Shown in pieces: positions 1 through 64,000 of a stretch of DNA of 64,000 nt. Each line of letters opens with the position of its first letter. The first letter of the stretch is position 1. The position numbers and the translations under genes were made by a program. The notes beneath the pieces are model-generated. The model was not told where the DNA came from. It searched no databases and worked only from the letters and a program-made list of their open reading frames with translations. The stretch spans positions 1-64,000 of the forward strand of contig JABLUY010000042.1 of assembly GCA_013306675.1 (NCBI GenBank). Reading direction: 5' to 3'. This DNA comes from Thraustochytrium sp. TN22 (Eukaryota; Sar; Bigyra; Thraustochytrida; Thraustochytriidae).

Positions 1-176
1 GTTTTGTGGGCTTTTTTTTTTAATAAAACACCCCCGGTGGGTTAGGGGGGGCCCCCCCCCCCCCCCCCCCCCCTTCACCATCCATCCCAGTTCAAACAAA
101 ATAACCACGAAGCCACAGACAACAGACACACCATTCTTGTTTCGCTTGATTTTCAGTTCCGCCACGGTCTCGCATG
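1..176. other. Window edge with homopolymer runs; 3' flank of the first gene
   Basis: This stretch lies downstream of the first minus-strand gene. It holds a T run near 12-21, a G run at 45-51 and a 22-base C run at 52-73, which are out of character with the rest of the window. They could be a low-quality contig end or a simple-sequence 3' flank. No gene is visible. Confidence 0.5.
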
Positions 177-1607
177 TCAATCAACAAGCAGGACACAGGA
201 CGCAGGCCAGCCAGCCTGCAAGACAACAGCCTGCATGGTCTCCGCGAAGGCAAACGACCCGCAAATCATAATACGCAGGCCAGGTTCCATATGGGACTCC
301 TCTGACGCGTTGCGCGGGTACACCTCGGCCAGGTGCTCGTTCAGGATCTCGCTTGTGATACGCTCACCGTCCTCACCCAGCACCAGCCGCAGGCGGTCCA
401 GCAGGCCGCTGCTCTCCAGCTCCTCGTGCAGCGGCGCGCTCTCACGCGTGCGGCTTGCCAGCAGCATCGAGAACGCCGGCATCTCTGCCTCGTGCCCGTG
501 TGCGCGCGCGTAGTCGAGCACCTGCACCATGGGCATCACGCCCGTGCCCTGCGCCACAAAGCATACGTGTTCCACCGGCACGCTCGCCTTGGCGCGTCGA
601 AAGGCTGCTGACCCATACGCCGTCATCACCAGGCGGCCCTCGGCCACCGCGACGCGCACGGCAGCGCGACGCAGCTGGAGCCGCAGCCCGCTGTCGCCCG
701 CCGCGCGCCGCGTGCCTTGCAGGTGCGCAGCCAACCGCGCCGTCATGCGCCCATCTGCGTACAGCTTGACCAAGAGGTCCAACTGGCCCGGCCCGCATGG
801 CGGCCGCCCGGACAGCGAGGAATCCAGCGCCAGCAGCGGAGTGAACGGGCGCTCCACCACCCTGCCGCCAATGGTCTCCATAAGCTTGACATACACGCCG
901 GGCTGGTATAGCAGCTCGAACCAGTCCTGCGGGATGCCATGCGTCTGCAGTCTCACCCATAAACAGTGCTCGTTCGCCGCCGGCTCCGCGGAAATCACCT
1001 CGCACGAGTACCACGCATTGGACTCACGCGTGGCGGCCTCTGCCGCCCTCTGGGCCTCGCTCAGGGCTCTCGGTGCCGGCGTCGGGGCTGCCGTCGCCGC
1101 CGCAGCCTCAGCAGGTGCCTCGCCGCTGCCGCCCCCGCGCACGGCGCGTGACAGCAGGCCAGCGAGCCCCTTGGGCTTGGAGCCCGTGGCAGATGCCCTT
1201 CCGGGCGGCGCTGCGGGCGCCGACCCCGGCGCCGAGGGCTCGTCCGCGAGGAAGCCAATCTCCAGCTCGATGATCATGCTCTCGCTCACCCATGGGTGAT
1301 ACTCGTCGAAGAGCGCCGTGCAATCGTCCGCGAGGCCGCGCGCCAGCTCCGCCTCGCCGCCAGGGTGGTATGGCACATACTTGGTGACGTTGTAGACCTT
1401 GCCACGCAGCACCATCCACAGGTCCGTGCGCAGCGCGTTGTGGGCGCGCACCTCGGCCATGGTGATGGGCCGCAGCGGCGCGCCGCCGCGGCCGGCGAGG
1501 TCCTTGGCGCGCGTCATGAGCTGCAGCCAGTCCGTTTGGCTGAAGCCCGTGCCCGGCCGCCGGATCAGGCTGGCCCGGGCCGGCGCCGCCTCCACGCTCG
1601 ACGCCAT
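177..1607 (-). CDS. NCB5OR-like cytochrome b5 / cytochrome b5 reductase fusion (CYB5R4 family)
   Basis: A 476-residue soluble flavohaemoprotein that should pass electrons from NAD(P)H through FAD to a cytochrome b5 haem. The N-terminal segment before the haem domain (a W-x-x-L-x-x-x-A-K-D-L-x-G pattern) is characteristic of NCB5OR. The b5 domain has the axial-His motif HPGG at about residue 80 and a second His in EYHPWV near 104. A low-complexity Ala/Pro linker follows, then a reductase domain with the FAD motif RPFTPL near 253, the nucleotide-binding stretch QGTGVMPM near 350 and a C-terminal CGSF motif. The CS (p23-like) domain that animal NCB5OR carries between these two parts is not evident. 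The frame stays open upstream to 1988 but without an ATG; the first ATG, at 1607, follows directly on a GCC tract. In animals NCB5OR is an ER-associated oxidoreductase linked to fatty-acid desaturation; that role is not shown here. Confidence 0.85.
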   Translation of the reverse strand: MASSVEAAPARASLIRRPGTGFSQTDWLQLMTRAKDLAGRGGAPLRPITMAEVRAHNALRTDLWMVLRGKVYNVTKYVPYHPGGEAELARGLADDCTALFDEYHPWVSESMIIELEIGFLADEPSAPGSAPAAPPGRASATGSKPKGLAGLLSRAVRGGGSGEAPAEAAAATAAPTPAPRALSEAQRAAEAATRESNAWYSCEVISAEPAANEHCLWVRLQTHGIPQDWFELLYQPGVYVKLMETIGGRVVERPFTPLLALDSSLSGRPPCGPGQLDLLVKLYADGRMTARLAAHLQGTRRAAGDSGLRLQLRRAAVRVAVAEGRLVMTAYGSAAFRRAKASVPVEHVCFVAQGTGVMPMVQVLDYARAHGHEAEMPAFSMLLASRTRESAPLHEELESSGLLDRLRLVLGEDGERITSEILNEHLAEVYPRNASEESHMEPGLRIMICGSFAFAETMQAVVLQAGWPASCVLLVD

Positions 1608-1655
1608 CGCCGCTGCCGCCGCTGCCGCCGCCGCTGCCGCCACCGCCGCCGCTCT
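1608..1655 (-). repeat. GCC trinucleotide tract abutting the start codon
   Basis: A run of GCC/GCT units sits directly before the ATG at 1607. Read in frame it would encode poly-Ala, but no ATG precedes it, so it is more likely 5' UTR. A similar tract precedes the Rgp1 start codon at 12436. Confidence 0.7.
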
Positions 1656-3580
1656 TGCGCGCCTATCGCCGCACTGTCCGCACACGCGCGAGCCGCGCCG
1701 CAACGGAGGAGCGCACGCTGGCACTGACAGTGAAGCGCGCAGGTCACGGCGGCGCCGCCCGCCCTCTGCCGCGCGCTCAAGCGAGCAAGTCGCGGGGCAA
1801 TCAAAAGCAAGACGCGTGCGCGGCACGGGCGCGCACGTGCTGTGCTTCCACGAGGGCTTCGAGGTCGACAGCGAAGGCGGCCGATACGATGTTGGCCGCG
1901 GCGCCGCGCCTTGGGTGATGATGAGGGAGGAGCGAGAGTCACCATGGCATGGCATGGCGTGTGCAAGAAGGCCTCGGTCTGAGGCCAAGGCCGCCTGAGC
2001 GCCCAGTGTGTGGAAGGAACACCGCAGAAGTGGCGGCGTCGCGGCGTCTCAAGCCGGCCGAAGTCGAGAACATCTGTCTTTCCAGAGCTGAGGTTCAACC
2101 GCCGGGCCGTTCAGCCAGAGGAGGTACGAAACGCTTCGACGGCCTGCCACCAGTGCCCACCACTGGCACCCAGTCCCAGCCGAGGCTTCCCTCTTCACGA
2201 AGTTCACAGACCCCCTATCATGCTGAATGACTTTGCCTACCGCCGGCCACCGGCACACAGGGCACAAGCCTTCGTCCGCTCTCCGCACCTCTCCTAAGCG
2301 TCGCGGATCAGCTGCATCCACCAGGGTCGCATTTCGTCCATGACGAGGTCCGCACTCTTGTCGAGCAGGCAGGCAGGCAGACAGGCAGCCAGCCAGCCAG
2401 CCGGCCAGCCAGCCAGCCAAACCCAGATGCGCCAGCCCGGCGCCGGGCTCGTAGCCATCCAGGCAGACCGCCAGTCAGTTCTCGTAATGCTTTCTTTTGA
2501 TCCAGTGGCAGAGCCGTCAATCACTGGCTAGCAAGACCTCGTCCCAGGAGCCTCGCGCCATGACCTGGGAGCTTCACCACGCTGGTCTCACGCTCAGCGG
2601 CTCAGTGAGATTCACGCTCTGGCCTCATCAGCCATTCGCCACAGAAAGCCTGTGGATTGGAGGCCCCAGCGAAGCTCTCGTCTCGGAGCTCGGAGGGCGC
2701 TTCAGCGGCGCGGAGTCCTGAGAAATCCACCGAGCCCCCCCGCCCGCTGGCCTCTGCACGGCTGCAAGAGCCCTGCAGCGTCGAGGCCGTGCGCTTGAGC
2801 TTGCTGGTCGGCTGGCCGCCCCGCGGCCGGCTCGAGCAGAGCACTGGCATGGCTGCTTCGGCGCCCGGCCCCACTGCACTGGCAGCCAGTCAAACCGCAT
2901 CCACGATTCCATGGTCTGGTAGTTATACGGCGCAACACACAGGTCAGGTCCACAAAAGAGGGGCGTCGCGCGTGACCCAGCGCATACGCGCGGGGACCAG
3001 ATGGCTGACTCGGACCCGGACTCGGGCAAGGTTGCCGCAACAAGCACTGCTAACTTGAAGATCGCCACCGTGACGGCCTCGGCGCGGTCCCGCGGCGCGG
3101 CAGCGGCGGCGTGCAGAGCGGAGCCCGGCGTCCAAGGACCCAAGCGTCGGCCTCGGCCGAAGGCGGTGCCGGCAGGCCACGGGCAAGGGCTGGAACGCGA
3201 GGGCGTTCAGAGCCTCGAGGTTGGATGGCTCGGAGGCGCCGAGAGGCCGGTGGATGGCGGCCACGGGCGGAAGACGCACAGCGCGGGAATGCTCTCGACG
3301 AATCTCGACGCTGCGGCGCGGTTGTGATCGGCGGCGAGGTGCGCAACGAGCGAGGGACGTTGCTGGCGCGATGCCGGCACCTTCTCAGGTCCTGAGACGC
3401 GTCCTGGACGTCGTGATGGGCGAGGGACAGCCGCCAGCCAAGGACAGCGATTTTGGGCTCGGCGCCGGTGAGAGTTGGGAGAGGCGCCGGCGGGCCGGGC
3501 ACTGGCAGAGCCGGCCGGGAGAGGACAGCGGCGAGAGCAAACCCGAATCATCGTCCCCAAGACGCAAAACACAGACGCAG
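1656..3580. other. Non-coding region with short tandem repeats
   Basis: About 1.9 kb between the divergent reductase gene and a small plus-strand gene. Open frames here lack recognisable domains and overlap each other on both strands, as expected by chance in GC-rich DNA. It contains CATGG units at 1943-1960, CAGG/CAGC tetranucleotide repeats at 2365-2420, and four exact copies of CACTGGCA (2161, 2842, 2877, 3500). Nothing else is recognised. Confidence 0.6.
2365..2420. repeat. CAGG/CAGC tetranucleotide repeat
   Basis: Consecutive CAGG units pass into CAGC/CCGG units over about 55 bases. It lies in non-coding DNA. Confidence 0.9.
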
Positions 3581-3581
3581 C

Positions 3582-3633
<52 letters not shown>
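3582..3633 (+). repeat. (CAAG)13 tetranucleotide repeat in a probable 5' UTR
   Basis: About thirteen perfect CAAG/AAGC units end 48 bases before the ATG at 3681. The remaining leader is also purine-rich (GAGAGAAAGAGAGA). Confidence 0.95.
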
Positions 3634-3680
3634 TGGTCGAGTGATTGTGAGCAAGCACCGGCAAGCGAGAGAAAGAGAGA

Positions 3681-4016
3681 ATGAGCTTCATCGTGCGCCG
3701 CCGCCTGGAGATGGACGCGCAAAAGCGCGCCGCGCGCAAGGTCGCGCGCAAGGAGAAGGAGGAGCAGCCGACGCTGGGCGAGCTCATGGAGCGCGACGAG
3801 GAGGCGCCGTACCTGAGTGAGGCGCCCATCGCGCGCGCGCTCAGCTTCGACTTTGAGGCGCCCGAGGCCGACGAGGACGCCCCGCCCGCCCCGCAGCGCA
3901 GTCGTCGCGGCAGCTCAACGCTCGCGACGCCCGTGCGCCACACGCACAGCCGCAAGTCTGTCATCTGGGGCAACAGCTTCGCCTACGGCAGCACCATGGG
4001 CCCTCGCGCGCTCTGA
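3681..4016 (+). CDS. Small basic protein with RxLSFDF motif (paralogue A)
   Basis: An uncharacterised 111-residue protein. The N-terminus is Arg/Lys-rich and probably helical (about residues 6-27), followed by an acidic/Pro stretch. The segment IARALSFDF (50-58) is shared almost exactly with the protein at 7032 (TRTLSFDF). The C-terminus is Ser/Arg-rich and ends near VIWGNSFAYGSTMGPRAL. No signal peptide or membrane segment is seen. The R-x-L-S core fits a basophilic-kinase or 14-3-3-type phosphosite (Arg at -3), which is inference. The start is the first ATG after the AAGC repeat and sits in a purine-rich leader. Support for it being real comes from the shared motif and the leader layout, since no known family is recognised. 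Confidence 0.6.
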   Translation: MSFIVRRRLEMDAQKRAARKVARKEKEEQPTLGELMERDEEAPYLSEAPIARALSFDFEAPEADEDAPPAPQRSRRGSSTLATPVRHTHSRKSVIWGNSFAYGSTMGPRAL

Positions 4017-4373
4017 GTCTGAGCGTTGAGAAGGAAAGCCACACTGGCTGCTAGCACGGCACCCCCGCGAGGCTCGCTCGGCCTCTTTTCTTTTCATTTT
4101 GCCATGACCCCTGTTGGACCATCCCGGAAAGGAGAGCACCTGATGACCTGAATGAACACAAACAGTAGCTTTTCATTTATCTACTTCTGAGCGCGCTGAC
4201 TCTGCCATCAGGGCCCAGAGCGCTGGACTGCCTGACTCAGCAGCGGCCAGGTTCGTTGCGCGCAGTGGCTGGTCTGAGGAGGGGACTCCTGTGTTTTGCT
4301 TGATGGAGCTGCTTGTTGAGCCGGTCACTGTCACTCCTGGCAACTAAGTTAGCGTAGCATCTCAAGCTCTCTC

Positions 4374-4409
4374 CTAGCTAGCTAGTAGAGCTAGCTCTCT
4401 AGCTAGAGG
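4374..4409. repeat. CTAG-rich inverted repeat patch
   Basis: CTAGCTAG units occur on both sides of a TAGAGCTAGCTCT centre, giving a self-complementary stretch of about 36 bases that could form a hairpin or cruciform. It lies in non-coding DNA. Confidence 0.7.
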
Positions 4410-5909
4410 AGGTAGCGCGTTCCGACTCATGAAACGCTACGCAGTCAGCGCGTTGAGTGGGAGGCTGGTCGATGAGGCGCTTCACAGTCCTTGAGAGTCC
4501 GGGACTCTTCCTTGCCGTAGCTGGCCAGCACTTGCCACTTGCTGCTGCTGGACGTTTGGCCAATGCAGCGCGCTCGCTCATTCGTAGAACACGCCATGCC
4601 TGCGAAGTTAGTCGCAAACCCGGCAAGGGAAGCTGCGAATCAAGTCTTGGGCCGAGTTGCGATATGAGTTGTGAAGCAAGATGCGAGGCAATCAAGCAGC
4701 GAGATGCTTCCAAATGAGAGGCAACCGATGCCAGAGTCTTTTGCTGATGGAATGCTTGCTTTTGAGAAAATCCTGCCTGGCTGCAGCATCACCTGCAGCA
4801 GTGCGGCCGCGCAACGCAGCAAGTCAACGCCGTCCGGGCCCTTTCACCGGCCACCTTGAGGCAAGCGGCCGGGCCGCCTCGTTCCTGTAATCTCAGAAAA
4901 TCCAGCTCGCAAGGAGATGCAAGTGGCGTTGCGAAGACTTCTCACGCTGATTGACGCGCCGAAGCGTCACGCTGCCAGTGGGTCGGCCGGTCGGTCGGTC
5001 AGGACGACGACCACGACGCTCTCACGAGACTCACATCATCTCAGTCAGGCCGAGATTCGCCCGCCCGCCGGTCGCCCCGGCGGCCCGATGGCCAAGGCCA
5101 CAAGGCCACATAGGGTCACATGCGTGGTGCCAGTGAGTGCTTGTGCTTGTAACAAGACGGTCACGCAGGCGTTGAAGGCGCCCGGCGGCCAGCGGGCGGC
5201 GGCGGCAGAAAATCGTCTTAAAACTCGTCGCGACAGGCTCACAGCGTCCTAGCGGCCAGCCTAATAACGGCGCCCGCGGCACTGCAGCCAGCCCTTCGGC
5301 TGTTGCCCGACTCATACCCTTGGTGCCCCTTGGTGGACAGCGGCGATTCCGGTCGGTGCGCCGACGCAGGCCTGGAGCGCCGAGAGCGCGCGCGCGCGAC
5401 AAGTGAGCGAGTGAGTGAGGGTGAGAGGGTGAGAGGACTCGGCGCGCGACGTCGCGCGCCGGCACGCGGCTCCTTGCGGCTCCTTACGGCTCGTGCGGTT
5501 GGCTGCTGACCTCCCTCACGGTCAGTCTCGCTGGCCCTCGTCGCTTCGCCATCCACACGCGCACCCCGCGCGCTGGCCTGCAAGGAAAAAAACGGCGCGT
5601 GCGCCATACAACAGCCCAGATTGCGCGCACGCGCCGGCCCGCGCACAGCGCGCTGTGGTCGCAACAGACCGCGGAGCGGCGGAGGCTTGTCCGGACGGCC
5701 GCCGCATGACGCCGGCGTCCTTCCGGCGAACTTCGACTCGCTAGCCAGAGCACGCCGGCAGGGCGCCACGGCTTGAGCAAGACACAGCCGCACCCGATGT
5801 CGGCGCACAAGGAGAAGCTGGCAGCTTGTCTGGCGCCTCAGACGAGACCACCCAGGCACTGCATTGCGCTGCACCGGCGGCCAGCAACCAAGCAGCTAAG
5901 TCGGCCGGT

Positions 5910-5910
5910 C

Positions 5911-5942
<32 letters not shown>
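5910..5942. repeat. (GGCT)n tetranucleotide repeat
   Basis: Eight GGCT units in a row in non-coding DNA, with further scattered units downstream to about 5975. Confidence 0.9.
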
Positions 5943-5943
<1 letters not shown>

Positions 5944-7031
5944 CGGTCGGCCAGCTTGCGAAGCCAGCGGGCTGGCTGGCGAGCACCGGCGGCCGGTGGC
6001 AGTGCGGCGCCTTCGCACTGCAGCAGCACGTTGCCTACCGTGGCCTACTACCGCAGTCAGTCAGTCTGGTATCGTCCAGCTGCCCCTTGGGCCGTCCACC
6101 CATCTCTGCATCTGAGACCGCATCTGACATGTCAGGCAAGGGGCCGGGAGGAGGCCCCAAACCGGCGCTAAGCCGTCCAGCTCGGGTTCCTGCGCGTGAT
6201 GTCCTAGGCCCCACCGCCGTCGTCGTCCGCGCGGCCTTCGTGCCAGAGCGCCTCGGAACCTGCGGTGCTTCCGAGCTCGCGAGAGTCCCGAGCAGTGGCT
6301 CTGCTGAGGCGATGCCGGCGCAACGGCGCAGGCCCGGACGCTGCGCGCAAGCAGGGCCTGACAGCCGCGGGTTGGTCGGTCCTGCGCTCTGCATGCATGA
6401 GATTCGCCGCGCTGATTGGTCGAGTGCAGTGCAGTGATCGGCCGGACGGCGCGTCGTTCGGGTGGTGGTCGCTGGGCAACGCGGCGTGAGTCAGTGCGCC
6501 GAGGGAAAAAATGGTGGTCGATGGACGCCGCGCCAGCGTGTTTTCCTCGCTCCTTGCACAAGCCGCGCAAGTCCCAGCTCGACGTCAAGGCTAGCCGCCG
6601 CGTGCCTGCCTGTGCCTGGCTCAGGCTGCGGCTGGCCGGCCTGGACGAGAGGTCAGGTCAAGCGCCGGCCGCCGCGGCTAGCCTGGATCGAGCTCGCGCT
6701 CCGCCTCGGCTCAGCGGGGTGGCTCAGGCGCGGGCGGCGGCGTGAGCCACTGCACTGCCAGTGGCAGTCTGGCGTCCGACTCGAGTCGCCTCGGCGGCGG
6801 AGCTGGGTGGCTTGTGCGCAGGAGTGGCCGAGGCGAAGCGGGAGATTCCGACGGAAGCTCGTCTGCGGGCGGCGCGCGAACGTCGTCGTGGCGGCGTGAA
6901 GTAGGCGGCGCGGCGCGGCGCAGCGCGGGCGCAGGCAGAACCGCAACAGCCGAGACCAAGACCAAAGCGAGCTCAAGCCGAGCCAAGCAACAAGCAAGAG
7001 CAAAGCAAAAGAGCAGGAAAGCCAAGGAAAG

Positions 7032-7313
7032 ATGATGGCCTACATGATCCGCAAGCCTAGCCGCCCGAACACGGGCGTGGAGGTGCGCCGGGAACCCGTG
7101 CCGGCGGCGGCGGTGCGCATGATGGCACCCATGGACGATGAGATCGAGACGCGCGCGACGCGCACGCTCAGCTTCGACTTCTTCGGCGTGCAGCAGGAGC
7201 AGCAGGAGGCCGTCGTGGCGGCTAGCAACCGCCGCCTGCGCATGCGGGGCTTCCGCCACCGCTCTGAGGTGCGCGAGGCCGCGGCTGCTAGTGCCCAGCC
7301 GGCGATTTGCTGA
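7032..7313 (+). CDS. Small basic protein with RxLSFDF motif (paralogue B)
   Basis: An uncharacterised 93-residue protein. It begins with two ATGs (MMAYMIRK), has a basic N-terminus, an acidic patch MDDEIET at 34-40, then TRTLSFDF at 43-50 matching ARALSFDF of the protein at 3681. A Gln/Glu stretch and an Arg-rich tail (NRRLRMRGFRHR) follow. There is no signal peptide or membrane segment. The 5' leader is purine-rich and AAGC-like, as in the first copy. The two genes lie 3 kb apart on the same strand, which suggests an old tandem duplication with only the core kept. Function is unknown; a short linear motif or phosphosite role is inference. Confidence 0.55.
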   Translation: MMAYMIRKPSRPNTGVEVRREPVPAAAVRMMAPMDDEIETRATRTLSFDFFGVQQEQQEAVVAASNRRLRMRGFRHRSEVREAAAASAQPAIC

Positions 7314-7574
7314 TCTGTCCCCAGTCAACTTTGACAACCCGACCTCGCAGCGCCGCCGGGCATTGGCCAGGGCGTGCCGTCACGTTCTTCTTTCTTATTA
7401 GAGAGAGAGAAGACGATGGCATGCAGCCCGTCGCACGGCCAGACGCCGTACCGGTCTGACCCCGCTCCCATTTGAATGAAATCCCCTGCAATCCTACACT
7501 TCAAGTTACTATAGATAGAAGTATGACCATCAGCAGCAAATCGCTATTTTATCGACAAATGTGTGTGTTGTTGT

Positions 7575-7575
<1 letters not shown>

Positions 7576-7612
<37 letters not shown>
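7576..7612. repeat. (TC)n dinucleotide microsatellite
   Basis: A pure TC tract of 37 bases, three bases beyond the stop codon of the minus-strand DIX-domain gene. It would be a GA tract at the start of that gene's 3' UTR. Confidence 0.95.
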
Positions 7613-7615
<3 letters not shown>

Positions 7616-7617
<2 letters not shown>

Positions 7618-8512
7618 AAAGCTTAAAGTCCTTGGCAGCGCTCGACAGGTCCTTGGGGATGGAGAGGCTGGTCTTGGGCGTTGAAGACAGCGAGGCGCGG
7701 CCCCCATTCATCGCTGTTGGCCGCGCGGGCGTGGAGCTCGCAAAGGCGGGCCCGGACGTCGGCATGAGCGGCGGCGATGGCGAGGGGGAGCTGGTCCAGT
7801 CCAGATCCATGCTATGCAGCGCGTCAGCCGCGGACGTTGACGAGGGGGTGGCGGCTGAGCCCGGCGGCGGCGTCACTCCCCCCGGAGGCGCGCGCACCGG
7901 CGTCGGCGCGGCGATGCCGCCGCCAATGCCAACGCCAACGCCACCACTGCCCGCGGACCCTGGGCCGCCGTGCAGGTCGAGCAAGTCACCGCTATTGGCC
8001 TTCTCCGGCATGCGCGACGAGCTAATCGTCCGCAGCGGCGGAGTGTCCGCGCCCGCGGGACTGGGCGAACGCGTGCTGCCCAGGGCCGCGCCCATGCTCG
8101 CCGCGCGCGCGTGACCGGATCCGGATCCAGAGCTGCTGCCGTGCCGCGGCGGCATGCTCGTGCCGCCCGGAGCGCGCGCCGCGCGCGCCGTCGCGGCCTG
8201 CTTGCTGCCACTGCCGCCAGGCCCTGTTCCCCGCGACGCCACGGACAGCCGAGCTACCTTGGCAACGATCTGGCCGTCGAAGCGCGGCACGGCTTCGGCG
8301 TCGTCGAGCGCGTCCAGCCACACGTACGTGTTCTTAAAGGCCTTCTTGAACCTGAAGTGGTATGCGCCCGGCAGCGGGAAGCCGGCCTTGATGTCCGCCA
8401 GCTTCACGCGCGCATCCGCCCCGCGCGCGCCGCCGCCCAGCGTGAAGAAGTTCGGGTGCGCTTCGTCGTCGCCGTCCTCCGGCACGAAGTAATACACGGC
8501 CGCGCGCGCCAT
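7616..8512 (-). CDS. DIX-like domain protein with disordered Ser/Pro/Gly-rich tail
   Basis: A 298-residue protein. Residues about 1-90 resemble a DIX domain: a first strand VYYFVPEDG, a helix LADIKAGF, then FKKAFKNTYVWLDALDDAEAVPRFDGQIVAKV. The KNxYVWxDL and P-x-x-GQ elements also resemble the DIX-like domain of plant SOSEKI proteins. DIX domains polymerise head-to-tail to build cell-polarity or signalling assemblies (Dishevelled, Axin, SOSEKI). The rest is low complexity, rich in Ser, Pro and Gly, and carries GDLLDLHG, a partial clathrin-box or DLL-type adaptor motif. The frame runs upstream to 8638 without an ATG, so the start is placed at 8512, just before the first predicted strand. DIX assignment rests on pattern matching by eye; a role in polarity or vesicle coats is inference. 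Confidence 0.65.
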
Positions 8513-8720
8513 CTTGCCTGCCCCGCCGCCAGCCAGCCTCGCGCTCCCGCGAGCGCCCACCCGCCTGCGCGCTGCGCGCCGCGCGGCCGCGCGCTTCGCT
8601 CGCTCGAGCACGCCCGCGCCCGAGCCGGCGGCCGCCAACGCCCCGCCGTCAGCGCCCTGCGCCGCGCCGACCGGGGCCCGGAGCCTGCGGCCGACGCCCG
8701 GCGACCGGCGCGCGGGGCGC

Positions 8721-8774
8721 GGCCTGCCTGCCCGCCTGCCTGCCTGCCTGCCGGCCTGCCTGCCTGCCTGCCTG
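8721..8774. repeat. GCCT tetranucleotide repeat
   Basis: GCCT units, slightly interrupted, over about 54 bases in the shared 5' region of two divergent genes. Confidence 0.9.
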
Positions 8775-8859
8775 CGCCGCCCCGCACGCGCGCGAGCGAG
8801 CGGTCTCCGTCTGCGCGGGCGCGGCGGCGTCGACGTGGCCGACCTGGGCGCCGCGCAGC

Positions 8860-8929
8860 CCCTTCAAAAGAAGCCCTTCAAGCGAAGCTCTTCAAGAGAA
8901 GCCCTTCAAGAGAAGCCCTTCAAGCGAAG
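8860..8929. repeat. Five tandem 14-base units with hairpin potential
   Basis: Five 14-base units of the form CCCTTCAAGMGAAG run without gaps. Unit variants are AAAAG, AAGCG and AAGAG in the centre. Each unit has CTTC paired with GAAG across a short centre, so each could fold into a small stem-loop. Confidence 0.9.
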
Positions 8930-9022
8930 GGCCTCCACTCCGCCCTTGGCGCGGCGGACTCAGCCTGTCAGCGAGCGCGGAGTCCGCCGGCACATCCAAC
9001 CCTCGCGTGCATCCAGAACTTG

Positions 9023-9050
9023 ATCGATCGATCGATCGATCGATCGATAG
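9023..9050. repeat. (GATC)7 self-complementary repeat
   Basis: Seven GATC units in a row, fully self-complementary, in non-coding DNA between divergent genes. Confidence 0.95.
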
Positions 9051-9140
9051 CTAGCTCGCTGGAGGCTACTGGAGCAGCCCGCCAGCCGGCTTGCCAGCGA
9101 CGCGCGAGCGGCGGCTGCGGAGGCTAGACCGTGAAGCGTG

Positions 9141-9180
9141 CTCGGCTCGGCTCGGCTCGGCTCGGCTCGGCTCGGCTCGG
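9141..9180 (+). repeat. (CTCGG)8 pentanucleotide repeat next to a start codon
   Basis: Eight perfect CTCGG units end eight bases before the Nudix ATG at 9189. CTCGG/CTCTG units also lie just upstream of the hydrolase start at 40040, in the opposite orientation. Confidence 0.95.
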
Positions 9181-9188
9181 CCTGCGGC

Positions 9189-10232
9189 ATGGCGCCGGAA
9201 AACCCCTTCGAGGTCCGCGGCGAGCTGTCCGTCAAGTCCGCGGCGACGGTGATCTGCGTGCGGCGGCGGGAGGATGCCAAGACCTCAGGCAAGGGCATCG
9301 CGGCGCACATGAAGGCCAAGTACGCCAAGGTGCTGCCCGAGGTGCCCTTCTTGGAAGGGTACTTTGGCGCTGGCGACGACCTCGTCTTCGAGAGCGGCTG
9401 GGAGGTGCTGCTGGGACAGAATGAAGTGATCAACTACCTGAAGAGCCGCAAGGATAAGATCACCACGATGCGGTACCCGGGCGAGTACAAGCTGGCCGGC
9501 GGCAACGTGGACAAGGGCGAGACGCTGCTGGAAGCGGCGCGCCGTGAGCTGAGCGAGGAATTCCTGCAGCCCGCCGAGACCGAGGTGCCGCTCGAGGACA
9601 TTGTGCTGCGGCCCTTCAGCGTCAAGCAAACGCGGCCCATCCGCAGCCGGTCTAACCTCATGTACAACTTCGTGGCCATCGCGGATGAGAACCCGTGGCT
9701 CGCGAACATGGACGTCGACGAGGTCAACGCCAGCCTCGCCGCGCGCCGTGACGCCTTCCGCGACCTGGTCGGCCAGGACGACTCGCCCTACTGGAGCATG
9801 TCCAAAGCCCAGAAGGAGGAGGTCTCGCCTGAGGTGCATGAGATCCGCTGGGTCCCGCTCGAGGAGGCCATCGAGAACTGCTTCACCTCCGTCATGCCGC
9901 CCGGCACTGCCTTTGTCAACGACTGGCAGCGCGAGCAGTTCGAGCGCCTCGGCCGCAGCCGCCGCGACCCCATGATCATCACGGGCGCTGCGCTCATCGA
10001 GCTCGAGTGCTTTCCGGACGTTGCCGCGCTCCGCGCCTTTTGCGCCTCCACGGATCTCGACAGCCTCCGCAAGGGTGAGCAGTGGCTCTTCGACGGCATG
10101 ACCGACGAGGATGTCAACGAAGCCTTTCGCAAGCGCCTCGGCGGTCAAGAGGTGCGAGTGAACCCAAGCTTCAAGCCGCTCGCCTGGATTCACGCCACCC
10201 GCGCGAAGAACCGTCTGCGTGCTGGTCTTTGA
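9189..10232 (+). CDS. Nudix-family hydrolase
   Basis: A 347-residue protein with a Nudix box at residues 105-126: G-x5-E-x7-REL-x-EE. The Glu residues that bind the catalytic metal are present. The Gly expected after EE is absent (EEFL). Nudix enzymes cleave nucleoside diphosphates linked to another group, but the substrate here cannot be told from sequence. About 100 residues precede the box, including a stretch that mentions no known domain, and about 220 follow, with a moderately conserved-looking C-terminus (RVNPSFKPLAWIHATRAKNRL). The start at 9189 follows the CTCGG repeat; a longer frame into the repeat would begin with a TTG-like codon and SARLG repeats and is rejected. It is convergent with Rgp1, with 257 bases between the stops. 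Confidence 0.8.
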   Translation: MAPENPFEVRGELSVKSAATVICVRRREDAKTSGKGIAAHMKAKYAKVLPEVPFLEGYFGAGDDLVFESGWEVLLGQNEVINYLKSRKDKITTMRYPGEYKLAGGNVDKGETLLEAARRELSEEFLQPAETEVPLEDIVLRPFSVKQTRPIRSRSNLMYNFVAIADENPWLANMDVDEVNASLAARRDAFRDLVGQDDSPYWSMSKAQKEEVSPEVHEIRWVPLEEAIENCFTSVMPPGTAFVNDWQREQFERLGRSRRDPMIITGAALIELECFPDVAALRAFCASTDLDSLRKGEQWLFDGMTDEDVNEAFRKRLGGQEVRVNPSFKPLAWIHATRAKNRLRAGL

Positions 10233-10489
10233 ATCCTCGCACCTGTGTTTCATAGTCTTACCAGCTTACCACGAAGAAATTTATACACATGGCAAACGAC
10301 GGGGAAGCAACGAGATGATGAGGACTACGTCTTCATCAGCAGCAACAAATCTCGACAAGACGTGAGAGCTCATTCGACATGAACAAGGCGAACGAAAACG
10401 CGACCGACAGAAGTATCTCCTTTTGTTTTTTTTTCACACAAGATGAGCTCGCTCTTGATGGATGATGCCGTCGTGGCGCCATCGACAAC

Positions 10490-12436
10490 CTAAAACCAGA
10501 CGTGCACATGAAGCATGGATGCTTGCGTGCTGGCGCTCAGCATAAGCACGCCACTGTCCGAGGCGTCCACGCTGCCATTGTTGGCACGTAGCGCTTTTTG
10601 GCCGGCGTGCCGGTCAAAGGGCGGCAGCACGCGTAGCGGAATGCGCCACGGCGAAGTCTGCGTGCGAGAACTGGTGACGGGCAACGGGCCTTGGACAGCG
10701 CCGGGCCCGGGCGACATGCCCAAGTCGTCGTCGTCGTCGTCGTCGTCATCCCCGGACGCAACGACCGCGTCGCGCGCCGTGACAAACTCGAAACGCAGGA
10801 ATGACTGAACCGAGATGAGGTCAGTCTCAAAGTCCGGAGTCACGTCCTCCGGCACAGTGAGAATGATGCTGCGCTGCAAGTTAAAGCCCACCTGCACAGT
10901 GCGCGAAGCGATGACGCGCTGCCACGGCCCCATGCCGAAGCCGTGCGTCTCGATGAGCGGGTCGAAGGCGGCCTGCAGCGGCGGCGGGCACTTGCTGCGC
11001 TCTTCGACCTCGAGGGCCACGGTGATCTGGTAGCAGTTCACGTCCGCCGACCGGAAGTCGAAGGCCATGAGGACCTGCTCGCCCGGCCGCACCGCGTCCC
11101 GGAACATGTGCAGGAGCGCCATGTGACGTGCCTCGCTGCCAATGCGAAAGATGCGCGTGCCGCTCCCCGCGGCGCTCGCGTCTTCCTCGTCGTCGCCAGC
11201 GCCGCGGCCGCCACCCACCGCGCCGGCCCCGTTTCGTGTGTCGCCCGCCTCGGTCGGGTCGCCCTCCGCTGGCGCGCGCTGGCCCGCGCGCTCTTCGAGG
11301 GCGATGCCCGTGCAGTCAAAGTCCACCACCTTGAGCCGAACTGCGCCAGGCTTGATGTTGAGCGGCAGGTCCTCGGAAGCCACGCGAAAGGACTCGCCGC
11401 TTGCGCCCGGCCCGTGCCGCCCGCGAAAGCGCGTCTCGCCCAGCATCCAGCTCCGCACGCGAAAGTCGTGCTGCTCCACGATGAAAGACGAGAACGACCG
11501 CAGCCGCTCGCGCCGCCCCTCAGAGACGTCACTGGACGCCCCCCCCTCCTCGTCGCCACTTGCGCCGTTGGCCTCCTCCGATGCGGATTGGATGGCCGAA
11601 CACAGCCGGATCGGCACGTGCAAGACCTGCGCCGTCTCGCAGTGGCCAAATTTGGCGCACACGCTGAGCACGTACAGGTAGCGCGCCGCGCAGCCGCGGT
11701 AAGAGGGCGGCAGGTCGTTCGGGAGCTGCGCCTCGAAAGCAAAGGCCACCTCGCGACCCGGGCGGCCCTCCAAGGCGCACGCGAAGACCTCCGCTGGGCT
11801 CGCGAACAGGCAAGAGCCAAACTTGCCAGCCAACAGCGTCACATCTGGCATGCTCGCGGACGGCAGCGAGGAGGCTTGCGAGAGGAAGTCCAAGGTCGCC
11901 TCGTAGCCGTCGTGGTCGCTCCCACTCATGTCGCTCACGCTGCCCACGCGCTGCAGCGGCTTTCGTCCCACCTGCACCTCGCTGCGCGTCCTGCGCAGCA
12001 CGCGCATGCTGTCGCCCGCGCGGTGCAGGATCGCGCGCGACTCGTGCGAGCGCAGCAGCCGCTTTTCGCGTTCTGCAAAGTCCACGCCGCCGGCCTCCGC
12101 CGCCTCCGCCACCTGCTCCGCGTCGCGCGGCGACACCAGGTGCGGGTCGAAGGCCACGTGCCCGTGCACCTGCGCGCTGGCCCACTCCAAGAAGGCTCGC
12201 TCGCGCAACGTCTCGGGAAAGTACATGTAGATCCGGCACTTGACCGTGTCGCCTGCAAAGTACGACCGCTGCGACAGCACCACGTCCACGCCCACGCCGG
12301 CCTCGCCGTTCCCCGGCCCGCCGTGCGCGCCGGCCAGGCTCGCCGCGCCGCCGTGCTCGCCGCTCGCCAGGCTCGACGGCCGCTGCCGCGCCGACCGCCG
12401 CGGCCCCGCCGCCAGCGGCGAGAACACCGACGCCAT
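10490..12436 (-). CDS. RGP1: Rgp1-like subunit of the Ric1-Rgp1 Rab6 GEF complex
   Basis: A 648-residue homologue of Rgp1 (RAB6A-GEF complex partner protein 2). With Ric1 it activates Rab6/Ypt6 on the Golgi for retrograde traffic. The fold is arrestin-like. An N-terminal strand region (VVLSQRSYFAGDTVKCRIYM) precedes a long insertion. The diagnostic core is around residues 210-270: a SPAEVF...P...LPNDLPPSYRG block followed by YLYVLSV and VPIRL, which matches the Rgp1 pattern of export-domain strands. The C-terminus WRIPLRVLPPF also resembles the family end. An acidic run of seven Asp residues lies near the end. The frame continues upstream through a GCC tract to 12589 without an ATG, so the start is at 12436. 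Confidence 0.8.
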   Translation of the reverse strand: MASVFSPLAAGPRRSARQRPSSLASGEHGGAASLAGAHGGPGNGEAGVGVDVVLSQRSYFAGDTVKCRIYMYFPETLRERAFLEWASAQVHGHVAFDPHLVSPRDAEQVAEAAEAGGVDFAEREKRLLRSHESRAILHRAGDSMRVLRRTRSEVQVGRKPLQRVGSVSDMSGSDHDGYEATLDFLSQASSLPSASMPDVTLLAGKFGSCLFASPAEVFACALEGRPGREVAFAFEAQLPNDLPPSYRGCAARYLYVLSVCAKFGHCETAQVLHVPIRLCSAIQSASEEANGASGDEEGGASSDVSEGRRERLRSFSSFIVEQHDFRVRSWMLGETRFRGRHGPGASGESFRVASEDLPLNIKPGAVRLKVVDFDCTGIALEERAGQRAPAEGDPTEAGDTRNGAGAVGGGRGAGDDEEDASAAGSGTRIFRIGSEARHMALLHMFRDAVRPGEQVLMAFDFRSADVNCYQITVALEVEERSKCPPPLQAAFDPLIETHGFGMGPWQRVIASRTVQVGFNLQRSIILTVPEDVTPDFETDLISVQSFLRFEFVTARDAVVASGDDDDDDDDDLGMSPGPGAVQGPLPVTSSRTQTSPWRIPLRVLPPFDRHAGQKALRANNGSVDASDSGVLMLSASTQASMLHVHVWF

Positions 12437-12466
12437 GGCCTCCGCCGCGGCCCCCGCCGCGGCCTC

Positions 12467-12520
<54 letters not shown>
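12437..12520 (-). repeat. GCC/GCG trinucleotide tract abutting the Rgp1 start codon
   Basis: A long imperfect GCC tract, with GAG interruptions on the coding strand, directly precedes the ATG. It stays in frame as Ala/Glu codons but lacks an upstream ATG, so it is taken as 5' UTR. It resembles the tract before the first gene in the window. Confidence 0.75.
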
Positions 12521-12523
<3 letters not shown>

Positions 12524-12809
12524 GCGCGCGTGCTGAGCGAGCGCGGCCTCTGAGGATCCGCTTTTGTCTGCTGCGCGGCGCGACTCCAAGTCACTTGCAC
12601 TTGAACTTGAACGAGGCGCGGCTCGGACGCCGCCGCCTCGGCCGCCAAGTCGGACCGCAACGGCGGCGGTGGCGGCGGCGGCTCGGGCGGCGGCAGCAAC
12701 GTTTCCGTCGTCGTTGACGAGTCAGCCTCATCACACACTGTGCCAGTCACGGCAATCACTTTTTTAGCAGGCAGGCAGGCATGCTCGCGCAAACGTGTCT
12801 TGCTTTGGT

Positions 12810-15800
12810 CTATTCATGCCTGCGCAAAATGTGGACCGCGCCGGACTTGTCGCCGAGAATGGCCGCGTCCTGGAAGGACGCAATGGCCGTCACAGGGAAG
12901 TCTGTGGTGAAGCCGATGCCGCCGCCACTTGTGCCCGCGATCTCTACATGGCGCGAAGACTTGAGGACGAGCAAAAGCTCCTGCGCAGCCGGAGGAGGCG
13001 TATCAGAGAGACTCTCCCCGGTGCGAGGATCCCAGACACGGGTCTCGTCTGTAGAGCGGGAGACAAGGCGACCAGAGACCAGAGACACGCCCCTGACAGG
13101 GTTGGTATGGCCAGCGAGCACGTGCAGCTGCTCGCCAGACTGCTGGTCCCAAATTCGTACGACGCAGTCCTTGCAGCCCGAGACCACGACGTCGCCGTCC
13201 AGGGCAACCGCAAGGGCCGGCACCCCGGGCCGCGATTCGCTGGTCAACTCATGGACTCGCTCGCCGGTGCCGAGGTCGACCACCAGCACCGCTCCAGCCA
13301 GCCGACTCGACCAGGCCAGGCCATAGGCAAGAGCCACAAAATCGCCATGAATTGCAACGCTGTTGACCGTTGCACGATGGCCCTTCACTCGATGGAGAAG
13401 CTCGCCCGTGCGCACATCCCAGACGAGCGCACTGCAGCTTCTCAGCGCTTGTGAGGATGCGGAGACGGCGCGCAAGCCGTCCAGAGCGACGCACGAGATC
13501 GATACCCCGTGGCCCAGCGGAACCCGAGACCGCACGTCCCCCGGGCGCACGTCCAACACGTACGCCGTAGAGTGAGACCCAATCGCCACCCAGTCGCCGT
13601 CCTGCGCCATGTGCACAGCGCCGTAAGCAGGAAGAACCTGCATCTCGGTGCCAGTCTCGCGATCCCAGATGCTCAGAAAACTAGGATCGTTCCAGAACTT
13701 CCCGGGCAAGGTTGAAAATATGCGACTGCCCTGCGCCGCCACGCACCTCGCGCCGGTCAACCCCCCAACCGGACCGTGTAGAACGCGCAACTGGCTGCCG
13801 CTGTGCACATCCCAGATGCGCACACCAGCATCGGAAGACCCCGACACCAGGGTATCTTCGTCATGAAACGCCACGCTCGTAACGCCGAAGCCGTGGCCCT
13901 CCAGCACGCGGAGGCAGTCTCCTGACTGCGCGGACCAGATGCGCACCGTCTTGTCCTGCGATCCGGAGGCGACCAGCGAGTCCTTCAGTGCCACGCTCGT
14001 GACGGTGTCACTGTGCGCCTCCAGCGTCGCAGCCGGATGCGTCTCGACGCGCAGATCCCAAACCCCCAGCAGCACGTGCAACGCTGAGCCCGAGTCTACG
14101 GACCAAATACGGACGCTCCGATCCACGGATGCGGACACCATGCGGTCACCCCCAATCACGATGCTTGTTACCCTCGAACCATGTCCGCGGAGCCCAAACC
14201 GCTTCACGCCTGTACGCAGGCTCCACGCCTGCACCGTGCCGTCGAAGCACCCGGCAGCGACCAGGTCGCCATCGATTGCGACGCAAGTGACCGCGGCGGG
14301 GCTGTCCCGGATGACTCGCTCCTCCCTTCCCGTGAGCGCGTTCCAGACGCGCACCGTCCAGTCTGCTCCGCCCGTGATGGCCCGCTCTCCCTGAAGTGCC
14401 ACGCTTGTCGAGATGCTGGCCTCCACGTCCGCCTTTCGCCGTGAACGTCTGGCCTGCCAATGCCCACGTAGGACATGTACGAGGGGACCTCGACCACCTA
14501 GGCTGTGCGTGACAGGCCTGAGCCACGCACGTCCGTCCGCTGGAGGCATCTGCATGCTCGCGACAAGTGGGTGGTCCTCACCCTGGTCCCCAAACCGAGC
14601 CATCACCTGTGAAGCGAGTTCGGCAGGGTCCAAGATCAGAACCTCTTGGATCCTCTTCAGGAGCCAGGGCGTGTCGCTCTCGTGCTCAGCGCAGAGGCCC
14701 AAGGCCTCGCAATCAAGCAGGAGGCTGTCGATGGCGCGCCGCCGCCGCCGCTCGTCCACCTGCGAGACAGCTCGCTCCACCCAACCAAAGTCGTTGAGGA
14801 GCTCCAGCGCTTCCTCTCGCCGCCCGCACTCGAGTAGGTGATGCACCGCGTTGCGCAGCATAAAGTCGCCCGTCGGGAGCGCCAGCGCTACTGTGCTCAG
14901 TGATGCATGCCCCCCTCTGGCATCTGCCACGCGAGATTCCATCAGCCAGTCCACCAGGCATCTGTGAGCGATGGTTGCATGGCCTTCCTCGGTCGTGTAC
15001 AACAAGCCTCGGCACTCGCGCACAAGCTGCGATGCCGTCTGCTCGGACTGTGTGCCTAAAACGGCGGCCAAAACAGACTTTGGTAGCGGTTCCCTCGCAG
15101 CAACGACAGCGGCCAGCACACGCTCGAGCTGACCCGCGCCGCCCGGATGCTGCCCCTGCACTCGCGCGAAGAGGGCTCCCAGCATGGCGTGCAGGCCGGT
15201 CGGGAGCCACTCTTGGCTCTCCACGCAGGCTCGAGGCAAGGCTGCGCCCGTTTCCAAGTCCATCTGGCGCCGCGCGCGTCGCAGCATCTCCGGGACAAAG
15301 CTGGCCCACAGAAAGAGTCCTTCCGAACGCTCGCCCAGCACGTCCGCAAGCGCGTCCGCCTCACTTTCCGCAACCTCGACGCGGAGTACCTGCCGCAGAT
15401 GGTCCCGCACATCCGCCAAGCTCGCGTCCTTGGTGACTTCCAGCACCCGGGACCGCTCCGTTGGCACAGCCTCAGGGCCCGGCGCCGTCCCGGCTCGCGC
15501 GCTCACGACCAGACACAGCCATGATGGTAGCCGCGTCAGCCATTTCAGAGCAAGGACCTCCTTCATGAGCTCAGGCGCAGTGCTGCACTCGTCCAGGCCG
15601 TCTAGAACGACAACCTGCCGTACCTGAGGAGTGCTGACCCGGTTGGCCGGTCTTGCCAGGACCGCCTCAAAGACCTCCGTCAGCGCCTCCAGGCTTTGCC
15701 CCGGATGCTCCGGCTGGCTCAACTCCTCCGCCAACATGTCCGCAAATCCTGGCACGACCGAGCACAGCTGCCACGCGACGCTCTTGAGCGCCGTTGCCAG

Positions 15801-17087
15801 CGGTTGGCTCGCCGCTAGGTCGTGCCGGAAGAAGTGCATTGCCGCCACGGGAACCGGCGCGCGCTCCGTTCCGCTGCGGCGCCACAGCCGACGGAGGACC
15901 GAGACACGCGGCCGCCCACGTGACATGCTGGTGCCCAGTGCGCCACCGCGCAAGCACACCTCTGCGAGAACGGTGCTCTTGCCGACACCACCCTCGCCCC
16001 GAACCACGAGCACGCGCTCGTCGCCCGACGCGTACCAGTCCGCGATTGCGTCCAGCGCCCAGCGCCGAGATCCCGGCGAGTATGCGGATGCCTTGCGCCG
16101 CGCCCATCGCGTCGAGTCCATCGGGTCAAGTTGCGCGCGCACCGAGTCCAAGCTGCTCGCAGCGGGGTCCTCCGCTTCGGCACAGAACTTGATCGCGCGG
16201 GCCAGCTCGGCCACGGAGACCGCTGTGACCTCACCAAGGTCCACCACGGCCGCGGGGCCCACGTCTAAGCTCTGGCTCGCGTCTGGCTCCAGCAAGGCGT
16301 ATACCACGCGCCTCTCCTCCCGGTCCCTGGCATAGGTTAGCTGGGCCATGCAGGCGTCCTCGCCCTCGACGTAGCGCCGCGTGCCCAAGCAAACAAACAC
16401 CTTGGACCGCTTGATGCCCGCGACGATGGCCTCGTCCAGCACTTCACAAGGTTCATTCGGGTCCACGCGAAGCCACACGCGCAGACCGTGGGCTGCCTCG
16501 AGCTGCAGCGCGACGTCTTGCGCGGCGGCACGCGCGCCCCACTCATGCGAGAGGAAGGCATCCCAGTCCTGCACATCGTCACGGTCCATCTGCTTGAGTA
16601 AGATCGCCTCGGCAAGCGTCGCGCCGTCCACCTTATCGAGCTCGTGCGCGTCCAAGTAGCGCTCGTTGGCAAGTTGTCTACGAAGCGCGCCTGTCCAGGC
16701 CTTTTGGGCCAGCATACGTGCCTCCACCACGACGGGCAAAACCGCGTGCGGCAGTGTCTCGAATACCCGCTCAAAGGACGCATGTTGCGCAGCTTCCGCC
16801 TGCATGGCCTCGCTCACAATAACAAGCACCGCGACCCGCGACGAGCCCAGCGTCACCTCGTCCTCCCCAGTTGCCATGACGAAGGGCGTCTCGGCATGCG
16901 GCTGGAGCTTGTCGCGCAACAGCAGAGCGACCTCGCTGTCGCTTTCTGCGAAGACAAACACGACCTGCAGGTCTCCAAGAAGCGACTTGACAGGAGGTGG
17001 CGCGCGGCAGCCCGCGGCGGGTACTGCCGACTGTCCGCCGCCGCCGCCGCCGCGCCGACGTGCCACACGCGAGGTGGTCGTGCCCAT
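12810..17087 (-). CDS. STAND/NLR-like protein: two TIR-like domains, NACHT ATPase, WD40 repeats
   Basis: A 1425-residue multidomain protein. Residues about 38-135 form a first TIR-like fold (VVFVFAESDSEVALLLRDKL...VLVIVSEA). Residues 173-275 form a second (DWDAFLSHEW...IKRSKVFVCLGTRRY...ALLEP). A NACHT-type ATPase follows with Walker A GEGGVGKST near 364-372 and Walker B VVVLDGLDE near 492-502, then a helical region of about 400 residues, then about a dozen WD40 units (RVWNALTG, RIWSVDSG, RIWDVHSG, RIWDQQSG and others) to the end. Such STAND proteins are signal-dependent oligomerising switches in immunity or cell death. In the second TIR-like domain the residue aligned with the catalytic Glu of TIR NADases (WCxxEL) is Gln 249 (ACMAQL), so enzyme activity is doubtful. 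The ligand is unknown. The ATG at 17087 follows a Kozak-like context. The gene is divergent from the CNB protein. Confidence 0.85.
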   Translation of the reverse strand: MGTTTSRVARRRGGGGGGQSAVPAAGCRAPPPVKSLLGDLQVVFVFAESDSEVALLLRDKLQPHAETPFVMATGEDEVTLGSSRVAVLVIVSEAMQAEAAQHASFERVFETLPHAVLPVVVEARMLAQKAWTGALRRQLANERYLDAHELDKVDGATLAEAILLKQMDRDDVQDWDAFLSHEWGARAAAQDVALQLEAAHGLRVWLRVDPNEPCEVLDEAIVAGIKRSKVFVCLGTRRYVEGEDACMAQLTYARDREERRVVYALLEPDASQSLDVGPAAVVDLGEVTAVSVAELARAIKFCAEAEDPAASSLDSVRAQLDPMDSTRWARRKASAYSPGSRRWALDAIADWYASGDERVLVVRGEGGVGKSTVLAEVCLRGGALGTSMSRGRPRVSVLRRLWRRSGTERAPVPVAAMHFFRHDLAASQPLATALKSVAWQLCSVVPGFADMLAEELSQPEHPGQSLEALTEVFEAVLARPANRVSTPQVRQVVVLDGLDECSTAPELMKEVLALKWLTRLPSWLCLVVSARAGTAPGPEAVPTERSRVLEVTKDASLADVRDHLRQVLRVEVAESEADALADVLGERSEGLFLWASFVPEMLRRARRQMDLETGAALPRACVESQEWLPTGLHAMLGALFARVQGQHPGGAGQLERVLAAVVAAREPLPKSVLAAVLGTQSEQTASQLVRECRGLLYTTEEGHATIAHRCLVDWLMESRVADARGGHASLSTVALALPTGDFMLRNAVHHLLECGRREEALELLNDFGWVERAVSQVDERRRRRAIDSLLLDCEALGLCAEHESDTPWLLKRIQEVLILDPAELASQVMARFGDQGEDHPLVASMQMPPADGRAWLRPVTHSLGGRGPLVHVLRGHWQARRSRRKADVEASISTSVALQGERAITGGADWTVRVWNALTGREERVIRDSPAAVTCVAIDGDLVAAGCFDGTVQAWSLRTGVKRFGLRGHGSRVTSIVIGGDRMVSASVDRSVRIWSVDSGSALHVLLGVWDLRVETHPAATLEAHSDTVTSVALKDSLVASGSQDKTVRIWSAQSGDCLRVLEGHGFGVTSVAFHDEDTLVSGSSDAGVRIWDVHSGSQLRVLHGPVGGLTGARCVAAQGSRIFSTLPGKFWNDPSFLSIWDRETGTEMQVLPAYGAVHMAQDGDWVAIGSHSTAYVLDVRPGDVRSRVPLGHGVSISCVALDGLRAVSASSQALRSCSALVWDVRTGELLHRVKGHRATVNSVAIHGDFVALAYGLAWSSRLAGAVLVVDLGTGERVHELTSESRPGVPALAVALDGDVVVSGCKDCVVRIWDQQSGEQLHVLAGHTNPVRGVSLVSGRLVSRSTDETRVWDPRTGESLSDTPPPAAQELLLVLKSSRHVEIAGTSGGGIGFTTDFPVTAIASFQDAAILGDKSGAVHILRRHE

Positions 17088-17657
17088 GAAAGGCTCCTCC
17101 GTCGCGCGCTTCTACCTTTTGCGATTTGTTCGTGCGGCGAGCTGCGGTGGCGAGGCGCACCGGCGAGGCGCGGCAAGCTCTTGCTTGCGGTTCCCGTCCG
17201 AGTCCTGCCATGGTCAGTGGCAGGCGTTGTAGGCTGCAGTGTGCGGTTCCACCAGCAGCCTCAGCGTTTTCGGCGTCTCACCGGCAGGCGCGACCTCAGG
17301 CTTTGACGCGCGCACACGCACGCGGCCCTGCCAGTGCACTGCAACCCTCAGCCAACTTACTCGAAGGTACCTGCCACAGGCAGTGCTCAGCTCTCCACCT
17401 GAACAGACTCGGAGTCTCACCGAGCGCCGCAGCGCGCACAGCCACCCGCGGCTAGGCCTAGTACTAGGCCTAGTAGTAGGGCGGCCTAGGCCCGCAGTCT
17501 GAGTGCTCAGTGGAGTGGCCGATGGTTCGCAAATTCGCACACCGGGTCCACGGGACCCGGCGCGGGCTGCCGCCGCTTTCTTTGACATACATCTCTCAGG
17601 CTCTGGTTGGCCTCACAGTCAAAGAGCGGGCCCTTCAGGCCGCCCAGACAGGCAGCT
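17088..17657. promoter_or_regulatory. Divergent intergenic region with palindromic CTAGGCCTAG pair
   Basis: This 570-base spacer separates the minus-strand STAND gene and the plus-strand CNB gene, so it should hold both promoters. It includes two copies of the perfect palindrome CTAGGCCTAG (17452-17461 and 17464-17473, 12-base period) followed by further CCTAGG, and TGCCAGTG at 17329. A related TAGGCCTACTAG lies just past the CNB stop codon at 19886. A promoter role is inferred from position. Confidence 0.45.
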
Positions 17658-19886
17658 ATGGAGGCGCGCGCAACCGCGCCGGCGCGCCCAGCGCCAGGCG
17701 CCTCGAGGCGTGCGCTGCGGCCGGAGAGGCGCGGGACGCGCACGCATGTTCCACCGCAGCCACTCCAGCAGCAGCACCAGCAGCACCAGCAACTGGCGCA
17801 AACGCAGAATGAGCAGCAGAAGCCGCAGCAGCAGACGGCGCAGGGCCAGCCACGCGGCGGGGCAAGCCTCTGGGGTAAGGTTCAGATGGCTGTCAAGGTG
17901 CAATCGGCAGTCAAGACGCTGACAAAGGTGTCGGACGACGCGAGGCGGCAGCGCGTGAAGCGGCACTGGGATCTTGCGCGGCAAATTGCCCGCGCGGCGC
18001 TGACGCTAGCCAACATCACAAATCGGCGCGATGAGGCTGACAGCCGCGTGGGCATTCGCAACTACACGCGCTTTATCAAGCTGCTGACGGCGCACCCGTC
18101 GACACGGTCGGACGATGACCTGGACTTCATGATGCGGTCAACAGCACACTTGGCCTTTTTCTCCAGCAGCGTCGAGTCTGTGGAGTCGCATACCGCGGAA
18201 GCGGCCGCCTCGGACGTGACCGTGGGCGCCGTCATCTCGCCTTCGCAGCACCGCGAGGTGTGTCGCACCATGCGCCTGCGACGGTTCACAAACTCGCACG
18301 AGTTTGTCTTTCGTCAGGGCGACACGGGTGAGGAATTCTTCATCATCCTCGAAGGCTCTGTGCTCGTGCAGCGCCATGCCGAGGCCTCCGGCGTTGACCA
18401 CACCGTGGCCAAGCTCGAGGCCGGCGGCAGCTTCGGTGAGATCGCGCTGTCCACACAAATCACTATGCGCACCGCTTCGGTCGTCACGCTTGAGCCCTGC
18501 GCGCTTCTGATCATCCACAAGGACGACTACCAGCGCATCTTACGCAACACGCACCAGGAAGTCTTCGACCGGAAGATGGCCTTCTTGCGCAACGCGCCAG
18601 CGCTGCAAGATCTCTCGGACAAGGAGTTCTTCAGCCTGTGCATCTCGCTGCACACCTTCAAGGCCAGGGTTGGCGCACCCATTGTGCAGGAGGGTGACAT
18701 GCTCGACCCCTTGCGCGCCTTCATCATCGTCAAGCGCGGGGAGCTCGAGGTGCGCAAACTGTCGCAGCCGCCCGTCGGTGCCAAGAACGCCAAGCCGCAG
18801 CAGCTCACCATCTGCCTCATGGGCCCCACCGAAAGCATTTGCGATCACAAACTGCTCCACGCGCGCGAGGACGTCGACTACCGCTACCCGTTCTCCGTTG
18901 TCGCCAACACGCTCTGCGAGTACTATTGCATCTCCAAGCACGACCTCTTCGGCAAGCTCTCGCGGGCCACGCTCGCAAATATCCGGGCGCGCGTCTCGCG
19001 CTTCCCAGACGAGCGGTTGGCACGCAACGCGTACGCCGCCTCGCTCGGCTGGAAGGACTACAAGGCTGCCCTCATTGCCGACATTTTGCAGAACCGCGAA
19101 GCCAAGGGCCCTGCCGGCTTCGCCGCGCTCAGCCCGTACTCTGGGCCTGCATCCACGCAGCGCGCGCTCCGTTCCGCACGAGTGGACTTTGAGATCGCCG
19201 CTAAAGCCCCACAGGGCCGCAGGGCGAGCAGACCCCGTGGCACTAGGGTCTCCATCGCGCTTGGTGGTAACCCGCGCCGCTCCCAGGTCTCGCGCGGCCG
19301 CCGCAAGAGCAACGCCTTTCATGGGCCCTCATTGCCCGTGGACGCCGAGGCTCGCCGCAGCGACGCGGCCGGAGGTGATCCAAACGCCATCGCCACGGAT
19401 GCACCCGCCGGGCGCCGCAGGAGTTCCAAGCTCCACCGCGTCAGCTGCTTCGAGCGAGCGCGCAGAATATCGAGCAACAAGCCGGAGGTGCATTCTCTGG
19501 AGGAGGGCTCTCAGCCCTTGGAGGAGGAGGGCTCCGAGGGCTCCGGCCGTCGGCGAGCCTACACATGCGTGGCAGACGTCGCGATCGTCCCGCGAGCGAA
19601 TGCGGCAAAAGCCGAGGTCATCAACATCAAGCGTGCCTCCAGCTGCGCCGCGCAGTCGGCGCTCTCCTCCATTGAACGCTCCCGCATTCGCTCGTCCAAG
19701 CTCGCGGCGCAACGCCGACGTCTCGCGGAGGGCGCCCACGAGCTCGACGGCCTCCTCCAGGACGGCTTTGCACTCAGCCGCCATGTTTACGAGAACGCGC
19801 TGTCCCAGGGGGCGCGTTTTTACTGCCGTTCCCTGGTCTTCTGCGACAACCTTAGTGCAGGAGCAGCGGGCACGCCACCGCACTAG
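17658..19886 (+). CDS. Cyclic-nucleotide-binding domain protein
   Basis: A 742-residue soluble protein. After a Gln/His-rich low-complexity N-terminus and a helical region, a cyclic-nucleotide-binding (CNB) domain spans about residues 215-310. Its phosphate-binding cassette is intact: GSFGEIAL followed by MRTASVV near 257-275, with the Arg that grips the cyclic phosphate. The Thr next to that Arg is seen in PKG-type sites, so cGMP is possible; this is inference. A second, degenerate CNB-like fold follows (about 320-460). The C-terminal third is Arg/Ser-rich and probably disordered, with a final helix. The layout resembles CNBD2-type proteins of flagellates rather than kinases or channels, since no kinase, GEF or membrane segment is seen. 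The frame extends to 17607 but begins with TTG; the first ATG is 17658. Confidence 0.75.
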   Translation: MEARATAPARPAPGASRRALRPERRGTRTHVPPQPLQQQHQQHQQLAQTQNEQQKPQQQTAQGQPRGGASLWGKVQMAVKVQSAVKTLTKVSDDARRQRVKRHWDLARQIARAALTLANITNRRDEADSRVGIRNYTRFIKLLTAHPSTRSDDDLDFMMRSTAHLAFFSSSVESVESHTAEAAASDVTVGAVISPSQHREVCRTMRLRRFTNSHEFVFRQGDTGEEFFIILEGSVLVQRHAEASGVDHTVAKLEAGGSFGEIALSTQITMRTASVVTLEPCALLIIHKDDYQRILRNTHQEVFDRKMAFLRNAPALQDLSDKEFFSLCISLHTFKARVGAPIVQEGDMLDPLRAFIIVKRGELEVRKLSQPPVGAKNAKPQQLTICLMGPTESICDHKLLHAREDVDYRYPFSVVANTLCEYYCISKHDLFGKLSRATLANIRARVSRFPDERLARNAYAASLGWKDYKAALIADILQNREAKGPAGFAALSPYSGPASTQRALRSARVDFEIAAKAPQGRRASRPRGTRVSIALGGNPRRSQVSRGRRKSNAFHGPSLPVDAEARRSDAAGGDPNAIATDAPAGRRRSSKLHRVSCFERARRISSNKPEVHSLEEGSQPLEEEGSEGSGRRRAYTCVADVAIVPRANAAKAEVINIKRASSCAAQSALSSIERSRIRSSKLAAQRRRLAEGAHELDGLLQDGFALSRHVYENALSQGARFYCRSLVFCDNLSAGAAGTPPH

Positions 19887-19910
19887 GCCTACTAGTCCGC
19901 CAAAGGCCGC

Positions 19911-20060
19911 CTTGCTTACTACATACACTTACACTCATGAGATCATGCCAGCTTCATCATCGCCGCTTCCCTGCTTGCCTTTCTGCTTGCTTACGTACAC
20001 CCACACTCATTTATAGGATCATGCCACCTTCATTACCGCCGCTCCCCTGCTTCCTTTCTT
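19911..20060. repeat. 75-base tandem duplication across a gene end
   Basis: Two diverged copies (about 80 percent alike) lie at 19911-19985 and 19986-20060. Both contain CTTGCTTAC, ACACTCAT, GATCATGCCA and CCGCT-CCCTGCTT blocks. The right copy overlaps the last codons and stop of the minus-strand GAF protein. Confidence 0.8.
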
Positions 20061-23000
20061 GCCGTGGAGCTCACACGCGAAATTGTGGACCAGGGGACGG
20101 TGCCAAGCGACCCGACAGGCGGCCGTGCCGGTGTCTGCTGGTGCTGTGTAAACGCGGTTCGCGGTCGGCTCGCGTCCATCTGGGAGTGCTCCAGCTGAAT
20201 CAGCTCTCGGATCGCCTCTGCGCGTTTCGTCTGCGAGACGCGCATCTGCTTGCAGACGCGGTGCAGATCTTCCAGCGCAACCTGCGACTGCCCGGAGTTC
20301 AGTGTCGACGCAGGCGCTGGTGCCGACGCCGGGACCACAATGGGGCCAATTTTCGACTCGCTGTCCTCAAAGAATCCCGTCAAGTCGCCCCCGTGCTGAC
20401 GGACGTCGTCAACACCGCCACCGCCGCCAAGCTCTGAGGTGCGGAGCCTCCACTCGGGAGAGGAGGTGCTCCGCGGGGCGCGCGGCGCGCCGTGACCAAG
20501 CCCCACGCTTGGCCTGCTCTCGCGCCCTGGCGCCTCCGCGGAGAGGGAGTCGCCGCGTTGGCGCTCCTCGAGGCTCGCTCGCACGTCTCGCGCCGAGTCC
20601 AGCACCGCTGTTGCGTTGCGCTCCAGCTCTACCTGGCGCTGCTCCGCGTGTCGCAATTTCGAGCGCAGCAAGTCCACGCGCTGCTCCGAGTTCTGCACCG
20701 CAGTGCGCAGCGCCACTCGGTCCCGCTCCGAGTTCTGCACCGCAGTGCGCAGCGCGGCACGATCCCGCTCCGAACGGTGCAGCGCCGACTCGGCCTCTAG
20801 CAGCTTGTCCTCGAGCTGCTGGCACCGTTCTACCAGCTCCGCCGGGTACGAGCCGCCCCTGGCCGGCTGCGCGGTCTTGGGCCGCGAGACGGCGAGCGCG
20901 TCGCCCTTGGGCGAGCTGCCACTGACGCCCATGAGGTCCTCCAGCTCCGCTGTCCGCCGCTCGAAGGCTGCAAGGCGCGACAACGCCGAGCGCTCCCGCA
21001 ACAAACGCCGCAAAAAGCCGCCAATCAGAACACCCAGACGCTGTAGCTGTGGCACAGCCGCTGCAGCGTCGCAGCGCGGGCCGCGGCAGACGTGCAGGAT
21101 CCCGGACACCTGGGCGCGACCCTTGGAATCACGGCTCAGACACGGGATGGCAATGCGTCGGCTCCCGCTCGCCACGTATGGCGCGCGCGACTTGCACACG
21201 ATCTGCGCATCGCCCTTGAGCGCTCTCGCCCGGTCCTCTAACATGTACGAGAAGCTGCTGCCAGGCTGCCGGCCCGACGACGCGGGCACCACAGAGAGTC
21301 CTTCGAACGTGCAGTCCAGCCCGGGCTGGTCGCAGAGGTGCTCCAGACACCGCTTGAGCTGTGCCGGGCGCACCGTGTCGGCGCAAAGCTCGCGGCAGAG
21401 CGTCGCCCACGGCCCGTCCGCGCCGGCACGCCGCGCGAGCCCCACTTGCGCGACGAGCCGCTCCAATACACTAGCCAGCTGACGCGCCAAAGCCTGGCCG
21501 CGCGCCTTGACCGCGGCCAGCTCCTCCGCCGAGAGAACGGAGACGATCCACACAAAGAGCAGGCCGCCGTGCGTCTTGCCGCCACTGCGCGCCGCGCTCG
21601 CGGGCCGCAGCGGCACGACCACCAGACTACGCGCCTGCTGCTTGTCGATCACACGCCCGTCAACGCCAGGCCGGTACCGGGGGTCCTCCACCACATCTCG
21701 AATACAGAGCGCCTCACCCGTGACGAAAGCGGCACTTGCAATGCTCGTCGCGCCTTCCGGTGCGTATCGGAAACGGGTGTCGAGCTCCACGAGACACTCC
21801 CGGCGTCGATCCGGCGGGAGGAGATACGCGGCGGCGGCCTGGGTGCCGACCACCTGGGAGAGCTCCTCGATGGATCTGCAGGCCAGCATTTTCAGCGTGA
21901 GCTCCTCGCGGGCCTGCTGCTCCCCGGCCGCGCGCTCCAGCTCGGAGAGCCGAGTCTCGAAACGCTCCGATGCGGCCCGCGACGACTGCGCCCTGTCGCG
22001 TTCCTTTGCGAGCGCCTCCGTTGCACGCACGGCGCGGTCGGCGGCCTCCAGCACGGCCGCCAGCGCGGGCACGGCCGCCTCCACGCGGTCGCGCTCCGGC
22101 ACCTCCAGTGGCAGGCTCAAGAAGCCAATCGCGGCATCTTCCTCGCGACCAAGCGGTCGCAAGGGTATGACGCAGCCAGACAGGAGGCCCTGCGCAGACT
22201 CAGCCCGCGAGCTGAGTGCGAGGCGGCACGCCCCGCGGTCCGCTCCGGCCAGGACCTCAGCCTCGCGCTCGGCCGCTCTGCACAACCTCTGCAAGTCGTC
22301 CTGGGACCGCACCGAGGTCGCCGCGGCCGCCACGCGGGCCACCCCGCGAAGGGTCGCCTCCCAACGATGCGAGCTGCGCGCCGACTCCTCGGCCTCCGTG
22401 CCGGCACGGTGCTCCAGCTGCGATGCGAGCCGAGCGCAGTCATCCTGCGCATCGCGAAGCGATTGCTGCAGGCTGGCGATTTGCCCGTCCCGCACTGACG
22501 CAGAGCGGACCGCGCTGACGGCCAGCGCACACCACTCCAGCGCATTGGCCAGCGCCGCATTCAGATCTGCTGCGCCACTGTCGCGCCCAAAGCCCGGGCC
22601 GTCTGGACTCGCGCGCAGGTCCAGCACACCCAGAACGAGCCCGCTCCCTGCGAGCATCGGCAGCGTCAATCGGTGGGAGGCGCGTACTGACTGGCCCATG
22701 GACCCGACATACTCGACAACCTTGCAACCAGCTTCGATATGTCCAGCCTCTGACCCGACGGCTAGCATCGGCCGGCCCTCCAGGTCCTTGTCCTCTTGCA
22801 CTTCTGCGTCGCCGTCCAGACCGGCCGCGCCGCGCATAAAGACGCGCACGCTCGCGAGCTGGGGCGGCTCGGGAAGCACGTCAGCGAGGCGCGCCTGGAT
22901 ACACAAGCAGAGTGCGTACCGACCCTGCACTGCGGCGGTCCATAATGCACTTGCGAACTTCAGCAGCGCCTCGTGCTGATCTGCCTCCGCGGCGCGCGTC

Positions 23001-26000
23001 GCGGCCTGGGCAGCCAGCTCACTCCGGCTACGCGTGGCCTCCTCGGCCGCCGTCGCAGATGCCTGTGCGCGATGCACAAAGGCCACGGCGGGTGCAAGCG
23101 CGGCGCCCAGCGCTCGCCCAGCGCCCTCATGCCGCGCGTGCAGGAGACAGAGGTGGCCTACGATGGTCCCGTCGGCGTCGCGGAGGTCCTCGATCTGCGT
23201 GGACGGGTCGTCCTCGGCCGGCGCTGGCACGCCCACGAGCCTGGCGGCCTCCCGCACGAGCAGAGCGCCAGCGCCCAAGCCGCGCATCACGCCTGGGTGC
23301 TCCGCCGTTCTCCATCGCCAGCGGTGGCCGGAAGCTGTGACGCACCAGCCGTGCGAGGCGGTGGCGGCGCCACCCTCGCGGTCCTCAGCAGCCGCAGGAA
23401 GCAGCACCGCGACTGCGTCCTCCGCAACGCGGGCGACCGGGTCCTGCAATGTCCCCAACACGGCCGCGAGCACGTCCGTGAGCGTGGTATCTCCGCGCGC
23501 GAGGTCGCGCGTCACGGCCTCGACGGCAGCGCGCGCTGCGCCGTGGACCTCCTCGCACGCCGCACGGGCCTCGTCCAGCCTCGCAGCACTGGCGACCTGG
23601 CGCGCGAGCGCCTCGCGGTCGCTACAGGCGTCTGCAAGGCGCGCCGTGGCCATGGCGGTCGTGCGCGCCTCGAGGGCGAGCGCGCTGGCCGCGGCGAGCG
23701 GTCCAAACTGCTCACGCGCCTCAACGCCCGGATTGGCTACGCAGATCACGCCAAGCGTCTCGCGGGCATCCGCCGCGGTGCTAGAGCGCACGATTGGGAT
23801 GCACAAGAGCGAACGCGGGTGCTTGTCGAGGCCGCCGCCGTCGATGCGAAACACGTAGCGCGGGTCCTCGAGGAGGCCGTCCTCGATGGCGACGATCTGC
23901 TGCGTCAGGGCACAGGCGCCCACAACACCTTCGCCCGCCGTTCGACGCGAGGCGTCGGCGTGATCTACGTAGGTTACGTCAGCTGCCTCGTTCGGCTGCT
24001 GCCACGGGTCGAATTGGTCCAGGTCGCTGCGAAAGAAAACGCGGGACGTGCCGAGGCGGGAAGCAAAGTTCTCGATGGCGTCGACCGCCTCCTCCAGGGA
24101 CGTGGTGTTGGCGAGCACCGCGAGCGCCTCGTCGATCGCGCAGCGCGCCACGCGCTGATCTTGGAGCATTTGAATCTCCTCCTGAGCGTGCGCGAGCTTC
24201 GCCTCGGCTTCCTCGCTCCTGCGCAGGGCCTGAGTCTCGTTCTCGAGCGCAGTGAGCTGGCTGCTGCGCGCCTCTAGTGCCGTGCCGAGCGCACACGATG
24301 CGCGCTCCAGCACGTCGCAAACATTCTCCGAGACGGTCTCGTGCTCGCGTAGAAGGTGGCCCGCCACCAGCACGAGCCGGCCGCTCTGCGTGGTGTCGCG
24401 AGCTGTGGTCATCACGTATCGGCGGGGCGCGCTTGTGGCCGGCGTCGGCGACGCGGCCGCAGCGCTCGCATGCACGAAGTCCTGCAGGTCGGCGGGCAGC
24501 GGCGATGCGAGGATCGCCTCATTTGGCAAGCGCACCTCCACGGGAGCTTGCGACGTGAGGCAGCGCATTCGGTCCTCGTCCTCGCGCAAGAGCTCGAACG
24601 CGTGCACAAAGGTGGCGCCGATCTCGGCACCAAGGTCCTCGCAGCACGCACGCAGCAGCGTGGCGGTGCCGGTGGACGGCGGCGCAGAGACCACGTCTAG
24701 CGCGACGCGTTGTAGCACCTGCTGCAGACGAGCGTGCCGTAGCTGCGCCTCGAGCGCCTCGCGCTCCTCCTCGTGCGCGTGCCGCTCCTCCGCGCGTGCC
24801 ACTACGTAAGCATGAATGTTAGCAATGGCGCGGACCGCAGTCTCGTGCGCCTCAAGTGCGCCACGGCACGCCACCGCAAAGCGCTCGCCGAAGCAGGGCG
24901 ACTCGATAAGCAGGTCGCCGCGGCTTATGGCGTCGCGCATGCCTGCCTCGCCCACCACGAGATCGCACGCCAACGCCTCCGGCTCGCCGCGTTGCACCCA
25001 AGAGGGCAGCGCGGAGCGCAGCCCGTCCACATCGGCGGCCGCGGTCTGGCGCTCCAGAAAGTCCACGTCCGCGCACATGGCAACCATGCGCAGTGCCTCG
25101 ACGGAGTGCAGGCGCGTATCGGCCGCATCGCTCGCGTTTGCGTGGGAGGCCCGCAGGTCTGCGGAGAGCAGGTCGAGCGCTGCGGTGAGACGCGAGGTCT
25201 CCACGTGCTCGTGGTGTGCGCGGCCTAGCCAACGCGCCAGCAGGACGAGTACCTCCAGGTCCGCGACGCCCAGCAGCCGTCGGCCCGGACTGAAGGGCAC
25301 CTCAATTTCGCGGTCCTCCTCCACCACAACCACGTGCGCAGGGCCCGCAGGAGCGGCCGCCCAGTGCGGCGCATTCACCGGGCCCTGCCGCGCCGACGCG
25401 AAGCTGGGCGGCAGCGCGTCAACGCGGTACCAGCTCCCCACGAGCTGCGGCCCGAACAACGTCTCCACGTACCAACCCAGGCGGTCAGCCGGGTCTTCGC
25501 GTACCTCCTGTGCCTCTGCGGCCAGGATGAGCCGGCCTTCGCCGCCTTCCTCAGCGGCCTCCTGCTCGGTTGCCGCCTCCCCCTGAGCCGGACTGGCCGA
25601 CGCGATTGCGACGAGCTTGCGCAGGCGGTCCGTGGTCGTGGCGAGCCCGTCGTAGTCCGCGGCAATGCGATGCACTTCGCTCTGCGCGGTCTGCAGTGCC
25701 GCGTGGTTGCGGTGCGCGCTTGTGCACGCGTCAACCAAGTTCAGCGCCGCCGGTAGGACCGCGCAAAGCAGCTCAAAGAGCGGCGTCCGGGCGTCGCTGC
25801 ATAGTCTGACGCGCCCGAGCGCAGCCTCGAGCTCCTCTGCGTGCGTGAGCTGCGCAGTAGTCAGCCCGGGGCCAATGTCCAGCCGAAATCCGGTGTGGTC
25901 GCGCACGAGGGCCTGAAGGCGCTCCGGAGAGACAGAAGCGGGCTCCGCACGGCTCAGCGCGCACACTTGAGCCAAGAGAGTGGCGATCGTGGCGCGTGCA

Positions 26001-28579
26001 GACGCCTCCTGGGCCGCAGCCTCCTCCTCGCAGGTACGAATCCGAAGGAGTCGGAGCTGGCGCGAGAGGTGACCCGCAATCAAGCGCACGAGGCTCGCAT
26101 CCGCCTCCGTGAAGGCGGAGTCGCCTGTGACGCGCGAGACTTGGATGCAGCCCATGACACGCGGAGCGAGCACCGAGCTCGATGCGAAGAGGCTGGGTCG
26201 CGAAGGGGACGCATTGCCCGAGGCGGATGGCGTCGAGGCGGCGCTCGACGGGCTAAGGGGTCCTGCCGAGCTCTCCGCAGCCGAGTCAGCAGAGACGATG
26301 GGCACGCACAGCAGCGCGCTGGTCTCGGGCCTGTCGAGCCCGCGAACGAGAGCCTCACCGGCCTTGATCTGCTCTTTCGTGGCTCGCTGGGTGCGACCAG
26401 TGCTCAAAGTGCGGCCGACGAGGCCCTGGCCCAGTTTAATGACGAAGGCGTGCTCGCCCAGGCTCCCCGGCACGGGTGTCTGCACGCGCGCGACCGGGGT
26501 CTGCGACGAGGGCCCGGAGGCAGTGTTGTTTTCGGCATCCTCGAGCAAGAGGATTCGCACCCACTGCTGGTGAAGCGGGCTGGCCGTGCTGGCCGCGCTA
26601 CCGCTATGCGCGAGACAGGGGCCGACGATTTCTTGCGCCGCGGCGCAAAGCTGCGAAATAGAACGCGGCGCACTGTCGCAGAGCCTGTCCAGAACTAGGC
26701 GGCCCGCCTCCATGAGCCGTTCGCGCTCTATGTCGGCCTGCTGGCGCAGGGAATCTTGGCGGGCGGCCTCGCCCCTGACGCGAAGGCACTCCTGGCCAAG
26801 CGATGTGGCGGACTCCACTAGCCTGGCACGCTCACGACGCTGCGCGAGCAGCTGGCCGAGCATGACCCGCAACGAATCGACCCACTGCAGCTGGAGCTCG
26901 TTCGCAGCTGCGGCATGGAGCACAAGGTGGGCGTGCTCGTCGATTTTCACAACGTGCACTGCTTGTGGCTCGGTAGGAGCCGCAGGTACCGAGGCCACGT
27001 GCAGGTGGAGGCGAGCCCGGTCCGCGCTGACGATGGCAGGGGCCAGACTCTCCACCAGCGCGCAGACGTCTGCATCCTCGATCGCTCCCGCAAGCTGGCC
27101 CACCAGCTTGAAGAGCAGCTCGGCGCGTCCGGCGTAGTCCTGCCGCGCCTCGAGGCTCTCGATGCGTTCCCGCGCCTGCCCAAGGTCACGCTCAAGATCC
27201 TGCTTGCGCACTTCGAGGGCTGAGGTTCCCCGCGTGACGATCGCGGCTAGGTCGCGGAGCCGCCAGAGGTTCTCCGCAAGCTTGATGGCGGCGGACCGCT
27301 CCCACTCGTCGAAAGGATCGTCCTTGTTGCGACGCCCAAGGAGGACTGTCGTCTCGCGGTCACCTAGTGTGGCGTGGACGAGCATCGTTGTGGGCAGCGA
27401 GGGAACGGAGCGGTCGCCCGTCTCGGTCGCTGTCTGGCGCACGGTGCAAAGGTCGGCATGCAGCGCCGTGCGCAGACCGCGCTCCAGCAGCTCCACAAAG
27501 GCAGCCTCCGGACCGCGCGGCGCGGCAACCTGCGCAATGGCTTCTGCAAGCACGTCCGTGGCGGCTGTGAGCGCTGCCGCGCGCCGTTCCATGGAGCGAT
27601 CTGCCCGCTCGAGGCGCTCTTTGGCGTCCTCGAGCGCTGCGTTGACGCTGGCAAGCGTGCGGTCTTTGAGGGCGCTCATGAGCCTGTGGGCCAATACAAT
27701 TCCAGTTTCCTCGCACACGGACTGCAGCACGGTCTCGGGCGCGTGCGGACACCCATGGAGGCGGAGCACAGCACAGACGTCTGAGCTACCGGCCGCAAAG
27801 ACGGGCAAAAACCGCGAGCCCTCACTCTCGACGGGCTCGCCGCGCTCGAGAACGAAGCGCGCCTCCTCGCCCGCCTGCGGCGCCGGCGCGAGGATGAGCT
27901 CGCAGGATACAGCTCCGAGGAGCGCAGGGAGGTCGGCGCGCACGAGCATGGCGACCTCGTCGCAGGTGGCGCGTTGGTGTAGTTCGAGTCGGAAGCGGTA
28001 CAGGCTCTCCCAGAGCCTGGCCTCGTCACGCGCCGCCGAGAGCGCCTGCGCATCGGCCTGCAGCTGTTGCAGCGTCTCGTGCAGCAGGCTGGCTCTGTCG
28101 CGCTCGGCATCCCAGAGCCCGCGCAGTTCGCTGTTTTGCCGGACAAGCACCGGCAAGAGCGCGAGGCGGCTCTCGATCTCCACGATCTCGGAAGGCGCCT
28201 CGCCCTCGTCTCCCAGCAGCATCAGGTCGCCGGCTTCGTCTTCCTCTTCTTCCTCCTCCTCCTCCTCCTCGCCGAGGCCACGAGTCCCGCCGAGGCCGCC
28301 AAGGCCGCCGAAGCTGCTGCCCAGGATGTCGCGCAGCGTGGGCGAGGCTTGCGACCAGCTCTCGGCCTCCTCGTCCGCGCCGCCGCCCGCGCCGTCGCGC
28401 GCGCCGTCGCCCGACGTCTCGGCGCGCTGGGACCCGTCGTGGCGCCCGAGCCGCTGCTGGTGCGTCATGAGCCCGACGAGGCCGCCACTGCCGCTAGCGC
28501 GGGCTGGGCCGCCGCCGGCACCGGCGCTGGCGCTGCGCGGCCGCCCGCGCGCGCCGCTGCCGCCTGCCGCGCGCCGCAT
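20033..28579 (-). CDS. Giant multi-GAF coiled-coil protein
   Basis: A 2848-residue protein without introns. It starts with a disordered Gly/Ala/Arg region and a poly-Glu run, then alternates predicted coiled coils with GAF-like modules. At least three modules are clear from the core (S/A)LL(C/V)(I/V)P(I/L): TSALLCVPIVSA near 26290-26325, PRSLLCIPIVRS near 23790-23830 and ARSLVVVPLRPA near 21605-21640. Two of these are preceded by the GAF pattern I-x-D-x-x-x-D-P-R-Y. Six or so more weak modules of similar size fit between, giving perhaps nine or ten. GAF domains bind cyclic nucleotides or other small ligands, or only dimerise. No kinase, cyclase or phosphodiesterase is seen. The C-terminus has a coiled coil with a 14-residue (two-heptad) duplication. 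It may be a scaffold or sensor; function is unknown. The ATG at 28579 is the first in frame. Confidence 0.8.
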   Translation of the reverse strand: MRRAAGGSGARGRPRSASAGAGGGPARASGSGGLVGLMTHQQRLGRHDGSQRAETSGDGARDGAGGGADEEAESWSQASPTLRDILGSSFGGLGGLGGTRGLGEEEEEEEEEEDEAGDLMLLGDEGEAPSEIVEIESRLALLPVLVRQNSELRGLWDAERDRASLLHETLQQLQADAQALSAARDEARLWESLYRFRLELHQRATCDEVAMLVRADLPALLGAVSCELILAPAPQAGEEARFVLERGEPVESEGSRFLPVFAAGSSDVCAVLRLHGCPHAPETVLQSVCEETGIVLAHRLMSALKDRTLASVNAALEDAKERLERADRSMERRAAALTAATDVLAEAIAQVAAPRGPEAAFVELLERGLRTALHADLCTVRQTATETGDRSVPSLPTTMLVHATLGDRETTVLLGRRNKDDPFDEWERSAAIKLAENLWRLRDLAAIVTRGTSALEVRKQDLERDLGQARERIESLEARQDYAGRAELLFKLVGQLAGAIEDADVCALVESLAPAIVSADRARLHLHVASVPAAPTEPQAVHVVKIDEHAHLVLHAAAANELQLQWVDSLRVMLGQLLAQRRERARLVESATSLGQECLRVRGEAARQDSLRQQADIERERLMEAGRLVLDRLCDSAPRSISQLCAAAQEIVGPCLAHSGSAASTASPLHQQWVRILLLEDAENNTASGPSSQTPVARVQTPVPGSLGEHAFVIKLGQGLVGRTLSTGRTQRATKEQIKAGEALVRGLDRPETSALLCVPIVSADSAAESSAGPLSPSSAASTPSASGNASPSRPSLFASSSVLAPRVMGCIQVSRVTGDSAFTEADASLVRLIAGHLSRQLRLLRIRTCEEEAAAQEASARATIATLLAQVCALSRAEPASVSPERLQALVRDHTGFRLDIGPGLTTAQLTHAEELEAALGRVRLCSDARTPLFELLCAVLPAALNLVDACTSAHRNHAALQTAQSEVHRIAADYDGLATTTDRLRKLVAIASASPAQGEAATEQEAAEEGGEGRLILAAEAQEVREDPADRLGWYVETLFGPQLVGSWYRVDALPPSFASARQGPVNAPHWAAAPAGPAHVVVVEEDREIEVPFSPGRRLLGVADLEVLVLLARWLGRAHHEHVETSRLTAALDLLSADLRASHANASDAADTRLHSVEALRMVAMCADVDFLERQTAAADVDGLRSALPSWVQRGEPEALACDLVVGEAGMRDAISRGDLLIESPCFGERFAVACRGALEAHETAVRAIANIHAYVVARAEERHAHEEEREALEAQLRHARLQQVLQRVALDVVSAPPSTGTATLLRACCEDLGAEIGATFVHAFELLREDEDRMRCLTSQAPVEVRLPNEAILASPLPADLQDFVHASAAAASPTPATSAPRRYVMTTARDTTQSGRLVLVAGHLLREHETVSENVCDVLERASCALGTALEARSSQLTALENETQALRRSEEAEAKLAHAQEEIQMLQDQRVARCAIDEALAVLANTTSLEEAVDAIENFASRLGTSRVFFRSDLDQFDPWQQPNEAADVTYVDHADASRRTAGEGVVGACALTQQIVAIEDGLLEDPRYVFRIDGGGLDKHPRSLLCIPIVRSSTAADARETLGVICVANPGVEAREQFGPLAAASALALEARTTAMATARLADACSDREALARQVASAARLDEARAACEEVHGAARAAVEAVTRDLARGDTTLTDVLAAVLGTLQDPVARVAEDAVAVLLPAAAEDREGGAATASHGWCVTASGHRWRWRTAEHPGVMRGLGAGALLVREAARLVGVPAPAEDDPSTQIEDLRDADGTIVGHLCLLHARHEGAGRALGAALAPAVAFVHRAQASATAAEEATRSRSELAAQAATRAAEADQHEALLKFASALWTAAVQGRYALCLCIQARLADVLPEPPQLASVRVFMRGAAGLDGDAEVQEDKDLEGRPMLAVGSEAGHIEAGCKVVEYVGSMGQSVRASHRLTLPMLAGSGLVLGVLDLRASPDGPGFGRDSGAADLNAALANALEWCALAVSAVRSASVRDGQIASLQQSLRDAQDDCARLASQLEHRAGTEAEESARSSHRWEATLRGVARVAAAATSVRSQDDLQRLCRAAEREAEVLAGADRGACRLALSSRAESAQGLLSGCVIPLRPLGREEDAAIGFLSLPLEVPERDRVEAAVPALAAVLEAADRAVRATEALAKERDRAQSSRAASERFETRLSELERAAGEQQAREELTLKMLACRSIEELSQVVGTQAAAAYLLPPDRRRECLVELDTRFRYAPEGATSIASAAFVTGEALCIRDVVEDPRYRPGVDGRVIDKQQARSLVVVPLRPASAARSGGKTHGGLLFVWIVSVLSAEELAAVKARGQALARQLASVLERLVAQVGLARRAGADGPWATLCRELCADTVRPAQLKRCLEHLCDQPGLDCTFEGLSVVPASSGRQPGSSFSYMLEDRARALKGDAQIVCKSRAPYVASGSRRIAIPCLSRDSKGRAQVSGILHVCRGPRCDAAAAVPQLQRLGVLIGGFLRRLLRERSALSRLAAFERRTAELEDLMGVSGSSPKGDALAVSRPKTAQPARGGSYPAELVERCQQLEDKLLEAESALHRSERDRAALRTAVQNSERDRVALRTAVQNSEQRVDLLRSKLRHAEQRQVELERNATAVLDSARDVRASLEERQRGDSLSAEAPGRESRPSVGLGHGAPRAPRSTSSPEWRLRTSELGGGGGVDDVRQHGGDLTGFFEDSESKIGPIVVPASAPAPASTLNSGQSQVALEDLHRVCKQMRVSQTKRAEAIRELIQLEHSQMDASRPRTAFTQHQQTPARPPVGSLGTVPWSTISRVSSTARKEAGERR
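20683..20766 (-). repeat. 42-base in-frame tandem duplication (two coiled-coil heptads)
   Basis: Two near-identical 42-base units inside the GAF protein encode SERDRAALRTAVQN and SERDRVALRTAVQN. Fourteen residues equal two heptads, so the coiled-coil register is kept. Confidence 0.9.
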
Positions 28580-30136
28580 CGCGCGCGCAGCCCGGCCGGG
28601 CTCGCGGCTCTGCCCAGCCTAACGACCACATCCTCCTTGCAGCAGGTCTCGGGCTTGGAGGACGAGGACGAGGACCTCGAGCGCGCCACCTTCGAGCGCG
28701 CGGTCACGCTCGAAAGCGAGGTCGGGCGGGGTGCGAGACGAGGCCTCCCTGGCCCTCCTCCCAATGGGCTCAAGTGGCGGCGAGGTGACGGTCACGACGT
28801 GTTGGACGGATGGCACAAGCCGGCCGACATCGACAGGAACCGCGACACACAGGCACATCAAGGTGACACGAATGAAGGGCAGAGCAAGGAGGACGCGAGG
28901 GAGGATGTGGAGGGCGTCAAGGGCCAGTCGCCGTGGAAGGACGACTAGGTGGCGCGCAGGGAGCGACATGTCGATGCAAGCAATAGGAATGGGGAGGTGA
29001 GAGACAGGAGGGAGTGCGAGCTGCGCTGCGCACCCCGCGGTGGCTATCCAAATCTGCAGCCTCGCTTTGCAGTGGTGCAGGCATTCGTTTCCATGCTTGC
29101 GTCACGCACTCTTGGGCCGCGAGACTTTGGCCGGCCTGCTTGATCTCCGCCGGCGCTTATGCAAAGTTGCCCGAGAGACACACGCCAACCGCGAAAGGGA
29201 CCACGGTAGCCTGAAGCAGTGGCCACTGGGACATGAGCCGCACAGCTCCGGAGTACCCACCTGGCACCAGCCTCGTCCCGGCCGCTGGCACGGCGATGGT
29301 TTACTGTTAGTTACACTTTGGCGATGCGGGGTCGCTTGGGTGGCCAAAGATTCCAAAGCCCCCCCCCTGTCATCAGGACACCGGCAGATGCGGGGACAGT
29401 CACTTGAAGAAAGAGTAGGAGAGATAGCCCGGTCGAGAGATTGGAGCGGTACGGTTCCGGGCCTCATGGATGAGTCACCAATGGGTTTCCCGGGGAAACG
29501 ATATCTGCCCGGGTGTACCATCAAGTCTTGCAGTCCGCCCTGGACGACTTTGTAACGACTAGCAGGCGCTTCCTGTCCTCGGCCGCGACAGATTTAAAGG
29601 AAGTAGATGGAATCACGGTACCTACGGCCGTGACTGATTGCCGTCCCGTTCGGTTTGGGCCGCTGATGGGACTCTCACTTCTGCGCCTCCCCGGTAGCAA
29701 CGGCGACAGGCGAACGCTGGCTCTGAGGCTTGGGGACTCAGCTTGCCCACTTCAAGAAGTCGAGGACAAACGTACGCGGGGCGAACTCCATGCCCGAAGC
29801 TTGCCCACTTCGTTTCATCCGTCAGGGAGGCTTGCCGAGTCACCCCGGACAAGTCGTCCGGGTGCGGCGAGGGGAGAAAGAAAATGTCCCAAGCAGGACA
29901 ACGCGCAAGCCCCTCCATGTGGCGAGCCCCGGCCGAAGGTCTTCGAAAGAAGGGGGAGCGCTGGGGACTCCTTGTGTCTCCCTGCAGCAGCTGTAGCAGG
30001 GGACGGCTGGGCCATGGTCCACTGGCCGCAACTTTGGCTGCGGCACGAACCGCGTGACGCGCGACGCGAGCGAGCGAGCGAGCAGAACCGAATCAGCGCG
30101 CGAAAGCGGCAGAAGCTAAAGCAGAACTCCAAATCA
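28580..30136. other. 1.56-kb divergent non-coding region
   Basis: This separates the minus-strand GAF gene from the plus-strand PAN protein. No domain-bearing frame is found, though the PAN frame happens to stay open upstream for 624 bases. It holds a C run near 29362-29368 and GAGC units at 30066-30080, about 55 bases before the PAN start codon. Confidence 0.6.
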
Positions 30137-31939
30137 ATGACAATGATCCGTACCAGCATCCTGGCTTTCGCCATCCTCGCGACAGCGGCGACAGCGCAGG
30201 AGGTGGTTGAGGTTGAGCTCAACACCACCTGCTACAAGTCAGGGCGCTACACCGGCTCCATTGTGGGCTCCGTGAGCTGGAGTGCGGGCGAGGAGGGCGC
30301 CATCACCGAGCCAGAGGACTGCCACGAGCTTTGCCTCGAGGTGGAAGGCTGCAACTTCTGGAACTCTTACATCAAGTCGGATGGCACCACGTGGTGCCGC
30401 CTATTTGCGGAGGTATTTACGATCTCGGAGTTCAAGTCCACCACGGTCACCATCGGAGCAGCGGACTGCGCCGACCAGAAGGCTCTCTCGGTCGTGCCCA
30501 AGTGCGCCACCAGCGGCAAATACTCCGGCACGAGCGATGTCATCACGGAGGACCTGGACGTCGCCTCCCCTGAGGCGTGCCAGGAGAAGTGCCAGGAGCA
30601 CGACAAGTGCAAGAAGTGGAGCTTTGAATCCTACGTTGGCTCGGAGACTTTCCGGTGCAAGCTCCTCAAGAAGGACATTACCCTGAACGAGGGCGTGGAG
30701 GGCTGGACCTACGTGGGCGATAAGTGGTGCACGGAGTCGCCGACAATGATGCCGACGAAGCTGCCGACGGCGCAGCCTACGGCCTTGCCCACGGCTGCGC
30801 CAACGTACCCGGACGACAGCTGCTACGAGGAGGGTGTCCAGTACGCGGGCCTGTCGCTGAAGGTCTACAACCAGAACAGCGACGTGACTGTGGACTCTGC
30901 GCCCAAGTGCCACCTCATGTGCATTGACGCCAAGGACTGCGACTTCTTCACCTTCAAGGCTGGCACCTGGCACGAGTGCACGCTTCTTGCCACTGTTTAC
31001 GAGAGCACCAACAAGACCGGCTACACGAGCGGGTCTGTTGACTGCGCGTCGCGGGCCGTGGAGGACGATGAGCCCGTGCCCAGCTGCGCTGTGCCGAACG
31101 CCTACTGGAATGTCAAGACGAGCCACAAGGCGCACCTTGAGGCGTACGGCTCCATGGACGATATCGCCTCGCCGGCTGCCTGCCAGTCCAAGTGCCAAGC
31201 CAAGCCCAACTGCGCTTACTGGGACTTCCTCGCCAAGCCGTGGGCAGCGACGTGGACGTGCAACCTGTTCAAGGCGGGAATTATCGACGTGGAGCTGTCG
31301 GAGGGCTACGGCCAGAACTACTACAGCGGCCCCAAGTGGTGCACGTCCGCGCCGACGACCGCGAATCCGACCGTCGAGCCAACCGCGTTCCCGACCGACT
31401 CGCCCACCACGCCGCAGCCCACCTCTGCGCCCACCACCTCCGCGCCCACGTCTGCTCGCCTTGCCGAGAGCGACCTGTGCGGCGTTGCAGGCAACCAGAT
31501 CTACAGCGACCAGATCGCTCAGGCCAAGGGCATCGTCACCCCGCTCGACTGTGCGCAGTGGTGCTTCGAGTTCAACGGTTGCGCTGCGTGGTCCCACAAG
31601 GAGAATCTGAAGAATGCCGCCAGGAGTACCTGCTACCTCTTTGGTGACCAGTACCAGACCAAGGCCAAGTCCGGCAAGAACATCCTGTACACGTCCGGCC
31701 CGCTCGACTGCAACGCGCCCTGCTACCGCGAGGCCACCATGCCCAAGGCCAAGAAGGAGATCGACTCGTTCGCCTCGTCCCTGACTGAGTGCGCTCAGGA
31801 GTGTGCCGACACTGGAAGCTGTGCGGTGTGGCATTGGGACGGTGTGGACTGCTCTCTGTACAAGGTCTTCAAGAAGTACAAGGACACCACCGACTCTGGC
31901 GACCTCACTGGCCTTTCCGGCTGCACGGTCTCGATCTGA
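30137..31939 (+). CDS. Secreted protein with six PAN/Apple-like modules and Pro-Thr linkers
   Basis: A 600-residue secreted protein. The N-terminus MTMIRTSILAFAILATAATAQ is a signal peptide with a likely cut after ATA or AQ. Six Cys-rich modules of about 75-85 residues follow, each with a C-x3-C-x5-C core (as in CHELCLEVEGC and CQEKCQEHDKC) typical of PAN/Apple domains. They come in three pairs, separated by PT-rich linkers (SPTMMPTKLPTAQPT and SAPTTANPTVEPT) of a kind common in stramenopile surface proteins. PAN/Apple modules bind carbohydrate or protein, so a wall, scale or adhesion role is likely. No membrane anchor is seen. The frame is open back to 29513, but that start is GTG and would bury the signal peptide; 30137 (or 30143) is preferred. 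Confidence 0.85.
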   Translation: MTMIRTSILAFAILATAATAQEVVEVELNTTCYKSGRYTGSIVGSVSWSAGEEGAITEPEDCHELCLEVEGCNFWNSYIKSDGTTWCRLFAEVFTISEFKSTTVTIGAADCADQKALSVVPKCATSGKYSGTSDVITEDLDVASPEACQEKCQEHDKCKKWSFESYVGSETFRCKLLKKDITLNEGVEGWTYVGDKWCTESPTMMPTKLPTAQPTALPTAAPTYPDDSCYEEGVQYAGLSLKVYNQNSDVTVDSAPKCHLMCIDAKDCDFFTFKAGTWHECTLLATVYESTNKTGYTSGSVDCASRAVEDDEPVPSCAVPNAYWNVKTSHKAHLEAYGSMDDIASPAACQSKCQAKPNCAYWDFLAKPWAATWTCNLFKAGIIDVELSEGYGQNYYSGPKWCTSAPTTANPTVEPTAFPTDSPTTPQPTSAPTTSAPTSARLAESDLCGVAGNQIYSDQIAQAKGIVTPLDCAQWCFEFNGCAAWSHKENLKNAARSTCYLFGDQYQTKAKSGKNILYTSGPLDCNAPCYREATMPKAKKEIDSFASSLTECAQECADTGSCAVWHWDGVDCSLYKVFKKYKDTTDSGDLTGLSGCTVSI

Positions 31940-32088
31940 TCAGCTGAGCTGCTGACACGAAGCACAGCCTTTTGATACTGCGAACAGAAACAGGTTTTTG
32001 TCTTCCAATCTCGATGGGATCTCTCTTCTTCTTGCCTGGTGCTCTTTTTTTTTCTAAGGTTCTAAGGTCACATCGTTCGGCCTGGAGG

Positions 32089-35000
32089 TCAGAGGTTCTT
32101 CTTGTCGATTCCATCGAATTGCTCCTTGGAGATGTCGATGAAAATCTTCTCGAGATCCATGATGGCGATGTTGTAGAGCTGAATGCCGAGGCGGTTCTTG
32201 GCGGACTCGGTGAAACGAAAGACGGAGGCAAGCACCCGTGCAAGACGCGCGCGGTCCTCGTCCGCAAAGGTTATCTGCATCTTGAGGCGTGTGGGAAAGG
32301 CCTCGACGATGGCCGCGTCAAAGCCGGCCTTGAGGTAGGCATCAATCACCTCATCAGAGGGCAGGGCCGGGTTACCAAAGGTGAGGTCGGCGAAGATGCG
32401 ATTGCAGTGCTTCTCCTGCAAGCGCGGAAGCGTTCCGACGGTGACCATGGCACCGTTGACCATGATGCCAATCTTATCGGCCAGCACCTGCGCCTCGTCC
32501 ATGTAGTGAGTGGACAGCATCATGGCAGGGAGCTCCAAGTCAGCGACGACCTGAGCGTCGGCCTCAGACTTGACGGCGAGCTCGGGCTTGAGGATGCTCC
32601 ACAGCTGGTGGCGACCAGCCGGGTCGATGCCGGAGGAGACCTCGTCGATAAGCATGATATCGGCCTCGCCAATGAGCGCGAGCGCCAGGCACAGGCGGCG
32701 CTTGTAGCCGCCGCTAAGATTGACCGCGTACTTGTTGAGGTGCTGCCTGAGGTTGAGCGTGTCCAGCACGGCGTCGACGTGCGCAGCGACGCGCGGGTCG
32801 TTCTTGTCAAGGCCGTGCGCCATGAGCACAAAGTCCATGTGTTCGCGCACGTTCAGCGTGCGAAAGACGGCGTCGTGCTGAGGACAGTACGCGATGCGGC
32901 CGAGCGCGTAGAGCGCCTCGGAGGCCCTGGCGTCGCGGATGGAGACGCCATCCGTGAGGACCTCACCGCCGTCGAGCGACATGTCGCGCAGGACAGTGGA
33001 CGCCGTGACAGACTTGCCGCTGCCGTTTGGCCCGAGGAGCGCGAAGATCTGATTGCGCTCCACCTTGAAGGAAATGCCCTTGACGGCCTCGTTATGCTTG
33101 TACTCGGACGCGAACGGGTCTCTGCCGAGCAGGATAAGGCGCTGGATGTAGTAGCCGATGTCGAGGAAGCGAAGCTGGTATCGTAGCAAGCTGGGCGCGA
33201 TCGTGAAGGTCTTGACGATGTCGCGCACGCGGAGCATGCCGTCGCCATTGCTTGCGCCCTCCATAGCGGCCTCGCGCTCCGCACGCACGTCCTCGTCATC
33301 GGGTTCGATGCCAGAAGCTTGGCCTGGAGATGCGAGAATGGCGGAGGCCCGCACCTGGAGGACAACGACGGCCCAGAACAGGGAGCCGAGCAGGACCATC
33401 ATCATGATGCTGAAGCCGATGCGCGTGTCCCAGGCCCAAGTATCTGCCCACGTCAGGTCGGCGTCATCGTAGGTGTCGGAGATGGCAAAGAGCTCGCCGA
33501 GGCCGCGCTGGAAGGAAAAGGGCGGCAGCACGGAGAGCGCGTCGCCCACCGTGGCTTGCACCTCGGACGTGGTGTAGATTGGCATGGTACCGTAGATGGC
33601 GTAGGGCGCCGCCAGGATGAAGATCATGATGACTGGCTGCCAGCTGCGCGCTGCCTCGACGGTAGGATAGAGCGGTGCGAACATGAGACCGAAGGGCAGC
33701 GTCGAGTAGGCGTAGCTGATGCAGAGCAATATAAAGGCGAGCCAGCGACCGCCCGTGCCGACGATGGGGTTTTGCAGAGCGAATGCGAGGATGAGCGAGA
33801 CCAAAGCGAAGGGCAACCAGTTGACAAGGAGGCCGTTGAGCGAGAAGCCTGCGTAGATGTGCAGGCTGTTGATCCCGTGCAGGCGCATGAAGGTGAAGAG
33901 GCGCGCCTCCTTCATCTCGCTGAGACTGATGACCAAGTAACCGAGCGACACAAAGCCGAGGCCAAGAAACAGCGAGAGCATGAACTGCGGGAAGTTGTAG
34001 CCGCCCTGCGCTGCCACGTAGGACAAACCGCGCAGCTCGGCCTGCACCGAAGCGCCAACGGTGCCCAGGGTAGCGTTGGCCAGGAAGCCGTACATGACGG
34101 GCATGGAGAGCGCCGTGCTGGAGTTGTACATGAGGGTCTGGTTCCCGGGTAGATAGCCGCCCAGGAGAGCGCCCTGGCTCACGTACCAGCTGAGGTCATT
34201 TACGTCGGCTGGAGTGCTGTCGGTGAACTGGACAATGCCGTTTCCCACATCGAGCGAGCCTTCAGCTTGGTCCGGCAAGTTGAAGATTTTGAGCGTGTCC
34301 ACCCCGCCGAGGTCGGCGAAAACCGAGGCAGCGTTGAGGGCAACCGGCGTGATGGACAGAATGGCGTTGGGGTCCTCATCATAGACGTAGTCCACGATAA
34401 AGCCGGCGATGATATAGCCGAGTGGCATGAGCGTGCCGAACATGAGATGTTCGACGGACCGGAAGGACGACCGGTAGACGGTTCGAGCCACGGCGGTGAC
34501 CTTCTTGAAGTTGCTGACTTTGTGCCGCACGGCGCCGCCCTCGAGTGGGCTGGACCAGATAAGGCGAACCTGGTCCGCGAGGCTGGTCACGGCGGAGCCA
34601 ACGTGAAGAACGTGCTGGTCGTCGGCCGCGGTAACGTCTGCGGCGCCAGCAGCATCCTCGTGCGGATGCGAGTGTTGCACCTCGTGCACCTCCTCGCTTT
34701 GGAGCGTCTCGGCGCCGGTCTTGAGAAAGACTTCCTCGAGGGTGGTAAGCTGCAGCGAGACGCTGGTGCAGGCAGCCCTGTCGAGACGCTCGAGCAGGTC
34801 GGCAAAGACGGCCTCGGCGCCGGAAGGCAGCGTCCAGGAGTGCGCGCGGCCGCTGCTGTAGACAAAGTTGGCCTCCGGAACGGCGGCCCGGATGGTGGCG
34901 GCGATGCCATCAGAGGCGGACTCGGAGGGCACCTCGAACTTGAGCGCGTAGCCGGCGCCAAAGTGGTGCTTGAGAAAGAGGTTGGAGCCGCAGGCAACCA

Positions 35001-37247
35001 TCTTGCCATGATTGAGAATGCCGATGCGGTCCGAGAGCACGTCGGCCTCATCCATGAAGTGGGTGGTGAGGATGATGCTGCGGCCGGCCTTGGAGGCCTC
35101 AATCATGTCCCAGAGGGCGCGCCGACCGTAGGAGTCGACGCCAGCCGTGGGCTCGTCCAGGAGGACGAGCTGTGGGTTGCCTAGGAAGGCAATTGCGATG
35201 CTGACCTTGCGCTTCATGCCGCCTGAGTAGGAGGATACGATTTTGTCGACGTCCGAGGGCGTGGTGAAGTTGACCTGGTCAATGCGCTGCTGCACCTCGG
35301 CTGCGATGGCGTCCTCCTCGGACTGGCCGGGCTGGCGGGGGATGCCGCCCTTGAGGCGCGCGAAGAGCTCGAGGTTCTGGCGGCACGAGAGGTCCTCGAA
35401 GAGCATGTCCTCCTGCGCGCAGACGCCGATGCGGTTGCGGATGGCGTTGTCATCGCCGGCGCCGATGCGCAGCGTGGCATGATCAAAGGCGAGCTCGGCG
35501 ACCCCCGCTGAGGGCGCATACTCGCCGGAGATCATCTTGAGCGTGGTGGTTTTGCCAGAGCTGTTGTGGCCGAGGAAGCCGAAGATCTCGCCCTTGAGAA
35601 CCGTCATGTCCAGGCCGTCCACAGCTTTGACTACCTCCGCCTTCTTGCCCTTGCCCTGGCGGAACTCCTTGCGCAGGCCGCGGATGCGCAGCAGCGGCTC
35701 CGCGCCGGGCGCCAGACTTTCAAACTCGGGGCGCTCGCCGAGGTCGTCGCGCGAGAGCGCCATCTCGAGTGCACCGCCCAATCCCTTGGCGCGCTGCGGC
35801 CGGCTCTTGAGTGCGATAAAGGCCTCGTACAGCACGATCTGCACGATCTGCATAGCAATGGCCGTCACGATGCCGCTCTCCACGGCGGTATCCGCCACCA
35901 CGCCGATGTCCTTGCCGGCCCAGTCCCAGCGAATGAAGATGGCAACCACGTTGTAGACAGCCCACCAGGGATGCAGCGCGGTGAGCACGTGCAAGACCGC
36001 CTGCGGCGCGCCGGCGACGAGGACGGCCGAGGCGGTGCCGCCGAAGAATAGGTACGCGAGAAAGGGTACGAGGCCGGCGACGGTCTCGGAGGTGACGAAC
36101 TTGGGCACGAGGGCGGCAAACTGCGAGGTGCCGATCATGAAGAGCCAGAAGCTGACGAAGACCAGTCCTGGGCTGGACAGCACCACGTAGCGCATGACGA
36201 AGAAGATGAGCGTCATGAAGGCCGCGCTAAGAGTGCCGTCAAAGAGGTGGTAGACGATCCAATGGTTCCAGTACACGACCTCGGGCACGCCCACGAGGAC
36301 GAGGCCGCGCAAGGTGCCCTTGCGCTGCTCCTTCATCATGGGCGTCAGGTACATGGTCAAGGAGAACTGCACACCGAGCAGAACGTACAGGGCGGGCAGC
36401 ACGATGAGCTCCAGGGCCGCCTCGGTCCCGCCGCGCTCCGGCAAGCCCTGGACATGGGTCACCAGCGTGGCGGCCGAGTCCGAGGCGCCCTCCAGGACTG
36501 CGATCGCCTCGTTCACCGCGTACTGCGCCGCCGGCACGCCGCTGCCGAGCCAGCCCCAGAAGGACGCGTCGGCGCTGCCGCCCAGCGTTACCGGGAGCGC
36601 GCTGCCATTGACCAGGATCGAGTACGCCCAGGACGGCGAGCCCTGCTCCACGAAGACGCCCAGCTGGAACGTCTCGGGCGTGGCGACGTCCTGCAGCGCC
36701 GCCTGGAAGTCCGCCGCCGTCGAACTCTCATTGTACAGCGTAATCTGGGACGCGTTAGCCAGCCCCAGGCCCACGAGCGCCGACGCCACGTCCTCGAACC
36801 CGGTGCCGCTAGCGCCGCCCACGTACAGCGCTCCAGCTGGCACGCTCCCGGCGCCGCCGCTGAACGCCGCCTGCTGGTACGCCGCCTGCGCGTTGACGGT
36901 GCCGCCCCCCGACGTGGCGTCGCCGTAGCTGTTAAAGCTCGTCAGGAACCCGATGCCATACAAGGCCATGAAGGCGGCGCTCAGCACCACGCGCAGCACC
37001 AGCTTGGCGGCCTCTTTCCCGCGCGTCGCGTCCTGCCGCAGCTCCTTGGCCACCAGCGTCCGGAGGCGGCCCAGGGACCCGGGCACGGCCGTGCGCGTCG
37101 CGCCCTCGGGCGTCACCGTCGGCCCGGCCATCGTGCTGGCCTTTTGGCGCAGCTGGCCGCCCGGGCCCTGCCGCCGCGCCGCGCCCGACTTTGACAGCCT
37201 GACTGCGACCGACTCGGACTGTGAGTCGTCCTGCTCGTGCTCCTGCG

Positions 37248-37338
<91 letters not shown>

Positions 37339-37428
37339 CTGCTTCTGCTCCTGCTTCTGCTTCTGCTCCTGCTCCTGCACGCGCTGCGGCGCCTGCCCGG
37401 TGCCCTCGCCCGAGCGCGCGTCCAGCAT
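32089..37428 (-). CDS. ABCA-type full-length ABC transporter
   Basis: A 1779-residue ABCA-family transporter (TMD-NBD-TMD-NBD), a family that mostly moves lipids. The first membrane domain begins with a hydrophobic helix (LVLRVVLSAAFMALYGIGFL), then a large extracellular loop with NGS/NES-type sites, then a cluster of helices. NBD1 has Walker A GHNSSGKTT near 616, signature YSGGMKRK and Walker B LVLLDEPTAGVD. A His-rich linker (EVQHSHPHED) follows. The second half repeats the plan, with NBD2 Walker A GPNGSGKS near 1464, signature LSGGYKRR and Walker B IMLIDEVSSGID. Both H-loop residues are present (TTHFMDEA, STHYMDEA), so both sites look active. The cytosolic N-terminus contains about fifteen Glu-His dipeptides. 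The frame opens at 37731 with GTG; the first ATG is 37428, and MAGPT at 37131, after the EH run, is an alternative. Confidence 0.9.
37250..37339 (-). repeat. (GTGCTC)15 hexanucleotide repeat encoding Glu-His
   Basis: About fifteen near-perfect hexamers. On the minus strand they read GAGCAC, giving an EH dipeptide run in the ABCA N-terminus if the start at 37428 is used. Shorter GCTCGT/GCTCGG hexamers recur in non-coding DNA at 57359-57390. Confidence 0.9.
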
Positions 37429-38891
37429 GCGCGTGCCGCGACTGCGCGCGCGCCCGAGGCCGTGGCGAGGGAGGCGGGGCAAGGGACGCGAGGCCTCGGC
37501 CCGGCGAGGTGGACTTGGCGCACTGCAGCGCGACGAAGGCGCCGCGCCGCGCCGCAGCAGGACAGCACTGCAGCGGCGGCGGCGAGACGGCACGCCAAGG
37601 ACGGCTCGGGCTGGCTGGAGCCCCAAAGTGGTTCCGCTCAGCCGGCCTCGCGCGCTGGAACGTGGCGAGGCGTGGCGAGCGGTCCCGGTAGTACTGCCTG
37701 CCACAGTGCCACTGCCTGCCACTGCGCACACCAGAGCCTAGAATCTAGATGCGATACGAGGGAGAGGCGGCGGGGAACCGTCTCCTGCGCTGCGCGACCG
37801 CGCTGGCCGCCCTCCCTCTCCTCAATCTCCTGCGCTGCGCGACCGCGCCGTGCGCCTCCTCCGGCGACTCGGCGACACGCAGTTGCAGGTCTGTTAGCTA
37901 CTTCGATTCTTTGGGCGCAGTGTGACTCATCAGCCAGAAAGAGCCTGAGATTGGCCTCCCGCGGCTTCTGTGGACCTTGCGAATGCTGGCAGGCTGCAGA
38001 GGCTCGCTGCGCGCGCCGTGCAGTGCCAGTGGCCCGTCCAGGGCTGCGTGTGGCGGCCATGACCGGGGAGAGCAGCGCAGAGCCTGAGCAGCCTGATGCG
38101 CGGCGGCGAGGAGGCGAGGGACACGACGAGGGCGTGGCGCAAGCTGACGGTAGTGGCCGAGGTGGAAGCGGAGCGGCGCAAGAGCCGGAGTGGTCGTCCG
38201 TAAGTATCGACGTCCTGCCAGCCGGGCTGAAACGGCCAGGGATGAAGGAGTCAGAAGGACTCACTCGCTCGCTCTCGCTCGCTTGCTCCAAGGCGCTGGG
38301 TGGCTGGCAGCCTGGCAGCCTGATCTGACGAGCAGCCCCCACCCGCCCGAGGTGCTCGAAGAGGCCGATGGTTGGCGGAGGAGCAAGTTCCTAACAGGCG
38401 AGGGAGCCTGGCTCGGCCCGGAGACCGTGCATTCACAGTCAATGCATTGCCGTAAAAATTGCGCAATTTTTGCTGTGTGGGGACGACATCTCGAGGCGCG
38501 AGATTTCGCAACTGGCGGCGGCGAGCACACGGCCCAAGTCCGCCCTGCGACGAGAGTTCTCCACACCTACTCTGCTGGTGCCACTGGCTGGTTCCCTCGC
38601 GAGGTCAGGCGGCCCACGCGTCACTGCACGTGTGCTTGGCAAGCGATGACGGCTGGCAGCCTTGGCTACGCTGGCTACGTACAACGAAAGGATCCTAACT
38701 GCGCAGGTGCGCTCGCCAAGCTGAACAGAAGCCAGGTCTGCGACGGTACCATGGTAGAGGCGTCGTCTGGGAATAGTCTGAGCGCGCCTGAGCTAGCAGG
38801 CAGTGAAGAAGCGAGGATAGATTTGACGCAAAAGCCAGGCAGCCTCGGGAGCGATCAGCTGTGGCCGCAGGCAGGAAAGAGCTTCCTTTTC
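37429..38891. other. 1.46-kb non-coding region between two minus-strand genes
   Basis: Upstream of ABCA and downstream of the alpha/beta hydrolase. No convincing gene. It contains a 23-base direct repeat with 45-base period (37781-37803 and 37826-37848), TGCCAGTG at 38024, and an 18-base AT-rich palindrome at 38454-38471. Confidence 0.6.
37781..37848. repeat. 23-base direct repeat, 45-base period
   Basis: The block starting TCTCCTGCGCTGCGCGACCG occurs twice with 22 bases between, about 350 bases upstream of the ABCA start. Confidence 0.9.
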
Positions 38892-40040
38892 TTACTTAGT
38901 TAGTTCGAGACGCGCAGCGTCGAGAAAGTCGAGGGCAACGCGGTGCATAAAGGAGGATTCGCCCAGGAGACCCTCGCGATAGGCGACGTGCGAGCCGTGC
39001 GCGGTGGTGCAGAGAGCGAAGTTGCGCGTTTCGGCGACGAGGTCGTAGCGGATGTTGGCCTCGACGCAGAGTGGGTCGTCCAGCGCGTTGAGAACCAGAC
39101 ACGGAATCTTCGCCGTGGCAAAGTGCTCCATCGGGTTGGATGCCGCTAGATACTCGTGAAAGGAGGGGTAGCCTGCCAGGTGGACGTGCGCCTCGAGAAA
39201 GTCTTGCACCGAGGTGCTCTCGATGCACTCCTGAAAGCCGCGGCGCCCTGCAAGCAGCTGCTCGTTGGGCGAGAGAAAGAAGGCCTTGAGCCCCTCGAGG
39301 AGGTAGCGCGCCAGGAGGGGGCTGCGATTCTGAAAATTCTCAAAGGCCCGTTCGATACTGTAGGCAGGGCAAAGCGAGACGGCCGCCTGCACAGGTCCGG
39401 GACCCGGCTGCTGGCCGATGTACGAGACGACTTGGCCTGAGCCCGCCGAGATGCCGCAGGCGCCCACAAAGCTAGCGCGCGGAAAGAGCTCGCACGCGCG
39501 CTCGATCATGGCACGCGAGTCGTCCACGCAGCCCATGAGGTTAAACTTGGGCGTGCTCAGGGTACCGGAGTGTCCCCGGCGCACGAGCAGACAGGCGCGC
39601 CAGCCACGCTCGTACGCGGACCTCGCCAGCTGCGCCTCGTCCTGCGTGCGACCCGTGATGGTATGCATGATGAGCAACAGCGGCGCCTCGGCGGGCAACT
39701 CTGGGTGGCCCTTGGGCGCACAGAACACGTCCACTGCCACCTTGCCACCATCGTCTCGTGTCACGACGTGCCTTTTCACCGGCATGGAGTCCACAAACCA
39801 CGCCCTCCACATGAGAAGCGCAACAAATTGGCCGTACGCGCTGTGCGCCCAAAAGACGGGCCAGTACTTGCCTCCCTGCAGCGCCGCCGTGCGTGCCAGG
39901 ATCCTGCGCATGCGCTCGTCGTCCTGAGCGTGCAAGACGCGCGGCGTGCCGTGCGCCCAGCCCCTGTACACGCCCTGCGCGCAGTACGCCGCCGCGCAAG
40001 CCGCCGCGCAGCGCAGTGCGACACGCGCAGCCCTGGCCAT
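38892..40040 (-). CDS. Alpha/beta hydrolase, ABHD1/ABHD3/YheT-like
   Basis: A 382-residue serine hydrolase. The N-terminus has a short hydrophobic stretch that may anchor it to a membrane. The nucleophile elbow is GISAGSG near residue 196. The acid is probably the Asp in LDDPLC and the His is in AHGSHVAYREG, which together complete a triad. The pattern of the early region (PLLLIMHTITGRTQDEAQL and RGWRACLLVRRGHSG) matches the ABHD1/3 and bacterial YheT group, in which the HGxxG-type oxyanion segment is followed by an R-G-x-S/G motif. Human ABHD3 cleaves medium-chain phospholipids; the substrate here is unknown. The ATG at 40040 is in good context and is divergent from CFAP58, with 614 bases between. 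Confidence 0.8.
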   Translation of the reverse strand: MARAARVALRCAAACAAAYCAQGVYRGWAHGTPRVLHAQDDERMRRILARTAALQGGKYWPVFWAHSAYGQFVALLMWRAWFVDSMPVKRHVVTRDDGGKVAVDVFCAPKGHPELPAEAPLLLIMHTITGRTQDEAQLARSAYERGWRACLLVRRGHSGTLSTPKFNLMGCVDDSRAMIERACELFPRASFVGACGISAGSGQVVSYIGQQPGPGPVQAAVSLCPAYSIERAFENFQNRSPLLARYLLEGLKAFFLSPNEQLLAGRRGFQECIESTSVQDFLEAHVHLAGYPSFHEYLAASNPMEHFATAKIPCLVLNALDDPLCVEANIRYDLVAETRNFALCTTAHGSHVAYREGLLGESSFMHRVALDFLDAARLELTK

Positions 40041-40654
40041 GGCTGGCGACCACGAGACACTGCCAGTTCTGCTCAGCTCGGCTCGGCTCTGCTCTGCTCT
40101 GCTCTCCCTGTCGTCAGTGCTCTGCGCCGCGCAAGCCGCCGCGCGCCCGGCGTGGCGCCTCAGAGCGCCTTTCTTCTGTATTCGCCGCCCTCTCGCTCAA
40201 GATAGAGCAGGCTGCCGAGCCGTCCGGTCGCAAGCAATTGTCATCCATGAGTCGGTCGGCGGCCGCGAGCCTTGACTCGGCTCCGGCCGGCCGGCGCTTG
40301 CGCAGAGCTCGCGCGCGGTCCTGGCCGACATGCCGCGCGAGGCCCGCCCAAGGCCCCACGCGAGCAGCGGCCCATGTCTGACTGTGACAAGTCCAGAGTA
40401 GCAGCCCAGCCGCCGCAGTCAGTCAGGTGACGGGAGGCCTTGGGTGTCCGTTGGGGTGTGCGCGGGGACACCCACTGCAAAGGGAAGGACACGGAGTCCG
40501 GACTCGGAGCGGCAGCGGCGAGCATGGCATGGCATGGCATGGCGTGGCATGCGTACTGCAGCGACGGCACTTGGAGGCTGCTGGTTCGGAGGCAGCGAGA
40601 CGCGTCGGCGATCAAAGTCGAGCGTAGATCCGGGTTCTTCGCTTGGTGGGAAGG
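40041..40654. promoter_or_regulatory. Divergent promoter region of the hydrolase and CFAP58
   Basis: No gene is seen in these 614 bases. CTCGG/GCTCT pentamers lie at 40074-40106, 34 bases from the hydrolase start, and CATGG pentamers at 40523-40551, about 100 bases before CFAP58. Promoter activity is inferred from the divergent layout. Confidence 0.45.
40523..40551 (+). repeat. CATGG pentanucleotide repeat
   Basis: Four CATGG units and one variant. Each unit contains an ATG, so this creates upstream ATGs in several frames if transcribed. A shorter version lies at 1943-1960 upstream of the first gene. Confidence 0.85.
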
Positions 40655-43414
40655 ATGGCGGACCCCCGGATGGAGGCGTGCCAGGAGGCGTACGACTCGG
40701 CGCTGGGCAAGCTGGAGGGGCTGGACAGGCTGCGGTCTGAGTTCGACAAGATGTGGAAGGCGCTAGGCAAGTCGCAGGAGAGCAACCAGAAGCTGCAGCA
40801 AAAGGGCGCAGAGTTGGAGGCGGAGATCTTGGTGCAGGCGGAGAAGGTGCAGCGCGCCAAGTCGGAGGAGGAGTTGCAGCAGATGGAGAAGAAGGACTTG
40901 CAAGAGGAGATCGAGAAGAACCACCGCGAAATTGGTATGCAGAAGCAGCTGCAGCGGGAGCAGACGGCCAAGCTGCAGGAGCTGCAGGGCTCGATCGCGG
41001 AGCTCGAGGAGCAAGTGGACATTGGGTCCGGGTGGACGTCGGAGCAGGAGAAGCAGCTCGCGCTCATCCAGAAGAAGCAGGTTGATCTAGAGCACCTGCT
41101 GGCGCAGAAGCTGTCCAAATTGCAGACGAGCCGGCAGGACGTTCAGGTGCTCTCCGAGACGGTTGCCGTGGCGGAGTCGGAGCGTGGCACGCTGGAGGAG
41201 GAGATCGCCGAACTGCGTGGGCAAGTGGAGGAGAACGAGCGCAGCTGCAAGGAGTCGCAGCTGCGGCGGGACCGTGTAGACGCGGAGCTGCGCGCGCTCA
41301 AAGCGGACGTGGAGCGGTACCAGCTCGAGCTGAACGCCAAGGAGGCGGATGTGCGGGCGGGTGACACGGAGATCGAGGCACTCGAGGACAAGCTCAAGGC
41401 AGCACGGCTCAAGATGGAGCACTACCTGAGCGAGTACGACAGCCTCTTTCAGCAGACGCAGCGGCTGACGGGCGCCCTGGATGATCAGACGCGGATCAAC
41501 CGGTTCCTGGGCGAGGAGCTGGAGAAGCGCGAGGCGGACATTGAGATCAAGCGCGGCGAGGCCAAAGCGGTGCGGCGCGAGATGGACGGCGTGCAACGCA
41601 TGATGGCACACGCAGAGAAGCGCATCACTGAGACGGACACGCAGCGCGAAAAGACCGAGACGCACCGGCTAGAGATCCGCGAGCGCACGCAGGCGTTGGA
41701 GCGCGAGATCCGCGCGGCGCGCAAGGAGAACGACACGCTGCAGCGTCAGGTGGACGAGCTCGTCAAGGAGCGCGAGGTGCTCAACAAGACGCTAATGAAG
41801 GCCGAGGGCCGCACCAAGCAGGTGCATGATCTCATCGCCATGTACAACAACACGAAGCGCAACCTGGAGAACGAGATCCAGGGCTACAAGGCGGATGCCA
41901 TCGTGGAGCGTCAGGGTATCGAAGCGCTCGAGGAGGATGTGCAAAAGTACGAGCGTGAGGCGGCGATGGAGTCGCAGCGCCTGGCCAACGCGCAGGAAGA
42001 GGTCAAGATGCAGGACGCGCGCATCTCGGAGCTGCAGAAGCGCATCGCCGAGGGCGAGGCCAAGCTCAAGCAGCAGCAGAACCTCTACGAGGCGGTGCGC
42101 TCGGACCGCAATCTGTACTCAAAGAATCTCATCGACGCGCAGGAGGAGATTGCCGAGATGAAGCGCAAGTTCAAGATCATGAACCACCAGATCGAGCAGC
42201 TCAAGGAGGAAATCACCGGCAAGGATCACTCCCTGGTCAAGGAGCACTTCACGCACCACAAGGTGGAGAAGGAGAAGGAGCAGCTCAAAAATGAGCTGAC
42301 GAAGATCCGCAAGCAGACTCAGTCCTCCGAGCAAATCATCACCAACCAGGAGTCCGAGATCCAGAAGCTAACGCAGATCATGCGCGAGGCCGAGGAGGAG
42401 CGCGCGCGCCAGGAGAAGGAGTACCGTGCCATTATTAGCGAGCGCGACATCCTCGGCTCCCAGCTCATTCGCCGCAACGACGAACTTGCCGCGCTCTACG
42501 AGAAGATCAAGCTGCAGATGTCAGCGCTGCGCAAGGGCGAGGGGCAGTTCAACGCGCTCGACGCCGACCTGCGCCGCCTGCGCCGCTCCGTCAAGGCCCT
42601 GCACCGCGAGCGCAAGAAGCTCACGGACCAGGTCGCCGGCATCCCCGAGCTCGACGGCGAAGTTATCCGCCTCGAGCGCGAGATCGCGCAGGAGCGCTCC
42701 AAGGTCAAGGCGCTCTCCGATGAGATGGAGCGCCCGCTCAATGTTCACCGTTGGCGGAAGCTCGAGAGCTCCGATCCGGAGCGCTTCGCCCTCATCAAAA
42801 AGATACAATCACTCCAGGTCAAGCTCATTGAGAAGACCGAGGAGGTCGCGCTCAAGGCCAAGCAGATCGAGGAGAAGGAGCGCCTCTACGTCGAGCTCAA
42901 GAACGTCCTGGCGCGCCAGCCCGGTCCCGAGGTCGCCGAGCAGCTCGTTGTCTACCAGCAGAACCTCAAGGAGAAGCACCGCCAGATCAAGGAGATGGAA
43001 GCAGATCTTGACAAGCAGCGCGCCAAGGTCAATGAGTACAACTTCGAGATTGAGGCGCTCAACCACCGCATGCGCGCGCTCAAAAAGGATTACATCCGCA
43101 AGAATCTGCGTCGCCTACGCCGCGGCGGCGGCGCTGGGGACGATGAGACGGACGCATCCGACTCCGATTCTGACTCCGACTCCAGCTCGGACTCCGGCTC
43201 ATCCTCTTCAGGCTCGGACTCCGACTCCGACTCCGACCAAGGCGAGGATGAGGGCAGGGAAGACCGCCGCGCCGAGGAGGAGACCAAGGAGGGTGAGGCG
43301 ACGACGCTTGAGCGCAAGACCTCCAAGTCCGTCATCAATTCGTCAGCAGCCTCCATCCCGGTCGCCGGAAACAACAACCAGGACGAGGAGCTGGAGCATG
43401 AGACCAAGCAATGA
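40655..43414 (+). CDS. CFAP58: Cilia- and flagella-associated protein 58 (CFAP58)
   Basis: A 919-residue coiled-coil protein, almost entirely heptad helix up to about residue 820. Family landmarks are clear: LYEAVRSDRNLYSKNL, EMKRKFKIMNHQIEQLKEEI, LVKEHF, ERDILGSQLIRRNDELAALYEKIK, a WRKLE...IKKIQSLQ segment and YVELKNVLARQPGPEVAEQL. CFAP58 relates to Chlamydomonas FAP58/FAP189 and is needed for axoneme and sperm-flagellum integrity in animals. The C-terminus is an acidic Ser/Asp repeat (DSDSDSDSSSDSGSS) absent from the usual family layout. The longer frame starts with TTG at 40643; the first ATG is 40655 (MADPRMEAC). It is tail-to-tail with CFAP47, 249 bases apart. Confidence 0.93.
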   Translation: MADPRMEACQEAYDSALGKLEGLDRLRSEFDKMWKALGKSQESNQKLQQKGAELEAEILVQAEKVQRAKSEEELQQMEKKDLQEEIEKNHREIGMQKQLQREQTAKLQELQGSIAELEEQVDIGSGWTSEQEKQLALIQKKQVDLEHLLAQKLSKLQTSRQDVQVLSETVAVAESERGTLEEEIAELRGQVEENERSCKESQLRRDRVDAELRALKADVERYQLELNAKEADVRAGDTEIEALEDKLKAARLKMEHYLSEYDSLFQQTQRLTGALDDQTRINRFLGEELEKREADIEIKRGEAKAVRREMDGVQRMMAHAEKRITETDTQREKTETHRLEIRERTQALEREIRAARKENDTLQRQVDELVKEREVLNKTLMKAEGRTKQVHDLIAMYNNTKRNLENEIQGYKADAIVERQGIEALEEDVQKYEREAAMESQRLANAQEEVKMQDARISELQKRIAEGEAKLKQQQNLYEAVRSDRNLYSKNLIDAQEEIAEMKRKFKIMNHQIEQLKEEITGKDHSLVKEHFTHHKVEKEKEQLKNELTKIRKQTQSSEQIITNQESEIQKLTQIMREAEEERARQEKEYRAIISERDILGSQLIRRNDELAALYEKIKLQMSALRKGEGQFNALDADLRRLRRSVKALHRERKKLTDQVAGIPELDGEVIRLEREIAQERSKVKALSDEMERPLNVHRWRKLESSDPERFALIKKIQSLQVKLIEKTEEVALKAKQIEEKERLYVELKNVLARQPGPEVAEQLVVYQQNLKEKHRQIKEMEADLDKQRAKVNEYNFEIEALNHRMRALKKDYIRKNLRRLRRGGGAGDDETDASDSDSDSDSSSDSGSSSSGSDSDSDSDQGEDEGREDRRAEEETKEGEATTLERKTSKSVINSSAASIPVAGNNNQDEELEHETKQ

Positions 43415-43663
43415 GAAGAGGACAAAGAAAGAACGGATACATTTGATCACCAACTTTTTGTATCATCATCATCAGCAGCAGCAGCATCAACGTCTACAAG
43501 AAGAACGACCACAGCATTGAAAAAAAACAATGAAAAAAAACCAAGGATTTACAGCTGCAGAAAGAGCAAGGGCGACCACAACACCAACTACAACAACGGC
43601 ACTTCTTTGCGATGTTCAGCTCATGCAACTTTCATCTCTTTTTCGAACTATTGCGAGCATGCT

Positions 43664-46600
43664 TCACAGGGGAGCGGCGGACTGCGAGCGACGACGAGGC
43701 TTGCGCTTTGCCTGAGCATCGTGCAAAGCCTTGAGGACTCCAGCGTCCGGCCGCGATACCACCTTGGCTTCCCCGGAAGGTGGTTTGAAGTCCGGATGCG
43801 TACCGCGCAGGAGGTAGCTCCACTGCATCTCATCGGTGCTGATGACGAGCTTGGCCTTGACTACCTTGCCGTACTCAGTTGGCGTGAAGTTGACGACAAA
43901 GGTCGCGCCGTCCTCGCTGTCGAGAGGAGGCAAAATCCCACTTGTCGGGTACACCGAGAACTGATACGCGGACTCGACCGTCAGGTACGCTTCAAAAGGC
44001 GCAGGGACGTTGAACTGGTTTTTGAGCTGGAAGGAGACCGAGGCGGTGTGGTTGAGCATGGCCTGGACCTCGATGACATCGTCGATGCTTGGCTCACCTG
44101 CCTCGAGCCGAATCTGGAAGCGCCAGCGGCCGCCAGAGCGCCGCGAGAGGACCAGATCCACGCTCGTGGAGAAGGGCTTGAGCGGGTGGAAGGAGAACTG
44201 GAACGGGAGAACCTGGTTCGGTCGCGTGATGCGCGTCTCGAGTGGTGTCAGAGAGAGCGACTGCGCCACGAGCGCGCGCGCCGCCTCAGGTACCACGAGC
44301 TCGTGCATGAAGGGCTCCGGCGTCGGGACCTTGGTGAGCCCGAGCAACGGTAGGTGCAGCGTCTCGACGATGGCCTCGCGCGCCTTGGTGCCCAGCGAGA
44401 AGACCTCTGGGTGCGGCGGCGCCTCGGCGAAAGCGCGCACGGGAAAGGTCCAGGTCGTGTCGCGGTCCGGCGCGCGCACACAGACACGCGCCGTCTGCTC
44501 CGACATCTCGAGCGGCGTGAAGGAGAAGGGGATCATGAGGTTTGCAAAGGGCGCCACCGTCTGCCGAGGCCGGCCCAGGAGCATACGTAGCGCCCCGGCG
44601 TCCTCCATCGCCTCCATCTCCACAACAATCTGCAGCGGGTCCGGGAACGGGTTGCGAAAGACCACCGAGGAGGTGTCCGAGGACCCGACGCTCGTCGTCA
44701 CCTCGACCGTGTCCATAATGCTCGGCATCGTGCCCTCGCCGACAACGACAAAGTCCCACTCGCCGAGCTTCGGGCTCGTGAAGCGAACCGTGCCACGCTC
44801 CTCCTCAGCGATGCTGCTGGGTAGGTACTCGATTTCTACAGGGGTCTGCGAGTACGGCGCGAGCGTCGGGTTGGCCGGGCGCACACAAAAGTTGCGCCGA
44901 TTCGATACGACAGCGCGCAGCTCGGCCGCTTCGTTGGTCGGGTTCTCCAGCATCACGGTGTGGCGCACCTGCGAGCCGACGGCGCAGCTGAAGCGCTCCA
45001 GCTCCACGGGCGGCGCCGCCTGCGCCGCAAGCGCCAGCTCGTACCACACCTCGCCAACCTGGTCATTCACGAAGGAGATGGACCCGGTCACCTCGCCAGC
45101 GACGAGCGGCGAGTAGATGAGCTCATACGAGGCCGACTCAGAGGCATCCAGCAGGAAGCGCGGCTCGCCCAAGAGGCCGTGACCCTGCAAGTTTACCTCA
45201 AACTCGACCGCCGTGTCGAGTGGGTTCACGAGGGTAATCTCCACCGCCACAGCGCGGCGCACAAAGGTGGTGATCTCGAGGCGGTCCTCGGGCGCCGGGC
45301 TCGACGCGCGCACCTCGACCGTGTACCACACAAAGGGCTTGCCCGGACCGAGCGAGAACGTGATGGATCCGGTGTAGGTGCCGCCTAGCAACGGGTGCAC
45401 CGTCAGCATGTAGTCGCTCGTGTGGCCCTTGCCGACCTGGATGGTCGGGTCGCCGCCCACATGCGGGAGGTCGGACTCCACATTGAAGGACACAAGATTC
45501 TCGCCAGCCTTGTCGCCAAAGTCGTTCATCACCTTGAAAGCCTGCATCACGCGCTCGCGCGCCTTGCAATCAATCACGACGTGATCTTCGGCGAGTGGCT
45601 CCTCGCCCAGTCCGGAGAGCACGTAGATCATGTCCTCGTTGGTTGTGGCATTGTGCAGCGTCAGCTTGCCGGTGAAATCGCCGACCCAGGACGGCGCGAA
45701 TTCGAGCGGAAACTCGGCCGTCCCGCCGTCGGGCGGGACCGTCAGGGAGTTGGGTGCAGAGAACGCGCGGCTGCCTTCCAGACGCGAGTGAATGGTCCAA
45801 GCCACGTTCGTCGTGTTGAGGATTGGAATGCCCTGCTTGATGCGCTGTCGGGCCGGCGCCAAGAAGTCCAGCTCGGACGTCACGGTCGGGTTTGTCACGG
45901 TCGCCTCCAGCTCATACACGCGGATCTGTCGCGGTGCGCGCAGTACAAGGTAGCACGGGTACACGCCAGCGCTCTGCGGCTGAAAGTCCACAGTGATGCT
46001 GTTTCCCTCGCCGCTGTTTCCACTGGTCGTGCTGCGCGAGTCCTCGCCGCTCGCTGCGGCTGGGTCCATGAGCGACACTCTGGATGGCCCGCTGAAGAAG
46101 GGCGACTCGAAGTCCACCTCAAAGTCGACGCTGTCAGGCTTGACAAAGGATAGGCCGGAGAAGGGCGTCGCCAGCGCGTCGGGCGCCGCGGCCGTCAGAA
46201 CGGCCTTGGCCTTGTCCAGGAGCTTGTTGCCCAGCGTCAGGTTGACGCGCTTGCTGAGCACATTTTTGGCTTCCGTGTTGAAGGCGATCTTTTCCAGAGG
46301 CGCCGGGCGCGCGGCCTCGCCGATGACCTCGTACAGGAACTCGCCTACCTTGTCGTCCACAAACACCAGCTGGCAGCGGTACTCGCCAGGCAAAAACGGC
46401 AGGTACTGCAAGCTGATGGTCGCGGTCTCACCCGCCTTAAGCTTGAGCACGCTGGGCTTGCACGTGAAGGCGTCCGGGAGCGCCTCCTGGCATGGCGTAC
46501 GCACCGTGAGCGCGTGGCTACCCTCGCGGCTGAGCGGGCGCTTTGATGCGCGCTGCTTGGCGCTCGCGCTCGCGCCGCTGCTCGAGCCGGCCGCCGGCGA

Positions 46601-49600
46601 TGAGCCTGCCCCAGCGGCGGCCGCAGCGAGCCCATTGCTCTTGCTGCTGCCGCGCTTGCTGTTGGTGTTAGTGCTCTGAGCCCCGCGACCGCCCTTGCCG
46701 CCGCCCTTGCCGCCGCCGCCTTTGCCGCCCCGGGGGCGCACCTCCTCGCGTGTGCGCTCCTGCACAAGCTGCACGTGGAAGCGCGCGTCCTGTGCAAACG
46801 GGTTGGTCACCTGCACCTCGACCGGGAGCGCCTCGTAGGTGCGCGTGGCGCACTTGATGGTGCGAATGGATTTGCGAGAGTGCACGGTGGAGACGAGCTT
46901 GAACACGAGCGCCGACGCGGAGCCCGAGGCGGCACCCGAGGTCGGGTCGACGCCCGCCATGCCGCCGCCCGTGCTGCGGTCCGGCTTGAGCATAAGCAGC
47001 GCCTCGCCGGGCCGCGAGAAGCGGCTCGTCAGCTCCACAGGCAGCTCCTCGGTCTCGCCCGCCTCGATGGTAAGCGTGCGCACAGGGACGCTGAACTCGA
47101 AGGAGCCGTCCAGCAGCACCTCGTACGCGACGAGCTGCGATGATGGGTTGCGCAGTTCGATCGCCTTGGTGACCTTGGAGCCGAGCGAGCAGCTAAAGTC
47201 GATCGTGGCCTTGGGGATGAACTGCGGCAGGTTCTGATACAGGTACAGCACGAAGAGGAGATTGTCGCGCGCGTTGGCCACAGAGGACAGCAGGTCCTCC
47301 GGCGTGCGCGTGTACTGCAGGCCGAGCTCGCGCAGAGACGTCATGACGGCGGTCAGGTTCGCCACGCACTGCGTCTCGTCCGTCGGCTCCAGGATGATGG
47401 ACGCGAGGGCGCGGCCCGGCGCCACGAGCGACGGCACGTGCGAGGCAAGCACGGTAGCGAGCACGACGCCCGTGCTTAGGTCCGTGTCGAAGTTGACGAC
47501 AGGCCGACTGTGGCGGAACGGATTGGCCTGGCCTGGCATGAGCACGTCCGCCGCCGGAATGCCACCGCCACCCGACGCGAGGATGACGTCGGAGCCTGCG
47601 CGGTGGTGCATCTCCAGCCAGTATAACAGAATAGACTCTGGCACGCTGTAGATGTTGCTGCCGTCCGCCGACAGTGCCTTGAGGTCCGCGGCGCCCACGT
47701 GCATGCAGCCGGGCAGCGCCTTGAGCTGCTTGACCGTGACGCGGTTCAGCACAAAGAGCTTGAGCACCTGCAGAATCACGCTGCTCCACGCATTTGTGGA
47801 CACCGGCGCAAACTCGCGCTCCAGCTCGTGGCGCCGCTGCAGCATGCGCGCATGCGACTGCGAGTTGGACATGCTGTAGGCCGACATGCCGGACTGCAAG
47901 ATCACGGTCATGCCGCAGTTTGACGCGCCGTCCGCGCCACCTGCCTCGCTGGCGTCAGCGCGCGCTCGGAAGCGAACGAAGTCATCGCGAGGCAGAAAAT
48001 GCTCCGGCCGGATGTCGTGCAAGAGCGCACCGCGCGACTTGAGGAACTTAAGGAGCGCTTCGTATTGTACGAGGCGCGCCTTGGTGAGTTCCTTACCGGT
48101 CTTGCTGCTGTTGTTGCTGTTGCTGTTGCTGCTCACCTTCATACGGCCCGGCGCCGGCTTGCCGGAGAGTGCCTGGATCAGCTCGTACACGTGCTTGCCG
48201 TTCGACGAGATGAGCTCTCCGGGGAAGTCCGTGATGGGCACGGACAGCACATTCATGTTGAGGAAACGGACCAGCGTGTTTAGCGAAGCGCCACTGGACG
48301 CGCCCAGGTCCACCAGGTTGGCGTCTGCGACAAACTCGGCCGGCGCTTTGAAGGATGCGCCGCGCGGCGCCGGGGCGCTTGCGGCCGCGGCGTTGGTGGC
48401 GGCATCAACAGCGGCAGTGGCCTCCTCGGCATCCGCCACGTTGCTGCCGAGGCTAGCGGTGGACCCGCGCTTGCGCCGCCCGCCTCCTAGCAGCTGCTGC
48501 GCGCCGGCGCGAGCCACATACTGGATGGGCTTCGCCATGGCGTGGGACGCGTTGGGCGGCTGCGCTGGCGCGCCCGGCGCGCTCATGGTGAAGTCGAACT
48601 GTTCGCGCACGGCCGCCACGAAGGGAAATGCGGTCAGCAGGCAGTTCTCCGCCGTACCAGTGACGTGGATGCCAAACTTGTTCCCATCGCTGTCGACGAA
48701 GTCCACCTTGGCCGTGAAGGACATTGGGCGCTTCGACAAGAAGGAAACCTCCACCGGCACCTGCGGGCGGCTGAGGCCAATCGTCTTGCCCTCCGGGAAA
48801 GCGAAGGACAACGGCACACGCTGCGTTTCGGGTGGAAGCCGGTAGCGCAGCTCGAGGCTGTCAAAGCCATCATTCTGAATGTAGAAGAGGCCCTTGGCGC
48901 GCACCCCCAGCGGGACGGTCGGCAGGACAACCTCGCTGGCGCTGAAGCGCAGCTTGGGGAACACGCCGGCGCCCATGAGCTCCAGGTGCAGGTAGGCCTC
49001 CTCTCGGTCCTCGTCGAGGTAGATGGGTAGCGAGACGGCGTACTGCGCCTCCTCACTGGGCAAGAAGCCAACCTTGACCATACAGGTGTCGCCAGGCTCC
49101 AGCAGGCCGCCGGTCGGCTTGACGGTGAAGAACTTGGCTGGCCCGGCCGGGTCGTCCGTGGCGCCGGCTTGGCTGGTCAGTGCGTCCGTGTCAATCTCCC
49201 AGCGCAGTGTCTCATCGTGATGGTTGGTGACAGAAATCTCCTGGTATGTTGGCACCTTTTTGAGGCGGTCCTTGGCCACGACCTTGTTTTCGAAGTTGAC
49301 CATGGTGGACGACAGAAGGAGCTTGGGCCGCAGGCCCTCCGCCGTGACGAGGTGCTGCAGCTGCGAGAGACCGCCGACGAGGCGCAGGGGGAGCTCAAAG
49401 CCGTGCGTTGCCTCGTTCTTGGGGATGAAGATGAGGTTCACGTGCAGGCGATGGTGCGCGGGCACCTGAAGCTCGAAGAAGGCGCAGTCCTCATCGAGGT
49501 CGCGGTCATCCTCAAGGCCGATGCCGAGCGCGTCTACTTGATCCGCATCGAGGTTGCTCTCCGCGGAGGGAGGTCGGCTGCCGCGCATTTCGGAGGCGCT

Positions 49601-52600
49601 GAGTGGGCGAAGAAGTGCCTCCAGCTCCTCCGGATCCGTCACATCGAGAATTTCGGTGGGCGCCACGGAGGCGGCAGCCAGGGTGGTGTTGTCCGTGGCC
49701 GGGTCCTCCGGATCCGCCTTGGTCTCCTCGAGCGAAGGTGGCTGGGGCGGCTGCTGCGCCGACGACCCCCGGCGCGCCTTGTTCGCGGGCGCTTGGCCCG
49801 CGCCGGCGTCCGCGTCCGCGTCGCCATTGGCATCGTGCCCTGCGTCGTCGGCTTGGGGCGGTGCCGGCGGTGGCGCGAGCGCGACCTCGAACTCGAAATG
49901 CTCGCTCAGGTCGAGGCGAAGGACGGCCGCAACCTCGCCGGGGTTGGAGAGCGTGAAGCTGCGCATGGTCTTGGAGCCGATGGTGACGCCGCCGAAGTCG
50001 GAGTGCGCCTGCAAAAGATCGATCCGCGGAGTGACGGCCTCGCCGTACAGTGGAAGGCGCAGCTCGCGACCGCCGCGAAGCGCCAGGCGCACCTGGTGCT
50101 TGGCCGGGTCTAACTTGGTGGGCGCATCCGGCTTGAATGTGACCTCCACGGGGCAGGAAGCGCCAGGCGGGACCTTGCCGCACGCAGGCGAGATGGAGAT
50201 GCCGGCCGGGAGGTCGGCGGCAAAGAAGACGGCCATGTAGTTGCCGGTGTTCCTGATGTCAACCTGGGCGACATGACCCTTGCCGACCGGAACGAAGCCA
50301 AAGTCAAGCTTGCGCTGCGCGAAGGTGCAGGCAGGCTCCTCATGGTGACCGACGATCTGCAGCGCCTCATCATAGCCGCCCCGTACGCGCAGCATGAGGC
50401 GCTTCTCCTTCTCGCCGCGCAACACGGGTGCGTAAGAGACGACAACGTCCTTGCTCTCAAAGGGCTCGATGACGTCGTTCTCCGGCTCCACTTTGAAGGT
50501 CGGGAGCTCGCCGCCCTTCTTCTTGGCTGAGGCCGCCTTGGGGTCGTCCGCAGCGACGGCGGAGCCCGCGATGGCGGTTGCTGCGACGGAAGTGCCAGAG
50601 CCGGCAGAGCCGGCGGTAGAGGGCGCCTCGACCCAGGAAAAGCGCGCCGGGGCGTTGCCCGTGTTCGTGAGCGTGAGCGTCTCGCTGACGGAGCGGCGCA
50701 AGTCGGTCTCGTCGAAGCGAAGATCGAGGCGCGAGGTACTGAGCTCGACCTTGATGGGCACGACCTCGGCTGCCACGGTGTACTTGAAGCGATGCTGGCC
50801 GTTGATGAGGTAGGTGATGGTCCGGCGGAAGCGCGCCGACTGATTGGGCGGCGGCTGCGCGGTGGAGGCGAAGATGATATCGAAGCCGGCCTGCGCACCG
50901 GGCGGGATGACCTGTGCGAGCGGGGTGGTCTGCGCGAGCTCGTCGCAGTCCTCGATGAGGAGCTCGACGAGGAGGTTTTGTGTAAGGCCATTGACGACCG
51001 CGAGACACTTGGCGTTCTTGGAGTTGACGCAGACTGTGCCAAAGTCCAGCTGCTTGGGCTGCACGGCGATGAGCGCCAGGTCGGTGGGCGTCACAAGACT
51101 CTTGCAGTCTGAGATCTCACTCTGCGTGGTGGGCGCCGGCTTGAACTTGCGCTTGATGAGACGGTCCTCGTCATGCGCCTTGGCACGCAGGCGACGGCGC
51201 GCACCTTGGCCGGCGGCGCCAGCGTCGCCGTCCTCATCGATCGGGCGCTCGAGCCAGAGCGGCTCGGACGCAGTGGGAACCTGCAGGCGTGGGCTACGCA
51301 GACCGACGCGTGGGTCGAGGCCAATGTCGACCGGGTCCTGGACGGGCGCGGTGTCGTTATCATCGCCCTCGCCGTCGGAACTCGCGTTGTCGCCATGGAT
51401 GCGCTCATGGCGCTGCTTGCCCGGACGGAAGGACTCCTTTTGAAGGGCAATGCTGTAGCGCTTGGTGCGTGTCTGCGAGCCGGCCGAGTCGGCACGATTG
51501 CCGTCGTTCGCGGCAGAATCGGCGCCGCGGCCGCCCTTGGCCTTGGCGAGCGCGGCGTCGCGTGCCACGGTCTTTTGACGGCTCTCGCGCGCGCGAATGA
51601 GGAAGTCGGCGTACTGGTCGCGATGCTGCTGCTTGCGCACGAGATCCGCCGTGCTGTAGGTGTAGGTCGGGTCATAGGACTTGACGCCGCCGAAGACGTC
51701 GAGCTGCGCGTCGAGCGAGTTCTCCGCGCCGAGCTGGTTGTCGGATGCCTCGCTGGGCGACTCGAAGGAACGCTCGACGTCGGCCGAGGTGACTGGAATG
51801 GCGTGTTCGCCACGTGCGGCGAGACGCTTCTTCTCCCACGGCGGCAGACGCTTGAAGCGCACCTTGGGCTGGCGCGCCTGACGACGGATCTCGTCGTCAT
51901 CAACGTACTTGATCTCCGGCTTGAAGTCGGCCAGCACGGCTTGCGGGCCGCCGGGCATCTTTTTGGGCGAGCCGAGCGCGTCGCACTCGCCCGAGAGCGC
52001 AAGCGGAACAACGCGGCCGCCGCCGCAGAGCACGACGTGCAGCGTGTTGCGGAACTTGCCGAGCTGCGAAGGCGCAAAGGTGACCAGGACGTTCTGCGAT
52101 TGGCCCGGTAGGAGGCGGCCGGTGTGCGGCTTGCAGGCGAAGAAGGCCACCTTGTTGATGGAGTAGTCGACCGGGAGGACCTCGCCCTTGTTGGCGATGG
52201 TGAAGACGATGTCGCGGCGGTCGTTGGCGCTGCAGGAGCCGAAGTTAAAGGCCGTTCGACTCACCTCTACGAGCGGCTTAATGGCGCGCCCCTGCAGCTT
52301 GAGCGGGATGTGCTGGTTGGTGTCGATACAGGTGACGACGGCTTCAAGCTCGAAGGAGACATCGGCGTGCAGGTGGTCGTCGCCGCGCGCTTTAAAGCCC
52401 TTGGGCTGAGGCGGTGGGCGCGGCGCGAAGACGACCTCCAAGGGGATCTTCGAGTACGGCTCCAGCACGCCCTGCGTCGGCGTGATGCGCAGCGGCGGGT
52501 CGCGGATGCCGATGTCCGGGACGAAGCCCGGCGGCAGGCCGTCCTCCCCCTCCTCCGCGCCGTCGCCGCCCTGCGAGAGTAGGCTGCCGGTGGACGTCTC

Positions 52601-53428
52601 GCCCGCGGTACCGCCCCGGTACAGCTCGAAGCCGACGCCCGGCTTGAAGGCAACGCAGTACTGGCAAGAGACCGGGCTATTGTTGACCAGCATTACCTCT
52701 TGTGTGTAGGACTGGCCAAAGTACAGGGCGCCGAACTTGATCTCACCGTCGACCAAGCCGCCGTTGGACGGCAGCACGAGCTCCAGGTCCTGGTCCACGA
52801 CGTTTGCGGAGACGTCCAGAACGATGGGCGCGCTCTGGCCAGCCACCTCGAGCGTGACCGTGGACCTGAACGGGCCGAGCGCATCGCGGCAAAACTCCAC
52901 CTTGAGGCGCTCTGAAAGCCTCGTGGACCCGCTCGAGGTGCCCGGGACGACCCCCTCAGCTGGCGTGACGGTCAGCGCGTCGCCGAGATCGCCGGTCACG
53001 CAAAAGTTCCCGGCTAGCGCGCCGTCATTGCGCAGCTCCAGGAAGCGCGTTTGCGAGTTGCCACGCACGACCGTGCCGAGGTCCACGAGACCGTTGCCCT
53101 CGACCCGGACGCGCGGGCACGGCCGCTGGCCCACGAGCGGCACGCGCGCCTCGTCGTCGCCGCACACCACGACCAGCTCATCGTGGAACTCCTGGTCATC
53201 TAGGCCGTCCGGGATGCAGAACTCCACTTCGGCGCGCACCTCGAGCCCGGGCGCCACGGCGCCCGTGGCCGTGAAGTTGAGCGTGAAGTAGTTGCTCTTT
53301 GGGTGCCGGAACCGGATGCGCTCCGCCTTGGTGGACACATTCTGAATCAGCAGCGTCAGCACATACAGCGTGTTGGGCTCCACGTCCTCGAAGTTCACGC
53401 GCTGCGGAAACACGCGGAGCGCGCTCAT
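43664..53428 (-). CDS. CFAP47: Cilia- and flagella-associated protein 47 (CFAP47), ASH-domain and CH-domain giant
   Basis: A 3254-residue intronless protein made mostly of ASH/MSP-like Ig-fold repeats (pattern: F-x-x-V-x-x-G, then I-x-N-x-G/S-x-x-x-A/V-x-F), as in HYDIN and other central-apparatus proteins. Around residues 1880-2075 a calponin-homology-type region occurs: SVPESILLYWLEMH, NFDTDLSTGVVLATVLASHVP and NARDNLLFVLYLYQNLPQFIPK, which matches CFAP47. Basic low-complexity insertions (Gly/Lys-rich near 2210-2260, Ala-rich near 1680) are specific to this version. CFAP47 is a component of the axonemal central apparatus; loss causes sperm-flagellum defects in humans. The ATG at 53428 (MSALRVFPQRVNFEDVEPN) starts directly at the first ASH repeat. 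Confidence 0.9.
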   Translation of the reverse strand: MSALRVFPQRVNFEDVEPNTLYVLTLLIQNVSTKAERIRFRHPKSNYFTLNFTATGAVAPGLEVRAEVEFCIPDGLDDQEFHDELVVVCGDDEARVPLVGQRPCPRVRVEGNGLVDLGTVVRGNSQTRFLELRNDGALAGNFCVTGDLGDALTVTPAEGVVPGTSSGSTRLSERLKVEFCRDALGPFRSTVTLEVAGQSAPIVLDVSANVVDQDLELVLPSNGGLVDGEIKFGALYFGQSYTQEVMLVNNSPVSCQYCVAFKPGVGFELYRGGTAGETSTGSLLSQGGDGAEEGEDGLPPGFVPDIGIRDPPLRITPTQGVLEPYSKIPLEVVFAPRPPPQPKGFKARGDDHLHADVSFELEAVVTCIDTNQHIPLKLQGRAIKPLVEVSRTAFNFGSCSANDRRDIVFTIANKGEVLPVDYSINKVAFFACKPHTGRLLPGQSQNVLVTFAPSQLGKFRNTLHVVLCGGGRVVPLALSGECDALGSPKKMPGGPQAVLADFKPEIKYVDDDEIRRQARQPKVRFKRLPPWEKKRLAARGEHAIPVTSADVERSFESPSEASDNQLGAENSLDAQLDVFGGVKSYDPTYTYSTADLVRKQQHRDQYADFLIRARESRQKTVARDAALAKAKGGRGADSAANDGNRADSAGSQTRTKRYSIALQKESFRPGKQRHERIHGDNASSDGEGDDNDTAPVQDPVDIGLDPRVGLRSPRLQVPTASEPLWLERPIDEDGDAGAAGQGARRRLRAKAHDEDRLIKRKFKPAPTTQSEISDCKSLVTPTDLALIAVQPKQLDFGTVCVNSKNAKCLAVVNGLTQNLLVELLIEDCDELAQTTPLAQVIPPGAQAGFDIIFASTAQPPPNQSARFRRTITYLINGQHRFKYTVAAEVVPIKVELSTSRLDLRFDETDLRRSVSETLTLTNTGNAPARFSWVEAPSTAGSAGSGTSVAATAIAGSAVAADDPKAASAKKKGGELPTFKVEPENDVIEPFESKDVVVSYAPVLRGEKEKRLMLRVRGGYDEALQIVGHHEEPACTFAQRKLDFGFVPVGKGHVAQVDIRNTGNYMAVFFAADLPAGISISPACGKVPPGASCPVEVTFKPDAPTKLDPAKHQVRLALRGGRELRLPLYGEAVTPRIDLLQAHSDFGGVTIGSKTMRSFTLSNPGEVAAVLRLDLSEHFEFEVALAPPPAPPQADDAGHDANGDADADAGAGQAPANKARRGSSAQQPPQPPSLEETKADPEDPATDNTTLAAASVAPTEILDVTDPEELEALLRPLSASEMRGSRPPSAESNLDADQVDALGIGLEDDRDLDEDCAFFELQVPAHHRLHVNLIFIPKNEATHGFELPLRLVGGLSQLQHLVTAEGLRPKLLLSSTMVNFENKVVAKDRLKKVPTYQEISVTNHHDETLRWEIDTDALTSQAGATDDPAGPAKFFTVKPTGGLLEPGDTCMVKVGFLPSEEAQYAVSLPIYLDEDREEAYLHLELMGAGVFPKLRFSASEVVLPTVPLGVRAKGLFYIQNDGFDSLELRYRLPPETQRVPLSFAFPEGKTIGLSRPQVPVEVSFLSKRPMSFTAKVDFVDSDGNKFGIHVTGTAENCLLTAFPFVAAVREQFDFTMSAPGAPAQPPNASHAMAKPIQYVARAGAQQLLGGGRRKRGSTASLGSNVADAEEATAAVDAATNAAAASAPAPRGASFKAPAEFVADANLVDLGASSGASLNTLVRFLNMNVLSVPITDFPGELISSNGKHVYELIQALSGKPAPGRMKVSSNSNSNNSSKTGKELTKARLVQYEALLKFLKSRGALLHDIRPEHFLPRDDFVRFRARADASEAGGADGASNCGMTVILQSGMSAYSMSNSQSHARMLQRRHELEREFAPVSTNAWSSVILQVLKLFVLNRVTVKQLKALPGCMHVGAADLKALSADGSNIYSVPESILLYWLEMHHRAGSDVILASGGGGIPAADVLMPGQANPFRHSRPVVNFDTDLSTGVVLATVLASHVPSLVAPGRALASIILEPTDETQCVANLTAVMTSLRELGLQYTRTPEDLLSSVANARDNLLFVLYLYQNLPQFIPKATIDFSCSLGSKVTKAIELRNPSSQLVAYEVLLDGSFEFSVPVRTLTIEAGETEELPVELTSRFSRPGEALLMLKPDRSTGGGMAGVDPTSGAASGSASALVFKLVSTVHSRKSIRTIKCATRTYEALPVEVQVTNPFAQDARFHVQLVQERTREEVRPRGGKGGGGKGGGKGGRGAQSTNTNSKRGSSKSNGLAAAAAGAGSSPAAGSSSGASASAKQRASKRPLSREGSHALTVRTPCQEALPDAFTCKPSVLKLKAGETATISLQYLPFLPGEYRCQLVFVDDKVGEFLYEVIGEAARPAPLEKIAFNTEAKNVLSKRVNLTLGNKLLDKAKAVLTAAAPDALATPFSGLSFVKPDSVDFEVDFESPFFSGPSRVSLMDPAAASGEDSRSTTSGNSGEGNSITVDFQPQSAGVYPCYLVLRAPRQIRVYELEATVTNPTVTSELDFLAPARQRIKQGIPILNTTNVAWTIHSRLEGSRAFSAPNSLTVPPDGGTAEFPLEFAPSWVGDFTGKLTLHNATTNEDMIYVLSGLGEEPLAEDHVVIDCKARERVMQAFKVMNDFGDKAGENLVSFNVESDLPHVGGDPTIQVGKGHTSDYMLTVHPLLGGTYTGSITFSLGPGKPFVWYTVEVRASSPAPEDRLEITTFVRRAVAVEITLVNPLDTAVEFEVNLQGHGLLGEPRFLLDASESASYELIYSPLVAGEVTGSISFVNDQVGEVWYELALAAQAAPPVELERFSCAVGSQVRHTVMLENPTNEAAELRAVVSNRRNFCVRPANPTLAPYSQTPVEIEYLPSSIAEEERGTVRFTSPKLGEWDFVVVGEGTMPSIMDTVEVTTSVGSSDTSSVVFRNPFPDPLQIVVEMEAMEDAGALRMLLGRPRQTVAPFANLMIPFSFTPLEMSEQTARVCVRAPDRDTTWTFPVRAFAEAPPHPEVFSLGTKAREAIVETLHLPLLGLTKVPTPEPFMHELVVPEAARALVAQSLSLTPLETRITRPNQVLPFQFSFHPLKPFSTSVDLVLSRRSGGRWRFQIRLEAGEPSIDDVIEVQAMLNHTASVSFQLKNQFNVPAPFEAYLTVESAYQFSVYPTSGILPPLDSEDGATFVVNFTPTEYGKVVKAKLVISTDEMQWSYLLRGTHPDFKPPSGEAKVVSRPDAGVLKALHDAQAKRKPRRRSQSAAPL

Positions 53429-53439
53429 CCTCCTCGCCT

Positions 53440-53525
53440 TGCCGGCGAGTGAGCGGCCGAGCGGCCGAGCGACCGAGGGACCGAGCGACGGAGCGACCGA
53501 GCGACCGAACGACCGAGCGACCGTG
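53440..53525. repeat. GAGCGACC-type degenerate tandem repeat
   Basis: About ten degenerate 8-base units (GAGCGACC, GAGCGGCC, GAGGGACC) immediately upstream of the CFAP47 start codon. Confidence 0.8.
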
Positions 53526-54126
53526 GAGATTTAGACAGCGGCGTAGCGCAGCACAGCGGGGCGGCGGGACTCGCTCGGCAAGGGGTTACGAAGAAGAGCG
53601 CCTACAAAGTACGCGCCCTGCGTCATACGCCGCGCCTGCAGTGCCGGCGCCGACTGCCAGCCTGCCAGTCAGCCAGCCAGCCAGGCCGCGCAGAGCGCAG
53701 CAGGAGACCAAAGGCCTTGCCGCGCGCCCGACGCTTCTTCGGGCGATCGAGCGAGCCAGGTCGCCCGGCGCCTGGCAAAAAGAATGAACTCGGAGCACGC
53801 GCGACAGGCGCGCCCTGTCCGCAACGGTCATGCCGCGCACCCGGTGTGCGGGATTCCCGCGTTCGCGGACGGGCGCGGCGCCCGCCGGCGAGCTCGAGTC
53901 AAAGAGTCGCAGGAGCAGGCGCGAGAAGTCCGCGCGACTCCTGGGGCTCGCCAGAAACTCACCACGGAAGCCGCGGCGGCGCTCGCGCGGGCGCCTTCGT
54001 CGCTTCGCTGGGCGGCCTGGTGGCCCCTTTGCAGCAGCGGCATCGCGGAGCGAACCCAAGGCTGGCTGGAGAGCAAACTCGTAGTACGAGCGTCCAGGCG
54101 ACGCGAGGCGAGGCGACGCGAGGCGA

Positions 54127-54158
54127 ACAAGCAAGCAAGCAACCAAACAAGCGAGCAG
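54127..54158 (+). repeat. AAGC/AAAC tetranucleotide leader
   Basis: AAGC and AACC units run up to the ATG at 54160, echoing the AAGC repeat before the small gene at 3681. Confidence 0.8.
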
Positions 54159-54159
54159 G

Positions 54160-55092
54160 ATGGGCGGCGGTGGCGACGAGACGCTGGCGGTGGAGGTGAA
54201 GGGGTTCTCGTTCGTGTACCCGAACGCGTACGGCGACGACGTGCCAGCGCTGGAGGACGTGAGCTTCACGCTCAAGAAGGGCGCACGGTGCCTGCTGCTG
54301 GGGCAGAACGGCGCCGGCAAGTCGACAGTCCTGCGCGTGCTGGCCGGCAAGCACCTGCACAAGAAGGAGCAGGTCCAGGTGCTGGGCGAGGCGGCGTGCT
54401 ACCAGACCGGCGCGGTCTCAGGCGTGAGCTACCTGGGCGCGAGCGGCTGGACGCGGTCTGTGGCATTCGCGGGCAACAATGTGCCTTTCGAGGCGGACAT
54501 CCCGGTCAAGGAGATGATGACGCACCTGCAGACCAAGTATCCGGAGCGCCGCAAGGAGCTCTACGACATGCTGGAGATCGATCCGGACTGGCGCATGCAC
54601 ATGCTCTCGGACGGCCAGCGGCGGCGCGTACGAATCATGCTCGGTCTCCTGCGCCCCTTCACGGTGCTGCTTCTGGATGAAGTGACCGTCGATCTGGACG
54701 TCGTGGTGCGCGCCGATTTTCTCAAGTACCTGAAGCGCGAGTGCGATGAGCGCGGCGCAACCATCATCTACGCGACGCACATCTTCGATGGCATGGATGA
54801 CTGGCCCACGGACCTCGTGCTGCTGGACCAGGGCCGCGTGCTGCGCAGTGCCCCGTACGAGGAGGTGCGCGCCGACAAAGCCTTCACGACGCTTTACCGA
54901 TACATTGAGGTCACACTGCGCGAGCTGCGCGACCAGGAGCGTGAGCGGAGGCGCGCGCTTGAGGCCAAGGCTGCCGAACAGGCGGACGACAGGGACGCAG
55001 AGGAGGAGGAGGAGGAGGAGGAGCTTGTCCCCTTCTCTGCGCGGCCCAACTCTGGCTACACGCCAGGCCGCCTCGCGCAGATGGATCTCTGA
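54160..55092 (+). CDS. CAF16-like soluble ABC ATPase (ABCI family)
   Basis: A 310-residue ABC ATPase without membrane segments. Walker A is GQNGAGKS near 48-55. The signature helix is the divergent LSDGQRRRVRIMLGLL, and Walker B continues as LLLDEVTVDLDV, with YATHIFDGMDDWP at the H-loop. The DEVTVDLDV and ATHIFDG elements mark the CAF16/ABCI19-21 subfamily. Yeast Caf16 associates with the CCR4-NOT complex; plant members act in ABA or cytokinin responses. The C-terminus adds an acidic Glu run (residues about 280-290) that is not part of the core fold. The start sits at the end of the AAGC leader. Confidence 0.88.
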   Translation: MGGGGDETLAVEVKGFSFVYPNAYGDDVPALEDVSFTLKKGARCLLLGQNGAGKSTVLRVLAGKHLHKKEQVQVLGEAACYQTGAVSGVSYLGASGWTRSVAFAGNNVPFEADIPVKEMMTHLQTKYPERRKELYDMLEIDPDWRMHMLSDGQRRRVRIMLGLLRPFTVLLLDEVTVDLDVVVRADFLKYLKRECDERGATIIYATHIFDGMDDWPTDLVLLDQGRVLRSAPYEEVRADKAFTTLYRYIEVTLRELRDQERERRRALEAKAAEQADDRDAEEEEEEEELVPFSARPNSGYTPGRLAQMDL

Positions 55093-55172
55093 TAGTCTGT
55101 CCCCTCTGATAGCTGCTCACCTATCTTTACTCAACTTAGGCTAGTGTTACACGATGGTCTTCGATCGTAAGC

Positions 55173-56288
55173 TTACAGCGCTGGCACGCGGTACACGGCA
55201 TTTAGAAAGACACGGCGCATGCGCAAGCCCTCCTGGCGGTTGATGACGACACGCTTGACGTAGCGCGCATCGACGCACTCGAGGCCGAGCTCCCTCTCCA
55301 TGAGCCAGGCGAGGCCCTCGAGCGAGAAGAAGAAGGTACGCGTGCCATCGTGGCGCACGTAATAATTGAGCCCGAGACGCTGCTCCGGCGTAAAGCGCAC
55401 GTGCGCCTGGTCCAGTTCGGCGTAGTCGCGGAAGAGCAGGTAGCCGCCAGGGCGCATGGTCCGGGTGACCCTGGCGACCGCCTCGTGCATGTGCGAAGGA
55501 CTGACGGCGCTGAGGACAAAGAGCAACGAGGCGAAGTCCGCGTCAGCCACCTCCGCCGGGAGCTCCGTGCCGGGCGCGGTGATGTCGGCTACAAACCCGC
55601 GACAGCGCGGCTGCTGGCGGTCATTGAGCAGCTCAATGGCCTTGGGCGCGAAGTCGACGCCGACGCCCGTCAGGTTCTCGTAGGCCGCGGCAAGCGGCGA
55701 TATCGCGTTGCCCACGCCGCAGCCAACCTCCAGCAGCTTGCAGGGTCGGCCACTGGCCAGGTGCGCGCCCAGCACAGGGAAGGCCTTGGTCAGGTAGTGG
55801 CGGTCTTTGAAGAAGTTCGTCGTGTTGCGCTTGTAGAAGATGTCCCAGTGCTTGGATGCCTCGCGACCCAGACGCTCAACCTGCGCGGCATCCACAGCGA
55901 GCCCGCTGCGGGCCAGCACGGTCTCGTACGCGTTGCTTTCGTGGCCGCGCACAAACTCGCCCACGTGCCAGAACACGTCGCCCTCGCTGCTGGTGCCACC
56001 ACCACCATGGGCACCGGACGCTTCGACCTTGCTCAGGGCAGCAGATGCGGATGCGGATGCGGATGCGGCGGATGCGGCCTCCTCGATGTCCTCCTCCCTG
56101 GCCAGCAGGCCGCGCTCCTCCGCCTCGCAGGCCCTCAGCGCGCGCGGCGCGTGGTCGCTCCAGAGCGGCGTCAGTCGGTCTCCAGCCGCGGCCGCGCTTC
56201 CGTCTCCGAGTCCCTCACGCTCCCCGGCGGCCAGTGCCGCCGCCACGAGCGCCGCCGCCGCCTGGCCCGCCTCCCACGCGCCCGCCAT
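55173..56288 (-). CDS. METTL6/METTL2-type tRNA 3-methylcytidine methyltransferase
   Basis: A 371-residue SAM-dependent methyltransferase. The N-terminal block KHWDIFYKRNTTNFFKDRHYLTKAFP is the hallmark of the Trm140/METTL2/6/8 family. Motif I is EVGCGVGN at 187-194. The block FRDYAELDQAHVRF...YYVRHDGTRTFFFS completes the family signature. These enzymes make m3C at position 32 of some tRNAs (Ser for METTL6, Thr or Arg for METTL2). Which group this belongs to is not settled by eye. A run of Ala-Ser dipeptides comes from GGATGC hexamers. The frame continues to an ATG at 56435, but that start lies only 5 bases from the tRNA-Pro gene; MAGAWEAG at 56288 leaves room for a leader and is preferred. 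Confidence 0.85.
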   Translation of the reverse strand: MAGAWEAGQAAAALVAAALAAGEREGLGDGSAAAAGDRLTPLWSDHAPRALRACEAEERGLLAREEDIEEAASAASASASASAALSKVEASGAHGGGGTSSEGDVFWHVGEFVRGHESNAYETVLARSGLAVDAAQVERLGREASKHWDIFYKRNTTNFFKDRHYLTKAFPVLGAHLASGRPCKLLEVGCGVGNAISPLAAAYENLTGVGVDFAPKAIELLNDRQQPRCRGFVADITAPGTELPAEVADADFASLLFVLSAVSPSHMHEAVARVTRTMRPGGYLLFRDYAELDQAHVRFTPEQRLGLNYYVRHDGTRTFFFSLEGLAWLMERELGLECVDARYVKRVVINRQEGLRMRRVFLNAVYRVPAL

Positions 56289-56440
56289 GCCGCCGCCGGC
56301 CGCCGCCGCGCGCGCGCATCTGCCTCCCTGCCGGCCTCGCGGGCCTGCCTGCCCGTGCCGCCGCCCATCCCCTCCCTTCGCAGGAGCCTTACCTGTTTTA
56401 TATGTTCCAGCCGACGCCCGGACTCCATCAGTCATTCCCT

Positions 56441-56537
56441 GGTTCTCTGGTCTAGTGGCATGATTCTCCCTTAGGGCTTGTCCTGAGAAGGGCAGGTAAT
56501 TTGGGAGAGGTTCCGGGTTCGATTCCCGGGAGAGCCC
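56441..56537 (+). tRNA. tRNA-Pro (anticodon AGG) with 25-base intron
   Basis: A full cloverleaf folds from the sequence. The acceptor stem GGTTCTC pairs with GAGAGCC (one T-G wobble); the D arm is GTCT-AGTGGCAT-GATT; the anticodon stem CTCCC/GGGAG flanks the loop TTAGGG...T with anticodon AGG at 56473-56475; the T arm is CCGGG-TTCGATT-CCCGG; the discriminator is C. A 25-base intron (56477-56501) lies at the canonical position between bases 37 and 38. The mature tRNA is 72 bases, matching eukaryotic tRNA-Pro nearly base for base in the D and T arms. Confidence 0.95.
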
Positions 56538-56541
56538 ATTG

Positions 56542-56557
56542 TTTTTTTAATTTTTTT
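56542..56557 (+). terminator. RNA polymerase III terminator of tRNA-Pro
   Basis: Two runs of seven T separated by AA start four bases after the discriminator base, as expected for Pol III termination. Confidence 0.85.
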
Positions 56558-56715
56558 CGCCGTCCAGGTAAAATGCGTTGCGCAGATAGGCCTCTTGGGA
56601 CTGGGACCTGGGACGATGACGTTACGGAGGACTCGGAGACGGACGCTCTCGCGCCGGCGGAGAGGGAGCGGCAGAGCGTGGACGCGAGATCGCACGGAGG
56701 GGGAAGGAGGACGGG

Positions 56716-57297
56716 ATGAAGCACCCGCAGGGCAAGCCGAACCCACACACGATGGCGGTGGTGCAGTACGTGGCGATGGGCGTGGCAGGGCTGCTGGCGG
56801 CGTGGGTCGTGTGGCACTTCGTGGCGAAGCGTGCGCTGGCGTGCTGCTGGTGCCTTCGAGCGAAGAGGTACACGAAGCTGGAGCTGGAGGAGATTAGGCT
56901 GAGGCATCGGCTGGAGAAGAAGAGGAAGGAGCTGGAACGCATGGGCGACGTGGCTCGCACGCGTGAGCGGAGGAGGCTGTATGAAGAAAACAGAGGCATT
57001 CTGCAGCAAGCCAAGGACAGGCTAGGGCGTGCGCTCCTCGGCAGGCGCGCGTTCGCGGCCCAGGAGGTGGTGCCGACAGCGCGGGACGAGGACGGCATGG
57101 CCATCTACGGCGACGCTTGGCTGGAAGGCGTGCCGGGTGTCGGCGGCGGCGGTCCGCTGCGCGAAGTCTTGGGCGAGATGGTGGAGCCAGCGGACGATGA
57201 CGAATACGCCTCACTGCACGCAACTGAGGCGTATGTGCACATGTACGCGGACGACGAGTATGGGCAAGCGTACGCCACGCGTCATGACATGGTGTAG
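56716..57297 (+). CDS. Small single-pass membrane protein of unknown function
   Basis: A 193-residue protein that I do not recognise. One hydrophobic helix (about residues 14-36, VVQYVAMGVAGLLAAWVVWHF) sits near the N-terminus, followed by a Cys-rich juxtamembrane stretch (ALACCWC, possible palmitoylation). A basic amphipathic helix follows (LEEIRLRHRLEKKRKELERM), then an acidic, Tyr-rich C-terminus (AYVHMYADDEYGQAYATRHDMV). This looks like a tail-exposed, membrane-bound adaptor. It lies 178 bases downstream of tRNA-Pro on the same strand. The start is the first ATG of the frame. Confidence 0.6.
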   Translation: MKHPQGKPNPHTMAVVQYVAMGVAGLLAAWVVWHFVAKRALACCWCLRAKRYTKLELEEIRLRHRLEKKRKELERMGDVARTRERRRLYEENRGILQQAKDRLGRALLGRRAFAAQEVVPTARDEDGMAIYGDAWLEGVPGVGGGGPLREVLGEMVEPADDDEYASLHATEAYVHMYADDEYGQAYATRHDMV

Positions 57298-57650
57298 AAG
57301 AAGAGTTAAGATGCACAGACGCTCAGATCGGCGTGCGGCGGTCGCGCGCGTCATTTGCGCTCGTGCTCGTGCTCGGGCTCGGGCTCGTGTCTGTGTCGCC
57401 CTCAGGCTGCAAGTGGTCGTCGATCGCTTCAAAATTCGATCGAAGGCGTCTTTCCCAGGGGCAAGGTCAGATCGAGGGCAGGCAAAGGGCCTCGCGCTTC
57501 CTTTTGTCGTCGTGTTAGTGTCAGGGTCGCCTCTGGCTGCAGTGATACTCAAGCGCATCGGAATCGCTCGGCATCGGAACCGCTCGGCATCGGGAATCGC
57601 TCGACCGGACTCAGACTCGCTGGTCGCTCGAAATGGCTCGCCAGTCAGAC
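57298..57650. other. Convergent non-coding spacer
   Basis: This 353-base stretch lies between two convergent genes. It holds GCTCGT/GCTCGG hexamers at 57359-57390 and an imperfect 16-base repeat with TCGCTCGGCATCGGAA units at about 57563-57606. No gene is seen. Confidence 0.6.
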
Positions 57651-59555
57651 TCACCAGGAGGCCTCGCGGTCGTCAGCCGGGCCAGGGCCGTCCTGGGCGT
57701 CCTCGTGCAAAAGATCCGCGATCTTGGCGCCAGCGGCCTGGTCCGCAGCGATGGCCTCTGGAGCCGGCGAGTCTGCGACGGTAAAGGCGGTTTGGTCGGC
57801 CTCAACGGCAGCCAGGCGCTCGAGCGCCTCGGAGAGCGGCGCCAGCTCGTCGTTCTTGGGCAGCGACTCAGCGGCGTCGTCGAGGCTGCCGAGGCTGCGC
57901 TGGGACGCCTCGGCCTCGGCGCGCTGCGCCATGAGGCGCGAGCGGATGAGCGCTTCGCGTTCACCGGCCTGGTCGAGGATGCGGCGCTCAGCGAGCATGC
58001 GGCTCGTCTGATTGATCCGCGGCTGGAAGGTGTAGTCATAGTCGAAGCCCAGGCGGTCGGCCGCGCCCATCTTGCGCCGCGCGCGCTTCTCGACAGCCTC
58101 CGCATAGAGGCGGTCGAAGATGGTGCCGTCTGCGCTCACGGAGGACGACGAGGCGTCCGGTGCGGAGGCAGCCCCAACACCAGCACCAGGCCCAGCGGCG
58201 GCGGCGGCAGCGGCGGAGACGTCCGACGGCGTCGGGACCAAGTGCGGGTGGAAGGTGCACTCGGAGGCGTTCTCGGCCCACTCGCGGTCCTCGCGGCGCT
58301 GGCGCGCCTCGTGGTCGGCGGACGCCTTGCGCGCATTCCAGTCCTTGCCGCTCTGGTAGAGGCGCGCGTAGAGGCGCTCGGCCGTGTCGTGGGAGAGGCG
58401 GCGCGCCGGCGGACTGTTGGGCGATGGTGGCGCTTGCAGCGCCGCCGAGCTCTCGGCGGACTTGCGCTGCTTCTCGCGCAGACGCGCCTGCTCGTAGAGG
58501 CGCGCGTGCACGTCGCCGTGACCGTCGACGGAGCCGGTCACACTGGCGCTAGCGGCGGTCCGGGGCTCTGCAGCTGGCGACCGCGTTGCAGCGAGACTGG
58601 GCGCAAATGTGCAACCCTCCATCTCGCGTAGCTGGCGCTCCGCCTCGAGGCGCGCGGCGCGCGCCGCCATCTCGGCGCGGTCCGGGCATAGCGCGTCCAG
58701 CGAGCGGCGGCCGCGCTCCTGACCCCCTCCGTTTCGCGGGCCCGTGCTTAGACGGGGCTGGAAGGTGAACTCTGACGAAAGACGGTCTGCCATCTTCTTG
58801 CGTTTCTCCTCGGCCACCTTGGCATGGTTGTGCAGCTCATTGAGGCGGTCCTGGCGCGTGCTCACGGTGCTCGCCGGGCTTCCCGGCGACGCCTTGCTGC
58901 CGCTGCTCGGCCCGCCCTGCGTCACCATGTGCGGCCGAAAGGTGCACTCGGCGTCGGTGTGCTGGCGCTGGCGCTCGTCGAGTGCCCTGCGCTGCTGCAG
59001 CGCCTGTTCATAGAGCTGCTCGAAGCGCGCAGGCCCTTGGGATTCCGGCGAGCTGGTGCCGGCCGCGCCGCGCCTGGGCGGATTGATCTTGGGCCGGAAG
59101 CTGGGCTGCGTCGCGCGCTCCGCTTGTCGCTGCGAGTGCTCCAGTCGCGAGCGCGACTCCACAGCCTGCGCATACAGCGCTTCGAAGCGGCTGCCGTCGC
59201 TCGCGGCAGCCGGGCTGGGCGGCGAGTGCTGCGCCGCCTCGCCGCGTTTGCGGTTGCTGTTGATGCGCGGCTTGAAGGTGCAGCCTTGCTGCTCCGGCGT
59301 GCGCCCCGCGCTCGTGCGCCGTCTGCGCGCGGTCTCCTTGCCGTGTTCGTACAGTCGCTCCAGCCGCGACGTCGCGCCAGCCTTGCTCCCCGGCGTCGAC
59401 GTCGGCGCGACTGGCGGCGAGCTCGGAGAGGGCCGCGTCGGCGTGTGCGGCGGCTGCTCCGCCGGAGGCTGCGGCTCCTCCGCCGCGGGTGGTGACGCTG
59501 CCGCTGCCGCTCCTGCTGCGTCCATGGCGGTGACAGCGGTCGTCGCCTCGGCCAT
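57651..59555 (-). CDS. Repeat protein with LY...TFxP units, probably cytoskeletal
   Basis: A 634-residue hydrophilic protein built of seven or eight imperfect repeats of about 35-45 residues. Each starts with (R/x)-(F/L)-x-x-L-Y-x-x-A/G, continues with a charged helix and ends with (C/S/F)-T/S-F-x-P-(R/K/H)-(I/L/M): for example ECTFRPHM, PSFRPKIN, EFTFQPRL, ECTFHPHL, YTFQPRIN. Low-complexity Ala/Pro/Ser linkers separate them. Such LY/TFxP repeats occur in large protist proteins, and I associate them loosely with cytoskeletal or flagellar structures; that is inference. No enzyme domain or membrane segment is present. The frame opens with GTG at 59582; the first ATG is 59555 (MAEATTAVTAMDAAG). 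Confidence 0.7.
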   Translation of the reverse strand: MAEATTAVTAMDAAGAAAAASPPAAEEPQPPAEQPPHTPTRPSPSSPPVAPTSTPGSKAGATSRLERLYEHGKETARRRRTSAGRTPEQQGCTFKPRINSNRKRGEAAQHSPPSPAAASDGSRFEALYAQAVESRSRLEHSQRQAERATQPSFRPKINPPRRGAAGTSSPESQGPARFEQLYEQALQQRRALDERQRQHTDAECTFRPHMVTQGGPSSGSKASPGSPASTVSTRQDRLNELHNHAKVAEEKRKKMADRLSSEFTFQPRLSTGPRNGGGQERGRRSLDALCPDRAEMAARAARLEAERQLREMEGCTFAPSLAATRSPAAEPRTAASASVTGSVDGHGDVHARLYEQARLREKQRKSAESSAALQAPPSPNSPPARRLSHDTAERLYARLYQSGKDWNARKASADHEARQRREDREWAENASECTFHPHLVPTPSDVSAAAAAAAGPGAGVGAASAPDASSSSVSADGTIFDRLYAEAVEKRARRKMGAADRLGFDYDYTFQPRINQTSRMLAERRILDQAGEREALIRSRLMAQRAEAEASQRSLGSLDDAAESLPKNDELAPLSEALERLAAVEADQTAFTVADSPAPEAIAADQAAGAKIADLLHEDAQDGPGPADDREASW

Positions 59556-59984
59556 GCTCCCCGCCGGCCGCCTCCCGCTCACGAACGAAGGTTCTGACCG
59601 GCGGCGCGTTGCCGACCGCGCCTTCTCCTCCGGCTCTGCGCTCGCCTCGTCGCCGCTGCGACGCGCCGCACGCGCCCGCGCGAGCGAGCGAGCGAGCGAG
59701 CGAGCGAGCGAGCGAAGGCGGTCTGCGCGAGGTTGGACTCTGGCTCGGGACCGCCTCTCTCTTCTCTCTCTCTCTCTCTCCCTTCGGCGAGCCTAACCAC
59801 GGCGGCGGCGGCGGCGGCGGCGCGGAGCCCGGGTCCGTCAAGGTGGCCGGCGTCGCGCAGGTCGAGACGAAGCAGAGAGCGAGAAAAGATACGACACCTG
59901 CTACTTGCGAGGGGTTGTGCTACATTAGAGGCCCCGTCCCGGCCGTCGAAGGTCTTCTTGTGGGCCTGCATGGGCGCGCCTCCT
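59556..59984. other. Non-coding spacer with GAGC repeat
   Basis: This 429-base stretch lies between two genes on the same strand. It holds CGAG units at 59681-59714, a TC-rich patch at 59760-59781 and a short GGC run at 59800-59822. No gene is seen. Confidence 0.6.
59681..59714. repeat. (CGAG)8 tetranucleotide repeat
   Basis: Eight or nine CGAG units about 125 bases upstream of the LY/TFxP-repeat gene's start codon. Confidence 0.95.
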
Positions 59985-61175
59985 TCAAGGGCGCGCCTCC
60001 CGGAGCGGGTTCTTGGCCATGCCGGCGAGGAGCATGAAGTTCTCGACGGCGAAGTCGCCGACGTAGTCGCCCATGCACTCGGCGCCGTGCAGGGCGCCCA
60101 TGAGCTGACGGCAGGTAGCCGGCACGCCCTGCTTGACGAGGCGGCGGTAGAAGCAGATGCCGTCGTCGCGCAGTGGGTCGAGCTCGTGCACAAGGATGGA
60201 GGTGCGCGGGAACTGGCGCAGGTCCTCGTCCGAGGCGAAGGAAGGCCAGGCCAATGCGTCGCGCTGCTGGAAGGCCTGCAGGCCGTAGCCCTCGGCCTCG
60301 CGGGTGGACCCGGAGAGGCGGACGAAGAGCCCGTTGCATTCGCTGTTCAGGTGGCTCGTGCCCAGGATGCCGTTGTTTTTCGTGTCCTGCGGCCAGGCCC
60401 CGGCAATGTACGGGCACGAGGCGTGCACGCCGTGCTTGACGAGATCGCGGCGGCCCTCGCGGATCGCCTTGAGAACCACAGCCAAAGCAAGGTTGCCGCC
60501 CCCGCTCTCGCCGGCAATCAGCACCCGCTCGTCGACGCCGAGCTGCTGCCTGCTCGCGTGCACCCACTGAAGCGTGCTGTAGCAGTCATTGAGGCCGGCC
60601 GGAAATGGCTTCACCTCCGGGTTGGTCGCCGTCGGTACCTCGCAGTTGCGGAACTCCGGCATGACCACCACGACGCCCTGCTTGGCCAGAATCTTGCCTA
60701 CGTTCATGTACGGCGGGTCAAAGGGACTCGAGACCGCCATACCGCCACCATGCATGTAGAGTACGCAAGGCAGCGGGCCCGTGCCACGGTCCTTGGGCCG
60801 CATGATGGACAGCAGGATCGTGTTGCCATCCGGCTGCGAGGTGATGGACTCGCGCAGCACCTCCACGCCCTCCTCGTCAAAGAGGTGGCGCGTCTCGGGC
60901 GCTGGCGGCGGCAGGACGCCCTTCTGCGCCATCTCCATGACGCCGGCCAGCGACATTTGCTCCAGCTCCACGCGGCGCGCGCACAGCTCCTCGTGCGACT
61001 TGAAGTCGCCCTTGGCCGCCGACGGGACGACGCCCATGAGCGTCCACGGCAACATGAAGCCGGCCTTGAGCCGCGGATCAACACGCTCCTCCTGCTGCAG
61101 CCGCTCCCAGCAGCTCTCCAGCAGCTCCTTGAGCCGCGGGTCCATCGTGCTGCCCGCGGCCTCGCGCGTCGCCAT
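59985..61175 (-). CDS. HSL-type alpha/beta hydrolase (AB_hydrolase_3), tandem copy 1
   Basis: A 396-residue serine hydrolase of the hormone-sensitive-lipase group. The oxyanion motif HGGGMAVS is near residue 140 and the nucleophile motif GESGGG near 221-226. The acid Asp is in ELDPLRDDG and the His in GALHGAECMG. A helical region of about 90 residues precedes the catalytic fold, containing DPRLK...W and DGNTILLSIMRP. HSL-group enzymes split short- or medium-chain esters. The ending KNPLREARP is shared with both neighbours. The frame continues upstream to a TTG at 61205; the first ATG is 61175 (MATREAAG), which matches the MATREGSS start of copy 2. Confidence 0.88.
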   Translation of the reverse strand: MATREAAGSTMDPRLKELLESCWERLQQEERVDPRLKAGFMLPWTLMGVVPSAAKGDFKSHEELCARRVELEQMSLAGVMEMAQKGVLPPPAPETRHLFDEEGVEVLRESITSQPDGNTILLSIMRPKDRGTGPLPCVLYMHGGGMAVSSPFDPPYMNVGKILAKQGVVVVMPEFRNCEVPTATNPEVKPFPAGLNDCYSTLQWVHASRQQLGVDERVLIAGESGGGNLALAVVLKAIREGRRDLVKHGVHASCPYIAGAWPQDTKNNGILGTSHLNSECNGLFVRLSGSTREAEGYGLQAFQQRDALAWPSFASDEDLRQFPRTSILVHELDPLRDDGICFYRRLVKQGVPATCRQLMGALHGAECMGDYVGDFAVENFMLLAGMAKNPLREARP

Positions 61176-62103
61176 GATCCCGGACCGCAGGCTGGCGCTG
61201 CACAATCAAGCTCACGTCGCCGACAGGCTCGGCTGACGACGCCGCCCGGCTCGGATCTCGCGACGCGACGAGCGGGTCCACGATCTGGGTCTGCGGCGAG
61301 CCGAGCTCTCGCTCCAGGGCCTCGCCTGTGGCACCTGTGCTCGTCCGACGTCCGTCCCGCCGCCGCTGCGACGACAGAGCTCAGTCCCCACCTCCCCGTC
61401 GACGGAAGGTACCGTCCCACTGCGCGTGGCGCGGCGGCGCGGGGCCCGCGGCCAGCGCCGGCGGCTCGCGCCAACGCGCCGCGCGGCTGCTTGGTCATCG
61501 CGACTGACAGCGAGAGGAGAAGAGATGACGCCCGCCTGACTCGAAGAGCCTCGAAGAGCCACGAAGACCTCGAAGACGGGTTGGCCAGGTTCTCCAGCCT
61601 GTGAGAGAGAACTTGTCCGTGGCGCGCGACGTGGCGCGACGGCCGCGAAGTTGGACGCACGCGAAGTGCGCCCCTGGCGCATCGTCGGTCGGCGCCCAGG
61701 GACGGGATGGTTGTGCTTGCCAAGGTCGAGACTCCGCTCTCTGTCGGCACAGGCTCGAGCTTAGCAGTCAGCGCACTGCTGGCTCGCAAGCAAAGCGGCG
61801 CGAGCGGCGAGTCATCGCGTCAGTCGCATCGTGCTGCACGCCAAGGGTAAGCTGCAGCTGCATCGCCGCGGATGACGTGTTTCCGGCCGGGATCGTAGGA
61901 AGCTGGTGCACGATCCGATGACTCGCGCGGAACTGTTGTTGCTACTAAGTCACGGTGATCCGGTGCTATCATCGACTCGGGCCGCTCCTTCAAGTTGGGC
62001 AATGCGCACTTCGCGAGCACTTCGAGCACTGCCAGTGGCACGCGTACTAACTCTAAGTGCAAGGTGACTTTCTGATAACCTACGTGTCGAAGTTAGGCCC
62101 AGA
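61176..62103. other. Spacer between hydrolase copies 1 and 2
   Basis: This 928-base stretch has no recognisable gene. It holds GAAGAGCCTC-type 12-base repeats at about 61549-61577 and TGCCAGTG at 62030. The first part should carry the promoter of copy 1. Confidence 0.6.
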
Positions 62104-63306
62104 TCAAGGGCGCGCCTCGTTGACCTCATTCTTGGCCATGGCGGCCATGGTGGCGCAGAGTTCGATAGCAAAATCGGGGGCGAATTCGCCGCCAAGAGTC
62201 TCGGAGCCATGAAGGCCGCCCATGATCATGCGGCATGTGGCTGGGATACCCTGCTTGACGAGGCGGCGATAGAAGAGGATGCCCTCGTCGCGGAGCGGGT
62301 CGAGCTCGTGCACGGCGATGGAGATGCGTGGGAAACGGGCGAGGTCGTCGTCAGACGCAAAAGCGGGCCAGGCGAGCGGGTTCTTTTCCTTGATGGCCTC
62401 CATGCTGTAGCCGGCGGCCATGCGCAAGGGATCGTCCTTGGGGAAGCACAGATAGAGCCCATTGCTCTCGCTGTCGAGATGGCTCGAGCCGAGGACACCG
62501 TTGTCCTTGACGTCCTGCGGCCAGGTGCCGGCGATGTACGGACAGGAGCAGTGCAGACCGTGCTGGACGAGGTCGCGGCGGTCCTCCTGGATCGCCTTGA
62601 GCGTCACCGCCAAGGTGAGGTTGGCGCCGCCACTCTCACCTGCGATGAGGATTCGGCCGTCGATGCCGAGCTTCTCCTTGTTGGCGTGCACCCACTTCAC
62701 GGAGCTGTAGCAGTCGTTGAGGCCGGCAGGGAACTCGGCCACCTCCTTGTTCGACTCCGTAGGCACCTCGCAGTTGCGGAACGAGGGCAGCACCACGACG
62801 ATACCCTGCCTGGCCAGCAGCTTGGCGAGGTTCTGGAAGATGGAGTCGAAGGGGCTCATCGACGCCATGCCGCCGCCGTGGATGTAAATCACGCAGGCGC
62901 GTGTCCCCTCTGCAGCCTCGTCCTGCGGCCGCACGATGGACAGCACGACGGAATTGCCGTCTGGCTCCGAGATGATGGTCTCCTGAGAAAACTCCAGGCC
63001 GTCCTCCCTGTACAGCGCGCGCACCTCCGCGGGCGGCTCCGGGATGGCGCCCTCCTGCGCCATCTGCGCAACCGTATCGTTGATCATGCCTTCCATCTGC
63101 ACGCGGTGCTTCAGCATCTCCTCCCGCGACTTGAATTCGCCGCCGCAAACCGCAAAGAGCGAGCCCCACATGGCCCACGGCTTGACAAAGTCGCTCTTGA
63201 GGCGCGGGTCCAGCCGCTCCTCGTTTTGCAGCTTCGCCCAGCACCTCTCGTACACTTCTGCATGCTTGGGGTCCAGCCCGCTGCTGCTGCCCTCGCGCGT
63301 CGCCAT
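62104..63306 (-). CDS. HSL-type alpha/beta hydrolase (AB_hydrolase_3), tandem copy 2
   Basis: A 400-residue paralogue of the hydrolase at 59985-61175, alike along its whole length. It has HGGGMASMS near residue 142, GESGGANL near 222, ELDPLRDEG and GGLHGSETLG, so the triad is complete. It shares the MATRE start and the NEVNEARP-type end. No signal peptide is present, which points to a cytosolic esterase or lipase. The same orientation and spacing of about 0.9 kb indicate tandem duplication. Confidence 0.88.
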   Translation of the reverse strand: MATREGSSSGLDPKHAEVYERCWAKLQNEERLDPRLKSDFVKPWAMWGSLFAVCGGEFKSREEMLKHRVQMEGMINDTVAQMAQEGAIPEPPAEVRALYREDGLEFSQETIISEPDGNSVVLSIVRPQDEAAEGTRACVIYIHGGGMASMSPFDSIFQNLAKLLARQGIVVVLPSFRNCEVPTESNKEVAEFPAGLNDCYSSVKWVHANKEKLGIDGRILIAGESGGANLTLAVTLKAIQEDRRDLVQHGLHCSCPYIAGTWPQDVKDNGVLGSSHLDSESNGLYLCFPKDDPLRMAAGYSMEAIKEKNPLAWPAFASDDDLARFPRISIAVHELDPLRDEGILFYRRLVKQGIPATCRMIMGGLHGSETLGGEFAPDFAIELCATMAAMAKNEVNEARP

Positions 63307-63873
63307 CGTGCTTGCCTTCTGTCCTTCTCTCCTTTAGCTAACTATCTAAGATAGCAGTGCCTTCCTCCCTGGCCTCCTTGTCCTGCCTCTTTCTTGTCCT
63401 GCCTCCCTCACGGTTTGCGTTTTGCAGGGCGTTTTGCAGGCATCGATCGACCTCAGGCTCGGTGTCGCTCAGTGCCGCCAGGCGACTGCTAATTAGAGCT
63501 AACAAGCGAACAGACGGCCTCGGTCGTCTGAGCGATGACAAGCGGCCTGTGCGATGCAGTGACGAGCCTCACACGGCCGGAGTGATGCCGATTCAGTGCG
63601 GCCGCTGCAGCGCAGGGCGCGGCGCGGCGCCGGTGCGCCGCCTGGCCGGCCGGCTGCGCTCTGCCTGACTGTGAGGGCTTTTGTGAATGTTCCTGGCCAA
63701 GGGCCCGTCTCGATCTTGCATTGACAGTGAAGTGCACAAGGACCCGGTGCGGCGCGCGCAGAGATAGGCGCATGGCAACCCTGCGGACGGGCTCAGCTCG
63801 GACATGATTCATACTTTCTCGTGACTTTTTCGTGTTATTCCTGCTGTCGCGGGGGTGAATCTTCAAGTCAAAC
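63307..63873. other. Spacer between hydrolase copies 2 and 3
   Basis: This 567-base stretch has no recognisable gene. The part next to 63306 should hold the promoter of copy 2. It includes TTGACAGTGAAGTGC near 63722, similar to a stretch near 1733 upstream of the first gene. Confidence 0.55.
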
Positions 63874-64000
63874 TCAAGGGCGCGCCTCTTGAAGGGAATT
63901 TTTTGCCATGGCGGCGAGGGAAGAAAAGTGGTCGATGGCAAAGTCGGTGACGCAGTCGCCCATGAGCTCGGACGCGTGCAAGGCGCCCATGAGCTGGCGG
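63874..64000 (-). CDS. HSL-type alpha/beta hydrolase, tandem copy 3 (3' end only)
   Basis: The last 41 codons of a third paralogue, running off the window. The translation RQLMGALHASELMGD...FAID followed by AAMAKNSLQEARP and a stop aligns with the ends of copies 1 and 2 (GALHGAECMG and MAKNPLREARP). The catalytic-His region is kept, with Ala where the others have Gly after LH. The start lies beyond 64000. Confidence 0.88.
   Translation of the reverse strand, partial: RQLMGALHASELMGDCVTDFAIDHFSSLAAMAKNSLQEARP

What the first reader, a model, noticed from the sequence alone, without database searches (positions are those of the whole stretch)
12810..17087. TIR-like/TIR-like/NACHT/WD40 STAND protein with Gln in place of the catalytic Glu
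Seen: two successive TIR-like folds, a NACHT ATPase with intact Walker A and B, and about a dozen WD40 units in one 1425-residue intronless gene. The second TIR-like domain keeps the WDAFLSHEW start and the RSKVFVCLG strand, but the position of the NADase Glu is Gln 249 (ACMAQL). Known: TIR-STAND proteins act in innate immunity and regulated cell death, and the Glu is needed for NAD cleavage. Inferred: a scaffold-type TIR that recruits partners rather than cleaves NAD, in a unicellular flagellate. The doubled TIR order is unusual.
Basis: partly seen in the sequence, partly recalled or inferred. Interest (0 to 1): 0.75.

Follow-up and report, generated by a model that had tools for sequence, protein, structure and literature searches.

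The report
Catalytically dead TIR-NACHT-WD40 receptor-like protein
A single-celled eukaryote, probably a thraustochytrid, has a large family of immune-receptor-like proteins, and this gene is a member that lost the catalytic residue its relatives keep, so it probably works as a non-enzymatic partner or regulator of them.

Summary
One open 1425-aa frame encodes a degenerate TIR (39-167), a TIR (173-300), a NACHT ATPase with intact Walker motifs, and WD40 repeats, with Gln249 at the NADase Glu position. It is one of 32 related loci scored in its 37.9-Mb genome. Of 27 comparable TIR domains readable in these loci, 25 have Glu, this one Gln, and one lost the segment; Glu is one of only three columns invariant in the 25, so E-to-Q looks derived. 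The doubled TIR is not unique: eight genes share it. The predicted structure shows two flavodoxin-like domains; TIRs rank first in the fold search, with weak E-values. Best reading: an intact non-NADase member that joins oligomers with Glu-bearing paralogues, as in plant RRS1/CHS3-type pairs (inferred). Unexpectedly, 13 paralogues have homogenised WD40 units whose variation concentrates at four positions that correspond to those under selection in fungal HET-D/HET-E; the window gene lies outside this regime. The organism is probably a thraustochytrid (inferred). New variant of a known kind.

The parts
12810..17087 (-). whole gene, 1425 aa, single open frame
   Evidence: Pfam
17037..17087 (-). 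N-terminus MGTTTSRVARRR..., resembles an N-myristoylation signal plus basic patch (motif recalled, not tested)
   Evidence: sequence; motif from recall
16587..16973 (-). TIR1, degenerate TIR-like domain (res 39-167); no Glu conserved at the catalytic place across its family copies
   Evidence: family HMM; alignment; structure; fold search; a paralogue's Pfam hit
16188..16571 (-). TIR2, TIR_2 domain (res 173-300)
   Evidence: structure
16341..16343 (-). codon CAG, Gln249, where 25 of 26 other readable family domains have Glu and one lacks the segment
15975..15998 (-). Walker A GEGGVGKS (res 364-371)
   Evidence: alignment A2
15588..15614 (-). Walker B region VVVLDGLDE (res 492-500)
   Evidence: alignment A2
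14460..16094 (-). NACHT ATPase and following helical region (res 332-876)
13008..14408 (-). WD40 region, 10 units found, some partial (res 894-1360); mean identity of the 9 full units 0.34, the lowest of 30 frames scored

Best explanation
The gene encodes a TIR-TIR-NACHT-WD40 STAND protein of the immune-receptor type that has lost TIR NADase activity. Proposed mechanism: the WD40 propeller holds the NACHT module closed; a ligand opens it; the NACHT domain with its intact Walker motifs oligomerises together with Glu-bearing paralogues; the window protein's TIR2 joins the TIR assembly without contributing an active site, so that it acts as a dedicated partner or regulator while a paralogue makes the NAD-derived signal. 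Shown here: domains, intact Walker motifs, the lost Glu against the family, altered BB and CD loops, long intact frame. Inferred: loss of activity, oligomerisation, partnership, an immune or non-self-recognition role.
For: Glu is present in 25 of 27 catalytic-type TIRs of the fetched family frames, window Gln, L039 segment deleted. Glu is one of three columns invariant in the other 25, and the window keeps 11 of the 15 columns conserved in at least 80% of them. The window also has two extra residues in the BB loop and lacks 6-7 residues before the catalytic helix that most relatives have. The Walker A Gly and Lys and the Walker B Asp are invariant in all 13 sequences aligned, the window among them. 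On a 29-row NACHT tree the gene sits with L033 and L039 (SH-aLRT 90) inside a nine-row group (SH-aLRT 100), and on that tree Glu is lost twice. A 1425-codon open frame on a long branch (1.05) argues for a selected protein rather than a decaying copy. Precedents: RRS1 lacks the catalytic Glu, and CHS3-CSA1 oligomerise as a pair with the executor's active sites (PMC11298796, passages); human NWD1, NWD2 and NPHP3, TIR-like next to NACHT, were inactive in an assay in which TEP1 was active (PMC13174449, preprint, passages).
Against: No partner gene lies beside it: the only TIR_2 and NPHP3_N hits on contig C364 are in this gene, unlike head-to-head plant pairs. No expression, interaction or activity data. 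The window branch is long and its letter make-up is flagged as unlike the alignment's, so relaxed constraint is possible; 90 is a modest support from a short tree search. The 25 Glu domains are not all independent (L034/L035, L013/L014 and L010/L016/L031 are near copies). A single base (CAG/GAG) decides the call and reads could not be checked. 103 of the 126 TIR_2 stretches of the genome were not read.
Confidence: 0.45

Rival explanations
1. Scaffold TIR: the TIRs recruit downstream TIR or other adaptor proteins by contact, with no enzyme anywhere in the pathway.
For: Gln249 and a degenerate TIR1 leave no known active site; animal Toll-like receptor TIRs are thought to be mainly scaffolds (PMC13142454, preprint, passage); the two best structural matches are MAL and TLR1.
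Against: Close relatives with the same architecture keep Glu, so the family's default output looks enzymatic; no adaptor was identified.
Confidence: 0.22
2. Inhibitory decoy: the dead TIR poisons assemblies of active paralogues and sets a threshold against self-damage.
For: Same sequence facts; an intact NACHT with a dead effector is what a dominant negative would need.
Against: No direct evidence; sequence cannot separate an activating from an inhibiting partner.
Confidence: 0.15
3. Other chemistry: the conserved Cys246 (Cys-x-x-Glu spacing in relatives) supports a nucleotide-synthetase-like or other activity without the Glu.
For: Cys is kept in the window and in 23 of the other 25 domains. 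In plant TIRs a cysteine beside the Glu matters for 2',3'-cNMP synthesis (PMC9153377, passages); amoeba TirD was toxic in yeast independently of its putative Glu (PMC13142454, preprint, passage); a Nicotiana TNL without the Glu still confers insect resistance (PMC12856790, passage).
Against: [quoted passage not shown]
Confidence: 0.08
4. Gene under relaxed constraint, or an assembly error at one base.
For: CAG is one base from GAG; the window branch is long; L039, in the same trio, has lost the whole segment.
Against: 1425 codons stay open and the Walker residues are intact; the neighbouring BB and CD loops are changed too, so the site is not an isolated oddity.
Confidence: 0.1

Closest known systems
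Plant paired TNLs RRS1/RPS4 and CHS3/CSA1 (PMC11298796, passages)
   Same: TIR plus nucleotide-binding STAND module; [quoted passage not shown] intact P-loops of CHS3 and CSA1 are needed for oligomers
   Different: NB-ARC and LRR, not NACHT and WD40 (recalled); one TIR per protein; linked gene pairs, whereas no linked partner is seen here
Animal TEP1, NWD1, NWD2, NPHP3 (TIR-like DUF4062 next to NACHT, several with WD40; PMC13174449, preprint, passages)
   Same: TIR-like domain before NACHT, with WD40 in several; three of the four inactive in vitro
   Different: TIR-like domain is DUF4062 and single; here it matches PF13676 and is doubled; no TROVE among the 25 of 46 Pfam families shown
Fungal NWD/HNWD non-self receptors HET-D and HET-E (PMC1805685, PMC2873952, PMC4986451, passages)
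   Same: NACHT plus WD40; in paralogues of the window gene, homogenised repeats with four hypervariable positions
   Different: HET effector domain there, TIR here; different eukaryotic lineage if the organism is a thraustochytrid; the window gene itself lacks the homogenised repeats
Dictyostelium TirE (PMC13142454, preprint, passage)
   Same: two diverged tandem TIRs in an amoeba
   Different: RCC1 repeats; NACHT and WD40 not mentioned in the passage

Membership tests
TIR domain (PF13676) | profile match over the curated cut-off | tested here: met
   TIR2: 48.4 bits against cut-off 28; TIR1 of the window: no match
TIR domain (PF13676) | flavodoxin-like TIR fold | tested here: met
   pLDDT 87.1, pTM 0.85; TIR structures at probability 1.00 with TM by target 0.54-0.71, but no match at E 0.001 or better, unrelated folds between them, and no statement of which domain matched; TIR1 alone is less specific
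Catalytic TIR NADase | catalytic Glu | tested here: not met
   TIR2 has Gln249; TIR1 has no Glu conserved at that place, though window Glu113 lies about one residue off
Catalytic TIR NADase | NAD cleavage | not testable with these tools
   needs an assay
STAND/NLR-type NACHT-WD40 protein | NACHT with Walker A and B | tested here: met
STAND/NLR-type NACHT-WD40 protein | C-terminal sensor-type repeats | tested here: met
   WD40 units 894-1360
STAND/NLR-type NACHT-WD40 protein | ligand-triggered oligomerisation, immune role | not testable with these tools
   none available
Fungal NWD/HNWD regime | homogenised WD40 units with four hypervariable positions | tested here: not met
   window gene: mean unit identity 0.34, lowest of 30 frames scored, L038 next at 0.35 on three units; met by 13 paralogue frames
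RRS1-type Glu-less partner TNL | genetically linked Glu-bearing partner | tested here: not met
   no other TIR_2 or NPHP3_N hit on contig C364
RRS1-type Glu-less partner TNL | hetero-oligomer with a Glu-bearing protein | not testable with these tools
   needs biochemistry
TEP1/NWD DUF4062 proteins | DUF4062 domain | tested here: inconclusive
   not among the 25 of 46 Pfam families shown; of the window's two TIR domains scanned alone, one gave TIR_2 only and one nothing

The most novel reading that the evidence does not exclude
A probable thraustochytrid carries a TIR-armed NLR-type non-self recognition system whose WD40 sensors diversify as those of fungal HET-D/HET-E do (unit exchange between genes, four hypervariable propeller-surface positions). 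The window gene is a fixed, enzymatically dead member that has left this regime and serves as a common partner or brake for the fast-evolving, Glu-bearing members.
Probability: 0.3. Interest if true: 0.85.

Novelty: new variant of a known kind. Interest (0 to 1): 0.6.

Why it matters
Glu-less TIR receptors are known from plants, but here the change can be polarised inside one genome against 25 Glu-bearing domains of the same family. The wider family suggests that a probable stramenopile reached the sensor-diversification scheme of fungal allorecognition genes with a TIR instead of a HET effector. If true, a single-celled protist runs a diversifying NLR-type recognition system, which could be tested if it can be cultured.

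Tried and rejected
Doubled TIR as a unique feature: rejected, eight genes share it. Origin from bacteria or viruses: a scan of genome contigs with the TIR-TIR alignment gave one weak hit over 52 residues (Chloroflexota, L040, not followed) and viral contigs none. The scans used one and two short peptide patterns, so the origin stays open. NCBIfam and PADLOC gave nothing for the whole protein. Fungal genome (chytrid): Fungal_trans 0 hits, but its 14 controls also rang nowhere; Zn_clus 7 hits; not decisive. Ten ACP matches 327 bases apart in one 3044-aa frame point to a thraustochytrid PUFA synthase (family link recalled). Pairwise alignment as a check of the Gln column: 22 of 26 Glu, 2 Tyr (L013, L014), 2 Gln (L039, L030); L013, L014 and L030 score low there and show Glu in the HMM alignment, and L039 has the deletion. 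Foldseek on TIR1 alone: CENP-M ranks first, MAL second; BtpA TIRs, arginine decarboxylase and receiver domains also match, so TIR1's identity rests mainly on the HMM links. A permutation test of the four WD40 positions gave 0 of 20000, but the positions had been picked from the same data; redid it held-out. The rRNA search for taxonomy failed twice.
Full report
WHAT IS THERE. The minus-strand frame 12810-17087 is open for 1425 codons, while the other five frames of the stretch carry 13 to 32 stops. Pfam places TIR_2 at residues 178-285, NPHP3_N (a NACHT-type ATPase) at 340-512 and WD40 propeller families over about 890-1360 (25 of 46 families shown). Family HMMs place TIR1 at 39-167, TIR2 at 173-300 and NACHT plus helical region at 332-876. 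The Walker A Gly and Lys and the Walker B Asp are invariant in the 13 sequences aligned, the window among them. Residue 249 is Gln, codon CAG. Neighbours are an Rgp1-like gene downstream and a cyclic-nucleotide-binding-domain gene upstream. This gene holds the only TIR_2 and NPHP3_N hits on contig C364.

THE GENOME. The window is 64 kb of contig C364 in a 37.9-Mb assembly of 453 contigs. A family locus lies beside a frame that reads to me like a tubulin-tyrosine-ligase-type protein (L036; not tested). Ten ACP matches, 327 bases apart, lie in one 3044-aa frame; from recall that is the mark of thraustochytrid PUFA synthase. Fungal_trans gave no hit (but nor did its controls) and Zn_clus gave seven. 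I treat the organism as a probable thraustochytrid; this is inference, and two rRNA searches failed.

THE FAMILY. A whole-genome protein search gives 119 matching stretches at 32 loci by my count, with 33 of 264 candidates scored, so a lower bound. TIR_2 has 126 matches in the genome, 114 of them over the cut-off, and NPHP3_N 46. Doubled TIRs are in eight genes: the window gene, L034, L035, L036, L037, L038, L039 and L033, which carries the pair twice in one 2034-aa frame. L034 and L035 are nearly identical and may be allelic; the contig ends inside L037 and L039. Searches with TIR1 alone find these loci plus short matches on C75, C365 and C432 and a weak one in C87/L021 (12 matches, 21). On a 29-row NACHT tree (short search) the doubled genes, with L021, form one group of nine rows with SH-aLRT 100, and the doubled arrangement needs one change. 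Three tree rows without a second TIR (L021, L024, L028) were left out of both counts of changes.

THE CATALYTIC POSITION. Of the 23 TIR_2 stretches that lie in fetched loci, 20 have Glu, the window has Gln, L039 lacks the segment, and one is a TIR1. With a family HMM, 27 catalytic-type domains score above 50 bits; 25 have Glu, the window Gln, and L039 a deletion. That HMM was built from 22 such stretches, the window's among them. Only three columns are invariant in the other 25: Tyr239, the Glu at 249 and Leu295 in window numbering; the window keeps the Tyr and the Leu. It keeps 11 of 15 columns conserved in at least 80%. A cruder pairwise check gave Glu in 22 of 26; the exceptions were L039 and three low-scoring alignments. 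The window also has two extra residues in the BB loop and lacks six or seven before the catalytic helix that most relatives have. On the tree Glu is lost twice, in the window gene and in L039, whose close sister L033 keeps it. TIR1 has no Glu conserved at that place; in the window Glu113 lies about one residue off.

FOLD. AlphaFold2 with eight family sequences gives two alpha/beta domains for residues 38-303, mean pLDDT 87.1, pTM 0.85. Among the 50 rows shown of 1127, Foldseek lists TIRs (MAL, TLR1, RUN1, BtpA, PdTIR and others) at probability 0.93-1.00 and TM by target 0.52-0.71, apart from the long C. elegans TIR-1 chain (0.17). The best E-value is only 2.3e-3 and unrelated proteins stand between them. 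TIR1 alone gives pLDDT 88 and matches CENP-M first, then MAL, with BtpA, arginine decarboxylase and receiver domains also listed. So TIR2 is a TIR by sequence and consistent by fold. TIR1 is TIR-like; its ancestry rests on HMM links of E 1e-4 to 2e-8, over part of the domain, on matches of a paralogue's TIR1 to other TIR_2 loci such as C344 and C6, and on one sub-threshold Pfam hit of a paralogue.

MECHANISM. The most economical reading is a STAND protein with a working nucleotide-dependent switch and a dead effector. In plants RRS1 lacks the catalytic Glu, and CHS3-CSA1 oligomerise as a pair in a model where the executor supplies the active sites (PMC11298796, passages). Human NWD1, NWD2 and NPHP3, which put a TIR-like domain next to NACHT, were inactive where TEP1 was active (PMC13174449, preprint, passages). 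A Nicotiana TNL without the Glu still confers insect resistance (PMC12856790, passage). I therefore favour a dead partner or regulator of Glu-bearing paralogues (0.45) over a pure scaffold (0.22), an inhibitor (0.15), a relaxed or mis-assembled gene (0.10) and other chemistry through Cys246 (0.08). Against the last, reviews state that the Glu, or the same active site, is needed for 2',3'-cNMP synthetase activity too (PMC9153377; PMC9528080; passages). The N-terminus MGTTTSRVARRR suggests myristoylation and membrane attachment; that motif is recalled and untested.

AN UNEXPECTED CONTRAST. WD40 units are much alike within several paralogues (mean identity of full units 0.93 in L016, 0.87 in L009, 0.84 in L012), while the window gene has the lowest value of 30 frames scored, 0.34, with L038 at 0.35 on three units (two further frames had too few units). 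The unit HMM was seeded from only two units, so diverged units may be missed. In 13 frames with at least six 39-residue units and mean identity of 0.6 or more (0.62-0.96), the four most variable positions, chosen each time from the other 12, are always 5, 7, 21 and 23. Held-out, on distinct units, pN and pS at these positions are 0.56 and 0.50, against 0.10 and 0.26 elsewhere. pS is raised there too, and the genes share ancestry, so this shows strong diversification or relaxation at these sites, not formal proof of positive selection. Of 176 units in 24 frames, 65 have their nearest unit in the same frame, which fits exchange between genes, though recent gene duplicates add to it. In Podospora, codons 7, 9, 25 and 27 of the unit are under positive selection, each pair flanking a consensus residue at 8 or 26, on the top surface of the propeller (PMC1805685 and PMC2873952, passages). 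Here the pairs flank a conserved Val (6) and Asp (22), the same structural places by my reading of the unit motif; no structure of these propellers was made. The window gene does not take part.

WHAT IS KNOWN. A search of the open library for thraustochytrid with TIR domain found no paper. One for WD40 repeat, concerted evolution, NACHT and stramenopile (three of four terms) listed eight papers, on fungi, on repeat evolution in general and on corals (listing only). Most subscription papers are not in that library, so this does not show that nothing is in print.

VERDICT. The gene is a derived, probably non-enzymatic member of a large TIR-NACHT-WD40 family, a new variant of a known kind. The family is the more surprising part.

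Noticed in passing
L009, L010, L011, L012, L015, L016, L017, L019, L020, L027, L031, L032, L033 (WD40 regions): Homogenised WD40 units with the same four most variable positions (5, 7, 21, 23) in all 13 frames, corresponding by my reading to the places under positive selection in fungal HET-D/HET-E.
   Followed up: partly
own genome, 126 places listed: Large TIR repertoire (114 over the Pfam cut-off) for a 37.9-Mb protist genome; 103 of the 126 stretches were not read.
   Followed up: no
L033 1218-7322: One 2034-aa frame with TIR1-TIR2-part NACHT followed by a complete TIR1-TIR2-NACHT-WD40: an in-frame tandem fusion of two receptors.
   Followed up: partly
G000 contig C160, 1247-4627: Four TIR_2 matches exactly 1043 bases apart, each reported with one TGA in the frame: a tandem array of TIR pieces.
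   Followed up: no
G000 contig C124, 29160-32300: Ten ACP matches 327 bases apart in one 3044-aa frame, probable PUFA synthase, the main hint that the organism is a thraustochytrid.
   Followed up: no
window 17037-17087 (-): N-terminus MGTTTSRVARRR resembles a myristoylation signal plus basic patch (recalled motif); L033 has MGTKAS at its second Met.
   Followed up: no
L039 (contig C379): Near copy of the L033 receptor with two in-frame deletions in TIR2, one removing the catalytic segment: a second, recent loss of Glu; the contig ends inside the gene.
   Followed up: partly
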